Part shown: piece by piece, positions 1-64,000 of the stretch
Layout of the letters: the number at the start of each line of letters is the position of its first letter
How positions within the stretch are numbered: the first letter of the stretch is position 1
NCBI GenBank assembly: GCA_019637265.1
Contig: JAHBVY010000001.1
Coordinates: forward strand, 806,001 to 870,000
Origin: Polyangiaceae bacterium
GTDB lineage: Bacteria > Myxococcota_A > Polyangia > Polyangiales > Polyangiaceae
Length of the DNA: 64,000 bases
Reading direction: 5' to 3'
Notes under the pieces: model-generated
The model's database searches: none
Told to the model about the DNA's origin: nothing
What the model saw: only the letters and a program-made list of their open reading frames with translations
Program-made: the position numbers and the translations under genes

Positions 1-289
1 CACCGTGAAGACGTACCACCCCTTCTTCGCCGCCGACGGCTTCGCGGCGGAGATCGCCGCGATCCGTGAGGCGTTTCAACGTGGAGAACGGGACACGCTG
101 GTGGACCACGTCACGGACGCCATGGTGGACACCTACTGCGCCGCCGGCACGCCGGACGAGGTCCTCGCGCGGCTCCGCGCCTACGACGGCCTGCTCGACG
201 TGAAGGGCGTGAGCCCCCCGCGCCACTTCTGTCCCCCCGACGCGCACGAGCACTACAAAGCGCAGATCCTCGAGCTGTTCGCCCGCTGA
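1..289 (+). CDS. LLM-class flavin-dependent oxidoreductase, C-terminal fragment (cut by window edge)
   Basis: The frame is open to the left edge, so only the last 95 or so residues are visible. The segment with AAGTPDEVLARLRAY followed by the ending HYKAQILELF is the usual C-terminal helix pattern of luciferase-like (F420 or FMN) monooxygenases, where 'GTPDEV' introduces the helix that closes the TIM barrel. The substrate cannot be told from this part. The GTG at position 5 is probably internal. The gene converges on the crotonase gene, with a 152-bp gap that holds a short palindromic repeat. Family assignment rests on a short stretch, so it is moderate. Confidence 0.6.
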   Translation, partial: TVKTYHPFFAADGFAAEIAAIREAFQRGERDTLVDHVTDAMVDTYCAAGTPDEVLARLRAYDGLLDVKGVSPPRHFCPPDAHEHYKAQILELFAR

Positions 290-403
290 GCGTTTTTTCT
301 TTTGGGGGTTGGTCCCGCTGTGGTCAGCCACCCGCACCACAGGCGCCGAGGTCAGTTGCCCGTTCGACAGGCGCTAGTCAGCTTCACGAACCATATCCCG
401 TAG

Positions 404-423
404 GGGCGGGTTTCAACCCGCCC
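404..423. repeat. Short GC-rich palindrome, GGGCGGGTT element
   Basis: GGGCGGGTT and AACCCGCCC arms (9 bp) flank a TC centre, preceded by GTAG. A closely related, longer copy with 10-bp arms lies at 7118-7138. It sits between convergent stop codons and may act as a bidirectional terminator or be a REP-like dispersed element. There is no T-tract on either side. Confidence 0.6.
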
Positions 424-441
424 TCAGACGCACCGGTCAGC

Positions 442-1230
442 CTAACGTCCTTTGAACTCCGCCTCGCGGCGCTCCACGAACGAGCGTAGCCCCTCGGCGG
501 CGTCCTCCGTCTGCATCAAGCGCTGCGCCTCGGGCAGGAGCTCGCGCGCCCCGGCTTCTTCGCCCTGGGAAGCCGCGGACCACGCCGAGCGGAGCGTCGC
601 CTGCACCCCGAGCGGCGCGCGCCGCGCGATGGTCTCGGCCAGCATCAGCGCCGCCTCCAGCTCCTCCCCCACGGGGGTCACCTCCTGCACCAGGCCGATC
701 CGCTTGGCCTCCTCCGCGTCGAACAGGTCGCCGGTGAGCAGCCAGCGCATGGCGTTGCCCCAGCCCGCCACCTGGGGCAGCCGCAGGGTGGCCCCACCGA
801 ACGGGAAGATCCCTCGGTTGATCTCGATCTGCCCGAACCGGGTGTCCTCCGCGGCCACCCGGACGTCCGCCGCGAGCAGCAGCTCGATGCCGATGGTGAG
901 GCAGTGGCCCCGCACGGCCATCACCAGGGGCTTCGTGCGGCGCCGGCCGTAGAGCCCGAGCGGATCCACCAGGTCCGCGGGGAACAGCGGCGCGCCGCTC
1001 GCGACCTGTGGCCCCACCTCCGCGAGGTCGAGCCCCGCGGTGAACGATTTCCCATGGCCAAACAGCACCGCGCAGCGAAGCGCCGGGTCGTCCTCGTAGT
1101 CGGTGAGCGCCTGGGCGAGCTCGCGGAGCGCCGTGAGGTCGAACGCGTTCAGCTTCTCTGGGCGGCTGAGGCCGATGGCCAACACCGCTCCCCTCACCTC
1201 GCGCGTGATCCTAGACAGCTCTGCCAGCAT
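442..1230 (-). CDS. Enoyl-CoA hydratase/isomerase (crotonase) family protein
   Basis: A 262-residue crotonase-fold protein, the normal length for single-domain members. The first oxyanion-hole segment HGKSFTAGLDL (about 59-69) and the second around GHCLTIGIEL are present. Both acid residues of true hydratases can be placed: Glu116 in GIEL and Glu136 in QIEI, twenty residues apart as in rat mitochondrial hydratase. It therefore probably hydrates an enoyl-CoA, though the exact acyl substrate is unknown. The ATG at 1230 was chosen because GAGGAGG lies about five bases upstream; the frame stays open further upstream but that extension is not crotonase-like. It lies downstream of the CobW gene on the same strand, 165 bp apart. 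Confidence 0.88.
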   Translation of the reverse strand: MLAELSRITREVRGAVLAIGLSRPEKLNAFDLTALRELAQALTDYEDDPALRCAVLFGHGKSFTAGLDLAEVGPQVASGAPLFPADLVDPLGLYGRRRTKPLVMAVRGHCLTIGIELLLAADVRVAAEDTRFGQIEINRGIFPFGGATLRLPQVAGWGNAMRWLLTGDLFDAEEAKRIGLVQEVTPVGEELEAALMLAETIARRAPLGVQATLRSAWSAASQGEEAGARELLPEAQRLMQTEDAAEGLRSFVERREAEFKGR

Positions 1231-1395
1231 GGTGCCTCCTCGCCTCACTTCATGGGGGTGATGTCGCCGCACGTCGTGTGACGCCGCCATGCTCCTCCCT
1301 ACCACGGCGTGCTCGGGCGCTGCTATACGAGGGCGGTGCCGCTCACGTCGCTGAGCCCTCAATGATCATCCTCGGGTAATGAGACGGGTTACCGG

Positions 1396-2586
1396 TTAGC
1401 GGCGATCGCTACCGCCGCGGCGCACCCACCGAGCGTAGCGGCGCAGCCACGCTAGAGGCCCTCGCTCGGGCTCCGGGCGGCTCGCGGGCTCCTGGCAGGC
1501 GGTGAAGCGCGCCGTGACGTCCTCGCGATCGAAGCTGCCGGTCCGCCCGATCAGCACGATCACGCTCTCGTGAGGTCCCGAGCCGAACGGCGCGCCACGA
1601 TCCACCCGCGCCCTCCCCCCCACGCCCTGCAGCACCACCTGATGGTCCGGGTGCTGGCGCAGCCAGAGGAGCCCCTTGAAGCGGTACACCCCGCGCGGGA
1701 GATCCGTGATCACCGCGCGCAGCCGCGTCAGATCGAGCGGCTCCGGCAGGCGCAGCGTGAGGCTGCTGAAGCCGTGGTGCAGCTCACGCACCACATCATC
1801 AGTGTCGCTGACTTCAGCCGAGCCTCCTATTTCGTCAGTATCTCTGATTTCAATCGCGGGGCTCGACGCCAGCTCGTCCCTATCACTGACTCGAGCCGCG
1901 GTGCCCAGCGCCCCGCGCTCGTCGTCGCTCATCTCAAGGGCGCCCGCCGCCTCATGGGTCAGGGCGCGGGGGCCGCGCGGGGAGGCGTCGAGCAGCACCT
2001 CGAGCGGTACGTCAGCATAGCTGACCTCGAGCTGGGGCGCGGCGCCGGCGAAGCGCCGCACCTCAGCGCGGCAAGCGGTGAGCTCCGCCTCGCTCGCCGC
2101 GTCCACCTTGTTGACGATCACCCAGTCGGCTTGATCGAGCTGATCGCGCGCCAGGCTGAGATCGCGCGGCTCGAGCGCGCCGATGGCGCTGGCGTCCACC
2201 ACGCTGACCACGCACTCGAGCTGCACCGTGCTCGCGCGATCGAGCGCGGTGAAGGTCGAGAGCAGCACCCGCGGATCGGCGATGCCGCTCGCCTCCACCA
2301 CCACCCGCTCCACCCGATCGGGCTCCGGCGCCAGCTGAAGCGCCTCCACCGCGCCGAGCAGATCACCGCGCACCGAGCAGCAGATGCAGCCATTGCTGAG
2401 CACGATGGTGTCGCCGCGCACGTCGACGATCAGGCTGGCGTCGATGCTCACGTCACCGAAGTCGTTCACCAGCACCGCCGTCCGCAGCTCATGGGTCGCC
2501 GCGAGGATTCGGTTCAGCAGGGTGGTCTTGCCGGCGCCGAGGAAGCCGGTGATCAGGACCGCCCGGAGCGGCGGGGGTCGGGGCAC
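1396..2586 (-). CDS. CobW/COG0523-family zinc-metallochaperone-like GTPase
   Basis: 396 residues from a GTG start. The N-terminal GTPase domain has Walker A GFLGAGKT (14-21), the CXCC metal motif CICC (67-70), the switch-like VEASGIADP and the base-specificity motif NKVD. The C-terminal domain (about 270-380, ending around VIVLIGR) matches CobW_C. Known family members deliver Zn or Co to apo-enzymes or respond to metal shortage; which metal is used here is not visible. Between the domains (about 187-263) is an acidic linker containing four copies of a 15-bp palindromic DNA element. The start is uncertain: in-frame starts exist at 2652 and 2712, but the extension is low-complexity and no start has a clear Shine-Dalgarno sequence. 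Confidence 0.85.
   Translation of the reverse strand: MPRPPPLRAVLITGFLGAGKTTLLNRILAATHELRTAVLVNDFGDVSIDASLIVDVRGDTIVLSNGCICCSVRGDLLGAVEALQLAPEPDRVERVVVEASGIADPRVLLSTFTALDRASTVQLECVVSVVDASAIGALEPRDLSLARDQLDQADWVIVNKVDAASEAELTACRAEVRRFAGAAPQLEVSYADVPLEVLLDASPRGPRALTHEAAGALEMSDDERGALGTAARVSDRDELASSPAIEIRDTDEIGGSAEVSDTDDVVRELHHGFSSLTLRLPEPLDLTRLRAVITDLPRGVYRFKGLLWLRQHPDHQVVLQGVGGRARVDRGAPFGSGPHESVIVLIGRTGSFDREDVTARFTACQEPASRPEPERGPLAWLRRYARWVRRGGSDRR
1798..2025. repeat. Four in-frame copies of a GTCAG-N5-CTGAC palindrome inside the CobW gene
   Basis: Copies lie at 1798-1812, 1834-1848, 1876-1890 and 2011-2025. The last is a perfect GTCAG-N5-CTGAC dyad; the first two differ by one base and 1876 by two bases within one arm. 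Distances between starts (36, 42 and 135 bp) are multiples of three. On the coding strand they encode VSYAD, VSDRD, IRDTD and VSDTD, all in the same register, in the non-conserved linker of the GTPase. Confidence 0.8.
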
Positions 2587-3036
2587 TGGGGCGAGTGTAG
2601 CCGACTGGCGTGCTGCGCGTGGCGGCGCACCTCGCGGCGGCACCTGGAGCATTGCGGCGGCTCGAGCTGGCGCGGCTCGCCCTGTCTCTCGGGCGTTGCT
2701 CGAACGTTTCACGGCCGGTCAGCGCCTCTCGTCCAACCCCCCGAACCCGATCCCTCAGCGCGCTATCCACGGATCCTTCAGGCTCGGCGCAGGCTTTGCG
2801 GGCGATCGGGCGCGGGTCCAGGTCGACGCGTCGGACGAGCGACGCTTCTCTCGCGAGACCGCAGCGGCTGGTTTCCTAGCCCGCGGCGAGCGTGTATAGG
2901 GGATCTCGACCCCCGCCCGTGGCCGACGCCCGGAAGGTGCCCTATATCGCCGGTGTCCGAGCCGGCGGGCCGTCGGGGTCGAGTCCATGACCGCTCGCGC
3001 GACGCCTCCGGCGAGGCGCGACCACTGAGGAGAGCT
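2587..3036. other. Divergent intergenic region between CobW and citrate synthase
   Basis: About 450 bp without a supportable gene. Contains a reverse-strand copy of the dispersed TTGGACG repeat near 2729 (TCGTCCAACCCCCC). GAGGAGA at about 3027-3033 is the citrate synthase ribosome site. A TATAGG-like -10 near 2896 could belong to the citrate synthase promoter, but no convincing -35 was found. Confidence 0.6.
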
Positions 3037-4314
3037 ATGAGCCAGGCAAGACTGATCTACGGCGGCAAGGAGTACGAGCTTTCAGTCGTCGAAGGGAGCG
3101 AGGGCGAGAAGGGGGTGGACATCCAGAACCTGCGCAGGGACAGCGGGCTCGTCACCCTCGACCCTGGGTACGGCAACACCGCGTCCTGTGAGAGCGCCAT
3201 CACCTTCATCGACGGGGAGAAGGGGATCCTGCACTACCGCGGCTACCCCATCGATCAGGTCGCCACGCGCGCTCGCTTCACCGAGGTCTGTTACCTGCTC
3301 ATCTACGGTGAGCGCCCCACCCCCGAGCAGCTGGCTGACTTCCGCGCGCGGATGACCAAGCACACCCTGCTTCATGAGGACATGAAGAAGTTCTACGAGG
3401 GGTACCCGCCCGGCGCGCACCCGATGGCGATCATGGCGGCGATGGTGGCGAGCCTCTCCACCTTCTACCCCGACACGGAGGAGGAGCTGGAGCGGAACAT
3501 CATCCGCGTGCTCGCCAAGAGCAAGACGCTCGCGGCCTTCGCCTTCAAGAAGTCGATTGGTCACCCCTTCATCTACCCGCGCAACGATCTGAGCTGGCCC
3601 GCCAACTTCTTGCGCATGATGTTCGCGGTCCCGGCCGAGGACTACGAGGTGCCGAAGGTCTACGAGGAGGCGATGAACATGCTGCTCATCCTCCACGCGG
3701 ATCATGAGCAGAACTGCAGCACCTCCACCATGCGCATGGTGGGCAGCAGCGAGGCCAACCTGTTCGCCTCCATCTCCGCGGCCATCTGTGGCTTGTGGGG
3801 CCCGCGGCACGGCGGCGCCAACCAGGCCGTGATCGAGATGCTCGAGCAAATCCAGGCGGCGGGCGGCGACTACGAGACCTTCCTGGACAAGGTGAAGAAG
3901 GGCGAGGACGGCGTGCGCCTGATGGGCTTCGGGCACCGCGTCTACAAGAACTTCGACCCCCGGGCGAAGCTCCTCAAGGAGCAGGCGGACGCCATCTTCG
4001 AGAAGATGGGGATCCATGATCCGCTGCTCGACCTCGCCAAGCGCATCGAGGAGCGCGCCCTCTCCGACGAGTATTTCATCAAGCGCAAGCTCTACCCGAA
4101 CGTCGACTTCTACAGCGGCATCATCTACCGCGCGATGGGTATCCCCACGGAAATGTTCACGGTGATGTTCGTGCTCGGCAGGCTCCCCGGGTGGATCGCC
4201 CACTGGATGGAGCAGCGCAACGACCCCAAGGGCTACCGCATCCACCGCCCGCGCCAGATCTACACCGGCGCCACCCTGCGCGAGTTCGAGGACCGCGGCA
4301 CGCTGCTCCTTTAG
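3037..4314 (+). CDS. gltA: Citrate synthase
   Basis: 425 residues, the length of type II (hexameric, gamma-proteobacterial-type) citrate synthase. It condenses acetyl-CoA and oxaloacetate to open the TCA cycle in the cytosol. The catalytic triad can be placed: His258 in PRHGGANQ, His300 in the signature GFGHRVYKNFDPR and Asp357 in YPNVDFYSG. The N-terminal beta domain (about 1-60) of the type II form is present. The ATG at 3037 follows GAGGAGA with normal spacing; the frame is open far upstream, but that part is antisense to the CobW gene and not citrate-synthase-like. Followed by a 26-bp tandem duplication and a hairpin before the next gene. Confidence 0.97.
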   Translation: MSQARLIYGGKEYELSVVEGSEGEKGVDIQNLRRDSGLVTLDPGYGNTASCESAITFIDGEKGILHYRGYPIDQVATRARFTEVCYLLIYGERPTPEQLADFRARMTKHTLLHEDMKKFYEGYPPGAHPMAIMAAMVASLSTFYPDTEEELERNIIRVLAKSKTLAAFAFKKSIGHPFIYPRNDLSWPANFLRMMFAVPAEDYEVPKVYEEAMNMLLILHADHEQNCSTSTMRMVGSSEANLFASISAAICGLWGPRHGGANQAVIEMLEQIQAAGGDYETFLDKVKKGEDGVRLMGFGHRVYKNFDPRAKLLKEQADAIFEKMGIHDPLLDLAKRIEERALSDEYFIKRKLYPNVDFYSGIIYRAMGIPTEMFTVMFVLGRLPGWIAHWMEQRNDPKGYRIHRPRQIYTGATLREFEDRGTLLL

Positions 4315-4318
4315 AGCA

Positions 4319-4368
4319 CTTCGGTAAGCGGGGCGCGCTCACGGCTTCGGTGAGCGGGGCGCGCTCAT
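4319..4368. repeat. 26-bp direct tandem duplication after gltA
   Basis: Two units of about 24 matching bases, beginning CTTCGGT at 4319 and 4345, differ at one position (A/G after CTTCGGT). They fill the space between the gltA stop and the hairpin before the next gene. Confidence 0.8.
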
Positions 4369-4429
4369 ATGGCAGCCGCAGCGCCGAAAACTGGGCCAGG
4401 CGTGGCTCGGCTGGCTAAGCGGCTGCCAT
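4369..4429 (+). promoter_or_regulatory. Long-loop inverted repeat overlapping the next gene's start codon
   Basis: ATGGCAGCCGC (4369-4379) is perfectly complementary to GCGGCTGCCAT (4419-4429). The 3' arm includes the first two bases of the ATG at 4428. In RNA it would enclose the start codon, with a smaller GC-rich hairpin in the loop. It may control translation of the lipoprotein gene or end gltA transcripts; no U-tract is seen. Confidence 0.45.
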
Positions 4430-5615
4430 GCGCCAAGCGCACTCGCACGTGTTGGCCGCGGCCGCGGTCTGTTTGGGGGTTGGCCTCGTCGCCTGCCAGG
4501 GCAGCGACGCCTCGGGCGCCGCACCGGAGCCGAGCAGCGCGGCGGTCGGAGCGCCGAGCGGCGAGACGGCGCCCGCCGGGGCCTCGCAGCGCGGCGTGAA
4601 GCGCGCCGCCAAACCCCCAAAAAAGAAGCCAACGAGCGGCGCGAAGGCGACGTCCACCGTCGATCCGGAGCGAGTCAGTGAGGCTGACGGTGGCATCCCC
4701 GCGAGCGCGGCGGTGCTGACGGCGCAAGGAGCTGCCGCGCGAGGGGCTGCAGCGCGAGGGGCCCAAGGCGCTGGCCTCGAAGGCGCGGATGATGAGGCGG
4801 CCTGCCCGAGTGACATGCAGCTCGTGAGCGGCGACTACTGCCGCAACGTGGCGCCGCGCTGCCTCGAGTACGTGAACGACGTGGAGGGCTCGCCGGATCT
4901 GAGCCGCTGCAAGCGCTTCGCTTCACCCGTCCAGTGCACTGACAGTCAGCCCAGGCGCCCGATGCGGTTCTGCATGGATCGCTACGAGTGGCCGAACAAA
5001 CAGGGTGAGCTGCCGCACACCTTGGTGAGCTGGGAAGACGCCGCGCGCCTGTGTAACAGCGCGGGCAAGCGGCTGTGCACCGAGAGCGAGTTCAACTTCG
5101 CCTGCGAGGGGGAGCAGCTGTACCCTCACGCGACGGGCTACGAGCGCGACGCGAACAAGTGCAACATCGACCGCGAGTTCAAGAAGCGGCGCCGCGAGTT
5201 CTTGCCGCGCGAGGCTTGCGAGGCGAGCCCATCGTGCAAGGCGGAGTTCGAGCGCTTGGATGGGCGCGAGCCAGCGGGCTCACGGCCGGAGTGCGTGTCG
5301 CCGTTCGGCATCCATGACCTGAACGGCAACGTGAACGAGTGGGTGAGCATGCCTTGGCAGGCGCCGGGCAAGCGCTCGGCGATCAAGGGAGGCTGGTGGG
5401 GGCCCGTGCGTAACCGCTGCCGCCCCATCGTGCAGAGCCATGGGGAGACCTACATCGGGTACGAGGTGGGCTTCCGGTGCTGCGCGGCGGCGGACGGGAG
5501 TGACGGCGCCAGCAGCGCAGCGCCTGACGAGTCGGGGGACGGCGCCAAGACGGCGGGCGACGAGGGAGCGCGAGCAGCGGGCGAAGCGGCGGTGTCGCTG
5601 GCGCCTGCGCCATAG
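4428..5615 (+). CDS. SUMF1/FGE-sulfatase-domain lipoprotein
   Basis: 395 residues with a signal peptide and lipobox LVAC (Cys23), so probably an outer-membrane or periplasmic lipoprotein. A low-complexity Ala/Lys linker follows to about residue 125. The C-terminal half matches the formylglycine-generating-enzyme/EgtB/PvdO fold: RFCMDRYEWPN, the SWEDAARLCNSAGKRLCTESE helix region, the NGNVNEWV motif, a GGWWG turn and the closing VGFRCC. The enzyme function of this superfamily varies and many such lipoproteins lack catalytic cysteines in the right place, so no reaction is assigned. The tail is Gly/Asp/Ala-rich. The start codon overlaps the 3' arm of an inverted repeat. Confidence 0.82.
   Translation: MRQAHSHVLAAAAVCLGVGLVACQGSDASGAAPEPSSAAVGAPSGETAPAGASQRGVKRAAKPPKKKPTSGAKATSTVDPERVSEADGGIPASAAVLTAQGAAARGAAARGAQGAGLEGADDEAACPSDMQLVSGDYCRNVAPRCLEYVNDVEGSPDLSRCKRFASPVQCTDSQPRRPMRFCMDRYEWPNKQGELPHTLVSWEDAARLCNSAGKRLCTESEFNFACEGEQLYPHATGYERDANKCNIDREFKKRRREFLPREACEASPSCKAEFERLDGREPAGSRPECVSPFGIHDLNGNVNEWVSMPWQAPGKRSAIKGGWWGPVRNRCRPIVQSHGETYIGYEVGFRCCAAADGSDGASSAAPDESGDGAKTAGDEGARAAGEAAVSLAPAP
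4674..4688. repeat. GTCAG-N5-CTGAC palindrome
   Basis: A perfect copy with spacer TGAGG, in the variable linker of the lipoprotein, read as VSEAD in frame. Same family as 1798-2025, 23527, 27130, 53811 and 60694. Confidence 0.8.
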
Positions 5616-5749
5616 GCTACAGCGCCTGCGCCATAGGGCTGCAGCGCCGTCAGCCAGCCCCACGAAGACCACGAGCCGGCGGCGCGGCGTCACGAGCCTA
5701 GCCGTAGTGCTGGACATGCGAAAGTTATGGGGTCAGGCTGTGCGCGCTC

Positions 5750-6913
5750 GTGATCCGACGGCTGCTCACCACCGCCTCGCTCTGCGTTGGCCTCGCCTTG
5801 GCTCAGCTCGCCACCCCCGCGCTCGCGGAGGCGAAGCAGCGCGAGCACACCGTGATGTCCGGCCAGCGCCTGGGCAGCATCGCCAAGCGCTACCAGATCA
5901 GCGTGGAGGCCCTGTGCGCCGCCAACGGGATCCGCCCGCGGGACATCATCCGCCCCGGACAGAAGCTGATCATCCCGCCGCGCGGCGAGAGCCCGGAGGA
6001 GGCGCAGAAGCGCGCGCGCTCGGCTCCAGAGGCTTCGCCCAAGGCCGCAGAGAAGGCCCCCGCCAAGGCGCCGGAGAAGCCCCCTGCGGTGGAGAAGGCT
6101 CCCGCCAAAGCCCCCGAGAAGGCAGCGCCGGTCAAGCGCGCTGAAGGGCCGCAGGCGGTGCACACTGTGGTGTCCGGGCAGCGCCTCGGCAGCATCGCCA
6201 AGCGCTACCGCGTCACCATCGCGGCCATCGCCTACGCGAATGACCTCGACGCGGCCGCCACCATCAAGCCGGGGCAGAAGCTGGTGATCCCGGCTTCGAG
6301 CGACGAAGACGGCGCCGCGGCGCGCGCCGCTCGCGACGCGGGTCGCGTGGCGGGGCTCACGCCACCGAAGCCAGCGCCGGCAGCCAAGGCGAGCGCGAAG
6401 GGCGCGAAGGTCAGCTGGACGCAGTACCAGCGGCGGCCCGCCAAGCGCGGCTACCTCACCCTGATCGGCTTCAACAGCTCGTGGAAGGGCTACGTGACGG
6501 CGCCGGGCGGCAAGCTCAACCCAGGCGCGCGCATCGCGATCTCGAAGGTGCTGGACGCCTCGGGGCTCGAAGGCGGCGTCCACCCGCGGTTGATCCAGCT
6601 GCTGGTGGAGGTGAGCGACACCTTCGGCGGCCGCCCGATCCGCATCGTCAGCGGGCACCGCACCGCGAGCTACGCGCGGGCGTCACGCCACACCTTGGGG
6701 CACGCCGTGGACTTCAGCGTGCCGGGGGTGCCGAACGAGGCGCTGCGCGACTTCCTGCTCCGGATGGATCAGGTGGGCGTCGGTTACTACCCCAACTCGA
6801 GCTTCGTTCACCTCGACGTGCGCGGCAGCAAGACCTACTGGGTGGACCACTCGGGCCCCGGTGAGGCGCCGCGCTACTCGTACATCGGGCGCGGGCCAGA
6901 GGTTAAGAAGTAG
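5750..6913 (+). CDS. Secreted LysM protein with M15-type (DUF882/YcbK-like) peptidase domain
   Basis: 387 residues from a GTG start. A signal peptide ends at about ATPALA (26). Two LysM domains (about 32-76 and 138-181) share the GQRLGSIAKRY core and bind peptidoglycan; they are joined by a Lys/Ala/Pro/Glu-rich linker made of short repeats. The C-terminal domain (about 225-387) has the zinc-peptidase signature SRHTLGHAVD (312-321; His314 and Asp321 as likely ligands) and VHLD (His354), as in VanX/YcbK-like murein peptidases. It probably trims peptide stems or cross-links in the periplasm. The Shine-Dalgarno sequence is weak. Confidence 0.87.
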   Translation: MIRRLLTTASLCVGLALAQLATPALAEAKQREHTVMSGQRLGSIAKRYQISVEALCAANGIRPRDIIRPGQKLIIPPRGESPEEAQKRARSAPEASPKAAEKAPAKAPEKPPAVEKAPAKAPEKAAPVKRAEGPQAVHTVVSGQRLGSIAKRYRVTIAAIAYANDLDAAATIKPGQKLVIPASSDEDGAAARAARDAGRVAGLTPPKPAPAAKASAKGAKVSWTQYQRRPAKRGYLTLIGFNSSWKGYVTAPGGKLNPGARIAISKVLDASGLEGGVHPRLIQLLVEVSDTFGGRPIRIVSGHRTASYARASRHTLGHAVDFSVPGVPNEALRDFLLRMDQVGVGYYPNSSFVHLDVRGSKTYWVDHSGPGEAPRYSYIGRGPEVKK

Positions 6914-6977
6914 CCCGGCGCCGCGGAAGCGCGCGGCAGCGGGTTTGCTAGTGAGCTCGACGGACAGCCTCGAGAGC

Positions 6978-7028
6978 ACAAAAAAAAAGCGCCCTGAGCG
7001 GCGACCTCCCCAGATTGCCGCTCAGGGC
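6978..7028 (-). terminator. Rho-independent terminator (minus strand)
   Basis: A perfect 12-bp stem GCCCTGAGCGGC (6991-7002) / GCCGCTCAGGGC (7017-7028), with an A-run at about 6980-6988 that reads as a U-tract on the minus strand. It should end the transcript of the copper-site lipoprotein gene, about 165 bp after its stop. Confidence 0.88.
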
Positions 7029-7117
7029 TAGGTGACGGGGTCACCCATAGCCTGCGCCCCACTCGAGGGCTCGTCTTGGTACCCCGCGGCGAGGAAAAGC
7101 TTCCTTCACTTTTTAAC

Positions 7118-7195
7118 GGGCGGGTTTGAAACCCGCCCCTACCGAGATCTACGGCGCTTCTTGAGACCCGCCCTTACCGAGATCTACGGCGCTTC
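7118..7195. repeat. GGGCGGGTTT palindrome plus two 33-bp tandem units
   Basis: GGGCGGGTTT (7118-7127) and AAACCCGCCC (7129-7138) form an almost perfect palindrome. Its right arm begins the first of two 33-bp units that end CTACGGCGCTTC (ends near 7160 and 7195; two internal differences). The second unit runs into the stop codon of the next gene. Relative of 404-423. Confidence 0.75.
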
Positions 7196-8300
7196 AGGGC
7201 ACTGCGAGCGGTAGGCACGGGGTGTCGAACACGTGCACTCCCGCTTCGAGCCCGCGCTCTTGGTTCACTCCGAAGCTGGTGGCGGCGAGGGTGAGCGGGC
7301 TGTTGGTGAAGGCGAGGAACACGCACATCTCTTGGTCACCGATGCCGTAGCCCACCGCGACGTCCCGCGGGTTGTCGTACTCGCACGTGAGCCGCACCCC
7401 CTCGGCGCCGGCGAAGCGCACCGGTGGATTGAGCGTGGCTCCGAGCGGATCCCCAACCCCACCGCGCGTCTCGAAGATGGTGACGTCGTCACGCGTACCG
7501 CCCACCATCGACAGCCGGAGCCCCGCGCCCAGCTCATGGTAGTGCGGCAGCACGTAGAACAGCTCGAAGTCTGGCGTGGTGCCGAGCTGCTCCTGATAGC
7601 TCGGCGCGATGGGGCAGCTCATGTCGAAGCGCGAGCGGCTCTGCGGCGGGATGTCGAGGAGCATGTTGGTCATGCTGATCGGCCGCAGCACCTCGGTGAC
7701 CTGCTCGGCGGGCAGGGTGCGCACCTCGAACTGGAACCCCGACTCGATCGGGCGCGCGCTGGTGTTGAACAGGTGCGCTTGCCCCACCACCCGTGAGCGC
7801 GGCGGGATGCGGAAGGCAGCGCCCTCGGGGAACTGCTGGATGTCGTGGGTCGCCTGCGTGCTCTGCGCGAAGAACACGCCGCCGCGGAGCCCGGCGCGGA
7901 CGAGGTCGAAGCCACGCGCCTCGCAGTCCCAGGCGCCGTCTTCCCCCGGGTAGTCATCCTCCGCGACGAAGAACCAGTTGGAGTGGTGCCAACCACCCCC
8001 GTTGAAGCCATCCACCCGGTGGACCCACAGCTCCTCCTCGTTGTGGAGCGTCCAGCTGAGGCAGGTGCCCGCGTCCTCGAAGCCCGGCTCGAGGCTGATG
8101 GGGTCGAAGTGATGATCGAGATCCGCGGGGCTCAGCCCAGGCGTTGGCTCCGCTTCGTCAGCTCCACAGCCCATCAGCGCCACCGCGACGAGCGCCGCCA
8201 GCGAGCCGCGCCCGGCGAGCGCCGGGACACAGCGCGAGGAGCGCGCCACGCGGCGAGCCACACCCTCGAGCGCCCAGAAAACCCGTCCCGCCATGGTCAT
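7194..8300 (-). CDS. Lipoprotein with PHM/DBM-like type II copper monooxygenase fold
   Basis: 368 residues from ATG 8300; lipobox LMGC (Cys45) after an unusually long n-region. The sequence carries all six copper-ligand positions of peptidylglycine alpha-hydroxylating monooxygenase: the CuH pair His105-His106 in GWHHSNWFF, His176 in GQAHLFN, then the CuM set His253-x-His255 in LPHYHELG and Met325 in GDQEMCVFL. This suggests a working ascorbate-type copper oxygenase on the cell surface, substrate unknown. An alternative GTG start at 8342 has a GAGG close upstream. It ends at a tandem repeat and a strong terminator follows. Confidence 0.72.
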   Translation of the reverse strand: MTMAGRVFWALEGVARRVARSSRCVPALAGRGSLAALVAVALMGCGADEAEPTPGLSPADLDHHFDPISLEPGFEDAGTCLSWTLHNEEELWVHRVDGFNGGGWHHSNWFFVAEDDYPGEDGAWDCEARGFDLVRAGLRGGVFFAQSTQATHDIQQFPEGAAFRIPPRSRVVGQAHLFNTSARPIESGFQFEVRTLPAEQVTEVLRPISMTNMLLDIPPQSRSRFDMSCPIAPSYQEQLGTTPDFELFYVLPHYHELGAGLRLSMVGGTRDDVTIFETRGGVGDPLGATLNPPVRFAGAEGVRLTCEYDNPRDVAVGYGIGDQEMCVFLAFTNSPLTLAATSFGVNQERGLEAGVHVFDTPCLPLAVP

Positions 8301-8514
8301 GATAGTCCCAGAGGGTCGCGGGTGGCGCCAGCCCGAAAGCACCTACCTCGCGCGCCAGCGAGCGGGTCCAGGCTCACAATGAGGCTGAGCCCCGGAGGAC
8401 TCAGAAGCCTGAGAGCCTCGTCCTCCTCCACGTCCACACCGTCGCTTCAATGGGGCTGAGCCCTGCGGACTCAGAGGGTGGTGGGTGCTCCTCAGCGCGC
8501 CATCATGCGCCGCC

Positions 8515-10857
8515 TCAAGCGGGCCCGGCATCGCAGCGCACGCCGCGCAACACCCCGATGTTGTTGCCCTCGATGCACTCCTCCGTGGTCCCCTCCGGGT
8601 CGGCGACCACGTAGACGTCCGTCGGGTCGCTCGACACCGGCGCCGAGCAGCTCACCTCGATGCACGCGCCGACGCCCACCGTCGCTGCGATGCTGGTCTC
8701 GCACAGCACGTTCCCAGTGGCGCTCCCCGCGTGGAAACGCACCGGCGCGCCCACCCCGATGGGCAGCGTGCCGCGGTTGCAGATGGAGGCGGAGAGCGTC
8801 GCCACGCCGCGCTCGCAGGTGAAGGGCGCGCCGCGCGCCGTCAAATCCGGGATGCCGAGCGCCTCCAGATCGCCTTGCACGTTCTGACGGAAGTTGTTGA
8901 GGTCGGCTTGCTGCCAGTTGCGCTGCACGGCGGACGTCATCGGGATCTCTCCGCGGTCGCCCACGTGGGTCACGGCGTAGGCGTGCTGGTTCCACACCGG
9001 GCGCGAGGCCGCCCAGCGGTCCATCACGTCGCGCAGCACCACCACGCCGCGGCTCCGCTCATAGGTCGTGGAGGGCATCAGCGGATCCGTCGCCGGGCAG
9101 CTGATGTTCCCGTAGTCGTTCACCGAGGAGACAATTTCCGTATGGAAATCGCCATCGACGTCGACGATCACCGGGTTCTCATAGGTGGTGCCGCTGGAGC
9201 GCGAGGCGCTGTAGAGCACGGTGCCCGTCTTCCCGTCGTAGATGCGGAGGAAGCACTCATCGGCGTACACCGCCTCGGCGGAGCCGTCCGCGTCGAAGTC
9301 GAACACGGACGAGCCGGTGACCCGCGAGCTCATGTCTTGCGACGGTTGGCTCCACAGCACGCCGTCCGTGCGCGCCTGACCATTGCAGCCCGCCGGGTCG
9401 CCGCCGCTCAAGCAGTCGAAGTCGAACACCACGTACTGCCCAGCGCCCGCGGTCGCGAACTCGCGCCGCCCATCACCATCGAAGTCCGCGATGGTCGGCG
9501 CGCCGCCACCGCCGCCTGGCACCGCGAACGGCCCGAACACCACGGTGCCCTCCAGCGTCTGCACCCGGATCGTCCCGTCGGAGACGACCACCACCTCCGG
9601 GCGATCTTCACCGCCGAAGGCCGCGAGCGGGAAGTTGCCGAGCTCCGCCACGGCCACCTGCCCCGCGGTGAGCGCGCCGTTGAAATACGGCTCGACCACC
9701 CAGGTGCGGCTCGCGGTGTCCCAGCCGTAGATGGCGTTGCCCGTCACCAGCTCGACGCCGCCGTCGTGATCGACGTCGGCCACCACCGGGACCACGCCCA
9801 CGCTGTAGGCGAGGAAGCCGAGATCACTCGAGATCAGGCAACCGTCAGCGTCATAGACGACCCCGCCGTACAAAATCTCGGGGACGCCGTCGTCGTCCAG
9901 ATCATGGATCGAGGGGCCGCTCCACTTGTCGGTGCCGCCCGTGTTGTCGGGCACGTCGGGCGGACCGCCAGGGATGGAGCAGCTGCCGGAGCGCCACAGC
10001 TGGCTGAAGGTGCCCGCCGCCGCGTCGTAACGGAACGCGTACAGCCCACCTTGGTGCGCCGGCGCCACGATCTCGGCGCGCCCGTCGCCATCCAAATCGC
10101 CCAGCGCGACCCCGGAGGGTGACATCAGCCCCTCCGGGAAGGTGAACTGCTGCTCGCAGGTGGCGCCGTCGATCACCCGCAGCACGCCAGGGGCGTGGTA
10201 GCTCCCCGCGGTCGGGAAGCTGACGAACGCGATCGAGGGGCGGAGCGTGTTCGGATCGCCGTCGAAGTTGAAGTCGACGACCATCGGCGTGCTCATCACG
10301 TGGATGTGGTCAGGGAATGGATCGCCGGGCGGCGGCCCCGTCCACGCGCACTGGACCTGCGGCTCGATGGCGCCGATGTCGATGCTGACGGTGCACGACG
10401 CGTTGTGATCGTGGCCGGCGGGGACGCCGAACGGGATGCAGTGGCCGTCGCGACAGTAAGTGTCGTTCTGGCACTCCTCCGAGCTGGTGCAGGCGCCCTC
10501 CGACGGCGCGCACAGATCCTCCACGCACACGTCGCCCGCCGCGCAGCAGCGCGCGCCGCACGCCACGCCGACGTCGCAGTCCCCGCTGCCGGTGCCGCCC
10601 GTCGCCCCGGCGTCGAAGGTCAGCCCTGCTGTCCCACCCGAGCCGCCGCCCGCGCTGCCGCCGTCGCCCGCGGCGCCGCCTGCGCCTGGAGACTGGCACC
10701 TGCCCGCGATGCACTCACCGAACACGCAGTCAGCGTTCGTCTGACAGCCGCCCGAAGCGGTGTCGCCACCCCCTCCGCACGCCGTCGCGCCCGACAGCAC
10801 CGCCACGGCGGCGCCGACACAACCCACGAGCCCCCGAACCCAAGCACGGCTGACCAT
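8515..10857 (-). CDS. FG-GAP/VCBS-repeat lipoprotein
   Basis: 780 residues. Signal peptide with lipobox GATAC (Cys27), a Cys-rich EGF-like/MopE-like region (about 33-150, with QTNADCVFGECIAGRCQ and a GGTAG-type Gly linker), then a long beta-propeller region made of FG-GAP-like blades with calcium-loop Asp patterns (DFNFDGD, DLDGDGRAE, DVDHDGG, DFDGDGRRE, DFDADGS, DVDGDFHTE). The C-terminal about 120 residues (from PFTCERG) resemble a CARDB-type adhesive domain. Probably a surface-exposed, calcium-binding adhesion or binding protein of a type common in myxobacteria. One blade, DFHTEIV, carries an AT-rich palindrome at 9134-9149. No strong Shine-Dalgarno sequence. Confidence 0.8.
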   Translation of the reverse strand: MVSRAWVRGLVGCVGAAVAVLSGATACGGGGDTASGGCQTNADCVFGECIAGRCQSPGAGGAAGDGGSAGGGSGGTAGLTFDAGATGGTGSGDCDVGVACGARCCAAGDVCVEDLCAPSEGACTSSEECQNDTYCRDGHCIPFGVPAGHDHNASCTVSIDIGAIEPQVQCAWTGPPPGDPFPDHIHVMSTPMVVDFNFDGDPNTLRPSIAFVSFPTAGSYHAPGVLRVIDGATCEQQFTFPEGLMSPSGVALGDLDGDGRAEIVAPAHQGGLYAFRYDAAAGTFSQLWRSGSCSIPGGPPDVPDNTGGTDKWSGPSIHDLDDDGVPEILYGGVVYDADGCLISSDLGFLAYSVGVVPVVADVDHDGGVELVTGNAIYGWDTASRTWVVEPYFNGALTAGQVAVAELGNFPLAAFGGEDRPEVVVVSDGTIRVQTLEGTVVFGPFAVPGGGGGAPTIADFDGDGRREFATAGAGQYVVFDFDCLSGGDPAGCNGQARTDGVLWSQPSQDMSSRVTGSSVFDFDADGSAEAVYADECFLRIYDGKTGTVLYSASRSSGTTYENPVIVDVDGDFHTEIVSSVNDYGNISCPATDPLMPSTTYERSRGVVVLRDVMDRWAASRPVWNQHAYAVTHVGDRGEIPMTSAVQRNWQQADLNNFRQNVQGDLEALGIPDLTARGAPFTCERGVATLSASICNRGTLPIGVGAPVRFHAGSATGNVLCETSIAATVGVGACIEVSCSAPVSSDPTDVYVVADPEGTTEECIEGNNIGVLRGVRCDAGPA

Positions 10858-10928
10858 GCCGCAGTATCGCAGAAGGCGGGCCGCTCCGCAGCCCCGATCA
10901 GGTCAATCTAGCTCACGTGCTGCGCTGC

Positions 10929-11408
10929 TCAGCGCACGCTGGGTGGCAGCGACGCGCGGTGGAGCGCCGGCAGCTTCTCCGCGAGCCGCGCCTCCAAGCC
11001 GGAGAAGTCGTATTTGTCGGGGCGCTGATCGCGCGGCAGCGCGGCGATGTCGTAGGCCGCCGAACGCGCGGCCTCGAGCTTGGGCCGTGGCAGACCGAGC
11101 TGCTCGCCCAGCTGCCTCAACGTGGACAGCTCAGCCGCGTTGACCACTCCATCCACTTGCGCGAGCCACGAGGCCACCGCGTAAGTGACCGCCTGCTGCC
11201 AGCCGTCCAGCTCGCTCAAGTCGATCGACGCGAGCTCCACGCGCTCGGTGGCCGCGCTGGTGACCGCCTCGGCGTCCTCGGGGCTCAGCCCGTAGGCGGA
11301 GACCGCGCGGGCCAGCGCCTTGGACTCATCTTGCTTCAGCAGACCATCCGCCGCGACGACGGCGGCGATGGCGAGGAACGACTCACGAGGCAGGGTTGAG
11401 GAAGACAT
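10929..11408 (-). CDS. TerB-like domain protein
   Basis: 159 residues, no signal peptide. Two similar helical segments are seen: VVAADGLLKQDESKALARA (about 17-35) and AQVDGVVNAAELSTLRQLG, each with the ADG/VDG...E pattern of TerB/DjlA-N type domains, in which acidic residues bind metal ions. TerB proteins are linked to tellurite resistance and membrane stress, but many stand-alone copies have no known role. It lies alone between the FG-GAP lipoprotein and tRNA-Asp, all on the minus strand. Confidence 0.68.
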   Translation of the reverse strand: MSSSTLPRESFLAIAAVVAADGLLKQDESKALARAVSAYGLSPEDAEAVTSAATERVELASIDLSELDGWQQAVTYAVASWLAQVDGVVNAAELSTLRQLGEQLGLPRPKLEAARSAAYDIAALPRDQRPDKYDFSGLEARLAEKLPALHRASLPPSVR

Positions 11409-11585
11409 CGCGGCGCGAGCCTACCCGACGCCTCGCGCGGTGACTACCCGTTCGAGGCCTCACGGCGTGGTGCCGTCCAACCCACTCCCTCACCCTCGTC
11501 CAGAGAACGGGGGTTCGCCCCCACTGCCTGTCGCCCCACGTCACCGCGAACCCACCGAGCGGCCTCCAACTGCCAGAAACGAAAC

Positions 11586-11609
11586 AAGGCAGCCACGAGG
11601 GGCTGCCTT
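11586..11609 (-). terminator. Terminator after tRNA-Asp
   Basis: AAGGCAGCC (11586-11594) and GGCTGCCTT (11601-11609) form a 9-bp stem with a 6-base loop. On the minus strand it is followed by GTTTCGTTTC, a U-rich run, 75 bp past the tRNA 3' end. Confidence 0.75.
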
Positions 11610-11683
11610 TGCTTGGCTTGGCTTGGTCTCTGGCGCGGCGGGTTGGGCTGCGACAGCGTTGGGCCGTGACAGAGCTTCGATGG

Positions 11684-11760
<77 letters not shown>

Positions 11761-11823
11761 GAAGCGGTGGAGCGGGTGTTTAACACAGGTGCTCCACGTG
11801 ACAAGCCGAAAAATGAGCGGGCG

Positions 11824-12975
<1,152 letters not shown>

Positions 12976-13108
12976 GGCGCCGCGAGCCTAGCCACGGCGA
13001 CCCGCTTCCACAACCGAACGCCACGCGCCTGGCCAAGGAGGCGCACCACGGAGCACACCGAAGGGCGACGCCAAGCGCTGGCGCCGCCCCGTTCGGTGTC
13101 GCTCGGGC

Positions 13109-14707
13109 TCAGGCCTGACGCCGACGGCGCAGCAGCCCCAACCCCAGCAGCGCGAGCCACGCCCACTGCCGCGGCGCCGTGTCCCCCGGGACCTGGCAGC
13201 CGCAGCCGCTCGCCTCGGTCTGCTGACCGCGCCCGATGCCTGGCCCGCTGCCAGCGGCGCCGCCAGAGCCCGCGGTGCCGCCCGAGGCGCTGCTGCCGCC
13301 GGTGCCCCCGACCCCGCCGATGCCGATGTTGCCGCCGATGCCGATGCTGCCACCGGTGCCACCGCCGCCGGTGCCGCCCGTGGCGTTCTCGTCGTCCACG
13401 CAGCTCCCCGCCTCGCACTTCTGGCCCACCGGGCAGCTGGCGCCCTCACAGTCGTCGACGCAGGTGCCTGAGACGCAGTGGGTGTTCGGGGCGCAAGTCA
13501 CCTCCCCGCAGCCCTCCGTCACGCAAGCGAGCGACGCCGAGCCGCACTCGAAGCCGCTATCGCAGCCGGTGCAGCCGCACTTCAGCACGCACACGCCGAG
13601 CGTCGGCTCGCAGTAGTAGTCCGACTCACAGGTGACCCCCTCACAGGGATCCAGGCAGGCGCCCTGACGGCACAGCTGACCATGGGGGCAGGCCACGTCA
13701 TCGCACGGCGCGCGGCACTGGCCGCGCACGCACACCTGGCCCGCGTCACAGCTCACGCCGACGCAGTCGGTGTCCACGCACAGCCCGTTCTCACACTGGA
13801 AGCCGGCCGCGCACTTGAACTCGCCGCCGCTACACGAGGGGCGACACACGCCGCGATCACAGACCAAGCCCTCACCGCACAGCTCGCCCTCATCCACCTC
13901 GCCGTCGCAGTCGTCGTCGATGGCGTTACAGACCTCTGGGGTGGCGGTCTCGTTGGGGAGGCACTCCACGGCGCCCGAGATGCACTGGGTGGTGCCGAAG
14001 CCGCACTTGCCCTGCTCCCCCGTGTCACAAGGCAGCCCGCCGCCCGAGCAGCGGATCCCCTCGACGCGCATCAGCAGGTCTTCGAAGTCGTTGTCACCGC
14101 CGGTGAAGAGATCTTCCCACCCGAAGTAGAACGCCGGCTGCAGATCGGCCCGCGTCGTGTTCATGATCAGGAGGTGGATCCAGTTCGTGGGTGAACCGGG
14201 GGTGTTGTCGTCGTTGTACCGGTCCTCGCTGTAGAAGAAGTAGCCGAGGGTGTTGGCGAGGTCATCCCACCTGACGCAGTTGCCGACCGCGCCCTGGGTG
14301 GTGGCCTGGAAGAATCCGATGTCACCACCCGCCCAGCGCGGATCGGAGCGCACGTCGAGCGTCTTCACGGTGCCGACGCCCTCCGTGCAGGTGATGAACT
14401 CGTAGAGCTCCTGCGGGTCCGGCTTGCTGCCGGTGACGTTGTACCAACCGAACGAGTTCGCCTGGCCTCCACCGCGCGCGATCACCGTGAAGGTGAGCGA
14501 GCACTGCGGCGTGAAGGTCTGCGGCGTGATCGCCGCGTCCGTCAGCGGCTCGATCGTCTCGCCCTCGGCGCTCAGGAAGCTCCGCAGCGCGTTGCCGACG
14601 GGGATGACGGTGCCGTCCGGCTGCTCCAGCGCCGCGGCCGGCAGCGTGAAGGCGAGCGCCGCCAGCGCGAGTGAGGTGGAGATCCCGAAGCGACGTGTGC
14701 GACCCAT
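13109..14707 (-). CDS. Secreted DUF4114 / Cys-rich protein with MYXO-CTERM-like tail
   Basis: 532 residues from ATG 14707. A signal peptide (ending near LPAAALE) is followed by a beta-rich domain whose end GWEDLFTGGDNDFEDLLMRV matches DUF4114. Next come a MopE-like segment (CNAIDDDCDGEVDEGELC) and many EGF-like Cys repeats (CDRGVCRPSC, CVRGQCRAPC, CVSGTCVDDC), then a Gly/Thr linker. The tail SGCGCQVPG, a hydrophobic helix and RRRR forms a MYXO-CTERM-like sorting signal, so the protein is probably processed and anchored at the surface. The longer frame upstream has no signal peptide and was rejected. No clear Shine-Dalgarno sequence. Confidence 0.82.
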   Translation of the reverse strand: MGRTRRFGISTSLALAALAFTLPAAALEQPDGTVIPVGNALRSFLSAEGETIEPLTDAAITPQTFTPQCSLTFTVIARGGGQANSFGWYNVTGSKPDPQELYEFITCTEGVGTVKTLDVRSDPRWAGGDIGFFQATTQGAVGNCVRWDDLANTLGYFFYSEDRYNDDNTPGSPTNWIHLLIMNTTRADLQPAFYFGWEDLFTGGDNDFEDLLMRVEGIRCSGGGLPCDTGEQGKCGFGTTQCISGAVECLPNETATPEVCNAIDDDCDGEVDEGELCGEGLVCDRGVCRPSCSGGEFKCAAGFQCENGLCVDTDCVGVSCDAGQVCVRGQCRAPCDDVACPHGQLCRQGACLDPCEGVTCESDYYCEPTLGVCVLKCGCTGCDSGFECGSASLACVTEGCGEVTCAPNTHCVSGTCVDDCEGASCPVGQKCEAGSCVDDENATGGTGGGGTGGSIGIGGNIGIGGVGGTGGSSASGGTAGSGGAAGSGPGIGRGQQTEASGCGCQVPGDTAPRQWAWLALLGLGLLRRRRQA

Positions 14708-14988
14708 TCGCCAAGCATACAGGCGGATGGGCCTCGCACCAATCGAGGGCGCGCCCGGGCGCAGAACGTGAGCGTCTGTCTCAGCGCGCTGCACGCCGTA
14801 TCCTGGCGGCTCCTCGGATTGGGGTTGGACGGCACCTCGCCGCTCAGCGACGTGAGGGCGGCACACGAATGTTTCGTCCCAGATCACGAGAGCCACCGAT
14901 CGGCTGCGTCAGCCACCCAGCGCCGCTCATGAGCGGCGCCAGGCGCCCAGCGCCGCTCGTGAGCGGCGTCGGCGCTCAGCGTCTCCAG
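14708..14988. other. Intergenic region downstream of tRNA-Val with two GC palindromes
   Basis: Two near-identical dyads follow the tRNA on the minus strand: a perfect 20-bp palindrome at 14920-14939 (arms GCGCCGCTCA) and a copy at 14950-14969 with one arm base changed. They may help end the tRNA transcript, though no U-tract follows. A TTGGACGGCACC dispersed repeat lies at about 14823-14835, upstream of the DUF4114 gene. No gene is supported. Confidence 0.6.
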
Positions 14989-15061
14989 TGGGCGGACACG
15001 GGCTCGAACCGTGGACATCCAGCTTGTAAGGCTGGCGCTCTACCAACTGAGCTATCCGCCC
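14989..15061 (-). tRNA. tRNA-Val (UAC)
   Basis: Reverse strand: acceptor GGGCGGA/TCCGCCC, D-arm AGCTCAGTTGGTAGAGC, anticodon stem CCAGC/GCUGG with loop CUUACAA (anticodon UAC), T-loop GGTTCGAGCC, discriminator A. CCA is not encoded. Confidence 0.95.
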
Positions 15062-15190
15062 TGAGCCATCCGCTCAGCCCGCCGAGGCGGGCCCGCCCAC
15101 CTAGCACAGGCCTGGCGCGTAGCCACTCCCGACCACTCGCGGGGCTTCGCAGCGCGGAGAAGCAGCGTGCCTGGCACGGGCGTCAACACT

Positions 15191-17668
<2,478 letters not shown>

Positions 17669-17710
17669 GGGCGTCCCTAGCGGGTTTGGTTTGCCTGCGC
17701 CAGCCGTGGC

Positions 17711-18964
17711 TCAGGCGAGCTCCGCTTCCTTCTCGTACACGACGAGCGGCCGCTCCTTGGTCAGGATCACGTCCTCGTTGATCACGACCTCGTTGACGCC
17801 CTTGGCGGACGGGATTTCATACATGATCTCCAGCATCGCCTCCTCGATGATGGCGCGCAGGCCGCGCGCGCCGCTCTGACGCTCGATCGCGCGCCGCGCC
17901 ACCGCCGAGAGCGACGCGGGGGTGAAGGTGCACTTCACGCCGTCCATCTCGAACAGCTTCTGGTACTGCTTCACCAAGCTGTTCTTGGGCTTGGTCAGGA
18001 TGTCGACCAACGCGTCCTCCGTGAGCTCGTGCAGCGTGGCGATCACCGGCAGGCGCCCGATGAACTCGGGGATGAGGCCGAACTTCAGTAAGTCCTCCGG
18101 CTGAACCGATTCGAGCAGCTGACCAAGCCGGAACTCCTCCTTGCTCTTGATGTCGGCGCCGAAGCCGAGCCGGCTCTGCCCCAGGCGGCGCTGGATGATC
18201 TGATCGAGCCCCACGAAGGCGCCGCCGCAGATGAACAGGATGTTCGTGGTGTCTATCTGGAGGAAGTCTTGCTGGGGGTGCTTGCGGCCACCCTTCGGGG
18301 GCACGTTGGCGACGGTGCCCTCGATGATCTTCAAGAGCGCCTGCTGCACGCCCTCCCCGGAGACGTCGCGGGTGATGCTCGGGTTGTCGCTCTTACGGCT
18401 GATTTTGTCGATTTCGTCGATGTACACGATGCCGCGCTGAGCACGCTCCACGTCGTGATCGGCGTTCTGCAGCAACTGGACGATGATGTTCTCGACGTCC
18501 TCACCGACGTAGCCCGCCTCGGTGAGGGTGGTGGCGTCCGCGATGGCGAACGGCACCTTGATGATCTTGGCGAGCGTCTGAGCGAGCAGTGTCTTGCCGC
18601 TGCCGGTGGGGCCGAGCAGCATGATGTTGCTCTTCGACAGCTCGATGTCCCCGGTGGCCACCTTGGAGTCGATCCGCTTGTAGTGGTTGTAGACCGCCAC
18701 CGAGAGGATCTTCTTCGCGCGCATCTGCCCGATGACGTACTCATCGAGGATCCCCTTGATCTCGTCCGGCTTGGGGATGGGCTCGGAGCCGTCGCTCGGC
18801 TCCTCCTTCTCCACCTCCTCCGCGATGATGTCATTGCAGAGCGCGATGCACTCGTCGCAGATGTACACCGTCGGCCCCGCGATCAGCTTCTTGACCTCTT
18901 TCTGGGACTTGCCGCAGAAGGAGCAGCACAGGTTGCCATTCGAATCGTCTCGACGTCGCTCCAC
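17711..18964 (-). CDS. clpX: ATP-dependent Clp protease ATP-binding subunit ClpX
   Basis: 417 residues from a GTG start. The N-terminal C4 zinc domain has Cys14-x2-Cys17 and Cys36-x2-Cys39. The AAA+ core has Walker A GPTGSGKT, Walker B IVYIDEID, the pore loop around GYVGED and the ClpP-docking IGF-type loop (SRLGFGAD, about residue 266). It unfolds tagged substrates and feeds them to ClpP. Shine-Dalgarno-like AGAGAG precedes the GTG. It lies 42 bp upstream of lon and is separated from clpP by an unusually long 578-bp spacer. Confidence 0.97.
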
Positions 18965-19542
18965 TGGGTACTCTCTTCAGTGATGATCTCGGGTCAGCTG
19001 CGAGCACCACGGGGCGCTCCCGCCCTGGATGGGACGCGGGAGCCGCGCGGCGCCGATCGGCAGGAGCAAGCCTAGGATCCGGGGGCAACCAGAGCAAGTC
19101 ACCGGCAGCCTCCCGGAGCGATTCATCGCGGCCTCGATCGGCGCCGCGCACCACGCATCCGTGGCCATCGCGTGGAGCGATCACGTTCGTGGCTCACGTT
19201 CGCGGCTCATGTCGTGGCGCGGTTCATCGCGGCCTCGATCGGCATCACGCGTCGAGCCGTGCGTCGTGCTCGTAGGGGCAGCCCCCTGTGGCTGCCCTGC
19301 CATCGTTGCCTCGTGAACGGCGCCTGATGGAGCACCCGCCAGGCACCCTTTCAGCGCAGCCAGCGGCTTGCCAAACCCCCTGCCCTGCCCCCCAAAACGA
19401 CCGACTCACCCTTCGAGGATTACTTGAAGGGTGAGCCGTGAGTCCCTGAAATATCAGAGAGATCTGAAATGGTTCAGCTGCCGGACTAGAGCGGCGATCA
19501 GTTGCCAGCGGCCCGATTTTTCCCCGCGAACCGTTGGTCGTC
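18965..19542. other. Long clpP-clpX spacer with repeats and a hairpin
   Basis: 578 bp with no supportable gene. It holds a direct repeat of about 21 bp (TTCATCGCGGCCTCGATCGG at about 19122 and 19221), a GTAGGGGCAGCC stem-loop (GGGCAGCC 19276-19283 / GGCTGCCC 19290-19297), the 10-bp-arm hairpin at 19405-19435 and an imperfect TCAG-N6-CTGA dyad near 19454. A separate clpX promoter would be expected here, but no clear -35/-10 pair was seen. Confidence 0.6.
19405..19435 (-). terminator. Hairpin downstream of clpP, possible terminator or attenuator
   Basis: A perfect 10-bp inverted repeat CTCACCCTTC / GAAGGGTGAG with an 11-base loop, about 110 bp past the clpP stop. On the minus strand TTTT follows about eight bases later, so termination may be partial. 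Confidence 0.5.
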
Positions 19543-20244
19543 CTAGGGCTTGCCGTCCGCAGCGCGGGGGGGGCGACTGAACACTTCGTCGATGATGCCG
19601 TACTCTTTGGCGGCGGCGGGGCTCATGTAGAAATCGCGATCGATGTCCTTGGTGATCTGCTCGCGATCGCGCCCCGTGGCCTCCACCAGGATGTCGACCA
19701 CCACCTCCTTGGCGTGGCGGATCTCGCGCGCCTGGATCTCGATGTCGGTCGCTTGACCGCGCGCGCCGCCGAGCGGCTGGTGGATCATGATGCGCGCGTT
19801 GGGCAGCGCGTAGCGGCGGCCCTTCTCCCCAGCGCAGAGCAGCAGCGCGCCCATGCTCGCCGCTTGTCCCAGGCAGATGGTGCTGACAGGGCAGCGGACG
19901 TACTGCATGGTGTCGTACATGGCGAGGCCCGCCGTGACCACGCCGCCCGGCGAGTTGATGTAGAGCTGGATGTCCTTGTCAGGATCCTCGCTCTCCAGGA
20001 ACAGGAACTGGGCGATCACGATGTTGGCGACGTCGTCGTCCACCGCGCTGCCAATGAACACGATCCGATCTTTCAGCAGGCGGCTGAAGATGTCCCAGGT
20101 GCGCTCACCCCGGTGCGTCGTCTCGACCACGTGGGGGTAAATCAGGCCGGCGTGCGGTGCGTCCTGCTGTTGGGCGCGCAGGGCGTCACCCGAGCGCTCG
20201 AGGATCGCCATTGCCTGGCCGCGGGTCTCTGGTCGCTTGATCAT
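19543..20244 (-). CDS. clpP: ATP-dependent Clp protease proteolytic subunit
   Basis: 233 residues. The catalytic triad is in place: Ser130 ([10 protein letters not shown]), His155 ([10 protein letters not shown]) and Asp204 (DRDFYMSP), with the exact spacing of E. coli ClpP (25 and 49). It forms the tetradecameric peptidase that works with ClpX. The N-terminus is about 30 residues longer than in E. coli and may be processed. The ATG at 20244 is preceded by AGGAGAGG, a strong ribosome site. It is downstream of tig in the conserved tig-clpP-clpX-lon order. Confidence 0.97.
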
Positions 20245-20286
20245 CCCACCTCTCCTAGTATCCAGCGCTTCCTAGTCAACGGGCCG

Positions 20287-20466
20287 CGCCTCGGATAAGC
20301 GCTGCGCCTCAGATAAACCCCGTGGGCTCGGACGAGCCTGCGGCTCAGACAGCCCTGCGGCTCAGACAAGCCCCGCGGCTCGGACAAACCCCGCGGCTCA
20401 GACAAACCCTGCGGCTCGGACAAACCCTGCGGCTCGGACAAACCCTGCGGCTCGGACAAACCCTGC
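20287..20466. repeat. Tandem array of about ten 18-bp units between tig and clpP
   Basis: Unit GCGGCTCGGACAAACCCT; the last three copies next to tig are identical, and copies towards clpP are increasingly diverged, with one 17-bp unit. Copy-number variation by slippage is likely. One minus-strand frame would encode a LSEPQG repeat but has only a TTG start, so it is not called as a gene. Confidence 0.9.
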
Positions 20467-20471
20467 GGGAC

Positions 20472-21746
20472 TCAGGCGTCCTCGAGCTTGGCCTTGGACT
20501 CGATCAGGTCGAGCACCTTGTTCTCGAGCACCATCCCCACGAGGATCTCGCGGCGCTGTGGATCGCGGTACTCCGCGCGGAGCTTGGCGATGTTCTTACC
20601 AGTCTGCTCGGCGAGCTCCTTCAAGCCCTCTTCCAGCTCGGGCTCACCGATGGTGATCTTCTCGAGCCGGGCGATGGCGGCGATGAGCAGCCCCGCGCGC
20701 ACCTTGGACTCCGACTCGGCGGCGATCATCGCCCGCAAATCTGCGCCAATTTGCCCGGTTTGTCCGCGGCGCCGTGCGTCCATCAGCACCTCACGCTCGG
20801 TGAGCTCCGCCTGACGACGCACCAGCGAGGGCGGCACGGGGATCGGGTTCTTCTTGCAGAGATCGTTCACCAGCTGCTGCGCGAGCTGGTTCTCCGCGTC
20901 CTCCTCGAGCCGCGCCTTCAGCGTCTCGCGGAGCTTGTCCTTCAGATCGTCCAGCTTCTCGAAAGCCTCGTCCACGTCCTTCGCGAACTCATCGTCGAGC
21001 GACGGGAGCACGCGCGCCTTCACGTCCTTCACCGCGAACTGGAACAGCGCCGCTTGCCCCGAGAGCCGCTTGTGCGGGTGTGAGGGCGGCATCTGCACCG
21101 TGGTCTCCACCTGGTCCCCCGCCTTGGTGCCGGTGAGCACCTGCTCGATCTCCGCGAACAGGTTGGAGTTTCCGAGCTCGAGGGTCACGTCTTCCCCGCC
21201 CGCGTCCGCGACGTCTTTGCCAGCTACGCTGACCTTCAAGTCGACCGTGACGTGGTCCCCCGCCTGCGCGCCGCGCTCCTCCGAGAGGGGCTCCAGCGTG
21301 CTGTGCGCTTGCCGCAGCTTCTCGAGCTCGTCGTTCAGCGCCTCGTCCGTCACCTCGGTGGGGACGCGCTTGGCCTCCAGCGCCTCGTACTCCACCGCCT
21401 CGATCTCCGGCACCACCTCGAAGCGCGCCTTGTAGCTGAAGGCAGCGCCCTGCTTCAGATCCGCTGGCTCGATCGCCGGGTCGTTCAGCGGCTGCACCTT
21501 CTGCTCCGCCACCGCCTTCGGGAAGCTCTCGTCGATCAGGCGCTTGGCGACGTCCTCCGCCACGCGCGGTCCGAACAGCCGCTGGAGCACCTGACGAGGC
21601 GCCTTCCCCTTGCGAAACCCGCGGATCCGCGCGGACTTGGAGAGCGTCAGGTAGGCTTTCTCGATCTCGCTCGTGACTCGATCACCTGCGATCTCCACGT
21701 CGAACTCGACGAGGACCGGGCTCAGCTTCTGTACGTTGACCTGCAT
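20472..21746 (-). CDS. tig: Trigger factor (ribosome-associated chaperone, PPIase)
   Basis: 424 residues from ATG 21746, which gives the family-typical start MQVNVQKLSP. The ribosome-binding domain carries the GFRKGKAP signature (about 46-53), which docks on ribosomal protein L23. The PPIase (FKBP) domain covers roughly 160-240 (GDHVTVDLKVSVAGK...). The C-terminal helical chaperone arms follow. It folds nascent chains at the exit tunnel. The GTG at 21776 would add ten residues not found in the family. It heads the tig-clpP-clpX-lon run. The 18-bp tandem array begins a few bases past its stop. Confidence 0.95.
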   Translation of the reverse strand: MQVNVQKLSPVLVEFDVEIAGDRVTSEIEKAYLTLSKSARIRGFRKGKAPRQVLQRLFGPRVAEDVAKRLIDESFPKAVAEQKVQPLNDPAIEPADLKQGAAFSYKARFEVVPEIEAVEYEALEAKRVPTEVTDEALNDELEKLRQAHSTLEPLSEERGAQAGDHVTVDLKVSVAGKDVADAGGEDVTLELGNSNLFAEIEQVLTGTKAGDQVETTVQMPPSHPHKRLSGQAALFQFAVKDVKARVLPSLDDEFAKDVDEAFEKLDDLKDKLRETLKARLEEDAENQLAQQLVNDLCKKNPIPVPPSLVRRQAELTEREVLMDARRRGQTGQIGADLRAMIAAESESKVRAGLLIAAIARLEKITIGEPELEEGLKELAEQTGKNIAKLRAEYRDPQRREILVGMVLENKVLDLIESKAKLEDA

Positions 21747-22110
21747 GGGAGGATGCGCGCTCTGCCATGCTGGCACCCTCGGGTCAACTGAAACCCGCCC
21801 CGCATGAGGCGGCGCCAGCTCACTTCACGACGCGACGCGGCGGGGGCGATCGAGCCTCGGCGCGCTCGCCGATCGTCCCCTTCACAGCGGCGTTCGAGCG
21901 TCTTTTTCGATCGGGGGGTTGGACGGGTAGTCGCTGACCCGCGGCGCGCGGAGCGCCGCCTGGTGACGCGAGCGGTGAAGAGCGGGCGCCACGTGGGGCG
22001 CGCTGCTTCGGAGCCCCGAATAAAGTTGGCCCCCTCTCGGAGGCAGCCGAGAGGGGGCCCGCGTCCCGGGAGGGACCGAAAGGGTGGAGCGACGACGCGT
22101 CGCTCAGGGC
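21747..22110. other. Region upstream of tig
   Basis: About 360 bp without a gene. Holds a copy of the dispersed GGGGGGTTGGACGG repeat (about 21912-21925) and the strong hairpin at 22028-22059. The tig promoter should lie here; no clear consensus boxes were seen. Confidence 0.55.
22028..22059 (-). terminator. Strong stem-loop after the small acidic-protein gene
   Basis: A perfect 13-bp stem GGCCCCCTCTCGG (22028-22040) / CCGAGAGGGGGCC (22047-22059) with a 6-base loop, followed on the minus strand by AACTTTATT. It begins about 50 bp past the stop at 22111. Confidence 0.78.
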
Positions 22111-22296
22111 TCAGTCTTCGTCGTCGTCCTCGTACTCGGCCGAGTCGAGCATCGCCTCGAAGGGGTCGTGATCGAAGTCGACCTCGAGGCGGGAAGGATC
22201 CTCCACGTCGTCGATGGACCAGCTCGGGCGGAGCGCGCTGTGGATCTCCTCGCGCGCGAAGTCATCGAAGCTGCGGTATGATGCACGGGGTGCCAT
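22111..22296 (-). CDS. Small acidic protein of unknown function
   Basis: 61 residues, with no signal peptide or membrane segment. The N-terminal half (SYRSFDDFAREEIHSALRPS) could form an amphipathic helix; the second half is strongly acidic, ending EYEDDDED. I do not recognise a family. It is called as real because AGAGGACCC gives a good Shine-Dalgarno sequence before the ATG, a perfect 13-bp stem-loop follows the stop, and composition differs from shadow frames. It is expressed divergently from parA. A short acidic cytosolic protein could be an adaptor or a partner of a basic protein, but that is speculation. Confidence 0.68.
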   Translation of the reverse strand: MAPRASYRSFDDFAREEIHSALRPSWSIDDVEDPSRLEVDFDHDPFEAMLDSAEYEDDDED

Positions 22297-22675
22297 GGGT
22301 CCTCTTTCTCAGGGGGTGGGGTTGTGCTGGGGGTGCGAAGGCTGGGAGGGCGAAGGGGGGCAGGGGACAGCGCGCTGAGGGCGAAGGGGGCGCACCTGGG
22401 CGCCGCCCAGGCGCCCTTCAGGGCACCAGAACGCGCGCAGGATGCGCTGGCTCGCCTCGTCCTCTCGCCCCGGTGGCCCTTCGAGCCAGCCGGGAGGCCC
22501 CAGGTGGAGCCGGCGACGTGAGGAACGGTTAAGTAAGGAAGCGCTGATAACCACCTGCACCTACATCTGCACACACAGTAGGACACCGGCCCCTACCGAC
22601 CAAGAAAACGAGAGCCACGCGGTGAATTTCGATAAGAGTGCGGCCACGCGCTCGCGCCCCTCCCCCACCCACGCC
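22297..22675. other. Divergent region upstream of parA
   Basis: About 380 bp. The part at 22520-22620 is locally AT-richer than its surroundings and probably holds the parAB promoter; no consensus pair is convincing. No parS-like site was seen here. Confidence 0.55.
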
Positions 22676-23446
22676 ATGCCCCGCCCGCACATCATCGCCG
22701 TCACCAACCAGAAGGGCGGCGTCGGCAAGACCACCACCGCGGTGAACCTCGCGGCCAGCCTGGCGACCGCCGAGCGCTCCACGCTCCTCATCGATCTGGA
22801 CCCGCAAGGGAACGCGTCGAGCGGCGTGGGGATTAACCGCACGGAAATCGGTGAGCAGCTCACCATCTACGAGGCGCTGCTCGGTGAGGTGCCGCTCGCG
22901 GAGGTGATCCGCGACACCGCGATCGAGCACCTGAAGGTGGTCCCCGCCACCACGGATCTCGTGGGCTTCGAGTACGAGCCGCTCGACGAGCAGCGCGGCA
23001 CCCACCTCCAACGCCTGCTGATGAGCGAGGCAGCGCAGCGCTTCGACTTCATCGTGCTCGACTCGCCGCCGAGCCTCGGCGTGCTCACCCTGAACATCCT
23101 CGGCGCCGCGTCCCGGGTGCTGGTGCCGCTGCAGCCCGAGTATTACGCGCTCGAGGGGATCGCCTCGCTGATGGCCACCATCGATCGCGTGCGCGACACC
23201 CTGAACCCGAGCCTCGACATCGAGGGCATCGTCATCACCATGTGGGATCCGCGCAACAAGCTGGCCCACGAGGTGGCGAGCGAGGTGCGGCGGCACTACC
23301 GGGTGTTCGACTCGGTCATCCCGCGCAACGTGCGCCTCAGCGAGGCGCCCTCCCACGGCCTCCCCGCGATCTTGTACGACGCCAGCTGCAAGGGCGCGCA
23401 GGGCTACCTGAGCCTCGCGCGCGAGGTGATCGAGGGGCGGGCGTGA
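22676..23446 (+). CDS. parA: Chromosome-partitioning ATPase ParA/Soj
   Basis: 256 residues. Deviant Walker A NQKGGVGKTTTAVN near the N-terminus (signature Lys in KGGVGKT), the LIDLDPQGN switch motif and the VLDSPPSLGVLT Walker B region define a ParA/Soj partition ATPase. It forms nucleoid-bound gradients that move ParB-parS complexes. ATG 22676 matches the usual short N-terminus of chromosomal ParA; an in-frame GTG at 22622 with a GAGAG upstream would add 18 residues. The stop overlaps the parB start (GTGA), so the two are translationally coupled. The pair is not next to gid genes here. Confidence 0.95.
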   Translation: MPRPHIIAVTNQKGGVGKTTTAVNLAASLATAERSTLLIDLDPQGNASSGVGINRTEIGEQLTIYEALLGEVPLAEVIRDTAIEHLKVVPATTDLVGFEYEPLDEQRGTHLQRLLMSEAAQRFDFIVLDSPPSLGVLTLNILGAASRVLVPLQPEYYALEGIASLMATIDRVRDTLNPSLDIEGIVITMWDPRNKLAHEVASEVRRHYRVFDSVIPRNVRLSEAPSHGLPAILYDASCKGAQGYLSLAREVIEGRA

Positions 23447-24345
23447 GCACGCCCAAGCGCGGCCTCGGGCGCGGCTTGGACACGCTCATGGGGACGCCGG
23501 CGCGAAGGCCGCAGGCGCCCGCACCCGTCAGCGCAGCTGATGGTCAGGTGTTCCGCTGTCCGATCGACAAGCTCGTCCCCATGAAGGGCCAGCCGCGCCA
23601 GCACATCCGCCAGGAGGCGCTGGAGGAGCTGGCGCAGTCGATCCGTGAGCACGGCGTGATCCAGCCGCTGGTCGCGCGGCGGCTCGATCGCGGCTCAGGC
23701 GCCGCGGCGGGGGACGTGCTCGAGCTGATCGCGGGGGAGCGGCGCTGGCGCGCGTCGCAGCTCGCGGGGCTGCGCGAGGTGCCGGTGGTGGTGCGCGAGG
23801 TCTCGCCGGAGCAGGCGTTCGAGCTCGCGCTGATCGAGAACGTGCAGCGCGACGATCTCGACCCCATCGAGTTCGCGGAGTCGCTGGATCGCCTGCTCAA
23901 GGAGCACGGCTACACCCAGGAGACGCTCGCTTCCCGCGTGGGAAAAGATCGCTCCACCATCGCCAACGCGCTCAGGCTCCTGAAGCTGCCCGCGCCAGTG
24001 CGGCAGCAGATCATCTCGGGGCAGCTCAGCGAGGGTCACGGCCGCGCGCTGCTCGGCGCGCCGACGGAGGCGGTGATGCTCGCGCTCGCGGAGAAGATTC
24101 AGCGCGGGCGCCTCAGCGTGCGCCAGGCAGAGCAGCTGGTCCGCGCCGCCCGCGCCAAGGCGGAGAAGAAGGACAAGAAGCCTGACCCCAGCGTCAAGAG
24201 CGTCAACGTCCGCGACCTGGAGCTCCGCCTGAGCCGCCAGTTCGGCACCAAGTGCCTGGTCGCCGATCGCAACGGCAAGGGCGAGCTGAAGATCCAGTAC
24301 GCGAGCCTCGACGAGCTCGACCGCTTGGTCGAGCTCTTGCTGTAG
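23443..24345 (+). CDS. parB: Chromosome-partitioning protein ParB/Spo0J
   Basis: 300 residues from a GTG overlapping the parA stop. The opening KRGLGRGLDTLM is the usual ParB/Spo0J N-terminal ParA-contact motif. The CTPase/ParB domain follows with EHGVIQP (C-motif), GERRWRA (98-104) and ENVQRDDL (132-139). The HTH domain around YTQETLASRVGKDRSTIANALRLL (157-180, split here by domain) binds parS, and the last about 50 residues form the dimerization domain. The linker between the first two parts holds a near-perfect GTCAG-N5-CTGAC element. Confidence 0.95.
   Translation: MSTPKRGLGRGLDTLMGTPARRPQAPAPVSAADGQVFRCPIDKLVPMKGQPRQHIRQEALEELAQSIREHGVIQPLVARRLDRGSGAAAGDVLELIAGERRWRASQLAGLREVPVVVREVSPEQAFELALIENVQRDDLDPIEFAESLDRLLKEHGYTQETLASRVGKDRSTIANALRLLKLPAPVRQQIISGQLSEGHGRALLGAPTEAVMLALAEKIQRGRLSVRQAEQLVRAARAKAEKKDKKPDPSVKSVNVRDLELRLSRQFGTKCLVADRNGKGELKIQYASLDELDRLVELLL
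23527..23541. repeat. GTCAG-N5-CTGAT near-palindrome in parB
   Basis: One base off the perfect dyad; spacer CGCAG; reads VSAAD in frame, in the variable linker between the ParB N-terminus and its CTPase domain. Confidence 0.6.
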
Positions 24346-24454
24346 GCGCGAAGCGCGCGCCCCGCACTGACGAGGTACTACGGCGCGGGCGCGCGGCGCC
24401 GCACCCACCCTGAGGTACTACGGGCGCGGGCGCGCGCACGAAGCCATCGGTCCG

Positions 24455-25495
24455 TCAGAGCTTCTTCAGGAGCTCCTTCGCCGCCTGACCCACCTTGCCG
24501 TCACCGTCGATCTTCACGGCTTGTTGCAGGGAGGCGCGCGCCTCCGCCTTCTTGCCGGCGGAGGCCAGGTGACGCCCGAGGTAGAGGTGCCCGGCGGCGC
24601 TCTCCGGCTCGAGCTGGATGGCCTCCTTGTAGTCGCGCGTGGCGCCATCAATGTCCTTCAGGCCGTTCTTGCAGGCCGCGCGGCGCACGAACAGCTGCGG
24701 CAGCGGGCTCTCCTTGATGGCTTTGTCGAGCACCGCCACGCACTCCGCGAAGGCCTCCACCTTACCGAGCACCGCGCCCACCGCGCCGAGCACCTTCACG
24801 TCGTCAGTCACGATGGCCATCAGCTCGCGCTTGGCCTCCTCGTTCTTACCCGCGGCGGCGAGCAGGTCGCCGTAGGCGAAGCGCAGCTCACTGTTGTCCG
24901 GGTCCGCCTGCACCGCCTTGCCGTAGGCGACGAGCGCCTCCTCCTGGCGGCCCAGCGCCTCGAGCACCAAGGCGTGGTTCAAGAGCAGCCCCGGGTGCCC
25001 TGGGGTGTGGCTGAGCGCCTGCTCCACCACCTTGAGCGCCTGCTCTGGCTGACCCTCGAGCACGAGGGAGGAGAGGTTCACCGCGGCTTCCGGGAGCTTC
25101 GGGTCGGACTTCAGCGCGGCGAGGTAGTGCTTGGCGGCCGCTTGGGCGTCCCCCGCCTGCTCCTGCACCAGCGCGTAGTAGTAGTTCGCCTGGGCGTCCT
25201 CCGGCGCCTTCGCCAGCACTGCCTCCAGCTTGGCGCGCGCGTGGTCGAAGTCCCCCGACTCGATGGCGCGCGCCGCTTCTTCGACCTCTGGGCTTGCGCT
25301 GGAGCCGCTGTCCCCATCCAAGTCGGTCTCATCGAGCGACGGGGGATCGGAAGGATCGTTCGGCGGCGGGGCGCCGCAGCCCGCCACCATGAGCAGCGCC
25401 GCGAGACCGCAGCCGAGGACTTGGGTCCGAACAGGCCACCCAACGCGGACCGGCTGGCTGGGTGTCGGGAGACGAAGGGGGCTGCGCTCGATCAT
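24455..25495 (-). CDS. TPR-repeat lipoprotein
   Basis: 346 residues with a lipobox VAGC (Cys40) after a long n-region, an acidic linker (LDETDLDGDSGS), then about seven tetratricopeptide repeats (for example ANYYYALVQEQAGDAQAAAK, PGLLLNHALVLEALGRQEEA and AAGHLYLGRHLASAGKKAEA). Such proteins scaffold envelope complexes; the partner is unknown. Its ATG overlaps the glnD stop (ATGA), so translation is coupled to glnD. The 3' flank (24370-24440) has two copies of a GAGGTACTACGG repeat. Confidence 0.85.
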   Translation of the reverse strand: MIERSPLRLPTPSQPVRVGWPVRTQVLGCGLAALLMVAGCGAPPPNDPSDPPSLDETDLDGDSGSSASPEVEEAARAIESGDFDHARAKLEAVLAKAPEDAQANYYYALVQEQAGDAQAAAKHYLAALKSDPKLPEAAVNLSSLVLEGQPEQALKVVEQALSHTPGHPGLLLNHALVLEALGRQEEALVAYGKAVQADPDNSELRFAYGDLLAAAGKNEEAKRELMAIVTDDVKVLGAVGAVLGKVEAFAECVAVLDKAIKESPLPQLFVRRAACKNGLKDIDGATRDYKEAIQLEPESAAGHLYLGRHLASAGKKAEARASLQQAVKIDGDGKVGQAAKELLKKL

Positions 25496-28173
25496 GGTGC
25501 TGAATCCTCACGTTCCAATTGGGAGATGGATGCCAAAATCCGCTCTTTGAGCTCTTCGATGCGCGGCTGCTCGGTCACCTTGGTCCCACCCTCGTCGGTC
25601 ACGTAAAAAACATCGGCCACCCGCACGCCCTCGGTGTTGATCTTGGCGAGCTCGATGGTGAAGCCGTTCCGGTTGATGGCCGCCGCGAGGCCGAACAGTA
25701 GCCCAGGTCGATCCCGCGTGACCACCTCAACCACCGAGTGGTTCGATGCCGCGCGGTTATCCACCGAGACCCGGGTCGGGACGTCGGGCGCGGGCCGCTC
25801 CGCCAGGGGGGAGCGGCCGCGCTTCACCAGCTCCTCCGCCGTCACCTCCCCTGCCATCAGCCGGGCCAGATCGCGCTCCGCCCGCGCGGCGGCGGCCCGC
25901 CCCGCCTTGGAGCTGGTCCCCGATCGGACCCAGAACAGATCGAGGACGCGAGGCCTGCCGCGGGTGTCGCGCAGCGAGTAGATCTGAGCGCCGATCACCT
26001 TCAAGTGGTTGGCCGCGAAGGCGGCGGCGATGAGCGACAATAGCCCCGGGCGATCGGCAGCCACCACGCACACCTCGAGGTAGGGGTCGTCCTCCCCGAA
26101 CAGCCGCAGCGCGACGTCTCGATCCGTCACCTCGATCAAGAAGCGCAGGTGCTCAGCGATGCTGTCAGGTGGGTTGGCGAACCAGTAGCGCTCCGGCAGC
26201 GCCTGGAGCAGCTTCGTCACGCGGGCAGGGTCGAGCCGCTCCGCCGTAGCACCGCCCGGCGGTGAGGCGTGGCGGAGCACCTCCTCACGGATCCGAGCGG
26301 TCGCGCCCCCATCGCGCAGCGCGCGCCCCTCCACCAAGAAGCGATCCGTCGCGAGGTACAGCTCCTCCAGCATGCGCGCCTTCCAGCTGGTCATCGCGGT
26401 GGGGCTGGTGGTGGACACGTCCACCACCGTCAGCAGGTAGAGCTCCTTGAGCCCCTCCTGACCGTGGACCTCCTGCGCGAACTCCGAGAGGGTGCGCGGG
26501 TCGTCCACGTCGCGGCGCGTGGCCACGTGATACATGCGGAGGTGCTTGGCGATCAGGTGACGCACCTCCTGGATGTCGGCTGCCTGGAGGCCGAGCCGCG
26601 TGAGGATCCCCTGCGCCAGCTCCGCGCCGCGCTCCGAGTGGTTCTTCCCGCCGTGGTCCTTGCCCACGTCGTGGAGCAGGGTCGCGAAGAAGAGCACGTC
26701 TTTACGACTCACCTCCGCGGCCAGCCGTGACGCCAGCGGCAGCTCGCTCGCCAGGTCGCCGCGCATCAAGCGGCGCAGCCGATCCACCGCGGCGACGGAG
26801 TGCACGTCCACCGTATACACATGGTAAATGTCGTGATGGACGCGGCCCACCACCGGCAAAAACTCCGGGATCATCGCGACCAAGAGGCCCACGTCGTGGA
26901 GCTCCCGGAGCACGCTGCGCTGTCGCAGGCGCGTGCGCTTGATGGTCTTGACCAGCCGCACGAACAGCCGCGCCGCCTCCGGGCTCTCGCGCAGCGCCGC
27001 GGCGAACGACTCACTGGTGGCCGCGCGCGCGATCTGGTCGCGCGCGAAATCGTACACCGGCAGGTCCCGCTTCACGGCCTCCGCGTAGACCCGCAACGCC
27101 AACGCTGGATCCGTCTCCAGCTCGGCAGGGTCAGAGAGGCTGACGGTCTCCCCGGTGAGCCGGAGGCCTCCCGGCAGGCGCTTACCGCGCGGGCGGCGCG
27201 ACGGTGGCGGCAGCGCGCGGCTCATCAGACTATCGCGACCGCGCTGCACCGCGCGCGCGTGGCGGTAGTAGTCGCTCATGAAGCGCTCCACCCCCTGCCC
27301 CCCTGCCCCATAACCAAACTTCTCCGCCAGGACCTCCTGGGCGTCGAAGCTCAGCCGATCGGAGCGGCGCCGCGCGATGAAGTGCAGCTGGTTACGCACC
27401 CGCCACAGGAAGTCGCGCGCGGCGAGCAACGGGAAGAGCTCCCGAGTGACCAGCACCCCGGCGCGCACGAGGTCATCTAGGCTGTCTACCCGCCAGCGCG
27501 CCCGCGCCGCCCAGTACGCGATGTCCAGATCACGCAGGCCGCCCGCGCCGTTCTTCACCTCCGGCTCGAGCAGGTAGATGGAGTCCCCGAAGCGCTCCTC
27601 GCGCTCCGCCGCGCCCTGCGCCAGCTCCGAAATGAAGCGCCGCAGCCCATCTTCCCCGAACACCGCAGCGAAGGCCCGCGTCAGGTCAGTCGGCGTGCCC
27701 ACCAAGTGCCGCCAGTCGAGCAGGCTGGTCGCGGTGGGCAGATCAGCCCGCGCGAGCTCGATCAGCTCGTCGCAGGTCACCACCTGGTGGCCCACGCTGA
27801 GGCCGCTGTCCCACAGCGGGTAGAGCAGCGCCTCCGCGAGCTGGCTCGCGGCCTCCCTGTTCTCCCCGCGCACCAGGCGCACGTCCAAATCCGAGTGGAG
27901 CGCCAGCGCCTGGCGCCCGTAGCTGCCGACCGCCGCCAGGCTCAGCTCGCTGCCGCCGCGGCCGGCGAGCGCCGCCTTTGCCGCATGGAAAAGCGACATG
28001 AGCAGGCCGTCGAAGGCCTGAGCGTGGCGCCGCGAGGCGGGGAGCCCAGAGTCCTCACCTCCCGGCTCGATCATGGCCCCGACGTCGCCGCGGTGGCGGT
28101 CCAAGTAGAGCCGAAGCTCCGCCACCAGCTTGGGTGACAGCTCTGTCAGGAGGGCGGGCGCGGCGGACGACAT
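25492..28173 (-). CDS. glnD: [Protein-PII] uridylyltransferase / uridylyl-removing enzyme
   Basis: 893 residues from ATG 28173. The nucleotidyltransferase motif GSYGRQALALHSDLDV (83-98; Asp95 and Asp97 as metal ligands) is followed by the GlnD linker helices, an HD domain with VDVHS and LLHDVGKDHGG (about 505), and two C-terminal ACT domains (about 715-790 and 820-890, each containing DRPGLL). It senses glutamine and modifies PII to control nitrogen metabolism. The longer upstream frame lacks family similarity. No clear Shine-Dalgarno sequence was seen. A perfect GTCAG-N5-CTGAC element sits in the linker between the NT and HD domains. The TPR lipoprotein is coupled at the 3' end. Confidence 0.95.
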   Translation of the reverse strand: MSSAAPALLTELSPKLVAELRLYLDRHRGDVGAMIEPGGEDSGLPASRRHAQAFDGLLMSLFHAAKAALAGRGGSELSLAAVGSYGRQALALHSDLDVRLVRGENREAASQLAEALLYPLWDSGLSVGHQVVTCDELIELARADLPTATSLLDWRHLVGTPTDLTRAFAAVFGEDGLRRFISELAQGAAEREERFGDSIYLLEPEVKNGAGGLRDLDIAYWAARARWRVDSLDDLVRAGVLVTRELFPLLAARDFLWRVRNQLHFIARRRSDRLSFDAQEVLAEKFGYGAGGQGVERFMSDYYRHARAVQRGRDSLMSRALPPPSRRPRGKRLPGGLRLTGETVSLSDPAELETDPALALRVYAEAVKRDLPVYDFARDQIARAATSESFAAALRESPEAARLFVRLVKTIKRTRLRQRSVLRELHDVGLLVAMIPEFLPVVGRVHHDIYHVYTVDVHSVAAVDRLRRLMRGDLASELPLASRLAAEVSRKDVLFFATLLHDVGKDHGGKNHSERGAELAQGILTRLGLQAADIQEVRHLIAKHLRMYHVATRRDVDDPRTLSEFAQEVHGQEGLKELYLLTVVDVSTTSPTAMTSWKARMLEELYLATDRFLVEGRALRDGGATARIREEVLRHASPPGGATAERLDPARVTKLLQALPERYWFANPPDSIAEHLRFLIEVTDRDVALRLFGEDDPYLEVCVVAADRPGLLSLIAAAFAANHLKVIGAQIYSLRDTRGRPRVLDLFWVRSGTSSKAGRAAAARAERDLARLMAGEVTAEELVKRGRSPLAERPAPDVPTRVSVDNRAASNHSVVEVVTRDRPGLLFGLAAAINRNGFTIELAKINTEGVRVADVFYVTDEGGTKVTEQPRIEELKERILASISQLEREDSAP
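27130..27144. repeat. GTCAG-N5-CTGAC palindrome in glnD
   Basis: Perfect copy, spacer AGAGG on the plus strand; the gene reads it as VSLSD between the nucleotidyltransferase and HD domains, a non-catalytic linker. Confidence 0.8.
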
Positions 28174-28470
28174 CGCTGGGAGGCCAAGCACGGCAGGGGA
28201 CGGTGGAGCGAGCCATCCGCGGTGGCGCGAAGCCCCCGGAGTTCCAGGAGGGGGGGTTGGACGGCACCGCGCCGCACCGAAGCCGGGTGGGGTATAGCGC
28301 AGGCGCCGCCCTCGAACAGGGGAGAAACCGAGCCGCGCCGCTCGGGACAGGGGCTCGAGATCCCGCGCGCGACCCGCGGCCGTCTGCTGGCGATCGCCCG
28401 CCACACTGGCCCAGATCCGCGGAGAAGCGAGCAGGCCCCAACACGGCGCCGCGTGCTAACTTCCGCGGCC

Positions 28471-29031
28471 ATGAGCTCCTCGCTTGCCTGCTCGCGGCGT
28501 CACTTGCTCCTCAGCGGGGCCGCGGGCGCCGCGCTGGCCCTGTTGGGCGCCCCCGCGCGCGCCTCCCTCGCCCGCGCCATCAGCCTCCAGGCGCTCACGC
28601 GCGGCAGTCGCCACGTGGTGGTGGGCACGCCCGCCGACAGCTACTCCGTCTGGGAGGAGGTCGGCGGGCGCCGCCGGATCGTCACCTACACGCGCCTGTT
28701 GGTGGAGGAGGCGATCGCGCGCCTCGATCCGGCGCCCGAGCTGATGGTCAGGACCTTGGGCGGACGGATCGGGGACACCGGGCAGATCGTGCATGGGGAG
28801 GCGGTGCTCGCCGCCGAGCGGCCGTGCGTTTTGTTCGTCGGGGGCGGCGACGTGTTGGTGGTGCAGGGCATGGGCCAGGGGGAGTACCCGCTGGTTGCTG
28901 GCTCCAGCGAGCGGCGGCTCGCGCTCTCCCCGCGCCTGGGCGAGCTCGAGTCCACGGCGGGCTCGGCGACCGTCCGCTTGAACCGACAGCCGCTCAGCGA
29001 GGCGCGCCGCCGCATCCAGGGGGCCCAGTGA
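28471..29031 (+). CDS. Putative Tat/Sec-exported protein of unknown function
   Basis: 186 residues. The start SSSLACSRRHLLLSGAAGA with a following GAPARA cleavage-like site looks like a Tat or Sec signal (twin Arg before LLL). The mature part is beta-rich: RGSRHVVVGTPADSYSVWEE, then RRIVTYTRLLVEE, and AERPCVLFVGGGDVLVVQG. I do not recognise a named family. The stop overlaps the GTG of the downstream matrixin gene (GTGA), and that gene in turn overlaps lpxB, so it heads a coupled set. It may be a substrate or partner of the protease. Confidence 0.75.
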   Translation: MSSSLACSRRHLLLSGAAGAALALLGAPARASLARAISLQALTRGSRHVVVGTPADSYSVWEEVGGRRRIVTYTRLLVEEAIARLDPAPELMVRTLGGRIGDTGQIVHGEAVLAAERPCVLFVGGGDVLVVQGMGQGEYPLVAGSSERRLALSPRLGELESTAGSATVRLNRQPLSEARRRIQGAQ

Positions 29032-29945
29032 GGCGCGCGCTCACCGGAGTGGCGTTCTCGGCGCTGACGCTCGCCTACGCGAGCACGGCGAGCGCGTTCT
29101 GTCGCACCACCACCTGCGATCCCAAGGACCCGAGCCAGGGCTGCGTGCTCGACAGCGAGCTCTGCGAGACGACGGGGATCCCGCTGTACTGGCCCGACGC
29201 CTGCCTCTCGTTCTCCGTCAATCAGGCGGGCACCGAGCGTCGTCAGATCGACTGGCGAGTCACGAACGAGCTGGTCACCCAAGCGTTCCGCGCCTGGACC
29301 GAGGTGGACTGCGGTGGCCACGCGCCCAGCATCTCCCTCCGCTCGCGGAGCCCCGTGGCCTGCGACGCGCAGGAGTTCAACCAGCGCGGGCCCAACGCCA
29401 ACATCTGGATGTACCGCGACGACGAGTGGCCCTACGCGGGCAGCGACACCACCCTCGCCCTCACCACCATCACCTACAACACGCGCACCGGGGAGATCTA
29501 CGACGCCGACGTCGAGATCAACTCCGCCCAGAACCAGCTCACCACCAGCGACACCCAGGTCGCCGCGGATCTGCTCTCGATCCTCACCCACGAAGCCGGT
29601 CACTTCCTCGGGCTGAGCCACACCACGCGCCGCAGCGCCACGATGTACGCCGAGTATTTCCCGGGGACCACCAGCCTGCGCCAGCTCTCGAGCGACGACG
29701 TCGCGGGGATCTGCGCGACGTACCCGAGCGGCCGCAGCGCGCGACCCTGCAACTACGATCCGCGGCACGGGTTCGCCACCGAGTGCGGTCAGGTGGAGGA
29801 GTCGGGGTGCGGCTGCGCACTGCCCGGCGCTCGCAGCCGCCACCTGGATCAGCGCGGCGCGCTGCTCGGGCTGGGCCTGGTGGTGGGCGTCGCCTGCGCG
29901 GCCCTCCACAGGCGACGCGGGCGCCGGCGCCGCGCGGCCTCGTGA
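29028..29945 (+). CDS. Secreted matrixin-type zinc metalloprotease with MYXO-CTERM-like tail
   Basis: 305 residues from a GTG overlapping the previous stop. A signal peptide ends near STASA (23). The metzincin zinc motif HEAGHFLGLSH (188-198; ligands His188, His192, His198, catalytic Glu189) is followed by a Met-turn at SATMYAEY (Met206). Cys-rich segments flank the domain. The C-terminus ends with ESGCGCALPG, a hydrophobic helix and a RRRGRRRR cluster, a myxobacterial sorting-type tail, so it is probably surface-anchored. It overlaps lpxB (GTGA). Confidence 0.87.
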   Translation: MRRALTGVAFSALTLAYASTASAFCRTTTCDPKDPSQGCVLDSELCETTGIPLYWPDACLSFSVNQAGTERRQIDWRVTNELVTQAFRAWTEVDCGGHAPSISLRSRSPVACDAQEFNQRGPNANIWMYRDDEWPYAGSDTTLALTTITYNTRTGEIYDADVEINSAQNQLTTSDTQVAADLLSILTHEAGHFLGLSHTTRRSATMYAEYFPGTTSLRQLSSDDVAGICATYPSGRSARPCNYDPRHGFATECGQVEESGCGCALPGARSRHLDQRGALLGLGLVVGVACAALHRRRGRRRRAAS

Positions 29946-31141
29946 GCGCCCTGCTCGTGGTAGCGGGCGAGCCGAGCGGCGATCGAATGGCCGCGCCGGT
30001 GGTCCAGCGCCTGGGGGCCTCGGCGGTGGGCGTCGGTGGGCCGGCGCTCCGACGCCTCGATTTTCAATCGCTCGCTCGGATCGAGACCCTGGCCGAGATG
30101 GGCCCTGACGCCACGCTGCGCGCGCGCTCGCTGCTCGTCACCTTCATGAAGCTCCGCGGCTTCGTGCGGCGCGCGCGGCCGCGCGCGGCGCTCTTGGTCG
30201 GCTTCAGTGAGTTCAACGCGCGCCTCGGCCCGTGGCTCCGGCGCCGCGGCGTGAAGGTGCTGTGGTACTCCCCGCCGCAGGTCTGGGCCTGGCGTGGAGG
30301 CCGCGCCGCGCGTTTAGTCCACGCAGCTGACCACATGGCGCTGACGCTGCCGTTCGAGGAGGCCCTGTGGCGGCGCCACGGCGCGAACGCCAGCTACGTG
30401 GGACACCCGGCGCTGGAGCGCATCCCAGCGCTGAGCGACGAGCAGCTCACCTCACTAGATGGCGCGCCATCAGGCAACGAACAGCCCACCTCACGAGGCG
30501 GCGCGCGACCAGAAGACGAGCGGCTCGACTCACCAAGAGGCGCCGCGACGCCCGCCGCCAGGCCGCGGATCGCGCTCTTGCCTGGTAGTCGCGCGGGTGA
30601 GCTGAAACGCCACGTGCCGGTGTTGCTCGCGGCGGAGCGCCTGCTCGCGGCGCAGGGCTTCGAGTGCGCGCTGTCGGCGGCGGAGGGGCTCCCGCCCGGC
30701 GCGGCGAGCTGGCTCCAGCGCGAGGCGCAGCGCGCCGGCGTGCCGATTCGACCCGGCGACATCGCCTCGGCGCTGAACGGCGCCGCCCTGAGCCTGGTGT
30801 GCAGCGGCACCGCGAGCCTGGAGGCGGCGCTCAGCGGCGTCCCGCCGGTCATCTTCTATCGCCTCGAGGGGCTCACCGGCTGGGTGCTGCGCCGCGTCGT
30901 CAGCACCGCTCACATCGGCCTCCCCAACGTGGTGCTGGGGCGCCGCGCCTTCCCGGAGCTGGTGGGCGCCGAGGTCACCGCCGCGCGGCTCACCGAGGCC
31001 GCCCTGGGGCTGCTTCAGGCGAGCGCCGCCGCGCGCGCCGACTGCGCCGAGGTGCGCCGGCACCTGACCGAGCCGCTCACCGACCCGGACGTCGCGCCGA
31101 GCGCGCGGGTCGCGGCGCTGCTCTCAGGGTGGCTCGCGTGA
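29942..31141 (+). CDS. lpxB: Lipid-A-disaccharide synthase
   Basis: 399 residues from a GTG overlapping the matrixin stop. The N-terminus ALLVVAGEPSGDRMAAPV is the LpxB signature; LLPGSRAGELKRH, the CSGTASLEAAL motif and VIFYR follow in normal order. It joins UDP-diacylglucosamine and lipid X to make the lipid A disaccharide at the inner membrane. Residues about 167-205 are an added low-complexity insert made of three 13-residue repeats just before the LLPGSR motif, at the boundary of the two Rossmann domains. The other lpx genes are not nearby, which is unusual. Its stop overlaps the GT39 gene. Confidence 0.93.
   Translation: MSALLVVAGEPSGDRMAAPVVQRLGASAVGVGGPALRRLDFQSLARIETLAEMGPDATLRARSLLVTFMKLRGFVRRARPRAALLVGFSEFNARLGPWLRRRGVKVLWYSPPQVWAWRGGRAARLVHAADHMALTLPFEEALWRRHGANASYVGHPALERIPALSDEQLTSLDGAPSGNEQPTSRGGARPEDERLDSPRGAATPAARPRIALLPGSRAGELKRHVPVLLAAERLLAAQGFECALSAAEGLPPGAASWLQREAQRAGVPIRPGDIASALNGAALSLVCSGTASLEAALSGVPPVIFYRLEGLTGWVLRRVVSTAHIGLPNVVLGRRAFPELVGAEVTAARLTEAALGLLQASAAARADCAEVRRHLTEPLTDPDVAPSARVAALLSGWLA
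30440..30556. repeat. Three 39-bp in-frame repeats within lpxB
   Basis: Units of 13 codons beginning EQLTSLDGA, EQPTSRGGA and ERLDSPRGA. Divergence between units suggests an old duplication; the insert lies at a domain boundary and keeps the frame. Confidence 0.8.
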
Positions 31142-32796
31142 GCTCCGCGCGCACCCGAGCGGGCTCCAAGCAGAGCCGAGGTGGGTCTCCGCAGAGGCCG
31201 ACAGGCTCCGAACGGGATCGGGATGATTCCGCACGGAAACATGAAGCGCTCGAGCCACCCCGGCGCTCGGACGCTCCGAATGAAACCCGGCGCAGACGAG
31301 CTGGCCGGCGCCGGGTGTCGCCGCTCGCGCTCGGCGCCATCCTGGGCAGCCTGGTGCTGCTCGGGCTGCGGCTCTGGCTCGGCACCCGGGTGGGCTACGG
31401 GGACGCCGAGGCGCTGTACGCGAGCTACGCCTCCTTCCCTCAGCCCGGCTACCTCGATCACCCGGGGCTGATCGGCAGCGTCGCCCGCTGGCTCGGCGAC
31501 GGGGCGCCGCCGCCGGCGCGCCTCATTCACCTGTTCAGCGCCGTCTTGGGCGGCCTGGTGCCCTGGGTCGGCTACTTCGCCGCGCGGCGCTCCGGCGCGA
31601 CTCAGGATGGTGCCCTGACGACCTGCTTGGCGCTGCTCTTGTTCCCGGAGTTGTCCGTTGGGCTGTTTGGCTTCACCCCCGATTTGCTCTTGGTGCCGCT
31701 CTGGCTGCTGGCGCTCGGCGCCGCTGCTGCCGCGCTGCGGGCGCCGCTCGGCTCCGCCACGCAGCTCGCCTGGTGGCTGCTGGTTGGTGGCGCGCTGGGG
31801 CTCGGGGCGCTGAGCAAGGTGTCGATGGTGATGCTCGGGCTCGCGCTGCTCGCGGTGCTGCTGAGCCCGCCCGGCAGGCCGCAGCTGAAGACGCTGGGGC
31901 CGTACGCCGGGCTCGTCACCTGCGCCATCTTGCTCATGCCGCTCGCCCTCTGGGAGCGCGGGCAGGGCTACCCCATGCTCACCCACCGCCTGGTGACGAC
32001 CCAGGGGGAGGCTGGATTTTCCCTGAGGAATTTAGGGGCGCTCATCGGCGGTCAGCTGCTCTACGCCACCCCGCCGTTCTTGATCGGCGGCTACTGGGTG
32101 CTGCGGCGCCTGCGGCCGCTCTCGGAGCTCACCCACCGCCTGCTCGCGGCCGCCATCTACGTGCCACTCGTGGGTCTGGGCCTCCTGTGCCTGTGGTCGC
32201 CGGTCGCGGAGCCGCACTGGCTGGGGCCGGCGTACCTCGCGGCGGCGGTCGGGCTGGGGCTCATGCCGGAGGTGGCCACGCGCTGGCTGCGGCGCTCCGC
32301 GGTGATCCTCGGCGTCTTCGTGTGGGCGCTGGGGGCGCTGCTCGTGGGCACCGACTTGGCGCCGCGGCTCCTGAAGGGCACCTACGAGCCGCGCTATGAC
32401 TTGGCGAACGATCTCTACGCCTGGCGCTCGGGGCTCGAGGTGGTGCGCCAGACGGTGACCGAGGCGCGCGCGCGGCGCCCCGGCGCCGCGCTCACGGTGG
32501 TGGCCCCGCATTGGACCCTGTGCGCGCAGGTGCACGCGGGGCTCGCGGGGGACGTCGACGTGGGGTGTCAGACGCCAGGGGGTGACGACTTCCAGCTGTG
32601 GTGGCCCGAGGCGCGCTGGGCGGGCGCCGAACAGTTAGTCTACGTGACGGACGATCGCTTCCAGGTGAACCTCACCGAGCGCTTCCCGAAGCGCCGCGCC
32701 GTCGCGCGCAAGAGCTCGCTCACGCTGCGCGGCGGGCGCGTGGTGCGCCGCGTGGAGGTGAGCCTCCTCGAGCGTCAGGACTTCGCGGCGCGCTGA
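31138..32796 (+). CDS. GT39-family glycosyltransferase (ArnT/PMT-like membrane protein)
   Basis: 552 residues from a GTG overlapping the lpxB stop. An Arg/Ser-rich cytosolic head of about 60 residues precedes some ten hydrophobic helices. The first periplasmic loop GYGDAEALYASYASFPQPGYLDHPGLIG carries the acidic GDAE and the YLDHPGL motif of GT39 enzymes, which use polyprenyl-phosphate sugars. Together with lpxB this suggests modification of lipid A or another envelope glycoconjugate; the sugar is unknown. A rare TTA codon and an AT-rich TTCC-N4-GGAA palindrome occur at about 32019. Confidence 0.87.
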   Translation: MSSARTRAGSKQSRGGSPQRPTGSERDRDDSARKHEALEPPRRSDAPNETRRRRAGRRRVSPLALGAILGSLVLLGLRLWLGTRVGYGDAEALYASYASFPQPGYLDHPGLIGSVARWLGDGAPPPARLIHLFSAVLGGLVPWVGYFAARRSGATQDGALTTCLALLLFPELSVGLFGFTPDLLLVPLWLLALGAAAAALRAPLGSATQLAWWLLVGGALGLGALSKVSMVMLGLALLAVLLSPPGRPQLKTLGPYAGLVTCAILLMPLALWERGQGYPMLTHRLVTTQGEAGFSLRNLGALIGGQLLYATPPFLIGGYWVLRRLRPLSELTHRLLAAAIYVPLVGLGLLCLWSPVAEPHWLGPAYLAAAVGLGLMPEVATRWLRRSAVILGVFVWALGALLVGTDLAPRLLKGTYEPRYDLANDLYAWRSGLEVVRQTVTEARARRPGAALTVVAPHWTLCAQVHAGLAGDVDVGCQTPGGDDFQLWWPEARWAGAEQLVYVTDDRFQVNLTERFPKRRAVARKSSLTLRGGRVVRRVEVSLLERQDFAAR

Positions 32797-32902
32797 GCCG
32801 GCCGGCGCCGAGCAAAGGGCGCCAGCGTGCGCCGCCCGCAACATCCACTGCGCGGGCTTAGCGTACGCGCCTCGCCACCTTTCAGGTGCGGCGCTTCGCG
32901 CT

Positions 32903-33922
32903 TCAAGGCTGCGTCGGTAGCTCGCGGAGCGCGGGCGGCTGAGTCGCGGCTTGAGCTGGCGACTGCACCGACGGCGCCTGCGCGGTGAGGCCCGCCTGCT
33001 CGATCAAGGCGCGATCCGTGTCCTCACCGGGGTTTGGCGTGGTGAGCAGCTCCTCACCATAGAAGATGCTGTTCGCCCCCGCGTACAGGCACAAGAGCTG
33101 CGCTTCTTGGCTCAGCTCCGCGCGCCCCGCGCTCAGCCGCACCTGGCTCTTCGGCATCAAGATCCGCGCGGTCGCGATCATGCGCACGAGCTCCGTGGGC
33201 CCGACCGGCGGCAGCTCCTCGAGCGGCGTGCCCGGCACCCGCACCAGCGCGTTGATGGGCACGCTCTCCGGGTGCGGCGTGAGCGACGAGAGCTCGCGCA
33301 GCATCGCGCAGCGATCATCCACGCTCTCACCGAGCCCGATGATGCCCCCCGAGCACACCGTGATCCCCGCCCTTCGCACGCGCCGCAGCGTGACGAGCCG
33401 ATCCTCGTAGCTGCGGGTGGTGATGATCGACTTGTAGTAGCCAGGCCCGGTGTCGAGGTTGTGGTTGTAGGCGTCGAGCCCGGCCTCCTTCAGCGCCTGC
33501 GCCTGGTGCTCCTCCAACATGCCCAGCGTGACGCAGGCCTCGAGCCCCAGCGCCTTCACGCCCTTCACCATGGAAAGCACGCGATCGAAGGCGCGGCCAT
33601 CCTTCACCGAGCGCCACGCGGCGCCCATGCAAAACCGCGTGGAGCCCGCGTCGCGCGCCCGCGAAGCGGCCTCGAGCACGTCCTCCACCTGGAGCATCGC
33701 CGCCGACTTCACGGTCGTCTGGTAGTGTGACGACTGCGGGCAGTAGGAGCAGTCCTCCGGGCAGCCGCCGGTCTTCACGCTGAGCAAGGTGCAGAGCTGC
33801 ACCTCGCGCTTCGGGTGCTCCTCCAGGTGCACCGCCCGCGCGCGGTCGATCAGCTCGAACAGCGGCAGATCGTGGATGGCGCGGATCTCGGAGACTTGCC
33901 AGTCGTGGCGCAGCGAAGCCAT
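32903..33922 (-). CDS. bioB: Biotin synthase
   Basis: 339 residues. The radical-SAM motif [13 protein letters not shown] (Cys54, Cys58, Cys61) binds the 4Fe-4S cluster; downstream [15 protein letters not shown], and RLSAGRAE carry the residues that hold the auxiliary 2Fe-2S cluster and substrate. It inserts sulfur into dethiobiotin in the last step of biotin synthesis. The other bio genes are not in the window. The C-terminal about 30 residues are Ala/Pro/Gln-rich and dispensable-looking. The gene converges on the GT39 gene. No clear Shine-Dalgarno sequence. Confidence 0.96.
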
Positions 33923-34221
33923 GGGCCCGGTCTACTCCGAGGCGCGGGCGCCGTCTACGGGGCTCGATCGCCGCGCCGATCACGCCACGGGTGGAGCGCC
34001 GAGCGCCAGGCTGTCGCACCGCGGCGCGACCACGGGCGGAACCCAACCCCCAAAAAACCAAGCCTCCGATCCGCGTGAGGTCGCCAGGCCCTCGCGATCC
34101 CCCCTTCCCTGGGCTCTCTCAGATCGCCCCTGCGACGCGGCGTCCCTTGCCCTCGTCGCGCCGCTGTACCGTCAGGTCGACTGGGGTACCTGCGCTCGCG
34201 ACGCGGCCGACTCGAGCGAAG

Positions 34222-35298
34222 CTAGAAGCCCATGTGGGCGCGCGCGATCTCGCGATCCACCCGGCCGGACTGCACCAGGCGCTTGAGCGCCATCGCGAAG
34301 GTCTGCATCCCGTACGGGTGCTCGCCGCCCTCCATCAGCTCCTTGAGCGGCGGGTTGCCGATGGGCCGACGGATGCTCTCGCGCACCGAGCCCGTCGCCA
34401 CCAGCACCTCCGCCGCCAGCGCCATCCCTTGCCCGTCGGCGCGCGGCAGCAGGCGCTGCGCGACGATGCCCTGGAGCGAGTCGGCGAGGCGCATGCGAAG
34501 CTCGTCGTGGTCGCCCTCCGCCAGCGCGAACACGCGGTTCATGGTGCGCGCGACGTCCGGCGTGTGCAGCGTGGAGAGCACCAGGTGGCCCGTCTCCGCG
34601 GCCTTGAGCGCGATCTCCATGGTCTCGCCGTCGCGGATCTCCCCCACTTGAATCACATCGGGATCCTGACGAAGTGAGGCGCGCAGCGCCGCGGCGAAGC
34701 TCTGGGTGTCCATGCCTATCTCGCGCTGGCTCACGCTGGAGCGATCGTCCAGGTGCAGGTATTCGATCGGATCTTCGATGGTGACGATGTGCCGTGCCAT
34801 GGTGCGGTTCATCTGGCCGATCATCGCCGCCAAGGTGCTGCTCTTGCCGTTACCCGCCGCGCCGACGCACAGCACCAGGCCGCGATCTTTCACCGCCAGC
34901 TCGGCGCAGGCCGCCGGCGCCCCGAGCTGTTCCAACGTGGGGATGTTGTGCGGGATGGCGCGCATCACCACGGCTAGGGTGCCGCGCTGACGATACACGT
35001 TGACGCGGAAGCGCCCGAGCCCCGGCACGGCGTAGGAGCAATCGTACTCGCTGAGCTGCGCCAGCTGCTCCTTCACGGCCGGGTCGACGACCAAGTGGCG
35101 CGCCGCCGCCCAGGTGTCCGCCGGGGTGATTTTATCCACACGGAAATATACCAGCTCGTCGCGCACGCGCGCGGCCGGCGGCTGACCCACCTTCAGGTGG
35201 ACGTCCCGCGCCCCGGCGGTGACCGCCTTGCGGAGCAGCTGCTGAAAGAACTCCTCCGAGGTGTAGGGGCTAGGCGAGGAGCTGGGGGGAGGTTGCAC
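34222..35298 (-). CDS. pilT: PilT-family type IV pilus/T2S ATPase
   Basis: 358 residues from GTG 35298, close to the usual PilT length. The N-terminal domain has the DVHLKVGQPP motif; the RecA-like core has Walker A GAAGNGKSST (variant of GPTGSGKSTT), the Asp box TIEDPIEY, Walker B DVIQVGEIRDGET and His box TGHLVLSTLHT. PilT retracts type IV pili for twitching motility. Myxobacteria have several PilT paralogues, and no other pil genes are nearby, so it may be an accessory copy. Starts further upstream fall inside a dispersed repeat and were rejected. It is preceded by a CGGGGG that may serve as ribosome site. Confidence 0.85.
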   Translation of the reverse strand: MQPPPSSSPSPYTSEEFFQQLLRKAVTAGARDVHLKVGQPPAARVRDELVYFRVDKITPADTWAAARHLVVDPAVKEQLAQLSEYDCSYAVPGLGRFRVNVYRQRGTLAVVMRAIPHNIPTLEQLGAPAACAELAVKDRGLVLCVGAAGNGKSSTLAAMIGQMNRTMARHIVTIEDPIEYLHLDDRSSVSQREIGMDTQSFAAALRASLRQDPDVIQVGEIRDGETMEIALKAAETGHLVLSTLHTPDVARTMNRVFALAEGDHDELRMRLADSLQGIVAQRLLPRADGQGMALAAEVLVATGSVRESIRRPIGNPPLKELMEGGEHPYGMQTFAMALKRLVQSGRVDREIARAHMGF

Positions 35299-35367
35299 AG
35301 CCCCCGAGGCTAGCAGGGAAGCGGGGCAAACGGGGGCAAGCGGGGTCTGCCCATGCTGTTGGGAGGA

Positions 35368-35452
35368 GCCTGCAGGAAGGGCAGGCACGGGGGCCTGCCC
35401 CTACTGTTGGCAGCCTGCAGGAAGGGCAGGCACGGGGGCCTGCCCCTACTGT
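35368..35452. repeat. Two 40-bp copies of a GGGCAGGC...GCCTGCCC hairpin element
   Basis: Copies at 35368-35407 and 35413-35452, each with a GGGCAGGC/GCCTGCCC stem and ending CCTACTGT. The second overlaps the stop codon of the lipoprotein gene. Related GTAGGGGC elements occur at 19272-19301 and 63170-63200. Confidence 0.85.
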
Positions 35453-36177
35453 GGTGTGAGCGCCTGCTGGGCGCTCTTCACCAGCGGCAAGTCGGCGGGA
35501 TCCACCGCGGCCTCCAAGCGCTTCAAAATGGGCGCGCACTGGCCCCGAAGCGGCGCCCCCTCCACGCTCCGCTCCGCCTCAGCGAGCACCTGATTCAGCG
35601 CTTCGAGCCGCGCTCGTGCTGACGTCGGCGCCTTGGGGGGCAGCTTCACGCTCGGGTCCAGCGAGCGACACAGCGCGCCCACCGCCAGCTCCGCGTCCGG
35701 CGCGTGAGGCAACGCCGCCAGCGCCGTCTCGGCGCGCGCACCGGTCAGCTCGGCTACCAAGCGCAGGGCCCCCTCCGTTCGCGCCAGGCGCGCCAAGTCG
35801 AGCGGATCACCCGCCGCCGCCAGCTGCCAGTCCGCCTCGCTCGCGCGCGGTGGCCCCGCCCCGTCCGCGTCGATCGACGCTGGCGCGGGCCCGGAGGTAG
35901 CGCCCGAACCGCTCGGCGACGCGCTCGGCGACGCGCTGGGCACCTCCGCATCCTCGGTCGACTTCGCGGACCGATCGCAGCCCAGCGCAGCGAGCCACAT
36001 CGCCGGGAGCAGCACCATCGAGAGCCGCTTCACGACGAGCCGCTTCGCAGGGAGCCGCTTCGTGGAGCGCGGCGAGGGCAGCACCTCCAAGGCCCAGGAG
36101 CGGCGGCGAACCACGAGCGACCCACGGGGGCCACTCCCCGGCTGCGCGCGCCGCGGGCGAGGAGGCGACGCGTTCAT
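35446..36177 (-). CDS. Putative lipoprotein, unknown function
   Basis: 243 residues from ATG 36177, which has GAGG five bases upstream. A long basic N-terminus precedes the hydrophobic segment and lipobox AALGC (Cys67); an alternative GTG at 36033 would give a more usual signal peptide length. After a Ser/Ala/Pro/Gly linker (PSASPSASPSGSG), the mature region is helical (DPLDLARLARTEGALRLVAEL and similar). I recognise no family. The 3' end falls within a dispersed hairpin repeat, so the last codons are set by the repeat. Confidence 0.6.
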   Translation of the reverse strand: MNASPPRPRRAQPGSGPRGSLVVRRRSWALEVLPSPRSTKRLPAKRLVVKRLSMVLLPAMWLAALGCDRSAKSTEDAEVPSASPSASPSGSGATSGPAPASIDADGAGPPRASEADWQLAAAGDPLDLARLARTEGALRLVAELTGARAETALAALPHAPDAELAVGALCRSLDPSVKLPPKAPTSARARLEALNQVLAEAERSVEGAPLRGQCAPILKRLEAAVDPADLPLVKSAQQALTPQ

Positions 36178-36227
36178 CGCGCCTCGTGCTACCCGACCCC
36201 GCCGCTGATTCAACTCGAAAAGTCCTG

Positions 36228-36256
36228 TTGACAAGCCCCTCGTCTCGGGACAGAAA
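36228..36256 (+). promoter_or_regulatory. Putative promoter of tRNA-Phe
   Basis: A perfect TTGACA at 36228-36233; 17 bp later the -10 position reads CAGAAA, which is weak. It lies 12-40 bp before the tRNA, the expected place. Confidence 0.4.
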
Positions 36257-36267
36257 CCGTTCCCCTC

Positions 36268-36340
36268 GCCCAGGTAGCTCAGTTGGTAGAGCAGAGGATT
36301 GAAAATCCTCGTGTCGGCGGTTCGATTCCGTCCCTGGGCA
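36268..36340 (+). tRNA. tRNA-Phe (GAA)
   Basis: Acceptor GCCCAGG/CCTGGGC, D-arm AGCTCAGTTGGTAGAGC, anticodon loop UUGAAAA (anticodon GAA), T-loop GGTTCGATTCC, discriminator A. CCA is not encoded. Confidence 0.96.
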
Positions 36341-36555
36341 CCGTTCGAGCGTGATCGCGTCCTGGGGGCTCGCGGTTCGGCGTCTATCAGACCGCGCCCT
36401 GTGGTGTGGACGCGTGACGCGGTGTGGCCGTGCGAGGAGCCGTCAGGTCAGCGCACGGTGTCGTCAGGGGTTTGGGGGTTGGTACCCACGTGCGTGCCCT
36501 GAGCGTCGCCGCAGTCCCTGCGCAGCCCCGTGGCGGCGAATAACCATTGCCCCCC

Positions 36556-37773
36556 CTACTTCGCCCTATTCGCGCTGTCGAGGCGCTCGAGGCGCGTGAG
36601 CACCGCCTTCGCGCTGAGCGCGCCCTTGAACAGGTAGAGCTCCGCGCGATCGACGTCCTCCAAGGTGGCCTCGCTCACCCGCAGCCGCGAGCTGGCCGCG
36701 AACACGATCTTCACGGGCAGCCCCGCGCGCGCCAGCTCCACCCGGCGCCACACCGCGTCGCGACTCCAGAAGCCGAGCAGCTCCAGGTAAATCGGCTCGG
36801 CCCCCTGCCTACTGAAGCTGAGATCGGGCACCACCACGCCGAGCCCCGGCAAGTCCAGCACGCGATCGCTCGGCGCCACCTGGTAGTCGCTGCCCAGCCG
36901 CTCGAACGCCTGCACGAAGGCAGTTAGCTCATCCACCTGACCACTGCCCGCGCCATCCCCTCCCCCGCGCGCCTGGTAGCGGTAAGTGAGCTTCTCACGC
37001 GCCTTCCCCCAGCGGAGCTCCGCGGTGAGGTCGAGCTCCTCCGCGGCCTCCAGGGCCGGCAGCGCCAGCGCCAGGTTCAGCCCGTACTTCGTCACCGAGT
37101 CGAACAGGCTGTAGGGGCCGTCGAGGGTGATCTGGTAGCCGCCCGACTCCGCCTTCGTCACCTCGAACAGCAGGCGACGGAACTTGAGCGCGCGAAACAA
37201 CCGTCGGTATCCGTCAGGCTGACAGACGACGCGCGCGGTGACGCGCACCGCGCGCAGCAGCACCGCCTGCCGCTCGGCCACCGCGTAGCGCTCGAGCAGC
37301 TGGGCGGCGCTGAGCGGCGCGACCTGGGTGAGCACGTGGGCGCCCTTCAGATCGGCGAACAGCGCGCCCTCGATCTGCTCGGGCGTCACCTCGAGCTCCC
37401 CCGCCACCTGACGCAGCACCTGGTCGCGATCGAAGCGCGCCGCGGGGCCCAGCGCGCGCCGCACCGTGGTCCCCAGCTCGAACAGCCGCGCGCGCACCGC
37501 CTCCGGGTCCAGCGTGGACTCGCTGCTGAACTCACAGGCGTCGTCCACCAGCTTGGCGAGCCCCAAGGTCAGCTTGCGCTCCCGCGCCTCGAAGAAGACG
37601 CTGGCCGCGAGCCCTTCCTTCAGCTCGTCACGAGTGCGGCCCACGTGGGCGCGCGCGGTGTCGAGCAGCGCCTCCGCGATCTCGAAGGCGCGCTCACGGG
37701 TGCGCCCGCTGAGCGAGCTGAGCTTGAGCTCCCCGGCGCGCCGCGTGGCGCGCACCAGCTCAGCGGTAAGCAT
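36556..37773 (-). CDS. DUF790/Bax1-type nuclease partner of XPB
   Basis: 405 residues from ATG 37773 with GGGAG upstream. The opening MLTAELVRATRRAGEL and the two helical N-terminal domains match DUF790 (COG3372), known in archaea as Bax1, the endonuclease that binds XPB. A PD-(D/E)xK-like core is seen near the C-terminus: LGVVVPDLSFS followed by PIYLELLGFW. It is thought to cut bubble DNA opened by the helicase, in a repair role resembling XPG. The start overlaps the XPB gene by 14 bp, so the two are coupled and probably form a complex. Last gene of the array; tRNA-Phe is beyond it. Confidence 0.87.
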   Translation of the reverse strand: MLTAELVRATRRAGELKLSSLSGRTRERAFEIAEALLDTARAHVGRTRDELKEGLAASVFFEARERKLTLGLAKLVDDACEFSSESTLDPEAVRARLFELGTTVRRALGPAARFDRDQVLRQVAGELEVTPEQIEGALFADLKGAHVLTQVAPLSAAQLLERYAVAERQAVLLRAVRVTARVVCQPDGYRRLFRALKFRRLLFEVTKAESGGYQITLDGPYSLFDSVTKYGLNLALALPALEAAEELDLTAELRWGKAREKLTYRYQARGGGDGAGSGQVDELTAFVQAFERLGSDYQVAPSDRVLDLPGLGVVVPDLSFSRQGAEPIYLELLGFWSRDAVWRRVELARAGLPVKIVFAASSRLRVSEATLEDVDRAELYLFKGALSAKAVLTRLERLDSANRAK

Positions 37774-39145
37774 CGTGCTCCCGTCGACGCTCGCTGGTGA
37801 AGGTCTCGCCGGTGCCCGCCGACACGATTTCATAGAGCACCGCGCGCTTGCCGTCCTTGGGGCGCAAGATGCGCCCCAGGCGCTGGACGTGCTCTCGCAC
37901 CGAGCCGCTGCCGCTCACCACCACCGCGACGTTGGCGTCCGGGACGTCCACCCCCTCGTTCAGCACCTTGGACGTCACCACCGCGCCGTACTCCCCCGCC
38001 GCGAAGCGCTCGAGGATCTGGCTCCGCTCACGCACCTTGGTTTGGTGCGTGATGACCGGGACGAGGAAGCGCCGCGCGATGGCGTAGGCAGTGGCGTTGT
38101 CCTGCGTGAAGATGATGGTGCGATCCGCGCGGTGAAATAGCAGCAAATCCTCCAAGCGCCCGAGCTTGGCCGGCGCCGCGAAGGCGAGCTCCCGCTGCCG
38201 CCGGTAAGCCGCCATCGCGCGGCGCCCGCCCGAGCTGCGCGCCGCGCGCTTGATGAAATCAGACCAACCCGAGGGCTGACTCATGCGGATCCCCTGGGCG
38301 CGCAGGAAGGAGACGTAGACCTCCCGCTCCGACTCGTACTCCGCGCGGTCCGCCTCGCTGAGCTCCACGGTGAGCTTCATGGTGTCGTAGTCCGCCAGGT
38401 AGTTGCCGCTCAGCTCACCTATTTCCTTGCGGAATACAATGGGACCGACCAGCTCCTCCAGCAGGTCATCGCGGCCATCGGCGCGCTCCGGGGTCGCCGT
38501 GAGCCCGAGCCGGAACGGCGCCAGGCACAGGCGGGCCCCGAGGGCGTAGGCCTCCCCAGGCAGGTGGTGGCACTCGTCGAACACCACCAGGCCGAAGCGC
38601 GCCCCAATGTTTTCCATATGGATATACGCCGAGTCGTAGGTGGTGATGGTGAGGTCACACAGGCGGTGCTCGCCGCCGCCTATCACCCCCACCTCCACCC
38701 CGAAGCAGAGCCGCACTTGGTCGTACCACTGACGTACCAAGTCGAGCGTCGGGGTCACCACCAGCGTGCTGCGGCGCTTCGCGTCCATCGCCATCAGCGC
38801 CACCTGGGTCTTGCCGGCGCCGGTGGGGAGCACCACCACGCCGCGGCCCTGCGCCGCCGTCCAAGCGCGGAGCGCCGCGGTTTGGTACGGCCGCGGCGGC
38901 CTGAGCGCCTGAGCGCCCGCCGGCAGCACCGCGTAAGCGCGGGCCTGATCGTCCACCTCCAGCTTCAGCTCGCGCAGGCCCAGCACGATCGCCGCGTAGC
39001 GGTGCGCGGGCGCGCGGTAGCTCGCGCTGCGCGGATCCCACTCCATCAGCTGATCGAGTACCCGCGTCTCGTCGCGAACGTGAGCGAGCTCCAAGGTGCC
39101 GCTCGCGAAGCGGAGCACGGGCTCGGTCGGTGAAGCGGAGGGCAT
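37760..39145 (-). CDS. XPB-like superfamily 2 DNA helicase
   Basis: 461 residues. A short N-terminal damage-recognition-like domain is followed by helicase motifs: Q-like RPYQTAAL, motif I LPTGAGKT, motif II DECHH, motif III LTATPER, then motif V-like SKVLNEGVDVPDANV and motif VI QRLGRILRP. Between the RecA lobes lies the RED-like and thumb region around GGRRAMAAYRRQRE. This is the XPB/Rad25 type found in archaea and some bacteria. It is coupled to the Bax1 nuclease downstream and starts 16 bp after the histidine phosphatase. Two AT-rich palindromes (38421-38437 and about 38610-38625) lie in the gene. Confidence 0.92.
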   Translation of the reverse strand: MPSASPTEPVLRFASGTLELAHVRDETRVLDQLMEWDPRSASYRAPAHRYAAIVLGLRELKLEVDDQARAYAVLPAGAQALRPPRPYQTAALRAWTAAQGRGVVVLPTGAGKTQVALMAMDAKRRSTLVVTPTLDLVRQWYDQVRLCFGVEVGVIGGGEHRLCDLTITTYDSAYIHMENIGARFGLVVFDECHHLPGEAYALGARLCLAPFRLGLTATPERADGRDDLLEELVGPIVFRKEIGELSGNYLADYDTMKLTVELSEADRAEYESEREVYVSFLRAQGIRMSQPSGWSDFIKRAARSSGGRRAMAAYRRQRELAFAAPAKLGRLEDLLLFHRADRTIIFTQDNATAYAIARRFLVPVITHQTKVRERSQILERFAAGEYGAVVTSKVLNEGVDVPDANVAVVVSGSGSVREHVQRLGRILRPKDGKRAVLYEIVSAGTGETFTSERRREHDAYR

Positions 39146-39161
39146 CGTCAGTCCGTTTACC

Positions 39162-39905
39162 TCAACGAAAAGCGCCGAGCGCTGGGGCGCGCTCGACGCC
39201 GCCGATCAGCTCGAGCGGCAGGTGCCAGCGCACCTCACCGATCAAGGTGCCGCGGCGCTCCCGGAGCCGCACCCAGGTGCTGGTGCAGTTGCCGTAACGC
39301 AACATCGCGATCGACGGCACCGGGCGGCAGATCAGGGATTTCACGAGTTGAAACAAGATCCCCCCGTGCGCCACCAGGAGCACTCGCTGCGGCGCATGGG
39401 CCGTGGGCGGTGTATCGGCCGTGGGCGGCGCATCGGCCGTCGGCGCCGCTTGCTGCGCCTGGAGCGCTCGAGGCGGCCCCCCATGCGCGGCCTTCAGCTG
39501 CTCGAAGAGGCGCGCGACGCGCGCCTGCACCGCGGCGTAACCCTCACCGCCATACTCCTCGAAGTCGCCGAGGCGAGTGATGTCGCGCTCGAGGAAGCTC
39601 GGGTGCGCCGCCTGGATCCCCGCGAGGTCGAGGCCCTCGAGCGACCCCGCGTCGATCTCGGCGAGATCGGGCAACGGGGTGGGCGTGAGCCCCAGCGCCT
39701 GACCCAAGATGGCCGCCGTCTCCGCGGCGCGCGACAGCGGCGAACAGTAAGCAGCGTCAAGCCCCAGCGCCTGCCCCGCGAGCCAGCGCCCGAGCGCGCG
39801 CGCCTGCTCTCGCCCGAGCTCGGTGAGCGGCGAATCGAGGGTGCCCTGCATCCGCCCCTCGGTGTTGGCTTGGCTCTCGCCGTGGCGCACCAAGAGCAGC
39901 TCCAT
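39162..39905 (-). CDS. Histidine-phosphatase (phosphoglycerate-mutase-like) protein
   Basis: 247 residues from ATG 39905. The RHG motif LLVRHGESQANTEGR (Arg7, His8) and the second His in LLVAHGG define the branch; LTELGREQA and SPLSRAAETA are typical. An Ala/Pro/Thr repeat insert (ADAPPTADTPPTAHAP) precedes the last motif. The family includes phosphoglycerate mutases, cobalamin phosphatases and protein phosphatases such as SixA/Sts. Placed 45 bp after the kinase-STAND gene and 16 bp before the helicase, it might dephosphorylate targets of that kinase, which is only inference. Confidence 0.85.
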   Translation of the reverse strand: MELLLVRHGESQANTEGRMQGTLDSPLTELGREQARALGRWLAGQALGLDAAYCSPLSRAAETAAILGQALGLTPTPLPDLAEIDAGSLEGLDLAGIQAAHPSFLERDITRLGDFEEYGGEGYAAVQARVARLFEQLKAAHGGPPRALQAQQAAPTADAPPTADTPPTAHAPQRVLLVAHGGILFQLVKSLICRPVPSIAMLRYGNCTSTWVRLRERRGTLIGEVRWHLPLELIGGVERAPALGAFR

Positions 39906-39950
39906 CCCGGCCTTATACACCGGAAGCCAGGCTCACCAGGGAGAGGCGCC

Positions 39951-42900
39951 TCACTCGTATTGAGCCAGCCCGGCCCAGGGCGCTGGCGCGCCGCGCTCGA
40001 GGCGATCGGGCCGCGCCAGCTGCCAGGCCGGGAGCAACCAGTAGCGCTCGGAGAAGTGCCGCTCGCCGTCGCTGAAGAAGAACCGATCGGCCCCAGCGAG
40101 GCGCTCACAGTGGGTGATGGCGCGGGGCGCGCGGCTCACCTCGGCGCGATGGTGCGTGGCGCGGTGGTACAGCCAAACCCCACCCTCCTCCGTGCCGAGC
40201 ACCAGCGCCTGCCCCCCACGGCTGAACGCCCCACAGCTCACCCCCGGCGGCGCGTTCGGCACCACCCGCTCGGATCCGTCCGAGAGGCGCAGCAGCCGCG
40301 CCTCCCCCTGCACGACGAGCAGCTCCGCCTCATCGAGCGACAACGCGATCGTCGCCGGCCGCGCCGGGTCGATGCGTGGGAGCTCGGCGACGGGCCTCAG
40401 CTCGGCCGCCTCCACCCGCCGGATGGCCCCGCGCGCGTCCAGCGTGAACACGGCGCCGCTGTCGGCGGCGGTCAGCGCGAGTAACCGCTCAGTCAGGGGG
40501 ACGACCCGGGGCTCCGTATCCGGGTAGTGGCCAGGCCGCTTCACCACCAGCGCCTCCGCGTCGCCCTCACGCTGCACCCAGGCCACGAGCCCGGGCGCCG
40601 CCCGCGCTGGGCGAGGCTCCGCCTGGGGCTCGCCCGCCGTCCAGCTGCCCAGCTGACGCGGGAAACCGTCGCACCCCTCGTCTCGAACGCGGCACGCCCC
40701 GTCCACGCCCCAGGCGACCTGCGGGGCGGCCAGATCCAAGTCGAACACCAGCGCGCGGCCGCTCGCGGCCAAGGCGACCAGCCAGCGCCCGTCGCCGCTG
40801 GCCACGAGGCGCGTGAGCCGCTCGTCACCCACGCCGAGCCCGCCCACTGGCTCGCCCTGAGCGTCCTCGAGCAGTACCCCCGCGCCGCCGAGCCGCGCGA
40901 CCAGCCCGCGTTGGGGCAGCGCCAACGAGCCACGCGCGGGAGCACCCACGCCGTCAGGCTCGAGGCCAGCCGAGCGCTCCGGCTCGAGCGCCGCGCTGCA
41001 GCCGAGCGCCGAGCGCAGCGCGTCCCCGGCGCAGGAAGGCACTTCTTCAGCCCTAAGCGCCCCCTCCTCAATCATGAGCTTGACTGTCTTATCCGCGACC
41101 GGGGCGCGAGCGAGCAGCGCCGTTTCGTTCGGGCTACTAATCCACACCAGCTCCGCCGGCCCAGCCAGCGGCTCCGCCTTCCACGCCGCGGGCGAGTCCA
41201 CGCTCAAGATCTGGAGCGCGCCGTCGCGCCAGCTGACGGCGACCCGCCGACTGGCAGGATCGAAGCGCACGCGGCGCACGCCGCTCGGGTTCGCCGGCAG
41301 CGCCCGCGGGATCCCCGCTCGGATCGCGCGCCAGCCAAGCAGATCGAGCGCCGGATCCTTCGCGGTGTCGTAAGCGCGCCTGACCGCACGCACGGCGCCG
41401 GCAGGATCCGCCGCCAGGCGGTGCTCGGCGATCTCGGTCTGGAGGCGGCCCAGGCGGCGCTGCTGCACCTGGTCGCGCGTCGCCGCGTCGGTCGTCAGGC
41501 GCTCGACTCGAGCCGCCAGGCTGGTCTCCCGCGCGCGGCTCACCACCAGGAGCCCCACCAACGCTGAGATCAGCATCAGGCCCGCCGTGAGCCGCAGCGC
41601 GCGGCTCCGCGTCGCGCGCCGCCGCACCGCCTGAATGAAGGCCAGATCGCGATCGGAGAGCGGCAGCTCCGTCGCGCGGAACCAAGCGACGAGCCGCGCC
41701 GCCAGCGCGCCGTCCCACAGCGCGCCCTCGCTCCGCCCCCCGGCCTCCCACTGCGCGGAGGCCTCCACCAGCCGTTGGTGAAAGGCGCGATCTTCCCCCG
41801 CCTCGGTGAGCCAACGCCGAAGCCGCGGCCAGTGCTGCTCGAGCGCCGGCGAGCCGAGCATCAACCGCCCCTCCCGCTCCACTACGAGCCGCGCTGCCAG
41901 GAGCTGCGAGAGCGCTCGCTCCCGCGACTCCGAGCGCCCCGCGGCGAGATCGGCCGCCGCGATCCCCCGCGCGCCCGCTTGACCGAGCCGCACCAAGATC
42001 TCCTGTGCCTGCTCGTGCTCGGCGGCGCCGAACGCCTCCACCACGCGCTCCGCGTGGCGCGCGACGGCACCAGGCACCCCACCCAGGCGCTCCCAAGCGC
42101 GCTCGCTGAGGACCTTGCTCTGCGGATCGCGCAGCACCCACCACTCCGACAGCGCCAGCGAGAAGAGCGGCAAGCTGAGCCCGCTTGGGTCCAGCCCCTG
42201 CACGATCCGGCTCGGGGCGTCCGCCGGTTCCACGCGGAAACCAGCCCGCGCGGCGGGCCCCTCGATGAGCTGACCGAGCTGCTCCGCGGCGAGCTGGCGC
42301 AGCGGGTGATAGCCGTGAGTGAGCGCGCGGCGCAGCGGCGCGAGGCTCGAGAGCTTCGACATCTGCTCGCTCGGCGCCGTCGCCAACAGGCGCAGCCCCG
42401 GGTGCCCGCCCTTGCACAGGGAGCCTAGCGCCGTGGCGACCTGGTGTTGCTCTTCGAGGCTCACGTCGGCCCGCAGCAGGTCCTCCAGCGCGTCGATGAG
42501 CACCACGAGCCCGCGCCCCGCGGGCAAGGCGCGCGTCACCGCCTGACCGAGCCGCTCGGGCTGCGCCGCGATCAGCCGCGCGATGTCGTCAGCGCTCACA
42601 CCCAACTGGCGATGGAGGCCCGCCGCGAGCGCCTCCCTGGGGCTGCCCCCGAGCTGGATCGCCTCCACCTGGAACACCAGCCCGAGCCCCAGCGCGCCCT
42701 GCTCGATGGCCGGCGCGACGCCCGCCAACGCGAGCGACGTCTTGCCCGACCCCGCCGGGCCCACCAACACCACGGCGGCCCCCGCCCGCAGGCGCTCGCA
42801 GATCTCGATCGCCTCCTCCTCCCTTCCAAAGAACACGCCGCGATCCTCACGACCGAACGCCGCGAGGCCTCGGTAGGGGCCGCTCTTCGGCACCCCGGGC

Positions 42901-44045
42901 GGCGCGCTCGCGAGGCTCAGCGTCACCAGCTGGGCCACCAGCTCATCGGCGCTCGGCCGCTGCGAAGCCGCGAGGCTCAACGTGCGATCGATGAGCACCG
43001 CCAGCGGCCCTGGCAAGGTGGACGCGCGGAGGTGCACCGAGGGCAGCGGATCCTCTCGAGTGAGCCGGGTGGCCACCCCCGCGAGGCTCAGGTCATCGAA
43101 GGGGTAGCTGCCCGTGAAGGCGAAGTAAAAGCTCAAACCAAGCGCGTAGACGTCGCTCGCGGGCAGCGGATCCTGCCCACGCCACAGCTCCGGCGCCATG
43201 TAGAGCGGCGTGCCCCCGCTCGCCGCGGCGCGCAGCCCCGGGTCCTGCCCGGCGACGCTCTTGCGCGTCGGATCCGTCGCCGCCAAGCCGAAGTCGATGA
43301 GCTTCAGCCCCCCGCTGCGCCCGAGCTGCGCTTTCGTGATGAACAGGTTGGCTGGCTTGATGTCGCGGTGGAGTAGGCCGATGGCGTGCACCGCCGCGAG
43401 CCCCCGCGCCGCCTCCAGGAGCGCCGCCAAACCCTCCTCTACCCCGAGCGGCCCGCGGCTCGCGCGCGCCTCCAAGCTCTCACCCTCGAGCAGCTCGAGC
43501 GCCAAGCAGGTGCGGCCATCGAGCTCATACGTCGCGAACACCTGCACCACGTTCGGGTGGCTCAGGAGCGCCAGCGCCTTCCCTTCCGCGCGGAACTGCC
43601 TCACGACCTCCGGGCGGCTCTGGTAGCTGCTGCGGAGGAACTTGAGCAGCTCCCAGCGACCGATACCGGCGTTGAGCCCGCGCGCCACCACCCCGATGCT
43701 GCCCTGCTCCCGCAGCACCTGGACCTGCTCGTAAGGGCCGAACGGCCTCAGCTCGAAGTCGAGGCCATCCGGCACCGAGCCAGACGCCTCGGCGCCGCTC
43801 TGTGACGACGTGTCCTCGCCGCTCAGTACCTCGGTGGCGGCGAGCCCCAGCGCACCGTCGTCCTGCGCCACGCCGGAGCCCAAGGGGAGCGTGCTCTGGG
43901 CGCCTCGGATCACCGCTCCCCGCTGACCATCAGGTTCACGTACGACAGCACCGCCCGGCTGGGTCGCCTCCTCGAGCAGCACCGTGGCGTCAGTCCCTAG
44001 CGGCGCGGTGTCACCGGCGTGATCATCGCCCCGTCCCCCGCTCAT
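39951..44045 (-). CDS. Ser/Thr protein kinase fused to STAND NTPase and WD40-like propeller
   Basis: 1364 residues. The first about 100 residues are low-complexity. The kinase domain (about 103-375) has a weak Gly loop (REQGSIGVVARG), Lys135, the catalytic loop HRDIKPAN (Asp228), DFG at 251-253 and APE (MAPEL). The nSTAND1-type module starts at GPYRGLAAFGREDRGVFFGREEE (about 405), with Walker A GPAGSGKT (about 440) and Walker B VVLIDALEDLL. A transmembrane helix (about 815-837, GLMLISALVGLLVVS) precedes a beta-propeller of WD40-like blades (about 900-1364). The domain order is that of an oligomerizing sensor that signals by phosphorylation. One TTCC-N4-GGAA palindrome lies at 42228. Confidence 0.9.
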   Translation of the reverse strand: MSGGRGDDHAGDTAPLGTDATVLLEEATQPGGAVVREPDGQRGAVIRGAQSTLPLGSGVAQDDGALGLAATEVLSGEDTSSQSGAEASGSVPDGLDFELRPFGPYEQVQVLREQGSIGVVARGLNAGIGRWELLKFLRSSYQSRPEVVRQFRAEGKALALLSHPNVVQVFATYELDGRTCLALELLEGESLEARASRGPLGVEEGLAALLEAARGLAAVHAIGLLHRDIKPANLFITKAQLGRSGGLKLIDFGLAATDPTRKSVAGQDPGLRAAASGGTPLYMAPELWRGQDPLPASDVYALGLSFYFAFTGSYPFDDLSLAGVATRLTREDPLPSVHLRASTLPGPLAVLIDRTLSLAASQRPSADELVAQLVTLSLASAPPGVPKSGPYRGLAAFGREDRGVFFGREEEAIEICERLRAGAAVVLVGPAGSGKTSLALAGVAPAIEQGALGLGLVFQVEAIQLGGSPREALAAGLHRQLGVSADDIARLIAAQPERLGQAVTRALPAGRGLVVLIDALEDLLRADVSLEEQHQVATALGSLCKGGHPGLRLLATAPSEQMSKLSSLAPLRRALTHGYHPLRQLAAEQLGQLIEGPAARAGFRVEPADAPSRIVQGLDPSGLSLPLFSLALSEWWVLRDPQSKVLSERAWERLGGVPGAVARHAERVVEAFGAAEHEQAQEILVRLGQAGARGIAAADLAAGRSESRERALSQLLAARLVVEREGRLMLGSPALEQHWPRLRRWLTEAGEDRAFHQRLVEASAQWEAGGRSEGALWDGALAARLVAWFRATELPLSDRDLAFIQAVRRRATRSRALRLTAGLMLISALVGLLVVSRARETSLAARVERLTTDAATRDQVQQRRLGRLQTEIAEHRLAADPAGAVRAVRRAYDTAKDPALDLLGWRAIRAGIPRALPANPSGVRRVRFDPASRRVAVSWRDGALQILSVDSPAAWKAEPLAGPAELVWISSPNETALLARAPVADKTVKLMIEEGALRAEEVPSCAGDALRSALGCSAALEPERSAGLEPDGVGAPARGSLALPQRGLVARLGGAGVLLEDAQGEPVGGLGVGDERLTRLVASGDGRWLVALAASGRALVFDLDLAAPQVAWGVDGACRVRDEGCDGFPRQLGSWTAGEPQAEPRPARAAPGLVAWVQREGDAEALVVKRPGHYPDTEPRVVPLTERLLALTAADSGAVFTLDARGAIRRVEAAELRPVAELPRIDPARPATIALSLDEAELLVVQGEARLLRLSDGSERVVPNAPPGVSCGAFSRGGQALVLGTEEGGVWLYHRATHHRAEVSRAPRAITHCERLAGADRFFFSDGERHFSERYWLLPAWQLARPDRLERGAPAPWAGLAQYE

Positions 44046-44067
44046 GACGCCTCACTCACCGCACGAC

Positions 44068-44880
44068 CTACCTTGCGCGCGGATCGAGGCGCGGGTCCAC
44101 CTCATACCCCGTCGCGACGCCGGTGCAGATCCACCCGTCGGCCTGACGGACGCAGTCGCCACGGACCACCGCGTCGGCCCCGATGCGCGCCGCCACCGAG
44201 GCGAGCCCACTCCGCGCGCCGTGCTCGGTGCAGCCCGCCTTACAAGTCGTGACGATGGAGCCCAGCCGCACGTGACTCACGGGCTGCTCAGGGAGCTCAC
44301 TGACGTTGTGCGCCGGCCGCGCCGGGCGCCGATCCTCGCGCTCCCGGGTGTACTTCACCCGGATCGACCAGGCCTCGCTCGCCCGCGGGGTGGCGGATGG
44401 CGTGCTGGGGTAGCGGAGCTCCGCGTCGTCCCCTCCGGAGCGCGCGATGTCCGCCTGGCACACGATCTCCGGGCGTGAGCCGCCCGCGGTGTAGCAGCGC
44501 TTCTCCACCAGGGCGCTGCCGCCGACGTCCGCGGCGCGCTCCGCGAGCGCGCGCGTGAGGCGCTCCTCACTGCAGTCCACGTCGCTCAGCCACTCCGGGG
44601 TGAACTCGCGCTGCCACACGATGCGGCAACGCGCGTCCGCCGAGCCCAGGCGCTGATAGTCAGGCGGCATGGCTGGTAGCTCCTCCACCTGCTCCGGGTG
44701 CACCAGCTCACCCCCCACCTCGCCAGCGTAGCTGACGGCGCTCCGGGTGGAGCAGCCCCCCGCGAACAGGAGCGCGCCGAAGAGGGCGCCCGTGAGCGAA
44801 GACGCGAGGGGGGACGAGCGGAGGAGCGACGCCGAGGAGGCGCGCGAGCACGCGGTGCGCGGAGACCCAGTGGGCTTCAT
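44068..44880 (-). CDS. Putative lipoprotein
   Basis: 270 residues from ATG 44880. Lipobox FAGGC (Cys43) after a Ser-rich n-region. The mature part contains scattered Cys and ends with TTCKAGCTEHGARSGLASVAARIGADAVV, the latter resembling YajQ-like or 'IGADAVV' endings of DUF4156-type lipoproteins. No named family is certain. It is 22 bp upstream of the kinase gene, so it may be in the same transcript, and could supply a periplasmic signal to the propeller of the kinase; this is inference. Confidence 0.7.
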   Translation of the reverse strand: MKPTGSPRTACSRASSASLLRSSPLASSLTGALFGALLFAGGCSTRSAVSYAGEVGGELVHPEQVEELPAMPPDYQRLGSADARCRIVWQREFTPEWLSDVDCSEERLTRALAERAADVGGSALVEKRCYTAGGSRPEIVCQADIARSGGDDAELRYPSTPSATPRASEAWSIRVKYTREREDRRPARPAHNVSELPEQPVSHVRLGSIVTTCKAGCTEHGARSGLASVAARIGADAVVRGDCVRQADGWICTGVATGYEVDPRLDPRAR

Positions 44881-44934
44881 GGCGGCCCAGCGTGCCACGA
44901 CGCCCAGCGTAGACCAAGGGGTTTGGCGGCCGCC

Positions 44935-46188
44935 TCACGGCGCGGGCGGCGCCCAGGCGTACACGTGTGAGCCGCCAAACACTCGGAGCGCGCTGGGCTG
45001 ACGCTCGAGGGGCATGAGCTCGTCTGGGTCGAAGGCCATCAGCTCCGACCCGGCGCCGCAGGTGACGTACATCACCCGCTCGTCGAGGCTGAGCGCCACG
45101 CCGCGCGGTGACTTCAGCTCCACGCCGCGGCGAAGCTCACCCGCGCCGCTCCAGATGGTGAGCCAAGCGCCGCGCGGGCTCGTGGCCCACACCAGCGCGC
45201 GCGCCTCGTCGATGCACACGCTCAAGGTCTCACCTTGCATCCGCGCGCGGGCCGCGCGCGGCAGCGTGCGAAACGGCGCGCCCCAGCCGCGCAAGCTGAG
45301 GCCGCCCGCGTGGGAGTCGGGGAGCCCATCGCGCGGTGCCGACACCACCGCGAGGTTGCGCGCGGAGTCGAAGGTCAGGTGCCCTGTATTCAGCTGCCGA
45401 TCGGGCACCTCCAGCTGCTCGACCAGCTTCCCCGTCTCCACCTCGATCAGGCACACGCGCCCAGGCGTCCCCAACGTGTCCCCGGCGCCGTTGGTCACCG
45501 CCAAGAGCTTCTCCGGGAGCAGCAGCACGCAGTCGTGCGGCTTCATGCCATGGCTCGGCAGCTCACCCAGCGGCGCGAAGCCGCCCGACGCGCTCGCGTC
45601 GCGCACGCTGATCACGCCGCGCCCGCTGCCAAGCTCTGTTTCCACGCAGTAAGCCAGCGCGCCGTCGGGAGAGAAGGCGCCATGACCATAGAACTGGTGC
45701 CCCGGGAGCGGCGCGGGCTTCCCCAAGAGCAGCCCCTCTGCGAGGTCCACGAAGGCGGCGCCGTCGCCCCACTTCTCGAACCACAAGGCGCGCGTCGGGT
45801 GGCGCGGGTGCAGCGCCATTCCATGGGGTAAGAAGCCGAGCGATAGGCGCCGGAGCCCGCGCTCGGCGCGCTCGACCCGCGCCCGCAGGGGCAGCGCCTG
45901 GAGCTCGCTCGGCAGCCCGGTGTCCGCCTGGTCCAAATCCAGGAGATCGAGCGTGAAGCGCACCGCGCCGCCCCCCTCGAATCGGCTCCCGCCGACGAGC
46001 ACCCCGCGCTCGGCCGTGGGGTGCGGCGCGTAGCCCAAGCGCGCGCGGGCTCGAGCCGCCACGTCGCCGGCCGCCGCTGGAGCCGGAGCCAGATCAGCGA
46101 CCGCTACCGCGGCCCCATCCGCTCCGTCGCTCGTCGCCACCTTCGCTCCGTGCCACAGCCGAGGGCGCGCGGCCAGGCTTTGACTCAC
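44935..46188 (-). CDS. DUF1513-family beta-propeller protein
   Basis: 417 residues from GTG 46188. Motifs typical of DUF1513 (COG3490) occur: PHGMALHPRHP, FYGHGAFSPDGALAYCVETE, the GRGVISVRD strand, LPSHGMKPHDCVLLLP and the TNGAGDTLG loop. These predict a seven-bladed propeller usually exported by Tat. Here the N-terminus is Ala-rich without an obvious signal, and the start is uncertain: GTG 46140 has a better GGAGCGAAG ribosome site. Frames starting further upstream run into the divergent IPT gene and were rejected. Role unknown, sometimes linked to iron uptake or copper proteins. It leads the minus-strand array. Confidence 0.75.
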   Translation of the reverse strand: MSQSLAARPRLWHGAKVATSDGADGAAVAVADLAPAPAAAGDVAARARARLGYAPHPTAERGVLVGGSRFEGGGAVRFTLDLLDLDQADTGLPSELQALPLRARVERAERGLRRLSLGFLPHGMALHPRHPTRALWFEKWGDGAAFVDLAEGLLLGKPAPLPGHQFYGHGAFSPDGALAYCVETELGSGRGVISVRDASASGGFAPLGELPSHGMKPHDCVLLLPEKLLAVTNGAGDTLGTPGRVCLIEVETGKLVEQLEVPDRQLNTGHLTFDSARNLAVVSAPRDGLPDSHAGGLSLRGWGAPFRTLPRAARARMQGETLSVCIDEARALVWATSPRGAWLTIWSGAGELRRGVELKSPRGVALSLDERVMYVTCGAGSELMAFDPDELMPLERQPSALRVFGGSHVYAWAPPAP

Positions 46189-46214
46189 CCGGGCCAACCC
46201 CGATAATCGACGCC

Positions 46215-47978
46215 ATGAGCGATCAACCCGGGGGCGGTCCCGCCCCCCCGCCGTGGGTCGACCCCGCGCTGCGCGAGCAGCTGCTGCCGCCCGAGCCCGC
46301 GGAATCAGCGCCACCCGTCTCGGCGCCGCCCGCCTCGCTGCCCGTCTCGACGCCGCACCCCGCGCGCATCGCCGCGGCGCCCGCGCCGCCCCCCGATCCG
46401 AGCGCCGGGCCGCGCCTCCACGCCGTCACCCCGGCGCTCGGTCCCACGAGCGGCGGCCCGCCGATCACGATCACCGGCTACTGCTTCGAGCCGGGGATCC
46501 AGGTGCACTTCGGTGAGTCGCTCGCCACCGTCATCTACGAAGGTCCCGAGCGACTGACGGCGATGCTGCCGCCCCGCAGCCCAGCGGGGCGCGTCGACGT
46601 GCGGCTCACGCTCCCGAGTGGTCAGGAGCACCGCTCGATGTGGGCGTTCGAGTACCTGGGGCCGCCGCTGGTCGCCGCGGTCGAGCCAGACCACGCGCCC
46701 GTCGTTGGCGGCGCGCTGCTCCGCGTGAGCGGCGCCGGGTTCCAGCCCGGCTGCCTGGTGCAGGTGGGCGCCTCCAGCGCGCAGACGCGCTTCATCAGCC
46801 CTGAGCTGGTGGAGATCCTCGCCCAGCCGCACCCCGAGGGGCGCTTCGACGTCACCGTCTGGAATCCTGACGGTCAAACGGGCAGCCTACCTCAGGGCTT
46901 CCGCTACGATGGCCCCCCGGTCATCACCGAGGTGAGCCCCGCCGAAGGCGCGAGCGGCGTCGCTCACGAGATCATCGTCCGCGGTACCGGGCTCGAGCCG
47001 CGCACCACCGCCGCGCTGTTCGGCGAGCTCGCCCTACAGGTGCGCTTCGAGCGCGAGGGCGCGCTCCGCCTCGCGCTCCCGGCGCGCGCGAGTGGCGCGG
47101 TGGACCTCACGCTCTACAACCCGGATGGTCAGCGCGCCGTCTTACGCGAGGCCTTCCGCTACCTCGAGGCCGAGCCGCCCACGCTGAGCACGCTCAGCCC
47201 CACGCGGCACCCGCTCGGCGCGCCGCTCCGGCTCGAGGTGAGCGGCGCTGGCTTTCAGCCGGGGCTCGCGCTCTACCTCGGCCAGCACCCGCTCGAGCTC
47301 GAAGCTTGGGCGAGCGAGCGCCTGGTGGCTCACCACCCAGGGCTGCCCCACGTGGGTCAGGCAGACTTACGGGTACTGAACCCTGACGGGCAGTACGCGA
47401 TCCTCCCCGCGGCGCTCAGCGTGTTCGATCCGGAGGAGGAGGCCGCGCGCACCGCGGCGCGCGTGCTCACGCTGACCAGCGTCACCCCCGAGCGCGGCCC
47501 AGCCAGCGGCGGCACCCAGGTGAAGATCCGCGGGCTCGGCTTCTCCCACGGCACGCGGGTGCTGATCGGCGGCGCCCGCCCGCGAGCCCAGCGCCTCATC
47601 GACGAGACCCTCATCGAGGTCGAGACCGACGAGATGGAGCCCGGCCCCGCCGACGTCGCGCTGCGTGACGAGGGCGCCCTCGAGACCACGCTCCCCGCCG
47701 GCTTCCACTTCGAGGCGGTCCTCGCCGCGGTGATCTCGAGGGTGACGCCGAACCGCGGCCCGGCCGCCGGCGGTCACGAGCTGAGCGTCGAGGGCGAGCA
47801 TTTCCTCCCGGATACGAGAGCGCTGCTCGGTGAGCGCGCCGCGACCGTCCGCTACCTGAGCCCCACCGAGCTCACCCTGATCACGCCGAGCGGCACACCG
47901 GGCACGCTGGCCGATCTGATCTTGATCCAGCCGGGCGGCGCCCGCTCCCGCCGCGAGCGGATCTACCGCTACGAGTGA
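46215..47978 (+). CDS. Protein with six IPT/TIG domains
   Basis: 587 residues. After a Pro/Ala-rich head (about 1-70) come six IPT/TIG (immunoglobulin-like) domains, each opened by a V/L-x-P-x-x-G-P-x-x-G-G type turn: TPALGPTSGG, EPDHAPVVGG, SPAEGASG, SPTRHPLGAP, TPERGPASGG and TPNRGPAAGG. No signal peptide is visible, which is odd for a fold that mostly occurs in exported proteins. It might be exported by a non-classical route or act inside the cell. Divergent from the DUF1513 gene, with starts only about 25 bp apart, so the two share a small promoter region. Confidence 0.85.
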   Translation: MSDQPGGGPAPPPWVDPALREQLLPPEPAESAPPVSAPPASLPVSTPHPARIAAAPAPPPDPSAGPRLHAVTPALGPTSGGPPITITGYCFEPGIQVHFGESLATVIYEGPERLTAMLPPRSPAGRVDVRLTLPSGQEHRSMWAFEYLGPPLVAAVEPDHAPVVGGALLRVSGAGFQPGCLVQVGASSAQTRFISPELVEILAQPHPEGRFDVTVWNPDGQTGSLPQGFRYDGPPVITEVSPAEGASGVAHEIIVRGTGLEPRTTAALFGELALQVRFEREGALRLALPARASGAVDLTLYNPDGQRAVLREAFRYLEAEPPTLSTLSPTRHPLGAPLRLEVSGAGFQPGLALYLGQHPLELEAWASERLVAHHPGLPHVGQADLRVLNPDGQYAILPAALSVFDPEEEAARTAARVLTLTSVTPERGPASGGTQVKIRGLGFSHGTRVLIGGARPRAQRLIDETLIEVETDEMEPGPADVALRDEGALETTLPAGFHFEAVLAAVISRVTPNRGPAAGGHELSVEGEHFLPDTRALLGERAATVRYLSPTELTLITPSGTPGTLADLILIQPGGARSRRERIYRYE

Positions 47979-48002
47979 AGCGGGCACCTCAGATCACTTA
48001 GC

Positions 48003-49493
48003 TTACGGTGATTCATCGTCCGTTTCACGATCTTCTGAGTCCAACACCACCACGCGCCCTGGGGCTGGCCCTCCCTCGGTAGGCCGCGCGCGCCGCGATT
48101 CGCTGGCATAGGGGTCGATCGCCGAGCCCGACTCCGTCAGCGAGCCCGCCTTGATGCGTGAGGTGCCGCTCGCCTTGCTCACCTGCCGCACCGCGCGTGA
48201 GATGGCGGCCTCACCATAGCGCTCTCGGATCGCGTCGAGGGCGCCGCCGAGGCGCTGACGACGAGTGTCGCTCGGGGCCTCCAGCGACGGCACGTCAGCT
48301 AACCGAACCGACTCCATGGAAGTCAGCTCGACGCTCGAAGCCTCCCGCGCCGCGCCGAGCGGTGACGGCGCCTGGACACGGCGCGCGCGGAGACGGAACA
48401 GCTCGAGCTGCTCACCGGTAGCTCGCTCGAGCTTCGACACCGAGATCCCGATGAGCCGCACTGGCTCGGTCAGGGCGAGCTCGTCCCACAGCGCGAGCGC
48501 CACGCGACGGATCAGGGCATCGTCGTCGGTGCCCTCATTCAGGGTGCGGCTGCGGCTCACCAGCGGGTACACCGGCTCGGCGCCTGACTCGGTGCGTGAG
48601 CTCCTCTCACCGCGCGGGGTCGCCAGCTTGCAGCGCAGCGTGATGGTGCGGCCTCGCACGCCGCCACGCCGGAGCCGCGCGGCGATCGCCTCCGCGTGCC
48701 CGGTGAGCGCCGCGGAGATCACCTCGCGCGCGCTGACGTCGGCGTCGAAGGTGTTCTCCTCGCCGTAGCTCTTCGCCGCCTGATCGGCCTCCACCGGGCG
48801 ATGATCTTCGCCGCGCGCCAGCGCCATCATCGAGGCCGCGCGCCGCTCCCCGAACAACCGCGTGAGCCAGGCCGGGTCGTAGGCCACGAGCTGACCGATG
48901 GTGTGGATCCCGAGGCGAGCGAGCGCCGCCTCCACCGTCGGCCCCACGCCCCAGAGCCGCCTCACCGGGAGCGGCGCGAGCAGCGCCGGCACCTCGTCCG
49001 GCGTCACCAGCTTCAAGCCATCGGGCTTCGATAGCGTGCAGGCGATCTTGGCGATCAGCTTGTTCGGCCCTACGCCGACGCTCACCTTGAGCGCCGTCTC
49101 CTCCCACACCCGCCGCTTGAGCGCCTCCGCCAGCGCGCGAGGCCCACCGAACAGGCCGAGCGAGCCGGTGATGTCGAGGAAGGCCTCGTCGAGCGCGATC
49201 GGCTCCACCTGGGAGGTGAACTCACCGAACACCTCGCGTATCCGCGCGGATACAGCCGCGTAGCGCCGCAGGTCGCCGTCCAGGAACACACCCTCGGGGC
49301 ACAGCGCGCGCGCTCGGAAGCCGGGCATCGCCGAGCGCACCCCGAAGCGCCGCGCCTCATAGCTCGCGGCGCTGACCACCCCGCGCGGCCCCGTTCCCCC
49401 CACGATCACCGGGCGCCCCCGGAGCGCCGGGCGATCGCGCTGCTCGACCGACGCGAAGAATGCGTCCATGTCCGCGTGCAGCACCCAGCGCAC
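48003..49493 (-). CDS. dinB: DNA polymerase IV (Y-family)
   Basis: 496 residues from GTG 49493 with GGGAG four bases upstream, giving the usual start VRWVLHADMDAFFASVEQ. Active-site acids are Asp8, Asp102 and Glu103 (in LDEAFLD); SYEARRFGVRSAMP and the SVGVGPNKLIAKIA motif follow. The thumb helix-hairpin-helix region and little finger run to about 375. It copies past damaged bases with low fidelity. Beyond the little finger is an unusual tail of about 110 residues, rich in Ser, Arg and acidic residues, that is not part of the polymerase fold. A clamp-binding motif is not evident at the end. Confidence 0.94.
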   Translation of the reverse strand: MRWVLHADMDAFFASVEQRDRPALRGRPVIVGGTGPRGVVSAASYEARRFGVRSAMPGFRARALCPEGVFLDGDLRRYAAVSARIREVFGEFTSQVEPIALDEAFLDITGSLGLFGGPRALAEALKRRVWEETALKVSVGVGPNKLIAKIACTLSKPDGLKLVTPDEVPALLAPLPVRRLWGVGPTVEAALARLGIHTIGQLVAYDPAWLTRLFGERRAASMMALARGEDHRPVEADQAAKSYGEENTFDADVSAREVISAALTGHAEAIAARLRRGGVRGRTITLRCKLATPRGERSSRTESGAEPVYPLVSRSRTLNEGTDDDALIRRVALALWDELALTEPVRLIGISVSKLERATGEQLELFRLRARRVQAPSPLGAAREASSVELTSMESVRLADVPSLEAPSDTRRQRLGGALDAIRERYGEAAISRAVRQVSKASGTSRIKAGSLTESGSAIDPYASESRRARPTEGGPAPGRVVVLDSEDRETDDESP

Positions 49494-49637
49494 AGCTCCC
49501 GTCGGCACGCCCGAGCTTGGGCCCCATGCCACGCGGACGCAAATCTCGGGTTGGGGGTTGGACGAGAGTCCAAGCGGCGCACCGCGAGCCTGCGCCCCCA
49601 GCGCTGGATTGGGCAGAGAGCCCTCATGGAGCCGACT

Positions 49638-50240
49638 TCAGGCGCTCGCGGGGCCTCCGCCCGGCGGGCTCTGCGCGCTCTCGAGCTGCGTCCGCACGCG
49701 CCCGAGCGCCGCGCGAGCGCGCTCCACCGAGAGCGGCACCTCCTCGTGCGCGCCGTCGATGAGCGCCGACCAGGCGCGCGCGAGGCTCCGCTCGGCGACG
49801 GCGAAGTCACCGATCAGCTCCGAGTACGCGAGCATGCCGAGCCGCTCGGTCAGCGCCGGGCCGTGCTCCACGAACTCCGTCATCTCCCCCTCGACCAGCT
49901 CGCTGATCCGCTGCGAGGCTACCTCGGTGGGCCCTTGGAGGTCGAGCGCAGCCACCGCCGCCTCGATCCGCGTGAGCAGCGCCTCCGGCGAGCTCGCGCC
50001 CGCGCGCGCCAGGACGCGAGCCGCGAGCCCCGGGCGCCGCCAACGCGCCAACACCACGCCCACGACCATGAGCAGGAGCCCTGCCAAATAAGGGACGAGC
50101 GCGCCATCGGCCCAGGAGCTCAAGAGCCCGCGCGACGACAGCGTGGCCAGGTGCTCCGCGTCGAGCGACGCAGGACGCGCGGCGTAAGTGGCGCTGACCA
50201 CCAACCCCAGGATGAAGCACACCATGCCCGCCGCCTTCAC
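49638..50240 (-). CDS. Small membrane protein coupled to the OPT transporter
   Basis: 200 residues from a GTG overlapping the transporter stop (GTGA). Two hydrophobic helices (about 5-21 and 49-65, LVPYLAGLLLMVVGVVLA) are followed by a soluble helical domain of about 130 residues. I recognise no family. Strict coupling to the OPT transporter suggests an accessory or regulatory subunit. Confidence 0.78.
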   Translation of the reverse strand: MKAAGMVCFILGLVVSATYAARPASLDAEHLATLSSRGLLSSWADGALVPYLAGLLLMVVGVVLARWRRPGLAARVLARAGASSPEALLTRIEAAVAALDLQGPTEVASQRISELVEGEMTEFVEHGPALTERLGMLAYSELIGDFAVAERSLARAWSALIDGAHEEVPLSVERARAALGRVRTQLESAQSPPGGGPASA

Positions 50241-52051
50241 CCGCCACCCCCGAGCATCTTGACCAAGGTGTAGCCGAGCGCCGTCAGCGCCTCTCCCACG
50301 ATGAAACCCGCGGCGATAGGCACCGTCTTATCCGCCGTGAAGCGGCGCCCCTTGCGCCGCTCGAGCACGATCGACACCACGCAGCCGAAGCCATAGCTCA
50401 GCGTGATCGAGAACGGCAGGTACATGGCGAGGCCCACCAGCACCCCCAGGCCACCCACCGGGAACGCCGCCAGCGCCGCGCCGATCCCCGCGCCGGAGAG
50501 GTACTTGTCCACCGGCGCGGTCCCGCTCACCACGCCCTCGATCAACCCCTTGAGCACCGCCGCCTGCGGCGCCGGCAAGCAATCCGCCGTCTTCTCCACG
50601 CAGGCCACGGAGTCCGGCCCGAAGCCGCCGGTGCCCCCCGGGCCCGCCTGCCACAAGAGCAGCGTGGTGCCGATCGCGATGCCCGGCCCGACCCACGCCA
50701 CCACCAGCTGGGAGAGTTGTTGTCGCTTGGGAACAGCACCAATCAGGTGACCTGTCTTGAGGTCCGTCATCATGTCGGCGCACTGACCGGTGGCGATGCA
50801 CACCGCCACCCCGATGGTGACCGCCAAGACCACGTTGCCGCTGGTCACCGCGAGCATCAGCGTGACGGCGATCAGCGCCAGGCCGCTCAAGGGCGAGATG
50901 TCCGTCGCGCCGGTGGCCTGCGCCACGATCAAGCCGGCCAGCGCGATCCACAGCGCGCCGACCAGCGCCGCCCCCAGCACCTGAAGCGGGTGCATCGCCT
51001 GACCTCGGGTAGCGACCCAGGTGACGAAGACGAGCGCCAGCACCGAGGCCGCGAGCCCGACGCCGAGCAGCCGCGGGCTGAGCTCCTCCGAGCTCCCACC
51101 CTCGACGCGGCTCGCGCGCGCCGCCGCCGACAAGCTCCGCAGGGCGCCGCGCAGCGCAGGCAGCGACACCACCACGCCGGCGAGCGCGCCGCCGATCAGC
51201 ATGCCGATCCCAGTGGGCCTGATCAGCTGACCATACACGCTCGACACCAGCTCGTCGCCGGCCAGCCCCGGCGCGGTGAAGCCCGCGCCGACGGCGATAG
51301 GCCCCACCAGCCACCACGCCAAGATCCCGCCGAGCGCGAACGGGATCCCGCCCTTGCCGCTCAGCATGCCGGCGCCGATGTTCGCCATGCTGAGGTAGAA
51401 GGTGGTGCCGAGCAGTGACAGCGAGAGCGCCCCCTCCGGCGCCACGTCGAACGCCGACGCCAGCCACGGCCCGATCGGGATGTCCTCCGGAAAGACGCCG
51501 AGCTGACCCAGCAGGGTGATGAGCAGCGCCGCGCCGAACCCGATCCCGAGCAGCGCGCCCTTTTTGATCCCAGCCCCCGGCGTGCGCAGGATGGTGGCGA
51601 CGGCGACGCCGCTCGGGAAGCGGAGCCGCTCCACCTCGACCATCTGTTTCCGTAACGGAATGATCAGGATGACGCCCATGAAGGAGCCCGCCGTCGCCGC
51701 CAGCAGCACCACCCACACGCTGTACTCGTGCCCCAGCATGATCAGCGCCGGCAGCGTGAACACCACCCCGGAGCTCGCGGTGTTCACCCCCGAGGCCACC
51801 GTCTGGTTGATGTTCGTCTCCAAGATGGAGCCGGCGCCGCGCACCTTCAGCACCCCGCGCCCCACCCCGCGGAGCAGCGCGAAGCCGAGGATGGCGGCGA
51901 TGGAAGAGCCGGTGATCCCGAAGCCGAGCTTGAGCCCGATGTAGGTGAAGGCCGCCGTCATCAGCATGCCCTGCCCCACGCCGAGCAGCATCGCGGCGAG
52001 GGTCACCTCGCGATAGGCACCTGGTGCGTTCGGCGCCGCCTCACCCTTCAT
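50237..52051 (-). CDS. OPT-family (oligopeptide/metal-chelate) transporter
   Basis: 604 residues with about 14 hydrophobic helices. The N-terminal REVTLAAMLLGVGQGMLMTAAFTYIGLKLG (described here in parts) and the ETNINQTVASG motif are OPT hallmarks; further marks are the RFPSGVAVATILR loop and MTDLKTGHLIGAVPKRQQ. OPT proteins take up small peptides or metal-siderophore complexes with protons. The substrate is unknown. The coupled downstream gene is a small membrane protein. A short 17-bp repeat array separates it from tetR. Confidence 0.92.
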   Translation of the reverse strand: MKGEAAPNAPGAYREVTLAAMLLGVGQGMLMTAAFTYIGLKLGFGITGSSIAAILGFALLRGVGRGVLKVRGAGSILETNINQTVASGVNTASSGVVFTLPALIMLGHEYSVWVVLLAATAGSFMGVILIIPLRKQMVEVERLRFPSGVAVATILRTPGAGIKKGALLGIGFGAALLITLLGQLGVFPEDIPIGPWLASAFDVAPEGALSLSLLGTTFYLSMANIGAGMLSGKGGIPFALGGILAWWLVGPIAVGAGFTAPGLAGDELVSSVYGQLIRPTGIGMLIGGALAGVVVSLPALRGALRSLSAAARASRVEGGSSEELSPRLLGVGLAASVLALVFVTWVATRGQAMHPLQVLGAALVGALWIALAGLIVAQATGATDISPLSGLALIAVTLMLAVTSGNVVLAVTIGVAVCIATGQCADMMTDLKTGHLIGAVPKRQQLSQLVVAWVGPGIAIGTTLLLWQAGPGGTGGFGPDSVACVEKTADCLPAPQAAVLKGLIEGVVSGTAPVDKYLSGAGIGAALAAFPVGGLGVLVGLAMYLPFSITLSYGFGCVVSIVLERRKGRRFTADKTVPIAAGFIVGEALTALGYTLVKMLGGGG

Positions 52052-52114
52052 TGGGAGGGACGTAGCTTGAAGTCACCAGCGAGCGCAACGGCGCTGCGCG
52101 GAGCGAGCAGCCAG

Positions 52115-52182
52115 GGCGCCGTGATCGAGGCGGCGCGGTGATTGAGGCGGCGCCGTGATTGAGGCGGCGCGGTGATTGAGGC
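52115..52182. repeat. 17-bp tandem array between the OPT and tetR genes
   Basis: Four units of GGCGC(C/G)GTGAT(T/C)GAGGC, with one further partial unit. Units alternate C and G at the sixth base. The array lies downstream of tetR and upstream of the transporter gene. Confidence 0.85.
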
Positions 52183-52290
52183 GGCGCGGCGCGAGGGACT
52201 GGGACGCTGGGGCGCCGCGCGCTCCTCGGTACCGTGAAGTGCTCTCGATGGACCGTACGCGGCGCGAGCCTTCGCTCAGCGTGCCCCGGC

Positions 52291-53019
52291 TCAGCGCTGG
52301 CCAACCCCCTCGAGCACCATGCGCACCAGCGCCTGGGCGGCGTCGGTGGGGCTCCCCAGATCTTCCCCTTCGAAGAAGGCGATGAGCAGGCTCTCCACCG
52401 CGCCCACCACCGCGAAGGCCGTGATCTTCGGCGGCAGATCGCGCAGCAGGTGCTGCCGGTGCGCGACCTCCGTGAGCGCCACCGCGGCGGCGGTGATTGA
52501 ATCGCGAAGCTGACGAATAGGCAGCCGCGCTCCCTCCGCAGGCCCGCGGCACTCTTGGAGGTAGAGCTTCACGAGCCGCGGCTCACGCAGCGCCGCTTGA
52601 CCGAGCCGCATCGCGAGCGCCTGGTAAGCGGCGGAGAGCTCCGCCGAGGAGCCCGCGCGGGCGAGCGCCCCGGCGCACTCGGAGAACGCCTGCTCCATTT
52701 CCTTGCGGAGAGGCGCGAACAGCGCGTCCACCACCTGGCCCTTGTCCTCGAAGTAGCGATAGAAGCTGCCCTTGGCGACGCCCGCCGCCTTGGTGATCTC
52801 GTCCACCGTCACGCGCTCCACGCCGCGCTCGAGGAACTCCCCCAACGCCGCCGCACACAGCCCGAGCGTGCGCTCTTGACGGTTTCGGTCGCGCTTGCCC
52901 CCCGCCTTCCCAGGGCGCTGCTCGGGCACCCGCCCCGGCTCGAACCAGGGCGCGTCTGGGCCGGCGTCGGCCGCGCCAGGAGCCTCCGCTTCGGAGGGCT
53001 GCTTCGGGGAGGTGCTCAT
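52291..53019 (-). CDS. TetR-family transcriptional regulator
   Basis: 242 residues from ATG 53019. A Pro/Ala-rich head of about 50 residues precedes the HTH domain: RTLGLCAAALGEFLERG, then VTVDEITKAAGVAKGSFYRYF, the typical TetR recognition helix. The C-terminal ligand domain is helical and variable. It is divergent from a fatty-acid hydroxylase whose -10 box lies inside a perfect 17-bp palindrome, so it most likely represses that gene in response to a lipid or acyl-CoA; the ligand is inferred, not visible. Confidence 0.92.
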   Translation of the reverse strand: MSTSPKQPSEAEAPGAADAGPDAPWFEPGRVPEQRPGKAGGKRDRNRQERTLGLCAAALGEFLERGVERVTVDEITKAAGVAKGSFYRYFEDKGQVVDALFAPLRKEMEQAFSECAGALARAGSSAELSAAYQALAMRLGQAALREPRLVKLYLQECRGPAEGARLPIRQLRDSITAAAVALTEVAHRQHLLRDLPPKITAFAVVGAVESLLIAFFEGEDLGSPTDAAQALVRMVLEGVGQR

Positions 53020-53115
53020 CGTCCACCCACAGGGTGCCATGATACGCGCCCGCTGTCGTAGCTCACGCGGCTCGTCATGTGACAGCGGCTGACAGCCCCC
53101 CCTCGCATGAGCGGC

Positions 53116-53144
53116 TTGACAGATCCCCTCCCGCCTAATATCAT
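53116..53144 (+). promoter_or_regulatory. Sigma-70-type promoter of the fatty-acid hydroxylase gene
   Basis: TTGACA (53116-53121), a 17-bp spacer, and TATCAT (53139-53144, 5 of 6 matches). It is the best consensus promoter seen in the window. The leader to the ATG at 53198 would be about 45 bases. Confidence 0.78.
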
Positions 53145-53169
53145 GACTTTTCAGTCATGATATTAGGCG
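53132..53169. promoter_or_regulatory. Perfect 17-bp inverted repeat, likely TetR operator
   Basis: CGCCTAATATCATGACT (53132-53148) and its exact complement (53153-53169) flank TTTC. It overlaps the -10 box and start region of the promoter and so is well placed for repression. An inner TGACT/AGTCA dyad centres on the same point. The neighbouring regulator gene is tetR. Confidence 0.82.
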
Positions 53170-53197
53170 CCGCCACGCGCGTGAGATCGGAGGAACG

Positions 53198-53776
53198 ATG
53201 ATTGGGATCCCAGTCGGCCTGTTGGCCGCCAATGCGTTCGAGTGGGTGGTTCATCGCTACGTGCTGCACGGCCTCGGGCGGCGGAAGCAGAGCTTCTGGG
53301 CCTTCCACTGGCACGAGCACCACGGCGCCTCGCGGCGCGGAGGCATGCACGATGAGCACTACGAGCGGGCGCCGCTCGGCTGGCACGCGCAGGGCAAGGA
53401 GCTGTTGGGGCTGACGGGGGTGGCGGTGGCGGTCTCCGCGCTGTGGCCGGTGGCGCCCTTCTTCGTCATGACCGCGTACTACTCCGCGTTCAACTACTAC
53501 CGCGTCCACAAGCGCTCGCATCAAGACCCGGAGTGGGCGCGCCAGCACCTGCCCTGGCACTACGATCATCACATGGGCCCTGACCAACACAAGAACTGGT
53601 GCGTCACCCGGCCCTGGTTCGACCAGCTGATGGGCACCCGTGAGCCCTACGTGGGCACCGAGCGCGAGGCGGCGGATCGAGCCCGCGCGGAGGCGCGCCG
53701 AGCGCGTAGGTCGGCCGCACCGTCGGCTGCGGCGGCCCAGGCGACGGCCGAGCCAACGGCGACGGCTGGAGCGTGA
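53198..53776 (+). CDS. Fatty-acid hydroxylase / sterol-desaturase-family di-iron protein
   Basis: 192 residues with a strong GGAGG ribosome site. The three histidine clusters of the integral-membrane di-iron hydroxylases are seen: HRYVLH (about 19-24), HWHEHH (about 37-42) and HYDHH near HLPWHYDHHMGPDQH. Hydrophobic helices lie at the start and around LLGLTGVAVAVSALWPVAPFFVM. It probably hydroxylates a lipid or carotenoid; the small size resembles CrtZ-like and related hydroxylases. The last 30 residues are Ala/Arg-rich. Control by the divergent TetR is likely. Confidence 0.87.
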   Translation: MIGIPVGLLAANAFEWVVHRYVLHGLGRRKQSFWAFHWHEHHGASRRGGMHDEHYERAPLGWHAQGKELLGLTGVAVAVSALWPVAPFFVMTAYYSAFNYYRVHKRSHQDPEWARQHLPWHYDHHMGPDQHKNWCVTRPWFDQLMGTREPYVGTEREAADRARAEARRARRSAAPSAAAAQATAEPTATAGA

Positions 53777-53810
53777 GAGTAGTCAGCGGGTCGAATGTGA
53801 GCGCGATTCA

Positions 53811-53825
53811 GTCAGCCTATCTGAC
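53811..53825. repeat. GTCAG-N5-CTGAC palindrome, intergenic
   Basis: A perfect copy with spacer CCTAT, 35 bp after the hydroxylase stop. It is the only exact copy outside a gene. Confidence 0.8.
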
Positions 53826-53893
53826 TCCAAACTCGGCGCAGCGGGCACTACGAGCATAGCGTCAGCGTGCCTGCCTTACGCCGTTCGATCGGG

Positions 53894-54052
53894 GAGTTCA
53901 CTCCCTCCTAGTACATGCTGCGGCCATTTGAGAGATGCCGTTCATGCGCTGCGCGCCGCTTGCATCACGGTCCTCGACCTCATGGGCGTCTCCGTGCTGC
54001 CTTGAAGGAGCTTTTTTGTAGAGCCGCGAGGCGTTGAAGAGCTGGTTGGACG
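53894..54052 (+). repeat. Diverged copy of the kinase-flanking repeat
   Basis: Shares in the same order the blocks CACTCCCTCCTA, TCACGGTCCTCGACCTCA, TTGAAG-like and GAAGAGC-GGTTGGACGG with the repeats at 57008-57174 and 58846-59012. The middle is largely changed. Orientation equals that of the 58846 copy. Fills the 319-bp gap between the hydroxylase and the metzincin gene. Confidence 0.65.
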
Positions 54053-54095
54053 GGTAGTCACCCTTGCACCCTGTCAGCACGCCCGACTCGCCGCG

Positions 54096-55589
54096 TCAGC
54101 GCGCCACGCGGTAGAACTGGCCGTCCACCGTGAACTCGGCGCGCTCGAGCGGCTCGTCCTCCGGCACCAGCAGCCAGCCGCCCGGCAGGTGATCGTAGCG
54201 GAAGAACTCGCCTCGCAGCGCGCGGGGGTGCGCGCCGCTCAGGGTCACGTGCACGCCCTGCCCTTCGAGCGGCACCTCACGCTCGAGGGAGCCCCCGAGC
54301 TCCGCCCCGCCGCGGCCATCCAGCCCAATCAACGTGTAGCGGAGCTCCCCGATGACGCGCGGCTTGTTCACGTGACGACCGCGGTTGAAGAGCGCCGTGA
54401 AGGTGTAGTCGCTCACGTGCTGCTTGGAGCAGTAGCCCATGATGTCGCTGAACTCAGCGGGATCTTTCAAGGCGCCGGTGGTGATGTCGTAGCCCCAGGT
54501 GCCGATGGTCGTGCCCGCGTGGGGGTAGCTCGCGTCGATGGAGCGCGGATCCACCCCCGGGCCGCAGTTGACGTGAGCGCGGCCATGAGCGTGACCGAGC
54601 TCATGGGCCGCGGTGCTCGCGGCGTAGCTCTCGTAGCCCACGCCGAGGGCGAGGCGCAGGAAGGGGTTGCCCACGTCCGGCGGGGAGTCGTTGAGCAGCG
54701 TCACGCCGAGCAAGCAGCCGGCGCGGCAATAGTCAAAGAAGCTGTCTCGCGGGTTGAAGATCCCATAGTAGTAGACGTCCTCGCTCTCACCGTCGGCGTT
54801 ACGAAAGCCCGCCAGGGTGAAGCCCGCGCCTTGCCAGCCGCTACCATCCGGGTCGATGGCGTTCGCCCAATCGTGCGGCTCCCGCACCCGGATGCTGACG
54901 TCGCTCACCGGGTACAGCGCCAAGAGGCGCGCGCGGATGGCCTCCACCTCCGCCTCCCCCAAATTGGGCAACCTGCCTGACCCATCGGCGTTGTAGCGGA
55001 ACGGCGCCAGCACCACCCGCAGCTGGTTCGGCTCGCCCTCCACCACCACGCTCGCGCTGCCTTCCGCGGGGAAACGCGCGCCGGGGTGATCCGCGCCCGG
55101 GCCCTCCGCCAGCACCTCCACGGCGAAGGAGAGCTCCTCCCCGATGCGATCGCCCGGGATGATGAAGTTCAGCGTGCTGTCAGCGTTCGCCTCCGCCGAG
55201 GCGCCCTCGAGGGTGCCCTGGACCTCGAGCGGCGCTCCCCCCGCGAGGTGAAGCCGCGCGGTGACCGGCCCACCGTCGTACGCCGCGTCGGTCTCGTAGA
55301 ACACGCGCACCAAGCCGTCGCGGCCCGCGATGATCGGCACGTCGCTGTCCACCTGCTCCCCCGAGACCATAAGGCTCCGCTTCACGCCTTGGTAGAGCGC
55401 GATCTCCGTGAGCCTGACCCCAGCTGCCAAGTGCTCCTGACCACCGCCGGTGCCCCCGGTGCCGCCCGCGCCGCTGGTCCCACCCGCGCCGCCACCGCCC
55501 GAGCCGGCCGCGCCCCCTGGCCCGTCGTCACTGCTCGAAGAGCACGCCGCGATCACCACCCAGGACGCCACCGCCAGCCACTTGCGCAT
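54096..55589 (-). CDS. Metzincin-type zinc metalloprotease lipoprotein
   Basis: 497 residues. Lipobox IAAC (Cys16) is followed by a Ser/Gly/Thr-rich linker (to about 50). The middle region is beta-rich. The catalytic motif AAHELGHAHGRAH (His329, Glu330, His333, His339) has the full HExxHxxGxxH zinc pattern, and SDIMGYC supplies the Met-turn. The closing region is another beta-domain. Resembles M66/M43-like secreted proteases common in predatory myxobacteria; surface-anchored by lipid. ATG 55589 gives a compact signal peptide. Confidence 0.87.
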   Translation of the reverse strand: MRKWLAVASWVVIAACSSSSDDGPGGAAGSGGGGAGGTSGAGGTGGTGGGQEHLAAGVRLTEIALYQGVKRSLMVSGEQVDSDVPIIAGRDGLVRVFYETDAAYDGGPVTARLHLAGGAPLEVQGTLEGASAEANADSTLNFIIPGDRIGEELSFAVEVLAEGPGADHPGARFPAEGSASVVVEGEPNQLRVVLAPFRYNADGSGRLPNLGEAEVEAIRARLLALYPVSDVSIRVREPHDWANAIDPDGSGWQGAGFTLAGFRNADGESEDVYYYGIFNPRDSFFDYCRAGCLLGVTLLNDSPPDVGNPFLRLALGVGYESYAASTAAHELGHAHGRAHVNCGPGVDPRSIDASYPHAGTTIGTWGYDITTGALKDPAEFSDIMGYCSKQHVSDYTFTALFNRGRHVNKPRVIGELRYTLIGLDGRGGAELGGSLEREVPLEGQGVHVTLSGAHPRALRGEFFRYDHLPGGWLLVPEDEPLERAEFTVDGQFYRVAR

Positions 55590-55847
55590 GCGAGCGTTTT
55601 ACCGGCGCCTCGACGCGCTGACGAGGCGAACCGCTCCCACGGCAAAGCTACGCCAGAAGCGCAACGCCCACCCTCTCTGCAGATCTCGGGGATTGGGGGT
55701 TTGGCGAGGTGATGCGCGCGCTGCCCAGCCGCGCGCGGAGGACCGCCACGGGTGCCACCCTGTCGCGGTGCCGTCCAACCCCCTAAACCCCACGACTTGC
55801 CAGCTCGCCGAGCTGCACATGGGTGTCGCCCACGAGAGGAGCTAGGG

Positions 55848-55931
55848 TGCGAAGAAGAGGACTTGAACCTCCACGGGAGTTACCCCACTAGAACCTGAAT
55901 CTAGCGCGTCTGCCAATTCCGCCATCTTCGC
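55848..55931 (-). tRNA. tRNA-Leu (CAG)
   Basis: Reverse strand: acceptor GCGAAGA/TCTTCGC, anticodon stem CUAGA/UCUAG with loop UUCAGGU (anticodon CAG), long variable arm (GTGGGGTAACTCCCGT region), T-loop GGTTCAAGTCC, discriminator A. CCA is not encoded. Confidence 0.95.
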
Positions 55932-56053
55932 GAGCAGGGCGGCCGTTATGCTCCACTTCACGGCCCCGCGCAACCCCGAAATGTGCGGCATCACCATGCG
56001 CCGTATCACCCCGCGCCGCATCACCGGGCGCCACCCGGTGCCGCACTGCCCGT

Positions 56054-56902
56054 TCAGAACGCTCCGTACCAGCTCGCGACCCCACCGCCCGGAGCACCGC
56101 GCAGATCGAAGCCGAACGACGCCTCGGCGGGGCTCGCTGGCGCGCGCTCGGGACCTGCCGTGAGCCACAGCACCGTGGCCACCCCGAACGACACCAGCCC
56201 CACCCCGAGCCCGATGTCGCCGATCAAGCGCGAGCGCTCGATCGAGTCGCGATCGGCCGGATCGCAGCGGGGCGCACAGCCCGACGACTCGACGTCGCTC
56301 CGCTTCCCCTCGGCGCTGAGCCAACCGAACGTCGCCACGCCAAACCCCACGACCCCGATCCCCGCGAACACCCACGGCAACACGCTCGGCTCCACGGCGT
56401 CCGACGTCGACACGCTGAGCGAGTCCTCCGGATCGGGCGCTGGGCTGAAATCCACGCTGACCACGCGGTTCTTCTGGCCCTCCACCACCGACACCTCGAG
56501 CTGCTTCTCGTCACCGTCAGCCGTCTTGACGGTCAGCGTGCGCCGCCCCGGGTTCACCCGCACGGCGCGGCCGGCCCGCGCGTCCTCGCTCACGTCCTCC
56601 CCGTCGACGCGCGCCTCGATCTTGCTCAGCTCGGCGCCCTTCACCTCGAACACCACCGTGGGCAGGCTGCTGTCCACCTCGGAGAGCCACTGCACGCAGT
56701 CCTTCTGGAGCGCCGTGAGGCAGCTCGCGCTGGCGCACGTGAGCAGCTCGGCGCGCGCCTTGAGCAGATCTCCCTCTTGCCTCAGCACCTGGGCCTGCTC
56801 GTAGCTCTCCACGCAGGCCTCCGCGCTGGCGTCTGCCTGCGCGGCGCCCGCGCTCATCAGCAGGGCCGCAGCGGCCCACACACCCAAGCCAAGCTTCTTC
56901 AC
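56054..56902 (-). CDS. Exported PEGA-like protein with C-terminal membrane helices
   Basis: 282 residues from GTG 56902. A signal peptide ends near GAAQADA (about 23). A short TPR-like helical part (ACVESYEQAQVLRQEGDLLKARAELLTC) precedes a PEGA-like beta domain (LSKIEARVDGEDV...VNPGRRTLTVKT). Two hydrophobic helices (WVFAGIGVVGFGVATFGWL and IGLGVGLVSFGVATVLWLT) flank a Cys-containing loop. The same architecture occurs at the right edge of the window (63230). Probably an envelope protein that senses or binds the cell wall; function unknown. Confidence 0.78.
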   Translation of the reverse strand: MKKLGLGVWAAAALLMSAGAAQADASAEACVESYEQAQVLRQEGDLLKARAELLTCASASCLTALQKDCVQWLSEVDSSLPTVVFEVKGAELSKIEARVDGEDVSEDARAGRAVRVNPGRRTLTVKTADGDEKQLEVSVVEGQKNRVVSVDFSPAPDPEDSLSVSTSDAVEPSVLPWVFAGIGVVGFGVATFGWLSAEGKRSDVESSGCAPRCDPADRDSIERSRLIGDIGLGVGLVSFGVATVLWLTAGPERAPASPAEASFGFDLRGAPGGGVASWYGAF

Positions 56903-57007
56903 GTCGCCCAGTGTACTTCGGGCACCCCGCGTTGCGCACCACCGTAATGGCGCGGTGCCTCCGCGCGACGACTTCACCTCCGGTTCACACGGCAAGTTTC
57001 ACGCGGC

Positions 57008-57174
57008 GCGGTGCCGTCCAACCGGCTCTTCAACACTTCCCGCTTCGGGGAGGTGCTCTTCAAGGCCGCGTGGATCCTTCGGTGAGGTCGAGGACCGTGA
57101 CCACAGCGGTAGCCACCGCAAAACAAAGTCCATTCGCGACTCCCATGGGAGATTAGGAGGGAGTGCACCCCCAA
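57008..57174 (-). repeat. Kinase-flanking inverted repeat, left copy
   Basis: About 167 bp and about 95% identical to the reverse complement of 58846-59012. Contains three potential hairpins: CTCCCATGGGAG, a GCGGT/ACCGC stem and a TCCCG/CGGGA stem. The outer end is GGTGCCGTCCAACC, the dispersed solo repeat. Confidence 0.92.
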
Positions 57175-57201
57175 CCCCACCTGCGGCTGGTCAGATAGGC
57201 G

Positions 57202-58746
57202 CTACCTGGCGCACTCGGGCTTCACTCGCTTGATGCCCTTCGAGTCGACCCAGAACGGCGATGAGCAGTCCACGGCGGGCTTGGCGGCTGGCTGAGGCGC
57301 CGGAGTCGGCTCGGCGCGCGGCTCGCTGCGGGGCTCACTTCGAGGCCGCGGCTCACTTCGAGGCGCAGGCCGGGGCTCGGGGGCGCGCGGCGTAGCCTGA
57401 GCCGCCACGGGCTCGTCAGCGGCCGGTACTAGCTGGGAACCAGCGTCCTCGGCTGGCCTGGGCTCCTCGGCTCGCGCCTCCGCGCGCTCCTGAGAGCCAG
57501 TGGGCGCCGGGGCGCTCGCCGGCGCTTCGGTGGTGGCGGGCGCGCTCGCGGCGGACTCCTGACTGACGTCGGGCGCCGCGCTCGACTGCGAGAACCAGCG
57601 CGCCCCGAAGGCCAAGCCGACCAGGCACACCCCCAGCACGCCCGCCGCGATCCACAGCACCCCGCGGCGCCGCTTGGGCTCGGGCGGGGACACCACCACC
57701 CCCGCGCTGGTCCCCGTCGTGGTGGGGCTGAGCGCCCCGACCACCGTGATGCTGCTCACCTCGCCGGGGGCAGCCTGCTCCATCCGCCGCACCTTCTCCG
57801 CGCGCTCGGCGAGCGGCACGGCGGCGACGGTGGCCACCCAATCGCCCACCTGGTGGTTGGACATGGGGCGCACGGCCGCTTCCAACTCCTGCGCCATCTC
57901 CCGGGCGCTCGAGTAGCGGGCCGCCGGATCCTTCGCCAAGGCGCGCTCCACGATGGCGTCGAAGGGCGCCAGCGCCGGATCCTTGTCGCTCGGCCTCGGC
58001 ACCGCGCCTTCGAGCACCTGGTTCAGCTGAGCGATCTCGCTGTCCCCGTTGATGAGCCGCTCCCCGACGAGCGCCTCGTACAGCACCACCCCCGCCGCGT
58101 AGAGATCCGCGCGAGCGGTCACCTCTTCACCCCGCGCCTGCTCCGGCGCCATGTACCGGAGCTTGCCCTTCAGCTGGCCATCGCGCGTCGACTGGACGCG
58201 CCCAGAGCCCTTGGCGACGCCGAAATCGAGCACCCGCGCGATGCCGTCGACCCCCACCATGATGTTCTGCGGCGAGACGTCGCGGTGCACGATGTTGAGC
58301 AGATCGCCCTGCTCGTCCTTCGCCTCGTGCGCGGCCGAGAGGCCATAGAGCGCGCCGATCATCACCGCGGCGATCAGCTCGGGCGGCGTGACGTACCCCG
58401 CCTTGCGGGCAGCGCGCAGCAGCTTGCTGAGCGCCTCCCCCTCGACGTAGTCGAGCACCAGGCACACCTCTTCCCCCCGCTGCACCACGTCGAGCGTCGG
58501 CACCACGTTCGGGTGCCGCACCCGCGCCGCGAGGCGCGCCTCATCGAGGAACATCTCGATGAACTCCGGCTCACCCACCAGGTGCCGGTGCACCCGCTTG
58601 ATGGCGACCGGCTTCGTGAACCCACCTCGACTGACGAGGCGCCCGAGCTGAACCGTGGCCATGCCGCCCACGGCGATCTCCTCGAACAGCTCGTAACGGC
58701 CGTCCAAGCGCTCACGTCCGGGACTCGAGGGTTGGGAGTACGACAT
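57202..58746 (-). CDS. Membrane-anchored Ser/Thr protein kinase
   Basis: 514 residues. Kinase domain (about 18-290): Gly loop AVGGMATV, VAIK Lys50, catalytic HRDVSPQN (Asp156; the SPQN variant is common in myxobacteria), DFG 174-176 and APEQ. A juxtamembrane stretch, a single helix (about 362-382, GVLWIAAGVLGVCLVGLAF), then a periplasmic tail rich in Pro, Ala, Arg and Glu with a SEPRPR repeat, ending with CSSPFWVDSKGIKRVKPEC, a conserved-looking two-Cys motif. It probably senses an envelope cue. The gene lies between two about 167-bp inverted repeats (27 and 99 bp away). Confidence 0.92.
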   Translation of the reverse strand: MSYSQPSSPGRERLDGRYELFEEIAVGGMATVQLGRLVSRGGFTKPVAIKRVHRHLVGEPEFIEMFLDEARLAARVRHPNVVPTLDVVQRGEEVCLVLDYVEGEALSKLLRAARKAGYVTPPELIAAVMIGALYGLSAAHEAKDEQGDLLNIVHRDVSPQNIMVGVDGIARVLDFGVAKGSGRVQSTRDGQLKGKLRYMAPEQARGEEVTARADLYAAGVVLYEALVGERLINGDSEIAQLNQVLEGAVPRPSDKDPALAPFDAIVERALAKDPAARYSSAREMAQELEAAVRPMSNHQVGDWVATVAAVPLAERAEKVRRMEQAAPGEVSSITVVGALSPTTTGTSAGVVVSPPEPKRRRGVLWIAAGVLGVCLVGLAFGARWFSQSSAAPDVSQESAASAPATTEAPASAPAPTGSQERAEARAEEPRPAEDAGSQLVPAADEPVAAQATPRAPEPRPAPRSEPRPRSEPRSEPRAEPTPAPQPAAKPAVDCSSPFWVDSKGIKRVKPECAR

Positions 58747-59280
58747 CCGTTCAGAGAGAGCCTAGCCGGCGACGTCAGCCGGAGGATAGAGAAAGCCTAG
58801 CACGGCGCATCACAAACCTCCTCGCTCCCTGCATCGCGATCGGGTTTGGGGGTGCACTCCCTCCTAATCTCCCATGGGAGTCGCGAATGGACCTTGTTTT
58901 TGCGGTGGCTACCGCTGTGGTCACGGTCCTCGACCTCACCAGAGGATCCACGCGGCTTTGAAGAGCACCTCCCGAAGCGGGAGGTTTGAAGAGCCGGTTG
59001 GACGGCACCGCACTGGCTCGCCGCTGGTGCTCATAGGAGCCACCCGAGAGCGGGCCCACCACGGCGCGCTCGTACGCCATGGCTCACTGCGTCACGCTCC
59101 TGCACGGTGCGCTCGGCCGCTCGAGGAGGACAAGGCGACGACGCGGTGCGCGAGCGGCTCTCGGGTGACGCGCTGGCCGCTGCATTCCCCGCGCGGCGAA
59201 TCCGCTTGTGCTCCGAAGCCCGTGAGGGAAGATGAGGGGGTCGTTCTGGCCTTCCTTCCACCCCACCCAAGCCATCCCTT
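58747..59280. other. Intergenic region between kinase and lipoprotein genes
   Basis: 534 bp holding the right inverted repeat (58846-59012). The remaining 268 bp before the lipoprotein gene show no supportable gene, and no Shine-Dalgarno sequence or clear promoter was seen. Confidence 0.55.
58846..59012 (+). repeat. Kinase-flanking inverted repeat, right copy
   Basis: Reverse-complement partner of 57008-57174. Carries CTCCCATGGGAG, GCGGTGGCTACCGC and a perfect 8-bp stem ACCTCCCG/CGGGAGGT, and ends GGTTGGACGGCACCGC. The stem in the left copy is kept by a G-U pair despite base changes. Confidence 0.92.
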
Positions 59281-60573
59281 ATGTCTCTTCGCCCCAAGAA
59301 GCCCTCGTCCGCTCTGGTCGCTTGCAGCCGGGTCGGCTGCGCGCTGGTTGGCTGCGCGCTGGTTGGCTGTACCTGGCTCGGTGACGATCTCGATCCGCTG
59401 TTCAGCGCCAGCGGCGCACCGGGCGGCGCGGGCGGCGTCGCTGGCACCGCGGGCTCGGGTGGTGATGCCGGTTCGAGCGCGGCCGGCGCGGGGGGCACCG
59501 CGGGCTCGGGCGCAGCGGGCTCGGGCGGCGTCGGAGGCACGGCCGGCGCGGGGGGCACCGCGGGCACGGGCGGCTGCGGGAGTCGGCGCCCGCCACCGCG
59601 CCCCACCTCCCCAGACGATCTGGGCATCGGACCCAAGGTCTTCGTCCTGCGCGACATCGTCATCGATCAGTCGCCCAACCTCTGGGAGACCATCGGCTAC
59701 GACTTGGACGGCCTCTGCTCGAAGCCGCCGGAGCACCCCGTGGAGTGCATGGCGGCGGGCGCGAGCCAGCCCGAGCTGGATGGTCAGGAGGGCGTCGATA
59801 ACGCGTTCGGCCACGTCGTGGTGCCGATCCTCAAGGTCGCCGATGCCGATCTCCAAGAGGGCGCGCGGAAGAGCCAGCGCGAGGGCCGCTCGGCGATCGT
59901 GGTGCACCTCTCGAACTACAACGGCTTCCCCAACGACCCCAGCGTGCGGGTGTGGCTGGGTCAGGCGCGCGAGGCGATCCCCGCGGGCGCCACGGAGCCA
60001 GGGATGCCCGCGTGGGACGGTCAGGACTCCTTCTACGTCGTGGACTCCGCGTTCCGGAACGGCGATCTGAACGAGCCCAACATCGACGACGACAACGCTT
60101 ACGTGGCGGACAACCGCCTGGTGATGCGGCTCCCTGACCGCGCCCCGTTCCCGTTCCAGACCTCCAACGGCACCGTGGTGCTCACCCTCACCGACGCCTT
60201 CCTGACCGGCACCATCGAGGCGGACGGCTCCCTGACGGACGTCATCCTCGCGGGGCGCTGGGCGGTTCAAGACATCTTGGCCGCGGTCGAGCTGGTCGGG
60301 ATGTGCCCCTCGGACGTCACCTACACCTTGATCGAGAACCTGCTGAACAACAACGCGGACATCCGCTCCACGCCGGGCACCGGCGGGCCGGGCGCGGTCT
60401 GCAACGCCATCAGCATCGGCCTCGGGTTCACCGGCTTCCCGGGGCTGTTCGGCGGACTGACCACCACCGAGCCCGTCGTCAACCCCTGCAGCAGCGGCGG
60501 CACGGGTGGGGCTGGCGGCGCAGGGGGCACCGGCGGCACGGGCGGCGTCGCTGGCACCGGCGGCGCCCCCTGA
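59281..60573 (+). CDS. Gly-rich linker lipoprotein, unknown function
   Basis: 430 residues. The N-terminus holds a triplicated GCALVGC-type lipobox (candidate Cys20, Cys25 and Cys30), then a Gly/Ala/Ser/Thr linker (GGTAGSG type, about 45-98). The mature domain (about 105-405) contains DNLGIGPKVFVLRDIVID-like strands, NIDDDNAYVADNRLVM and DVILAGRWAVQDILAAVELVG. A second Gly/Thr linker ends the protein without a membrane tail. The family is widespread in Polyangiales in my recollection but has no assigned function. Confidence 0.82.
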   Translation: MSLRPKKPSSALVACSRVGCALVGCALVGCTWLGDDLDPLFSASGAPGGAGGVAGTAGSGGDAGSSAAGAGGTAGSGAAGSGGVGGTAGAGGTAGTGGCGSRRPPPRPTSPDDLGIGPKVFVLRDIVIDQSPNLWETIGYDLDGLCSKPPEHPVECMAAGASQPELDGQEGVDNAFGHVVVPILKVADADLQEGARKSQREGRSAIVVHLSNYNGFPNDPSVRVWLGQAREAIPAGATEPGMPAWDGQDSFYVVDSAFRNGDLNEPNIDDDNAYVADNRLVMRLPDRAPFPFQTSNGTVVLTLTDAFLTGTIEADGSLTDVILAGRWAVQDILAAVELVGMCPSDVTYTLIENLLNNNADIRSTPGTGGPGAVCNAISIGLGFTGFPGLFGGLTTTEPVVNPCSSGGTGGAGGAGGTGGTGGVAGTGGAP

Positions 60574-60693
60574 GAGTCGCTTCACGGCGCCCGAGCGCTC
60601 GTGAGGCAGCCCGACCCTCCTCCACGACAACGTCAGCCGCGCCGTCGCGACGCGCTCCGTCAGTCTCACTAACGAATCCGCCGCGTATCGCTA

Positions 60694-60708
60694 GTCAGTC
60701 ACCCTGAC
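60694..60708. repeat. GTCAG-N5-CTGAC palindrome at a stop codon
   Basis: Perfect copy, spacer TCACC. It supplies the last codons (SQGD) and the TGA stop of the 60695 gene, here in a different reading register from the other copies. Confidence 0.8.
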
Positions 60709-61174
60709 TCGCAGCGTAGCGCTCGGCCAGGTGCAGCAGCGCGGCGCTGACGTGGCTGCACAGCTGGTAGCGGGCGACGCCCTGGTCCGGCTGGTACACC
60801 AGGTAGTCGCGGGGCAAGACGTCGTACCAGGTGCGGTGACGGAGCCGCCGCAGCCAACCCGACTCCACGCGCAGCTCCTCCGTGGGAGCCTCCCCACCGG
60901 CCACCGCCGCTTCATCGAACGGTAAGCCGTAGCGCTCGAACACCCGCGCGACGGCGCCCGCTGGGAGTGGCCGGGCTGGCTCGTCGCCGTTCGCGATCCT
61001 GACCGGCGAGCGCGTCAGCCACACCGCGGGGTTCCCCTCCCCTGCCTCGAGCAGGCAGAGGCGCTCCGCCACCGCGTGGCTCGCGTCCGCTCCCTCAGGC
61101 GCTAGGCCAGACAACTCCTTCATCCCCTGGCTCGCGTCATCAGCTCCGTCAGGCGCTGGGCCAGGCGGCTTCAC
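60695..61174 (-). CDS. Small protein coupled to htpG, unknown function
   Basis: 159 residues; the GTG overlaps the htpG stop (GTGA). The first about 34 residues are two copies of a 17-residue repeat (PPGPAPDGADDASQGMK and related) that arose from tandem duplication of the htpG 3' end, read in another frame. The rest (AERLCLLEAGEGNPAVWLTRSPVRIA...YQPDQGVARYQLCSHVSAALLHLAERY) looks like a conserved globular domain; I do not recognise it. The original start may therefore lie inside, near the end of the repeats. Coupling to Hsp90 suggests a co-factor or client. The stop sits within a palindromic element. Confidence 0.68.
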   Translation of the reverse strand: MKPPGPAPDGADDASQGMKELSGLAPEGADASHAVAERLCLLEAGEGNPAVWLTRSPVRIANGDEPARPLPAGAVARVFERYGLPFDEAAVAGGEAPTEELRVESGWLRRLRHRTWYDVLPRDYLVYQPDQGVARYQLCSHVSAALLHLAERYAASQGD

Positions 61175-61220
61175 CCGGCGGCTCGCGTCATCAGCTCCGT
61201 CAGGCGCTGGGCCAGGCGCG
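61078..61220. repeat. 51-bp tandem repeat spanning the htpG stop codon
   Basis: Three units begin GGCTCGCGTC at 61078, 61129 and 61180. The last two match over about 40 bp; the first is diverged. The unit at 61180 encodes the HtpG C-terminal helix; the other two encode the N-terminus of the next gene in a different frame. The 17-codon period keeps the frame. Confidence 0.85.
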
Positions 61221-63087
61221 CGGGGTCGTCCAGCGGGCTGCCCTCCGCGAGCAACGCCTGATCATAGAGCACGCCGATCCACTCGGTGACGTCCTCCGCG
61301 CGCTCCGGCTCTCGATTCAGCTCGTCCAGGCGCTGGATGAGCGGGTGCTCCGAGTTCAGCTCCAGCACGCGTTTCTGCGCTGGAACACCCAGCTGCTGGG
61401 CGCGCATCAGGCGCTCCAGGTGCGGCGCCAGCCCCCCTTCGGGGATCACGAGGCACACCGGTGAGCCCTTGAGGCGCGTGGAGGTGCGCACCTGGCTCAC
61501 CCGCTCCGAGAGCACCGACTGGAAGCGCTCGATCAGCCCCTGGTGCGCCACGTCGCGCGCCTCCTGGGCGCTCTCCTCACCGCCCTCATCGAGCTTCAGC
61601 GACTCGCTCATGGCGTTCACGAGCGGCTTGTCGGCGTAGGCCCTGAGCGTCTCCACCACGAACGGATCCACCGGATCGGTCATGTAGAGCACCTCGTAGC
61701 CGCGCTGGGTGAGCGCCTCGAGGTGCGGGCTCCGCTCCACCAAGCGACGCTCGGCGCCGGTCACGTAATAGATCGACGTCTGACCCTCCTTCATCCGCGC
61801 CACGTAGTCCTTGAGGCTGGTCAGCTTGTCTTCCGATTCACTGCTCTCGTAGCGTACGAGCTCCGCCAGGCGTTTCTCTTGATCGGGCTCGAAGTGCAGG
61901 CCTTCCTTCAGCACCGCGCCGAACCCCCGGAAGAAGCTCGCGTAGTCCTCGGGGCGCTCGCTGGCGAGCTCCTCGAGCATGGAGAGGGTTTGGCTGACGA
62001 CTTGGCGCCGCATCAGCCGCACCGCCTTCGAGTCTTGCAAGATCTCACGGGAGACGTTGAGCGGCAGATCCTCACTGTCGAGCACGCCGCGCACGAAGCG
62101 GAGCCAGCGCGGGAGCAGCTCCTCGGCGTCGTTCATCACGAACACGCGGCGCACGTGGAGGCGGATCCCGCGCTTCACCTCGGGGTCGAACAGATCGATC
62201 GGCGGGCGCTTGGGGATGAAGAGCAGCCCAGCGAACATCTGGGTGCCTTCCACGTGGAAATGTCGGCGCGCGAGCGGCGCCTCGAAGTCATGGGTGAGGT
62301 GTTTGTAGAAGTCGGTGTACTGCTCGTCCGTGACCTCCTTCGGCGAGCGCTGCCACAGCGCGCTGCCTTGGTTCAGGCGGCGGTACGTGGGCTCGCCTTC
62401 GGCGCGCTCGTCGGCGGCTTCGCCAGCTTGGTCCTTGGGCGCGGGCGGCTCCAAGAGCTCGATCGGGTGCGCCACGTAGTCCGAGTAGCGCCGCACCAGC
62501 TCCTCGATGCGCCAGCGCTTGAGGTAGTCCCTGGCGTCCTCCTTCAGGTGCAAGACGACGTCCGTGCCACGCCCGGCGCGCTCCGCGGGCTCCAGCGTGT
62601 AGCCCTCCTTCGCGTCGGAGCTCCAACGCGCGGCGCCCGCCTCCCCCGCGCGGCGGCTCACCACGTCCACCCGATCGGCGACGAGGAACGCCGAGTAGAA
62701 GCCCACCCCGAACTGACCAATCAGCTGCACCGCGTCGCCCTGCTTCGCGGCCTCCTGCGCCCTCTGAAGCTGCTCCACGAAGGCCTTGGAGCCCGAGTGC
62801 GCGATGGTCCCCAGGTTCTTCGCCAGCTCCTCCTGGCTCATCCCGATCCCGTTGTCGCTCAGCGTGAGCGTGCCCGCGGCTTCATCCGCCGCCACCCGGA
62901 TCACCAGCTCTGGATCGCCCTCCAGCAGCTTCGGATCGGCGATGGCCTCGAAGCGCAGCTTATCCAGGGCGTCCGAAGCGTTGCTGATGAGCTCTCGGAG
63001 AAAAATCTCCGGGTTCGAGTAGAGCGACCCGACGACGAGCCGCAAAACTTGGCTCACCTCGGCCTGAAACGAGTGCATTTCTCCCAT
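61171..63087 (-). CDS. htpG: Chaperone HtpG (Hsp90)
   Basis: 638 residues from ATG 63087, the normal HtpG length. The GHKL ATPase domain has ELISNASDALDKLRF, the DNGIGMS loop, GTIAHSGSKAF and GQFGVGFYSAFLVAD; the middle domain has the catalytic-Arg region RGVLDSEDLPLNVSRE; the C-terminal dimerization domain ends RLTELMTRAAG. It folds and remodels client proteins under stress with DnaK. A 15-bp-arm inverted repeat directly abuts the start codon, leaving no separate Shine-Dalgarno sequence. The last codons belong to a 51-bp tandem repeat. A TTCCACGTGGAA palindrome lies at 62248. Confidence 0.96.
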   Translation of the reverse strand: MGEMHSFQAEVSQVLRLVVGSLYSNPEIFLRELISNASDALDKLRFEAIADPKLLEGDPELVIRVAADEAAGTLTLSDNGIGMSQEELAKNLGTIAHSGSKAFVEQLQRAQEAAKQGDAVQLIGQFGVGFYSAFLVADRVDVVSRRAGEAGAARWSSDAKEGYTLEPAERAGRGTDVVLHLKEDARDYLKRWRIEELVRRYSDYVAHPIELLEPPAPKDQAGEAADERAEGEPTYRRLNQGSALWQRSPKEVTDEQYTDFYKHLTHDFEAPLARRHFHVEGTQMFAGLLFIPKRPPIDLFDPEVKRGIRLHVRRVFVMNDAEELLPRWLRFVRGVLDSEDLPLNVSREILQDSKAVRLMRRQVVSQTLSMLEELASERPEDYASFFRGFGAVLKEGLHFEPDQEKRLAELVRYESSESEDKLTSLKDYVARMKEGQTSIYYVTGAERRLVERSPHLEALTQRGYEVLYMTDPVDPFVVETLRAYADKPLVNAMSESLKLDEGGEESAQEARDVAHQGLIERFQSVLSERVSQVRTSTRLKGSPVCLVIPEGGLAPHLERLMRAQQLGVPAQKRVLELNSEHPLIQRLDELNREPERAEDVTEWIGVLYDQALLAEGSPLDDPARLAQRLTELMTRAAG

Positions 63088-63124
63088 GACGGCGCCGACA
63101 AATGGCCACTTTGTCGGCGCTGTC
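63088..63124 (-). promoter_or_regulatory. Inverted repeat abutting the htpG start codon (operator or RNA thermometer candidate)
   Basis: Arms 63088-63102 and 63110-63124 match at 14 of 15 positions (GAC-N-GCGCCGACAAA with its complement) around a 7-base centre. The ATG follows with no gap. As DNA it could bind a heat-shock repressor; it does not match CIRCE. As RNA it would hide the ribosome site at low temperature. Confidence 0.65.
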
Positions 63125-63197
63125 AAGCGCACCCCACCGCGCTCGAGGCGGAGCGGGCACAAGGGGGCAGACACAGGGGCACAGGGGCCTGCCCCTA

Positions 63198-63233
63198 CTA
63201 GGACGACAAACGGTAAACCGTTTGTCGTCCTAG
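63198..63233 (-). terminator. Perfect 16-bp inverted repeat over a stop codon, terminator-like
   Basis: CTAGGACGACAAACGG (63198-63213) pairs exactly with 63218-63233 around TAAA. The TAG stop of the right-edge gene (63230-63232) lies in one arm. No U-tract follows; a GTAGGGGC-type element adjoins it on the low-coordinate side. It separates that gene from htpG. Confidence 0.6.
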
Positions 63234-64000
63234 AAGCTCGCGAACAGCCCGAGACCGCCACCACCCGGCGCTGCCGTGGGCACCAGCGCCGCGCGCGGCA
63301 ACCCTCGCGAGCGCGAGCCCCGCGCACCAGGCGCGGGCTCTTCGTGGCTGAGCACCAGGTAGGCGCCGGTGGCGAGGAACACGGAGCCGACGATCAAGCT
63401 GATGGTGCTGACGCCGCCCAGCGTGCGCCCCGACTCCACGCGATCATACCCCGCCTGGGTGCAGCGCTGGTTCGGGCACTCGTCGTCCGCAGCGCCCTTG
63501 TCCGCGAGCGTCATGAAGCCCGTCACCGCGCCCACGCCGAGCCCCAGGATGCCCACCCCACCCAGCACGTAACCAAGCACCGGCGCGCTAGCGGCGGGCG
63601 CTTCATCCCCGACTTCAGCCCCCAGCGCGCGCCCGACCGACACCTTGAGCACCTGGCTCTCCCCCTCGGCCAGCTGCAGCTCGAACTCGGCGTCCTCATG
63701 GCCGGGCGCCACCACCACCACCCTCACCTGCCCTGGATCCACCGGCAGCGGCGCGCCGAAGCTCGCCGCGGTGAGCTCGACGTCCCCGCGCTTCACCACG
63801 CCGCCTGGAGGCAGCTCCCCCTCGAGCTGAATGGTGAGCTTCGGGAGCCGCGGCTCCAGCGCCGAGGCGCGCGCGATGGCGATGCGGCGGCGCTCATCCT
63901 CCGGCGGCAGGCGCTGCGCCACCTCCTGGAAGTGAGTCCAGGCGGCGGCGACCTGCCCCAGCTTCTCCTCACAGTCAGCCAGGTTGAACACCGTGCCGAT
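63230..64000 (-). CDS. TPR/PEGA-type exported protein, C-terminal part (cut by window edge)
   Basis: The frame is open to the right edge; 256 residues are visible. It begins in a TPR-like helix pair (NLADCEEKLGQVAAAWTHFQEVAQRL), goes on to a PEGA-like beta domain (PKLTIQLEGELPPGGVVKRGDVEL... VVVVAPGHEDAEFEL), then two hydrophobic helices (VLGYVLGGVGILGLGVGAVTGF and STISLIVGSVFLATGAYLVL) around a Cys-x5-Cys loop (ECPNQRC). Same architecture as the 56054 gene. Such proteins are numerous in myxobacteria and unassigned. The stop lies in a perfect inverted repeat. Confidence 0.78.
   Translation of the reverse strand: MGTVFNLADCEEKLGQVAAAWTHFQEVAQRLPPEDERRRIAIARASALEPRLPKLTIQLEGELPPGGVVKRGDVELTAASFGAPLPVDPGQVRVVVVAPGHEDAEFELQLAEGESQVLKVSVGRALGAEVGDEAPAASAPVLGYVLGGVGILGLGVGAVTGFMTLADKGAADDECPNQRCTQAGYDRVESGRTLGGVSTISLIVGSVFLATGAYLVLSHEEPAPGARGSRSRGLPRAALVPTAAPGGGGLGLFASF

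Follow-up and report, generated by a model that had tools for sequence, protein, structure and literature searches.

A palindromic sequence as the probable operator of a divergent TetR repressor and lipid hydroxylase gene pair in a Polyangiaceae bacterium and its relatives

Promoter-like sequence, dyad and gene pair at the locus

The window, a 64-kb stretch of DNA from a Polyangiaceae bacterium, carries a TetR-type repressor gene (tetR) and, divergent from it, a gene for a small histidine-rich membrane hydroxylase, with a promoter-like sequence and a long perfect dyad placed between the two (Table 1). The sequence TTGACA-17-TATCAT (53116-53144) is the sole promoter-like match in 13 kb, where 0.3 would be expected, and the top sigma-70-like match of the entire 64 kb, with agreement at 11 of 12 positions and 10 for the runner-up; the earlier note had singled it out as the window's best promoter, and it is. 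Since one of 20 mononucleotide shuffles of the window also reached the best score of 11, the promoter match does not decide the matter by itself.

The arms of the dyad (53132-53148 and 53153-53169) measure 17 nt each, are 100% complementary and enclose a 4-nt spacer, for a total of 38 bp. The -10 element does lie within a perfect palindrome between tetR and the hydroxylase gene, as claimed previously, the 17 bp given then being the length of each arm. Such arms are beyond chance expectation, as the longest in the 20 shuffles reached only 9-12 nt. The description of an AT-rich island in GC-rich DNA likewise holds, with 61% AT in the dyad vs 30% in the window and only 0.017% of 38-mers equally AT-rich. 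The dyad is present as a single copy in the 5.7-Mb genome (search with 13-bp arms and up to 3 mismatches).

A long dyad is not in itself unique within the window, because a second perfect one with 17-bp arms and a 2-nt loop is found at 63198-63233. A gene on the minus strand ends at 63230, and this second dyad sits at or just past its stop codon, has a T-run on neither side and is perhaps a terminator hairpin.

Table 1. Positions of genes and sequence elements in the window
Feature	Position	Strand	Basis or remark
tetR, TetR-type repressor, 242 aa if the start is 53019 (alternative start 53040)	52291-53019	-	PF00440
Codons of the conserved N-terminal arm RPGKAGGKRDRNR, residues 35-47	52879-52917	-	Alignment of 52 sequences
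-35 element of the hydroxylase promoter, TTGACA	53116-53121	+	Promoter scan; enriched -35-like hexamer in relatives
Whole perfect dyad	53132-53169	.	Two 17-bp arms, spacer TTTC
Extended operator AWAnnRTGACYRWWYRGTCAYnnTWT, here ATATCATGACTTTTCAGTCATGATAT	53138-53163	.	Logo, flank counts, genome search
-10 element, TATCAT	53139-53144	+	In left arm; overlaps first base of the operator core
Operator core TGACT-N4-AGTCA (TGAC-N6-GTCA)	53144-53157	.	Footprinting in divergent-tetR loci
Likely ribosome-binding site of the hydroxylase gene, GGAGG	53189-53193	+	Sequence
Small histidine-rich membrane hydroxylase, 192 aa, FA_hydroxylase/Scs7p type	53198-53776	+	His pattern, fold, relatives' PF04116

Predicted properties of the repressor and the enzyme

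The window TetR matches the TetR_N helix-turn-helix family PF00440 at E 4.9e-14 (52.3 bits, cut-off 24), as do 52 of 52 aligned homologues at E <=0.001, and its AF2 model is all helical, with a mean pLDDT of 84.6 and low confidence at the N-terminus. A fold search with this model retrieves 326 PDB chains at E <=0.001, and among the 50 matches listed all are transcription regulators, most of them named TetR-type. The TetR-family FadR proteins of Bacillus (PDB 3whb/3whc, 5gp9) and Thermus (3anp), for which acyl-CoA-bound structures exist, head these matches at about 14-20% identity in the fold alignments, with the drug or steroid binders TtgR, MtrR and EthR close behind. The FadR-like fold therefore makes a lipid a plausible ligand of the modelled protein but, because TtgR, MtrR and EthR follow so closely, is no proof of an acyl-CoA ligand. 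The TetR scores 24.1 bits against the NCBIfam FadR model NF053878, below its cut-off of 200, and 41.1 bits against the MftR equivalog TIGR03968, below its cut-off of 224.9. FadR controls a fatty-acid degradation regulon, and unlike FadR the window TetR has a conserved RPGxxGGxR arm and, as its presumed target, a single divergent gene.

This arm, with the motif RPGxxGGxRxxNR, directly precedes the first helix of TetR, and in the alignment of 52 sequences R35 is conserved in 92%, P36 in 98%, G37 in 96%, G40 in 98%, and G41, R43 and R47 in 100%. Mean conservation over residues 28-47 is 0.62, compared with 0.64 for the helix-turn-helix and 0.51 for the ligand domain. We propose that the Arg/Gly/Pro arm may contact the AT-rich flanks of the operator. 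A precedent comes from SimR, a TetR repressor that is said to control simocyclinone efflux and reportedly binds the minor groove with a flexible N-terminal extension. MftR of mycobacteria, the second-best NCBIfam match of the window TetR, is described in passages of PMC8728441 as a TetR-like repressor that long-chain acyl-CoAs release from its operator, a 27-bp palindrome 5' of the target gene; as given there, its operator reads T-N2-GGCA-N5-TGCC-N2-A in place of TGAC-N6-GTCA, and its target is a cofactor gene cluster instead of a hydroxylase. Searches of open-licence PMC text by motif string and by topic found no literature on the present TetR subfamily or gene pair.

For the enzyme, ten histidines invariant in 65 sequences (H19, H24, H37, H41, H42, H104, H108, H121, H124 and H125) form four clusters, HxxxxH, HxxxHH, HxxxH and HxxHH; such histidines bind metal in Scs7p. 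Foldseek with the hydroxylase model (pLDDT 95.9) places yeast Scs7p in the three top rows, with probabilities of 0.99-1.00 and E-values of 0.05-0.07, none reaching 0.001. The VIA comparison with Scs7p gives Z 9.1 over 134 residues at 3.1 A, with 2.5 for the next unrelated entry; a Z under about 13 may with this aligner reflect a common arrangement in helical proteins, a reading opposed here by the matching His clusters and by the relatives' matches to PF04116. Of 15 relatives aligned with the window protein, 11 match that family at E <=1 (best 1.1e-10), and the window protein itself has no match to it even at E <=10. The earlier assignment as a fatty-acid hydroxylase is accordingly carried by the relatives and the fold, and not by a Pfam match of the window protein. 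A PDB sequence search with the hydroxylase profile returned nothing at E <=1.

As modelled, the window enzyme resembles a compact hydroxylase of the Scs7p/FA2H type. FA2H enzymes have a cytochrome b5 domain, for which the window protein, unlike them, has no room at 192 aa. The predicted fold is common to the Scs7p/FA2H fatty acid 2-hydroxylases (PDB 4zr0, 4zr1), at about 17% identity. Functional FA2H-like 2-hydroxylases in myxobacteria are noted in passages of PMC10002949 (citing Ring et al. 2009), and myxobacteria are reported to make 2-hydroxy fatty acids.

Conservation of the probable operator across loci and genomes

Phylogenetic footprinting drew on the best 80 of 147 named hydroxylase-encoding loci, 47 of the 80 bearing titles that by our own reading name a myxobacterial taxon. 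A divergent homologue of the window tetR is present in 52 of these best 80, and an open search of the 200 bp upstream of the hydroxylase for all 4-base inverted repeats with spacers of 0-14 (3840 tests) ranked TGAC-N6-GTCA at the top, with exact occurrences in 50 of the 52 divergent-tetR loci and none in the other two, all such locus counts being of related sequences and not of independent events. The two runners-up (17 and 13 loci) read this same site in shifted register, and the most frequent dyad unrelated to it occurs in 13. By locus label, TGAC-N6-GTCA is found in 47 of 49 tetR-adjacent loci, 9 of 30 others and 8 of 2433 control windows, which are 200-bp windows from elsewhere in these loci; TGACYNNNNRGTCA is found in 44 of 49, 7 of 30 and 0 of 2433, respectively. 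L142 is left out of both sets of counts for its truncated gene. The tetR-adjacent label misses L106, L140 and L149, in which the frame continues, and on recount a divergent tetR is present at two of the 7 other loci with TGACYNNNNRGTCA. Among the 52, L106 and L115 encode TetRs of a distant subfamily (119 and 124 bits), and their cores differ inside TGAC-N6-GTCA.

Symmetric AT blocks that had not been selected for flank the core, with AWA at positions -6 to -4 in 39, TWT at the mirror positions in 37 and both in 31 of 51 sites; the window site has both. Furthermore, 28 of 51 sites (2.06 in shuffles) have a hexamer that matches TTGACA at no fewer than 5 of 6 positions and begins 22-34 nt ahead of the core; part of this signal may be coding, because the hexamer appears to overlap the tetR start codon in some relatives. 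The divergent pair recurs in the order, and the nearest relative, G001, of the same genus as the window, retains the gene pair, the site and TTGACA. The outermost pairs of the window's 17-bp arms fall outside the consensus and are peculiar to its genome. The arms span 12 and 10 bp in L091 and L093, and the outer extension is absent in 53 of 66 sites. Footprinting thus lends strong, sequence-based support to the earlier proposal of a repressor site for the adjacent TetR and at the same time confines the conserved part to 26 bp inside the dyad. The window's extreme symmetry may have arisen by template switching on a quasi-palindrome, or by selection for tighter binding.

Across the order's 183 genomes the exact extended pattern occurs at 14 places in 12 genomes, compared with 0 for a reversed-pattern control. 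Twelve of the 14 places belong to this tetR/hydroxylase pair, and the remaining two lie in relatives (G001:C551:2270 and G130:C433:2841; L215 and L214). The tetR, present in 64 of the 183 genomes, occurs in all 12, and the pattern is strict, as it marks 12 genomes vs the 52 of 183 with the hydroxylase. In the window's own genome the extended pattern occurs once, at the window site, while the bare core occurs at 12 places vs 7 for its reversed-pattern control, so that with the core near background only the extended pattern is informative. A crude filter on third-position GC puts seven of the 11 other bare-core places within an open frame. A wider regulon in this genome was dropped from consideration on these counts, and the window TetR is perhaps a local repressor with one target. 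In further genomes of the phylum, the exact core is present in 3 of 9 new arm-bearing hydroxylase-adjacent loci, and in the remaining six it is off by 1 or 2 mismatches.

Several loci depart from the common arrangement. The hydroxylase of L017 (G055:C143:7003-7161) is recognisable only over its N-terminal third, 53 residues, after which unrelated sequence follows, and the divergent tetR and full extended operator remain, as in a decaying target with an intact switch. Marinobacter genomes also have the hydroxylase (L103, L107 and L118; 68-70% identity). The DNA retrieved for these loci contains no homologue of the window tetR, and the 200 bp before the gene lack the core site, a distribution suggestive of transfer between phyla. 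L132 and L142, on contigs labelled Euryarchaeota and Woesearchaeota, also encode the hydroxylase and are possibly misbinned or transferred.

A predicted switch, its alternatives and the repressor arm

We consider it highly probable, from comparative sequence evidence, that the palindrome is the operator of the adjacent TetR in a two-gene repressor switch for a lipid hydroxylase; with repressor, site and enzyme recurring together in many relatives, the switch appears genuine and its type ordinary. A role of the dyad as RNA, in a leader hairpin or a terminator/attenuator, would draw on the expectation that perfect 17-bp arms with a 4-nt loop fold well. With TATCAT as the -10 element, however, transcription would begin within the loop region, and the relatives' sites have short arms, a fixed spacing and a kept sequence; their inner positions do not covary (TA 16, TG 11, CG 11, CA 8 and four others at position 4/9), which fits two protein-read half-sites and not an RNA stem. 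An Rfam search returned no match at E <=1, and the RNA hairpin was judged very unlikely on these grounds. The long perfect inverted repeat could also be the end of a repeat or mobile element inserted here, an idea with next to no probability that was rejected upon finding one genome copy at <=3 mismatches; relatives, moreover, have shorter sites at the same place.

The site could instead be the genuine operator of another regulator, with the neighbouring TetR incidental, as the core is present without a divergent tetR in L084, L085, L090, L097 and L104, and as in G040/G049 (L034, L035) the tetR homologue lies on a different contig with the exact site absent upstream within the fetched locus, and the hydroxylase retains a site with one or two mismatches. 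We regard this as improbable, given that the core tracks the divergent tetR in the locus counts above, that the split-pair genomes G098, G099, G078 and G040/G049 all have a tetR of the same family elsewhere, and that the TGAC-N6-GTCA spacing fits a TetR dimer. Also unlikely, if somewhat less so, is that tetR autoregulation is the main role of the site and the hydroxylase promoter a secondary target. The operator does lie in the shared intergenic region, a median of 67 bp away from where the TetR model match begins, and G033, with a tetR and no hydroxylase, has TGACCCCGCGGTCA 41 bp before its tetR match. The median distance of the operator to the hydroxylase start is nevertheless 44.5 bp, near a -35 element on the hydroxylase strand, the window operator is >110 bp from the tetR start codon, and split loci retain the operator at the hydroxylase and not at tetR. 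Control of tetR by its own product may well accompany repression of the hydroxylase gene.

In the switch that we favor, a TetR dimer would bind the 26-bp operator, its helix-turn-helix reading the TGAC/GTCA half-sites and its conserved Arg/Gly/Pro N-terminal arm the outer AWA/TWT. The core is centred at 53150.5, approximately at the expected transcription start, so the bound dimer would cover both the -10 element and the start point, block RNA polymerase and silence the hydroxylase gene. Release of TetR by a ligand, in the likeliest case a fatty acyl-CoA or related lipid, would then allow the hydroxylase to be made, and the Scs7p/FA2H-like membrane enzyme would presumably hydroxylate a membrane lipid or acyl chain. 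Local repressors of the TetR type are well known, and the window pair is very probably a new, widely shared example. It would provide a precise operator for a TetR subfamily that in many myxobacteria and their relatives is coupled with a single enzyme, and it predicts how these bacteria would control lipid hydroxylation.

Repressors with and without the N-terminal arm form a natural series for how TetR proteins read DNA beyond the half-sites. Of 46 loci whose TetR has the arm, one has two exact sites and 45 have fewer; of 9 loci whose TetR lacks it, 7 have two (8 once a window that had been cut short is put right), where L148 counts as arm-less by the search pattern yet has a similar stretch, and where 3 of the 9 rows (G078, G098 and G099, with tetR elsewhere in the genome) were known to have two sites before the table was made. 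With up to 1 mismatch allowed, loci with fewer than two and with two sites number 37 and 9 with the arm, and 2 and 7 without it. The two-site lineages amount to about five, because G174-G176 and G098/G099 are same-genus sets. The tandem exact TGAC-N6-GTCA sites upstream of the hydroxylase are 24-27 or 52-57 bp apart. These counts leave out L083, L092, L106, L115, L138 and L149, in which the motif was not found, the tetRs without hydroxylase L207-L210, and the arm-bearing pairs L212, L216 and L217, of which the first has no exact site and the other two one each (L217 is the contig of L116). A more ambitious scheme, of a lineage-wide and nearly single-target TetR switch that governs Scs7p-like lipid hydroxylation across myxobacteria and relatives, in which the helix-turn-helix reads TGAC, the RPGxxGGxR arm reads AWA/TWT, and a tandem operator compensates for loss of the arm, is offered tentatively and is in our estimation rather unlikely.

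A check in further genomes of the phylum covered 40 regions, 11 of them on contigs already seen and four (L225, L228, L231 and L240) dropped as the motif was not found. The exact tandem pair was not found in these genomes, which yielded only two new close arm-less hydroxylase loci, L235 and L238; both have degenerate sites only, with 1 mismatch in one and 2 in the other, at a distance of 55 bp. Tandem sites accompany an arm-less TetR in L198, L199, L200, L204, L205, L206, L211 and L213. A more distant arm-less TetR subfamily, L244-L247, has no hydroxylase motif in the fetched upstream stretch and is preceded by a different, related dyad, ACTGAC-N6-GTCAGT.

Follow-up and report, generated by a model that had tools for sequence, protein, structure and literature searches.

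The Ser/Thr protein kinase gene of the window, by which is meant the whole 64,000-nucleotide stretch of DNA analysed here (G000:C1:806001-870000, 70% GC), lies between two inverted copies of a repeat of about 168 nucleotides that is lineage-specific, dispersed, intergenic and non-coding, and that is built as a body seated within a shorter base motif. The repeat probably spreads by copying guided by this motif, and the kinase gene is resident and accompanied by a conserved partner gene, which corrects the earlier reading of the locus. The genome measures 5.7 Mb in 21 contigs and is 98.5% complete; its gene content, together with the large genomes of the family, points to a host that is probably myxobacterium-like. 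The census of the repeat is based on searches of this genome and on an 864-kb sample of contig C1 (C1:1-400000 and C1:806001-1270000, that is loci L205-L244 and the window), which is 86% coding with genes called by a purpose-built small codon-usage caller. The family comparison comprises 60 family genomes, the own genome included and 59 others.

The preliminary description had reported inverted repeats of about 167 bp and about 95% identity around the kinase gene, and these are confirmed. The left copy extends over 57008-57178 on the plus strand and the right copy over 58842-59011 on the minus strand, with 95.2% identity across 168 aligned bases and a few single-base gaps; the two bodies share a gap-weighted identity of 0.937, or about 95% by BLAST. 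The copies differ in their tails, and their flanks are unrelated. The two are mutual nearest relatives at a distance of 1.8 kb and are in this respect an exception, since the nearest relative of most copies is found hundreds of kb away or on other contigs (one pair with 98.5% identity, for example, is 616 kb apart). Their proximity in both senses fits local copying or gene conversion, and the simplest reading of the kinase-side copies is a single body that passed from one F1 site to the other, 1.8 kb away, through either process. The features of the locus and the further motifs of the window are listed in Table 1.

Table 1. Repeat copies, their parts, solo motifs and neighbouring genes in the window (coordinates are positions within the window).
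Feature	Position	Strand	Remark
Solo F1 motif	11469..11483	+	
Solo F1 motif	14822..14836	-	
Solo F2 motif, GACTACCCGTCCAACCCCCCGATC	21909..21932	-	'empty' counterpart of third window copy
Solo F1 motif	28252..28270	-	
Third window copy: base motif F2 (GACTACCCGTCCAACC, 54044-54059) and body (53898-54043)	53898..54059	-	
Solo F1 motif	55765..55783	+	body-less; adjoins tRNA-Leu
Partner gene directly downstream of kinase	56054..56902	-	pair kept in relatives without the repeat
Base motif F1 (GCGGTGCCGTCCAACC), left copy	57008..57023	+	378 genomic copies at <=1 mismatch, most body-less
Body, left copy, 143 nt (GGCTCTTC...GGAGGGAGTGC)	57024..57166	+	inserted at AACC^CCC of base motif
Conserved hairpin P1, left body (AACACTTCCCGCTTCGGGGAGGTGCT)	57032..57057	+	
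Near-invariant core AGGTCGAGGACCGTGACC, left body	57085..57102	+	dyad GGTC-GAG-GACC
C-run and A/C-rich tail, left copy (ACCCCCAACCCCACC)	57167..57181	+	site-specific
Ser/Thr protein kinase, 514 aa	57202..58746	-	resident gene; Pkinase E=1.2e-32
C-run and A/C-rich tail, right copy (ACCCCCAAACCC)	58842..58853	-	
Body, right copy, 142 nt	58854..58995	-	nearest relative of left body
Near-invariant core AGGTCGAGGACCGTGACC, right body	58919..58936	-	
Hairpin P1, right body (AAACCTCCCGCTTCGGGAGGTGCT)	58964..58987	-	8-bp stem, sequence changed
Base motif F1, right copy	58996..59011	-	

In the own genome the repeat has about 40 matches at E<=1.3e-11, which puts the pair far beyond chance. With a profile made from 37 copies, about 65 are recovered in either orientation at a cut-off of at least 35 bits, and the mean pairwise identity among 56 copies is 0.68. 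The earlier MITE-like view is supported in so far as the repeat is transposon-like, small, without coding capacity and present many times in the genome. Close pairs of copies are in mild excess only, with about 6 seen within 4.2 kb where 2.8 are expected. The third copy in the window has its closest relative on another contig (C2:62749, 95%), and C1:948170-948619 holds three copies in tandem. L066 (C1:1935427) and L062 (C1:1936954) are direct copies separated by 1.5 kb; they are 96% identical and similar in both flanks, and are probably the result of a segmental tandem duplication that took in the repeat.

None of the full and solo copies of the first set overlaps a called gene, and 59 of the 60 F1 sites in the 864-kb sample are located between genes. 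The orientation of the motifs relative to the neighbouring genes is unbiased; a transcription terminator or other oriented signal was rejected on these grounds, and the role as a transcription boundary that had been considered for the repeat is likewise disfavoured. Dispersal is precise, as near-identical bodies have unrelated flanks: in 36 body pairs with at least 90% identity the flanks are 33% and 32% identical, compared to 33% and 30% in unrelated pairs. The same profile detects nothing above 25.4 bits in the 59 other family genomes, and the matches in relatives, at or below about 25 bits and hence at the background level of the own genome, were rejected as true copies. Viral and genome collections scanned with exact patterns returned, among the matches listed, only single chance motif matches in unrelated contexts; the matches listed for the genome collection may leave out near relatives of this genome. 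A search of Rfam with the repeat gave no credible match to a curated RNA family, and a search of the literature on such repeats in myxobacteria found nothing relevant.

The base motif F1 corresponds to the first 16 nucleotides of the repeat. This 16-mer occurs at 378 genomic sites with at most one mismatch, against about one site expected genome-wide from composition and none for the reversed control. The sites mostly stand alone, without a body, and continue with CCC and a short A/C-rich tail. The 15-mer GGTGCCGTCCAACCC, which selects body-less sites, is found 260 times here, not at all in the congener G001 and at zero to three sites per genome in the rest of the family. The end CCAACCCCC together with the tail is common to further intergenic families (the GCGCTGCCA-, GGCGCTACCA-, GACTACCCGTCCA- and GCGGGACCA- families and others), and GCCAAACCCCCAA alone has 211 sites here as opposed to 0-1 per genome in 58 relatives. 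Hairpins upstream of the tail motifs as a whole are just slightly stronger than in the control. In the 864-kb sample A/C-only runs of at least 12 nt that include CCCC are strongly enriched between genes (146 in the intergenic 14% of the sample versus 133 in coding DNA), and nearly all intergenic runs are preceded by a recurrent CCA-type motif. A further intergenic family, with about 12 members, has the palindrome GACGACAAACGGTAAACCGTTTGTCGTC, and some of these members lie inside an element of about 166 nt that begins with AGCGGCGATCAGTTCGCC (C1:329570-329851, C1:1157649-1157959).

Alignment of the junctions reveals how the two parts are combined. The body of about 143 nt (RGCTCTTCAA...GGAGGGAGTGM) begins directly after (A)ACC and stops directly before (A)CCCCC, the insertion point being exactly AACC^CCC, and bodies are present in at least four base-motif families. 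The motif that precedes the body is F1 in 41 of 57 copies, F2 in five, a GGGGGCG motif in five and mixed in the rest. The GGGGGCG family holds the bodies L126, L127, L129, L130 and L134, and two bodies of the mixed rest (L123, L124) sit in a family with a GACTG...hairpin. The 3' flank proper to F2, a C-run followed by GATC, is found after all five F2 bodies versus two of the 41 F1 bodies (p=1.5e-5). As F2 also occurs body-less and F2 bodies retain the F2 flank, the two states represent a single type of site, filled or empty, and exist side by side within one genome. The F2-carrying bodies are mutual relatives, and base and body may therefore travel partly together instead of reflecting repeated independent insertion. 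Within the tandem triple the bodies are joined with ...GTGCACC running directly into GGCTC..., identical to the usual junction.

Full-length copies show no excess of shared words across the insertions that would indicate a target-site duplication, and junction repeats are limited to ACC/AACC (CGAACC in one base family). Three copies that are truncated at the 3' side (L131, L132, L136) are each bracketed by a direct duplication of 51-59 nt, which consists of upstream sequence and motif. An apparent target duplication at L065 was rejected, as it is a REP array. The ends of the body are imperfectly inverted (GGTGCCGTCCAACC / GGTKCACTCCCTCC), with about 9-10 of 14 positions complementary.

The preliminary description assigned three potential hairpins to each repeat, of which only the first, P1, has support across the family. 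P1 has 15 cells changed on both sides compared to 6.9 +/- 1.9 in shuffles, none of 500 shuffles being as high, and folds with a z of about -1.2 relative to about 0 in control stretches. GGTC-GAG-GACC is almost invariant and therefore uninformative on pairing, and in the alignments GCGGT-AGCC-ACCGC and CTCCCATGGGAG are confined to the kinase-side pair; a broad RNA covariation across the body was accordingly rejected, with support for P1 only. The core AGGTCGASGACCGTGA is near-invariant, old copies included. P1 or the core could be needed for spreading, in protein binding or for structure, or could have a function. A conserved peptide was also rejected: one subfamily reads as an ORF, other copies contain frameshifts and have lost stops, and overall reading frames are not kept across copies because indels shift the frame. 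Several older bodies (L120, L125, L126, L127, L129, L130, L134) end in GAGGGAGTCGAACCCCC, the complement of a tRNA T-arm core (GGTTCGACTCCC), which may hint at an ancestor that was derived from a tRNA or targeted tRNAs. A search of the 864-kb sample for a tRNA from which this 3' end might originate (older copies end GAGTCGAACCCCC) found no matching tRNA.

The kinase had been viewed as the passenger of a 2-kb unit with MITE-like ends, and a comparison of the locus in relatives had been proposed; this comparison contradicts the idea. In the congener G001 the stop codon of the kinase gene overlaps the start of the orthologue of the 56054-56902 gene, and the repeat is absent there. The kinase-partner junction in the own genome is a 299-bp gap that contains the left copy. 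The comparison with G001 covers this downstream (left) junction, as the G001 contig ends before the upstream (right) one. At 21 further family loci, some of which may be paralogous pairs, a kinase of the same type is encoded on the same strand near the partner gene, and none of them has repeat motifs. The occurrence of the gene pair without the repeat in the congener and in the family means that the kinase is resident and not mobile cargo. The kinase and its downstream neighbour are thus shown to be an old, ancestral gene pair, with the left repeat between them. Nothing points to a function of the repeat for the host or the kinase.

The explanation that we consider probable is that of a lineage-specific, REP/MITE-like non-autonomous repeat spreading by motif-guided copying, where the copying itself is inferred from the junctions. 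It is proposed that the body would spread via copying guided by homology at the motif. Synthesis would stop with a 3' end ...CCAACC just before the C-run, which is a G-run on the template strand; the stopped 3' end would be extended on another motif copy that carries a body, and the extended strand would then rejoin its own locus at ACCCCC. Rejoining farther upstream would give rise to truncated copies with bracketing duplications of 51-59 nt. The model draws on the arrangement of the junctions, with the duplication seen in three truncated copies only, and it leaves unexplained the origin of the base motifs and the CCAACCCCC end with A/C tail that unrelated families share. More tentatively, there might be self-propagating intergenic repeats without a dedicated transposase or reverse transcriptase, for which CCAACC, C-run and A/C tail with their G-rich template would serve as a stall-and-switch site, so that sequences ending or inserted there are copied from locus to locus. 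If true, hundreds of sites in several unrelated families would have arisen through the replication and repair machinery of the cell itself.

The main rival to motif-guided copying, possible though unlikely, is a non-autonomous transposon of the MITE or IS200/IS605 type whose body is moved in trans by a transposase, lost or of a family not searched, that cuts after AACC, the base motifs being older elements with the same cleavage site. The small size, lack of coding capacity, hairpin near one end, precise and imperfectly inverted ends and dispersal of the repeat are in keeping with such an element, and a fragment of an IS110-family transposase is encoded at the end of a contig (C15:10-258, L275), where it is cut off; however, no motif is found near this fragment, and at no place in the own genome are the body ends set apart around a gene. 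The transposase searches covered the Y1 and IS110 families in a 21-contig assembly that may miss a mobile enzyme at a contig break, and the Y1 transposase/RAYT domain (PF01797) has no match in the own genome. Enzymes of the IS200/IS605 type use a short, fixed target and produce no long duplications, and the 51-59-nt duplications at truncated copies are atypical of them. Such duplications at one-sided truncations, as well as the variable A/C tails, speak for a retroposon, in which reverse transcription of a minus-strand-sense body RNA, starting at a nick after AACC, would yield 3'-truncated copies, long target duplications and an untemplated A/C tail. This is improbable, as the own genome contains no match to the reverse transcriptase domain (PF00078), body-less solo motifs carry A/C tails too, and full-length copies lack the duplication.

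Selection could also have kept the motif, with or without its body, as a functional site, which might act as an RNA regulator, bind protein, organise the chromosome or serve as an uptake signal. The end motif and the core are near-invariant while the remaining body diverges, one hairpin covaries and the copies number in the hundreds; yet the repeat is missing from all relatives examined, matches no Rfam family and has no preferred orientation relative to genes, which makes this reading quite improbable. The composite unit with the kinase as passenger is highly improbable. Its two copies are indeed inverted and mutually closest, but the kinase-partner overlap in G001 and the same pairing at 21 other loci occur without the repeat, tail and upstream flank are particular to each copy, and close pairs of copies are at about the level of chance.

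Of the known systems, MITEs and REPs come closest to the repeat. Bacterial MITEs such as ERIC, Correia/NEMIS and BOX/RUP/SPRITE are shorter than 500 bp, non-coding, intergenic, structured and lineage-specific and reach tens to hundreds of copies, and insertion of BOX, RUP and SPRITE elements into one another is known (PMC10969869). The repeat is like them in size, non-coding nature, intergenic location, copy number, secondary structure and lineage restriction. It differs in its weak terminal inverted repeats, in having no regular target duplication and no related autonomous element found, in not being AT-rich and in being almost always seated within a separate short repeat. With REPs and REPINs it shares a short intergenic motif in hundreds of copies in one genome (PMC3733652, PMC3116915), and the CGTC REPs in particular likewise lack a dedicated transposase, their mode of multiplication being an open question (PMC3733652). 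REPs are palindromes of 20-40 bp with a stem of 8-9 bp; the base motif does not have this form, lacks the GTAG tag and harbours a second element. By the REP criteria (PMC3733652), F1 has a CGTC string with neither an adjoining 8-9-bp stem nor GTAG. True GTAG-type REP palindromes are separately present in the 864 kb, GTAGGGGCGGGTTTCAAACCCGCCC in about 27 and GTAGGGGCAGGCCCCCGTGCCTGCCC in about 20 clustered copies, despite the lack of a Y1/RAYT.

An integron attC site, with RYYYAAC at one end and the complementary GTTRRRY at the other, is not apparent either: the repeat has GTCCAAC on its 5' side and GGGAGTGMACCCCC on its 3' side. PATEs, which derive from IS200/IS605 elements, have a hairpin near an end and a short fixed target and leave no target duplication. 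The repeat resembles them in its hairpin near an end, its short fixed target and its full-length copies without a clear target duplication, and departs from them in a genome without a Y1 transposase and in the long duplication at truncated copies. The intrastrand-triplex repeats of E. coli (TMECO; PMC4666352) are similar in being an over-represented intergenic motif with a G/C-run, no strand bias and no association with mobile elements, but are of other sequence and without an inserted body. Short intergenic repeats are widespread in bacteria, and how those that lack a transposase spread is an open question. A single genome with filled and empty sites, subfamilies both young and old and truncated copies that carry duplications, alongside examined relatives that have none, is a setting in which comparing strains could test the mode. 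Overall, the repeat is REP/MITE-like with a nested body-in-motif design.
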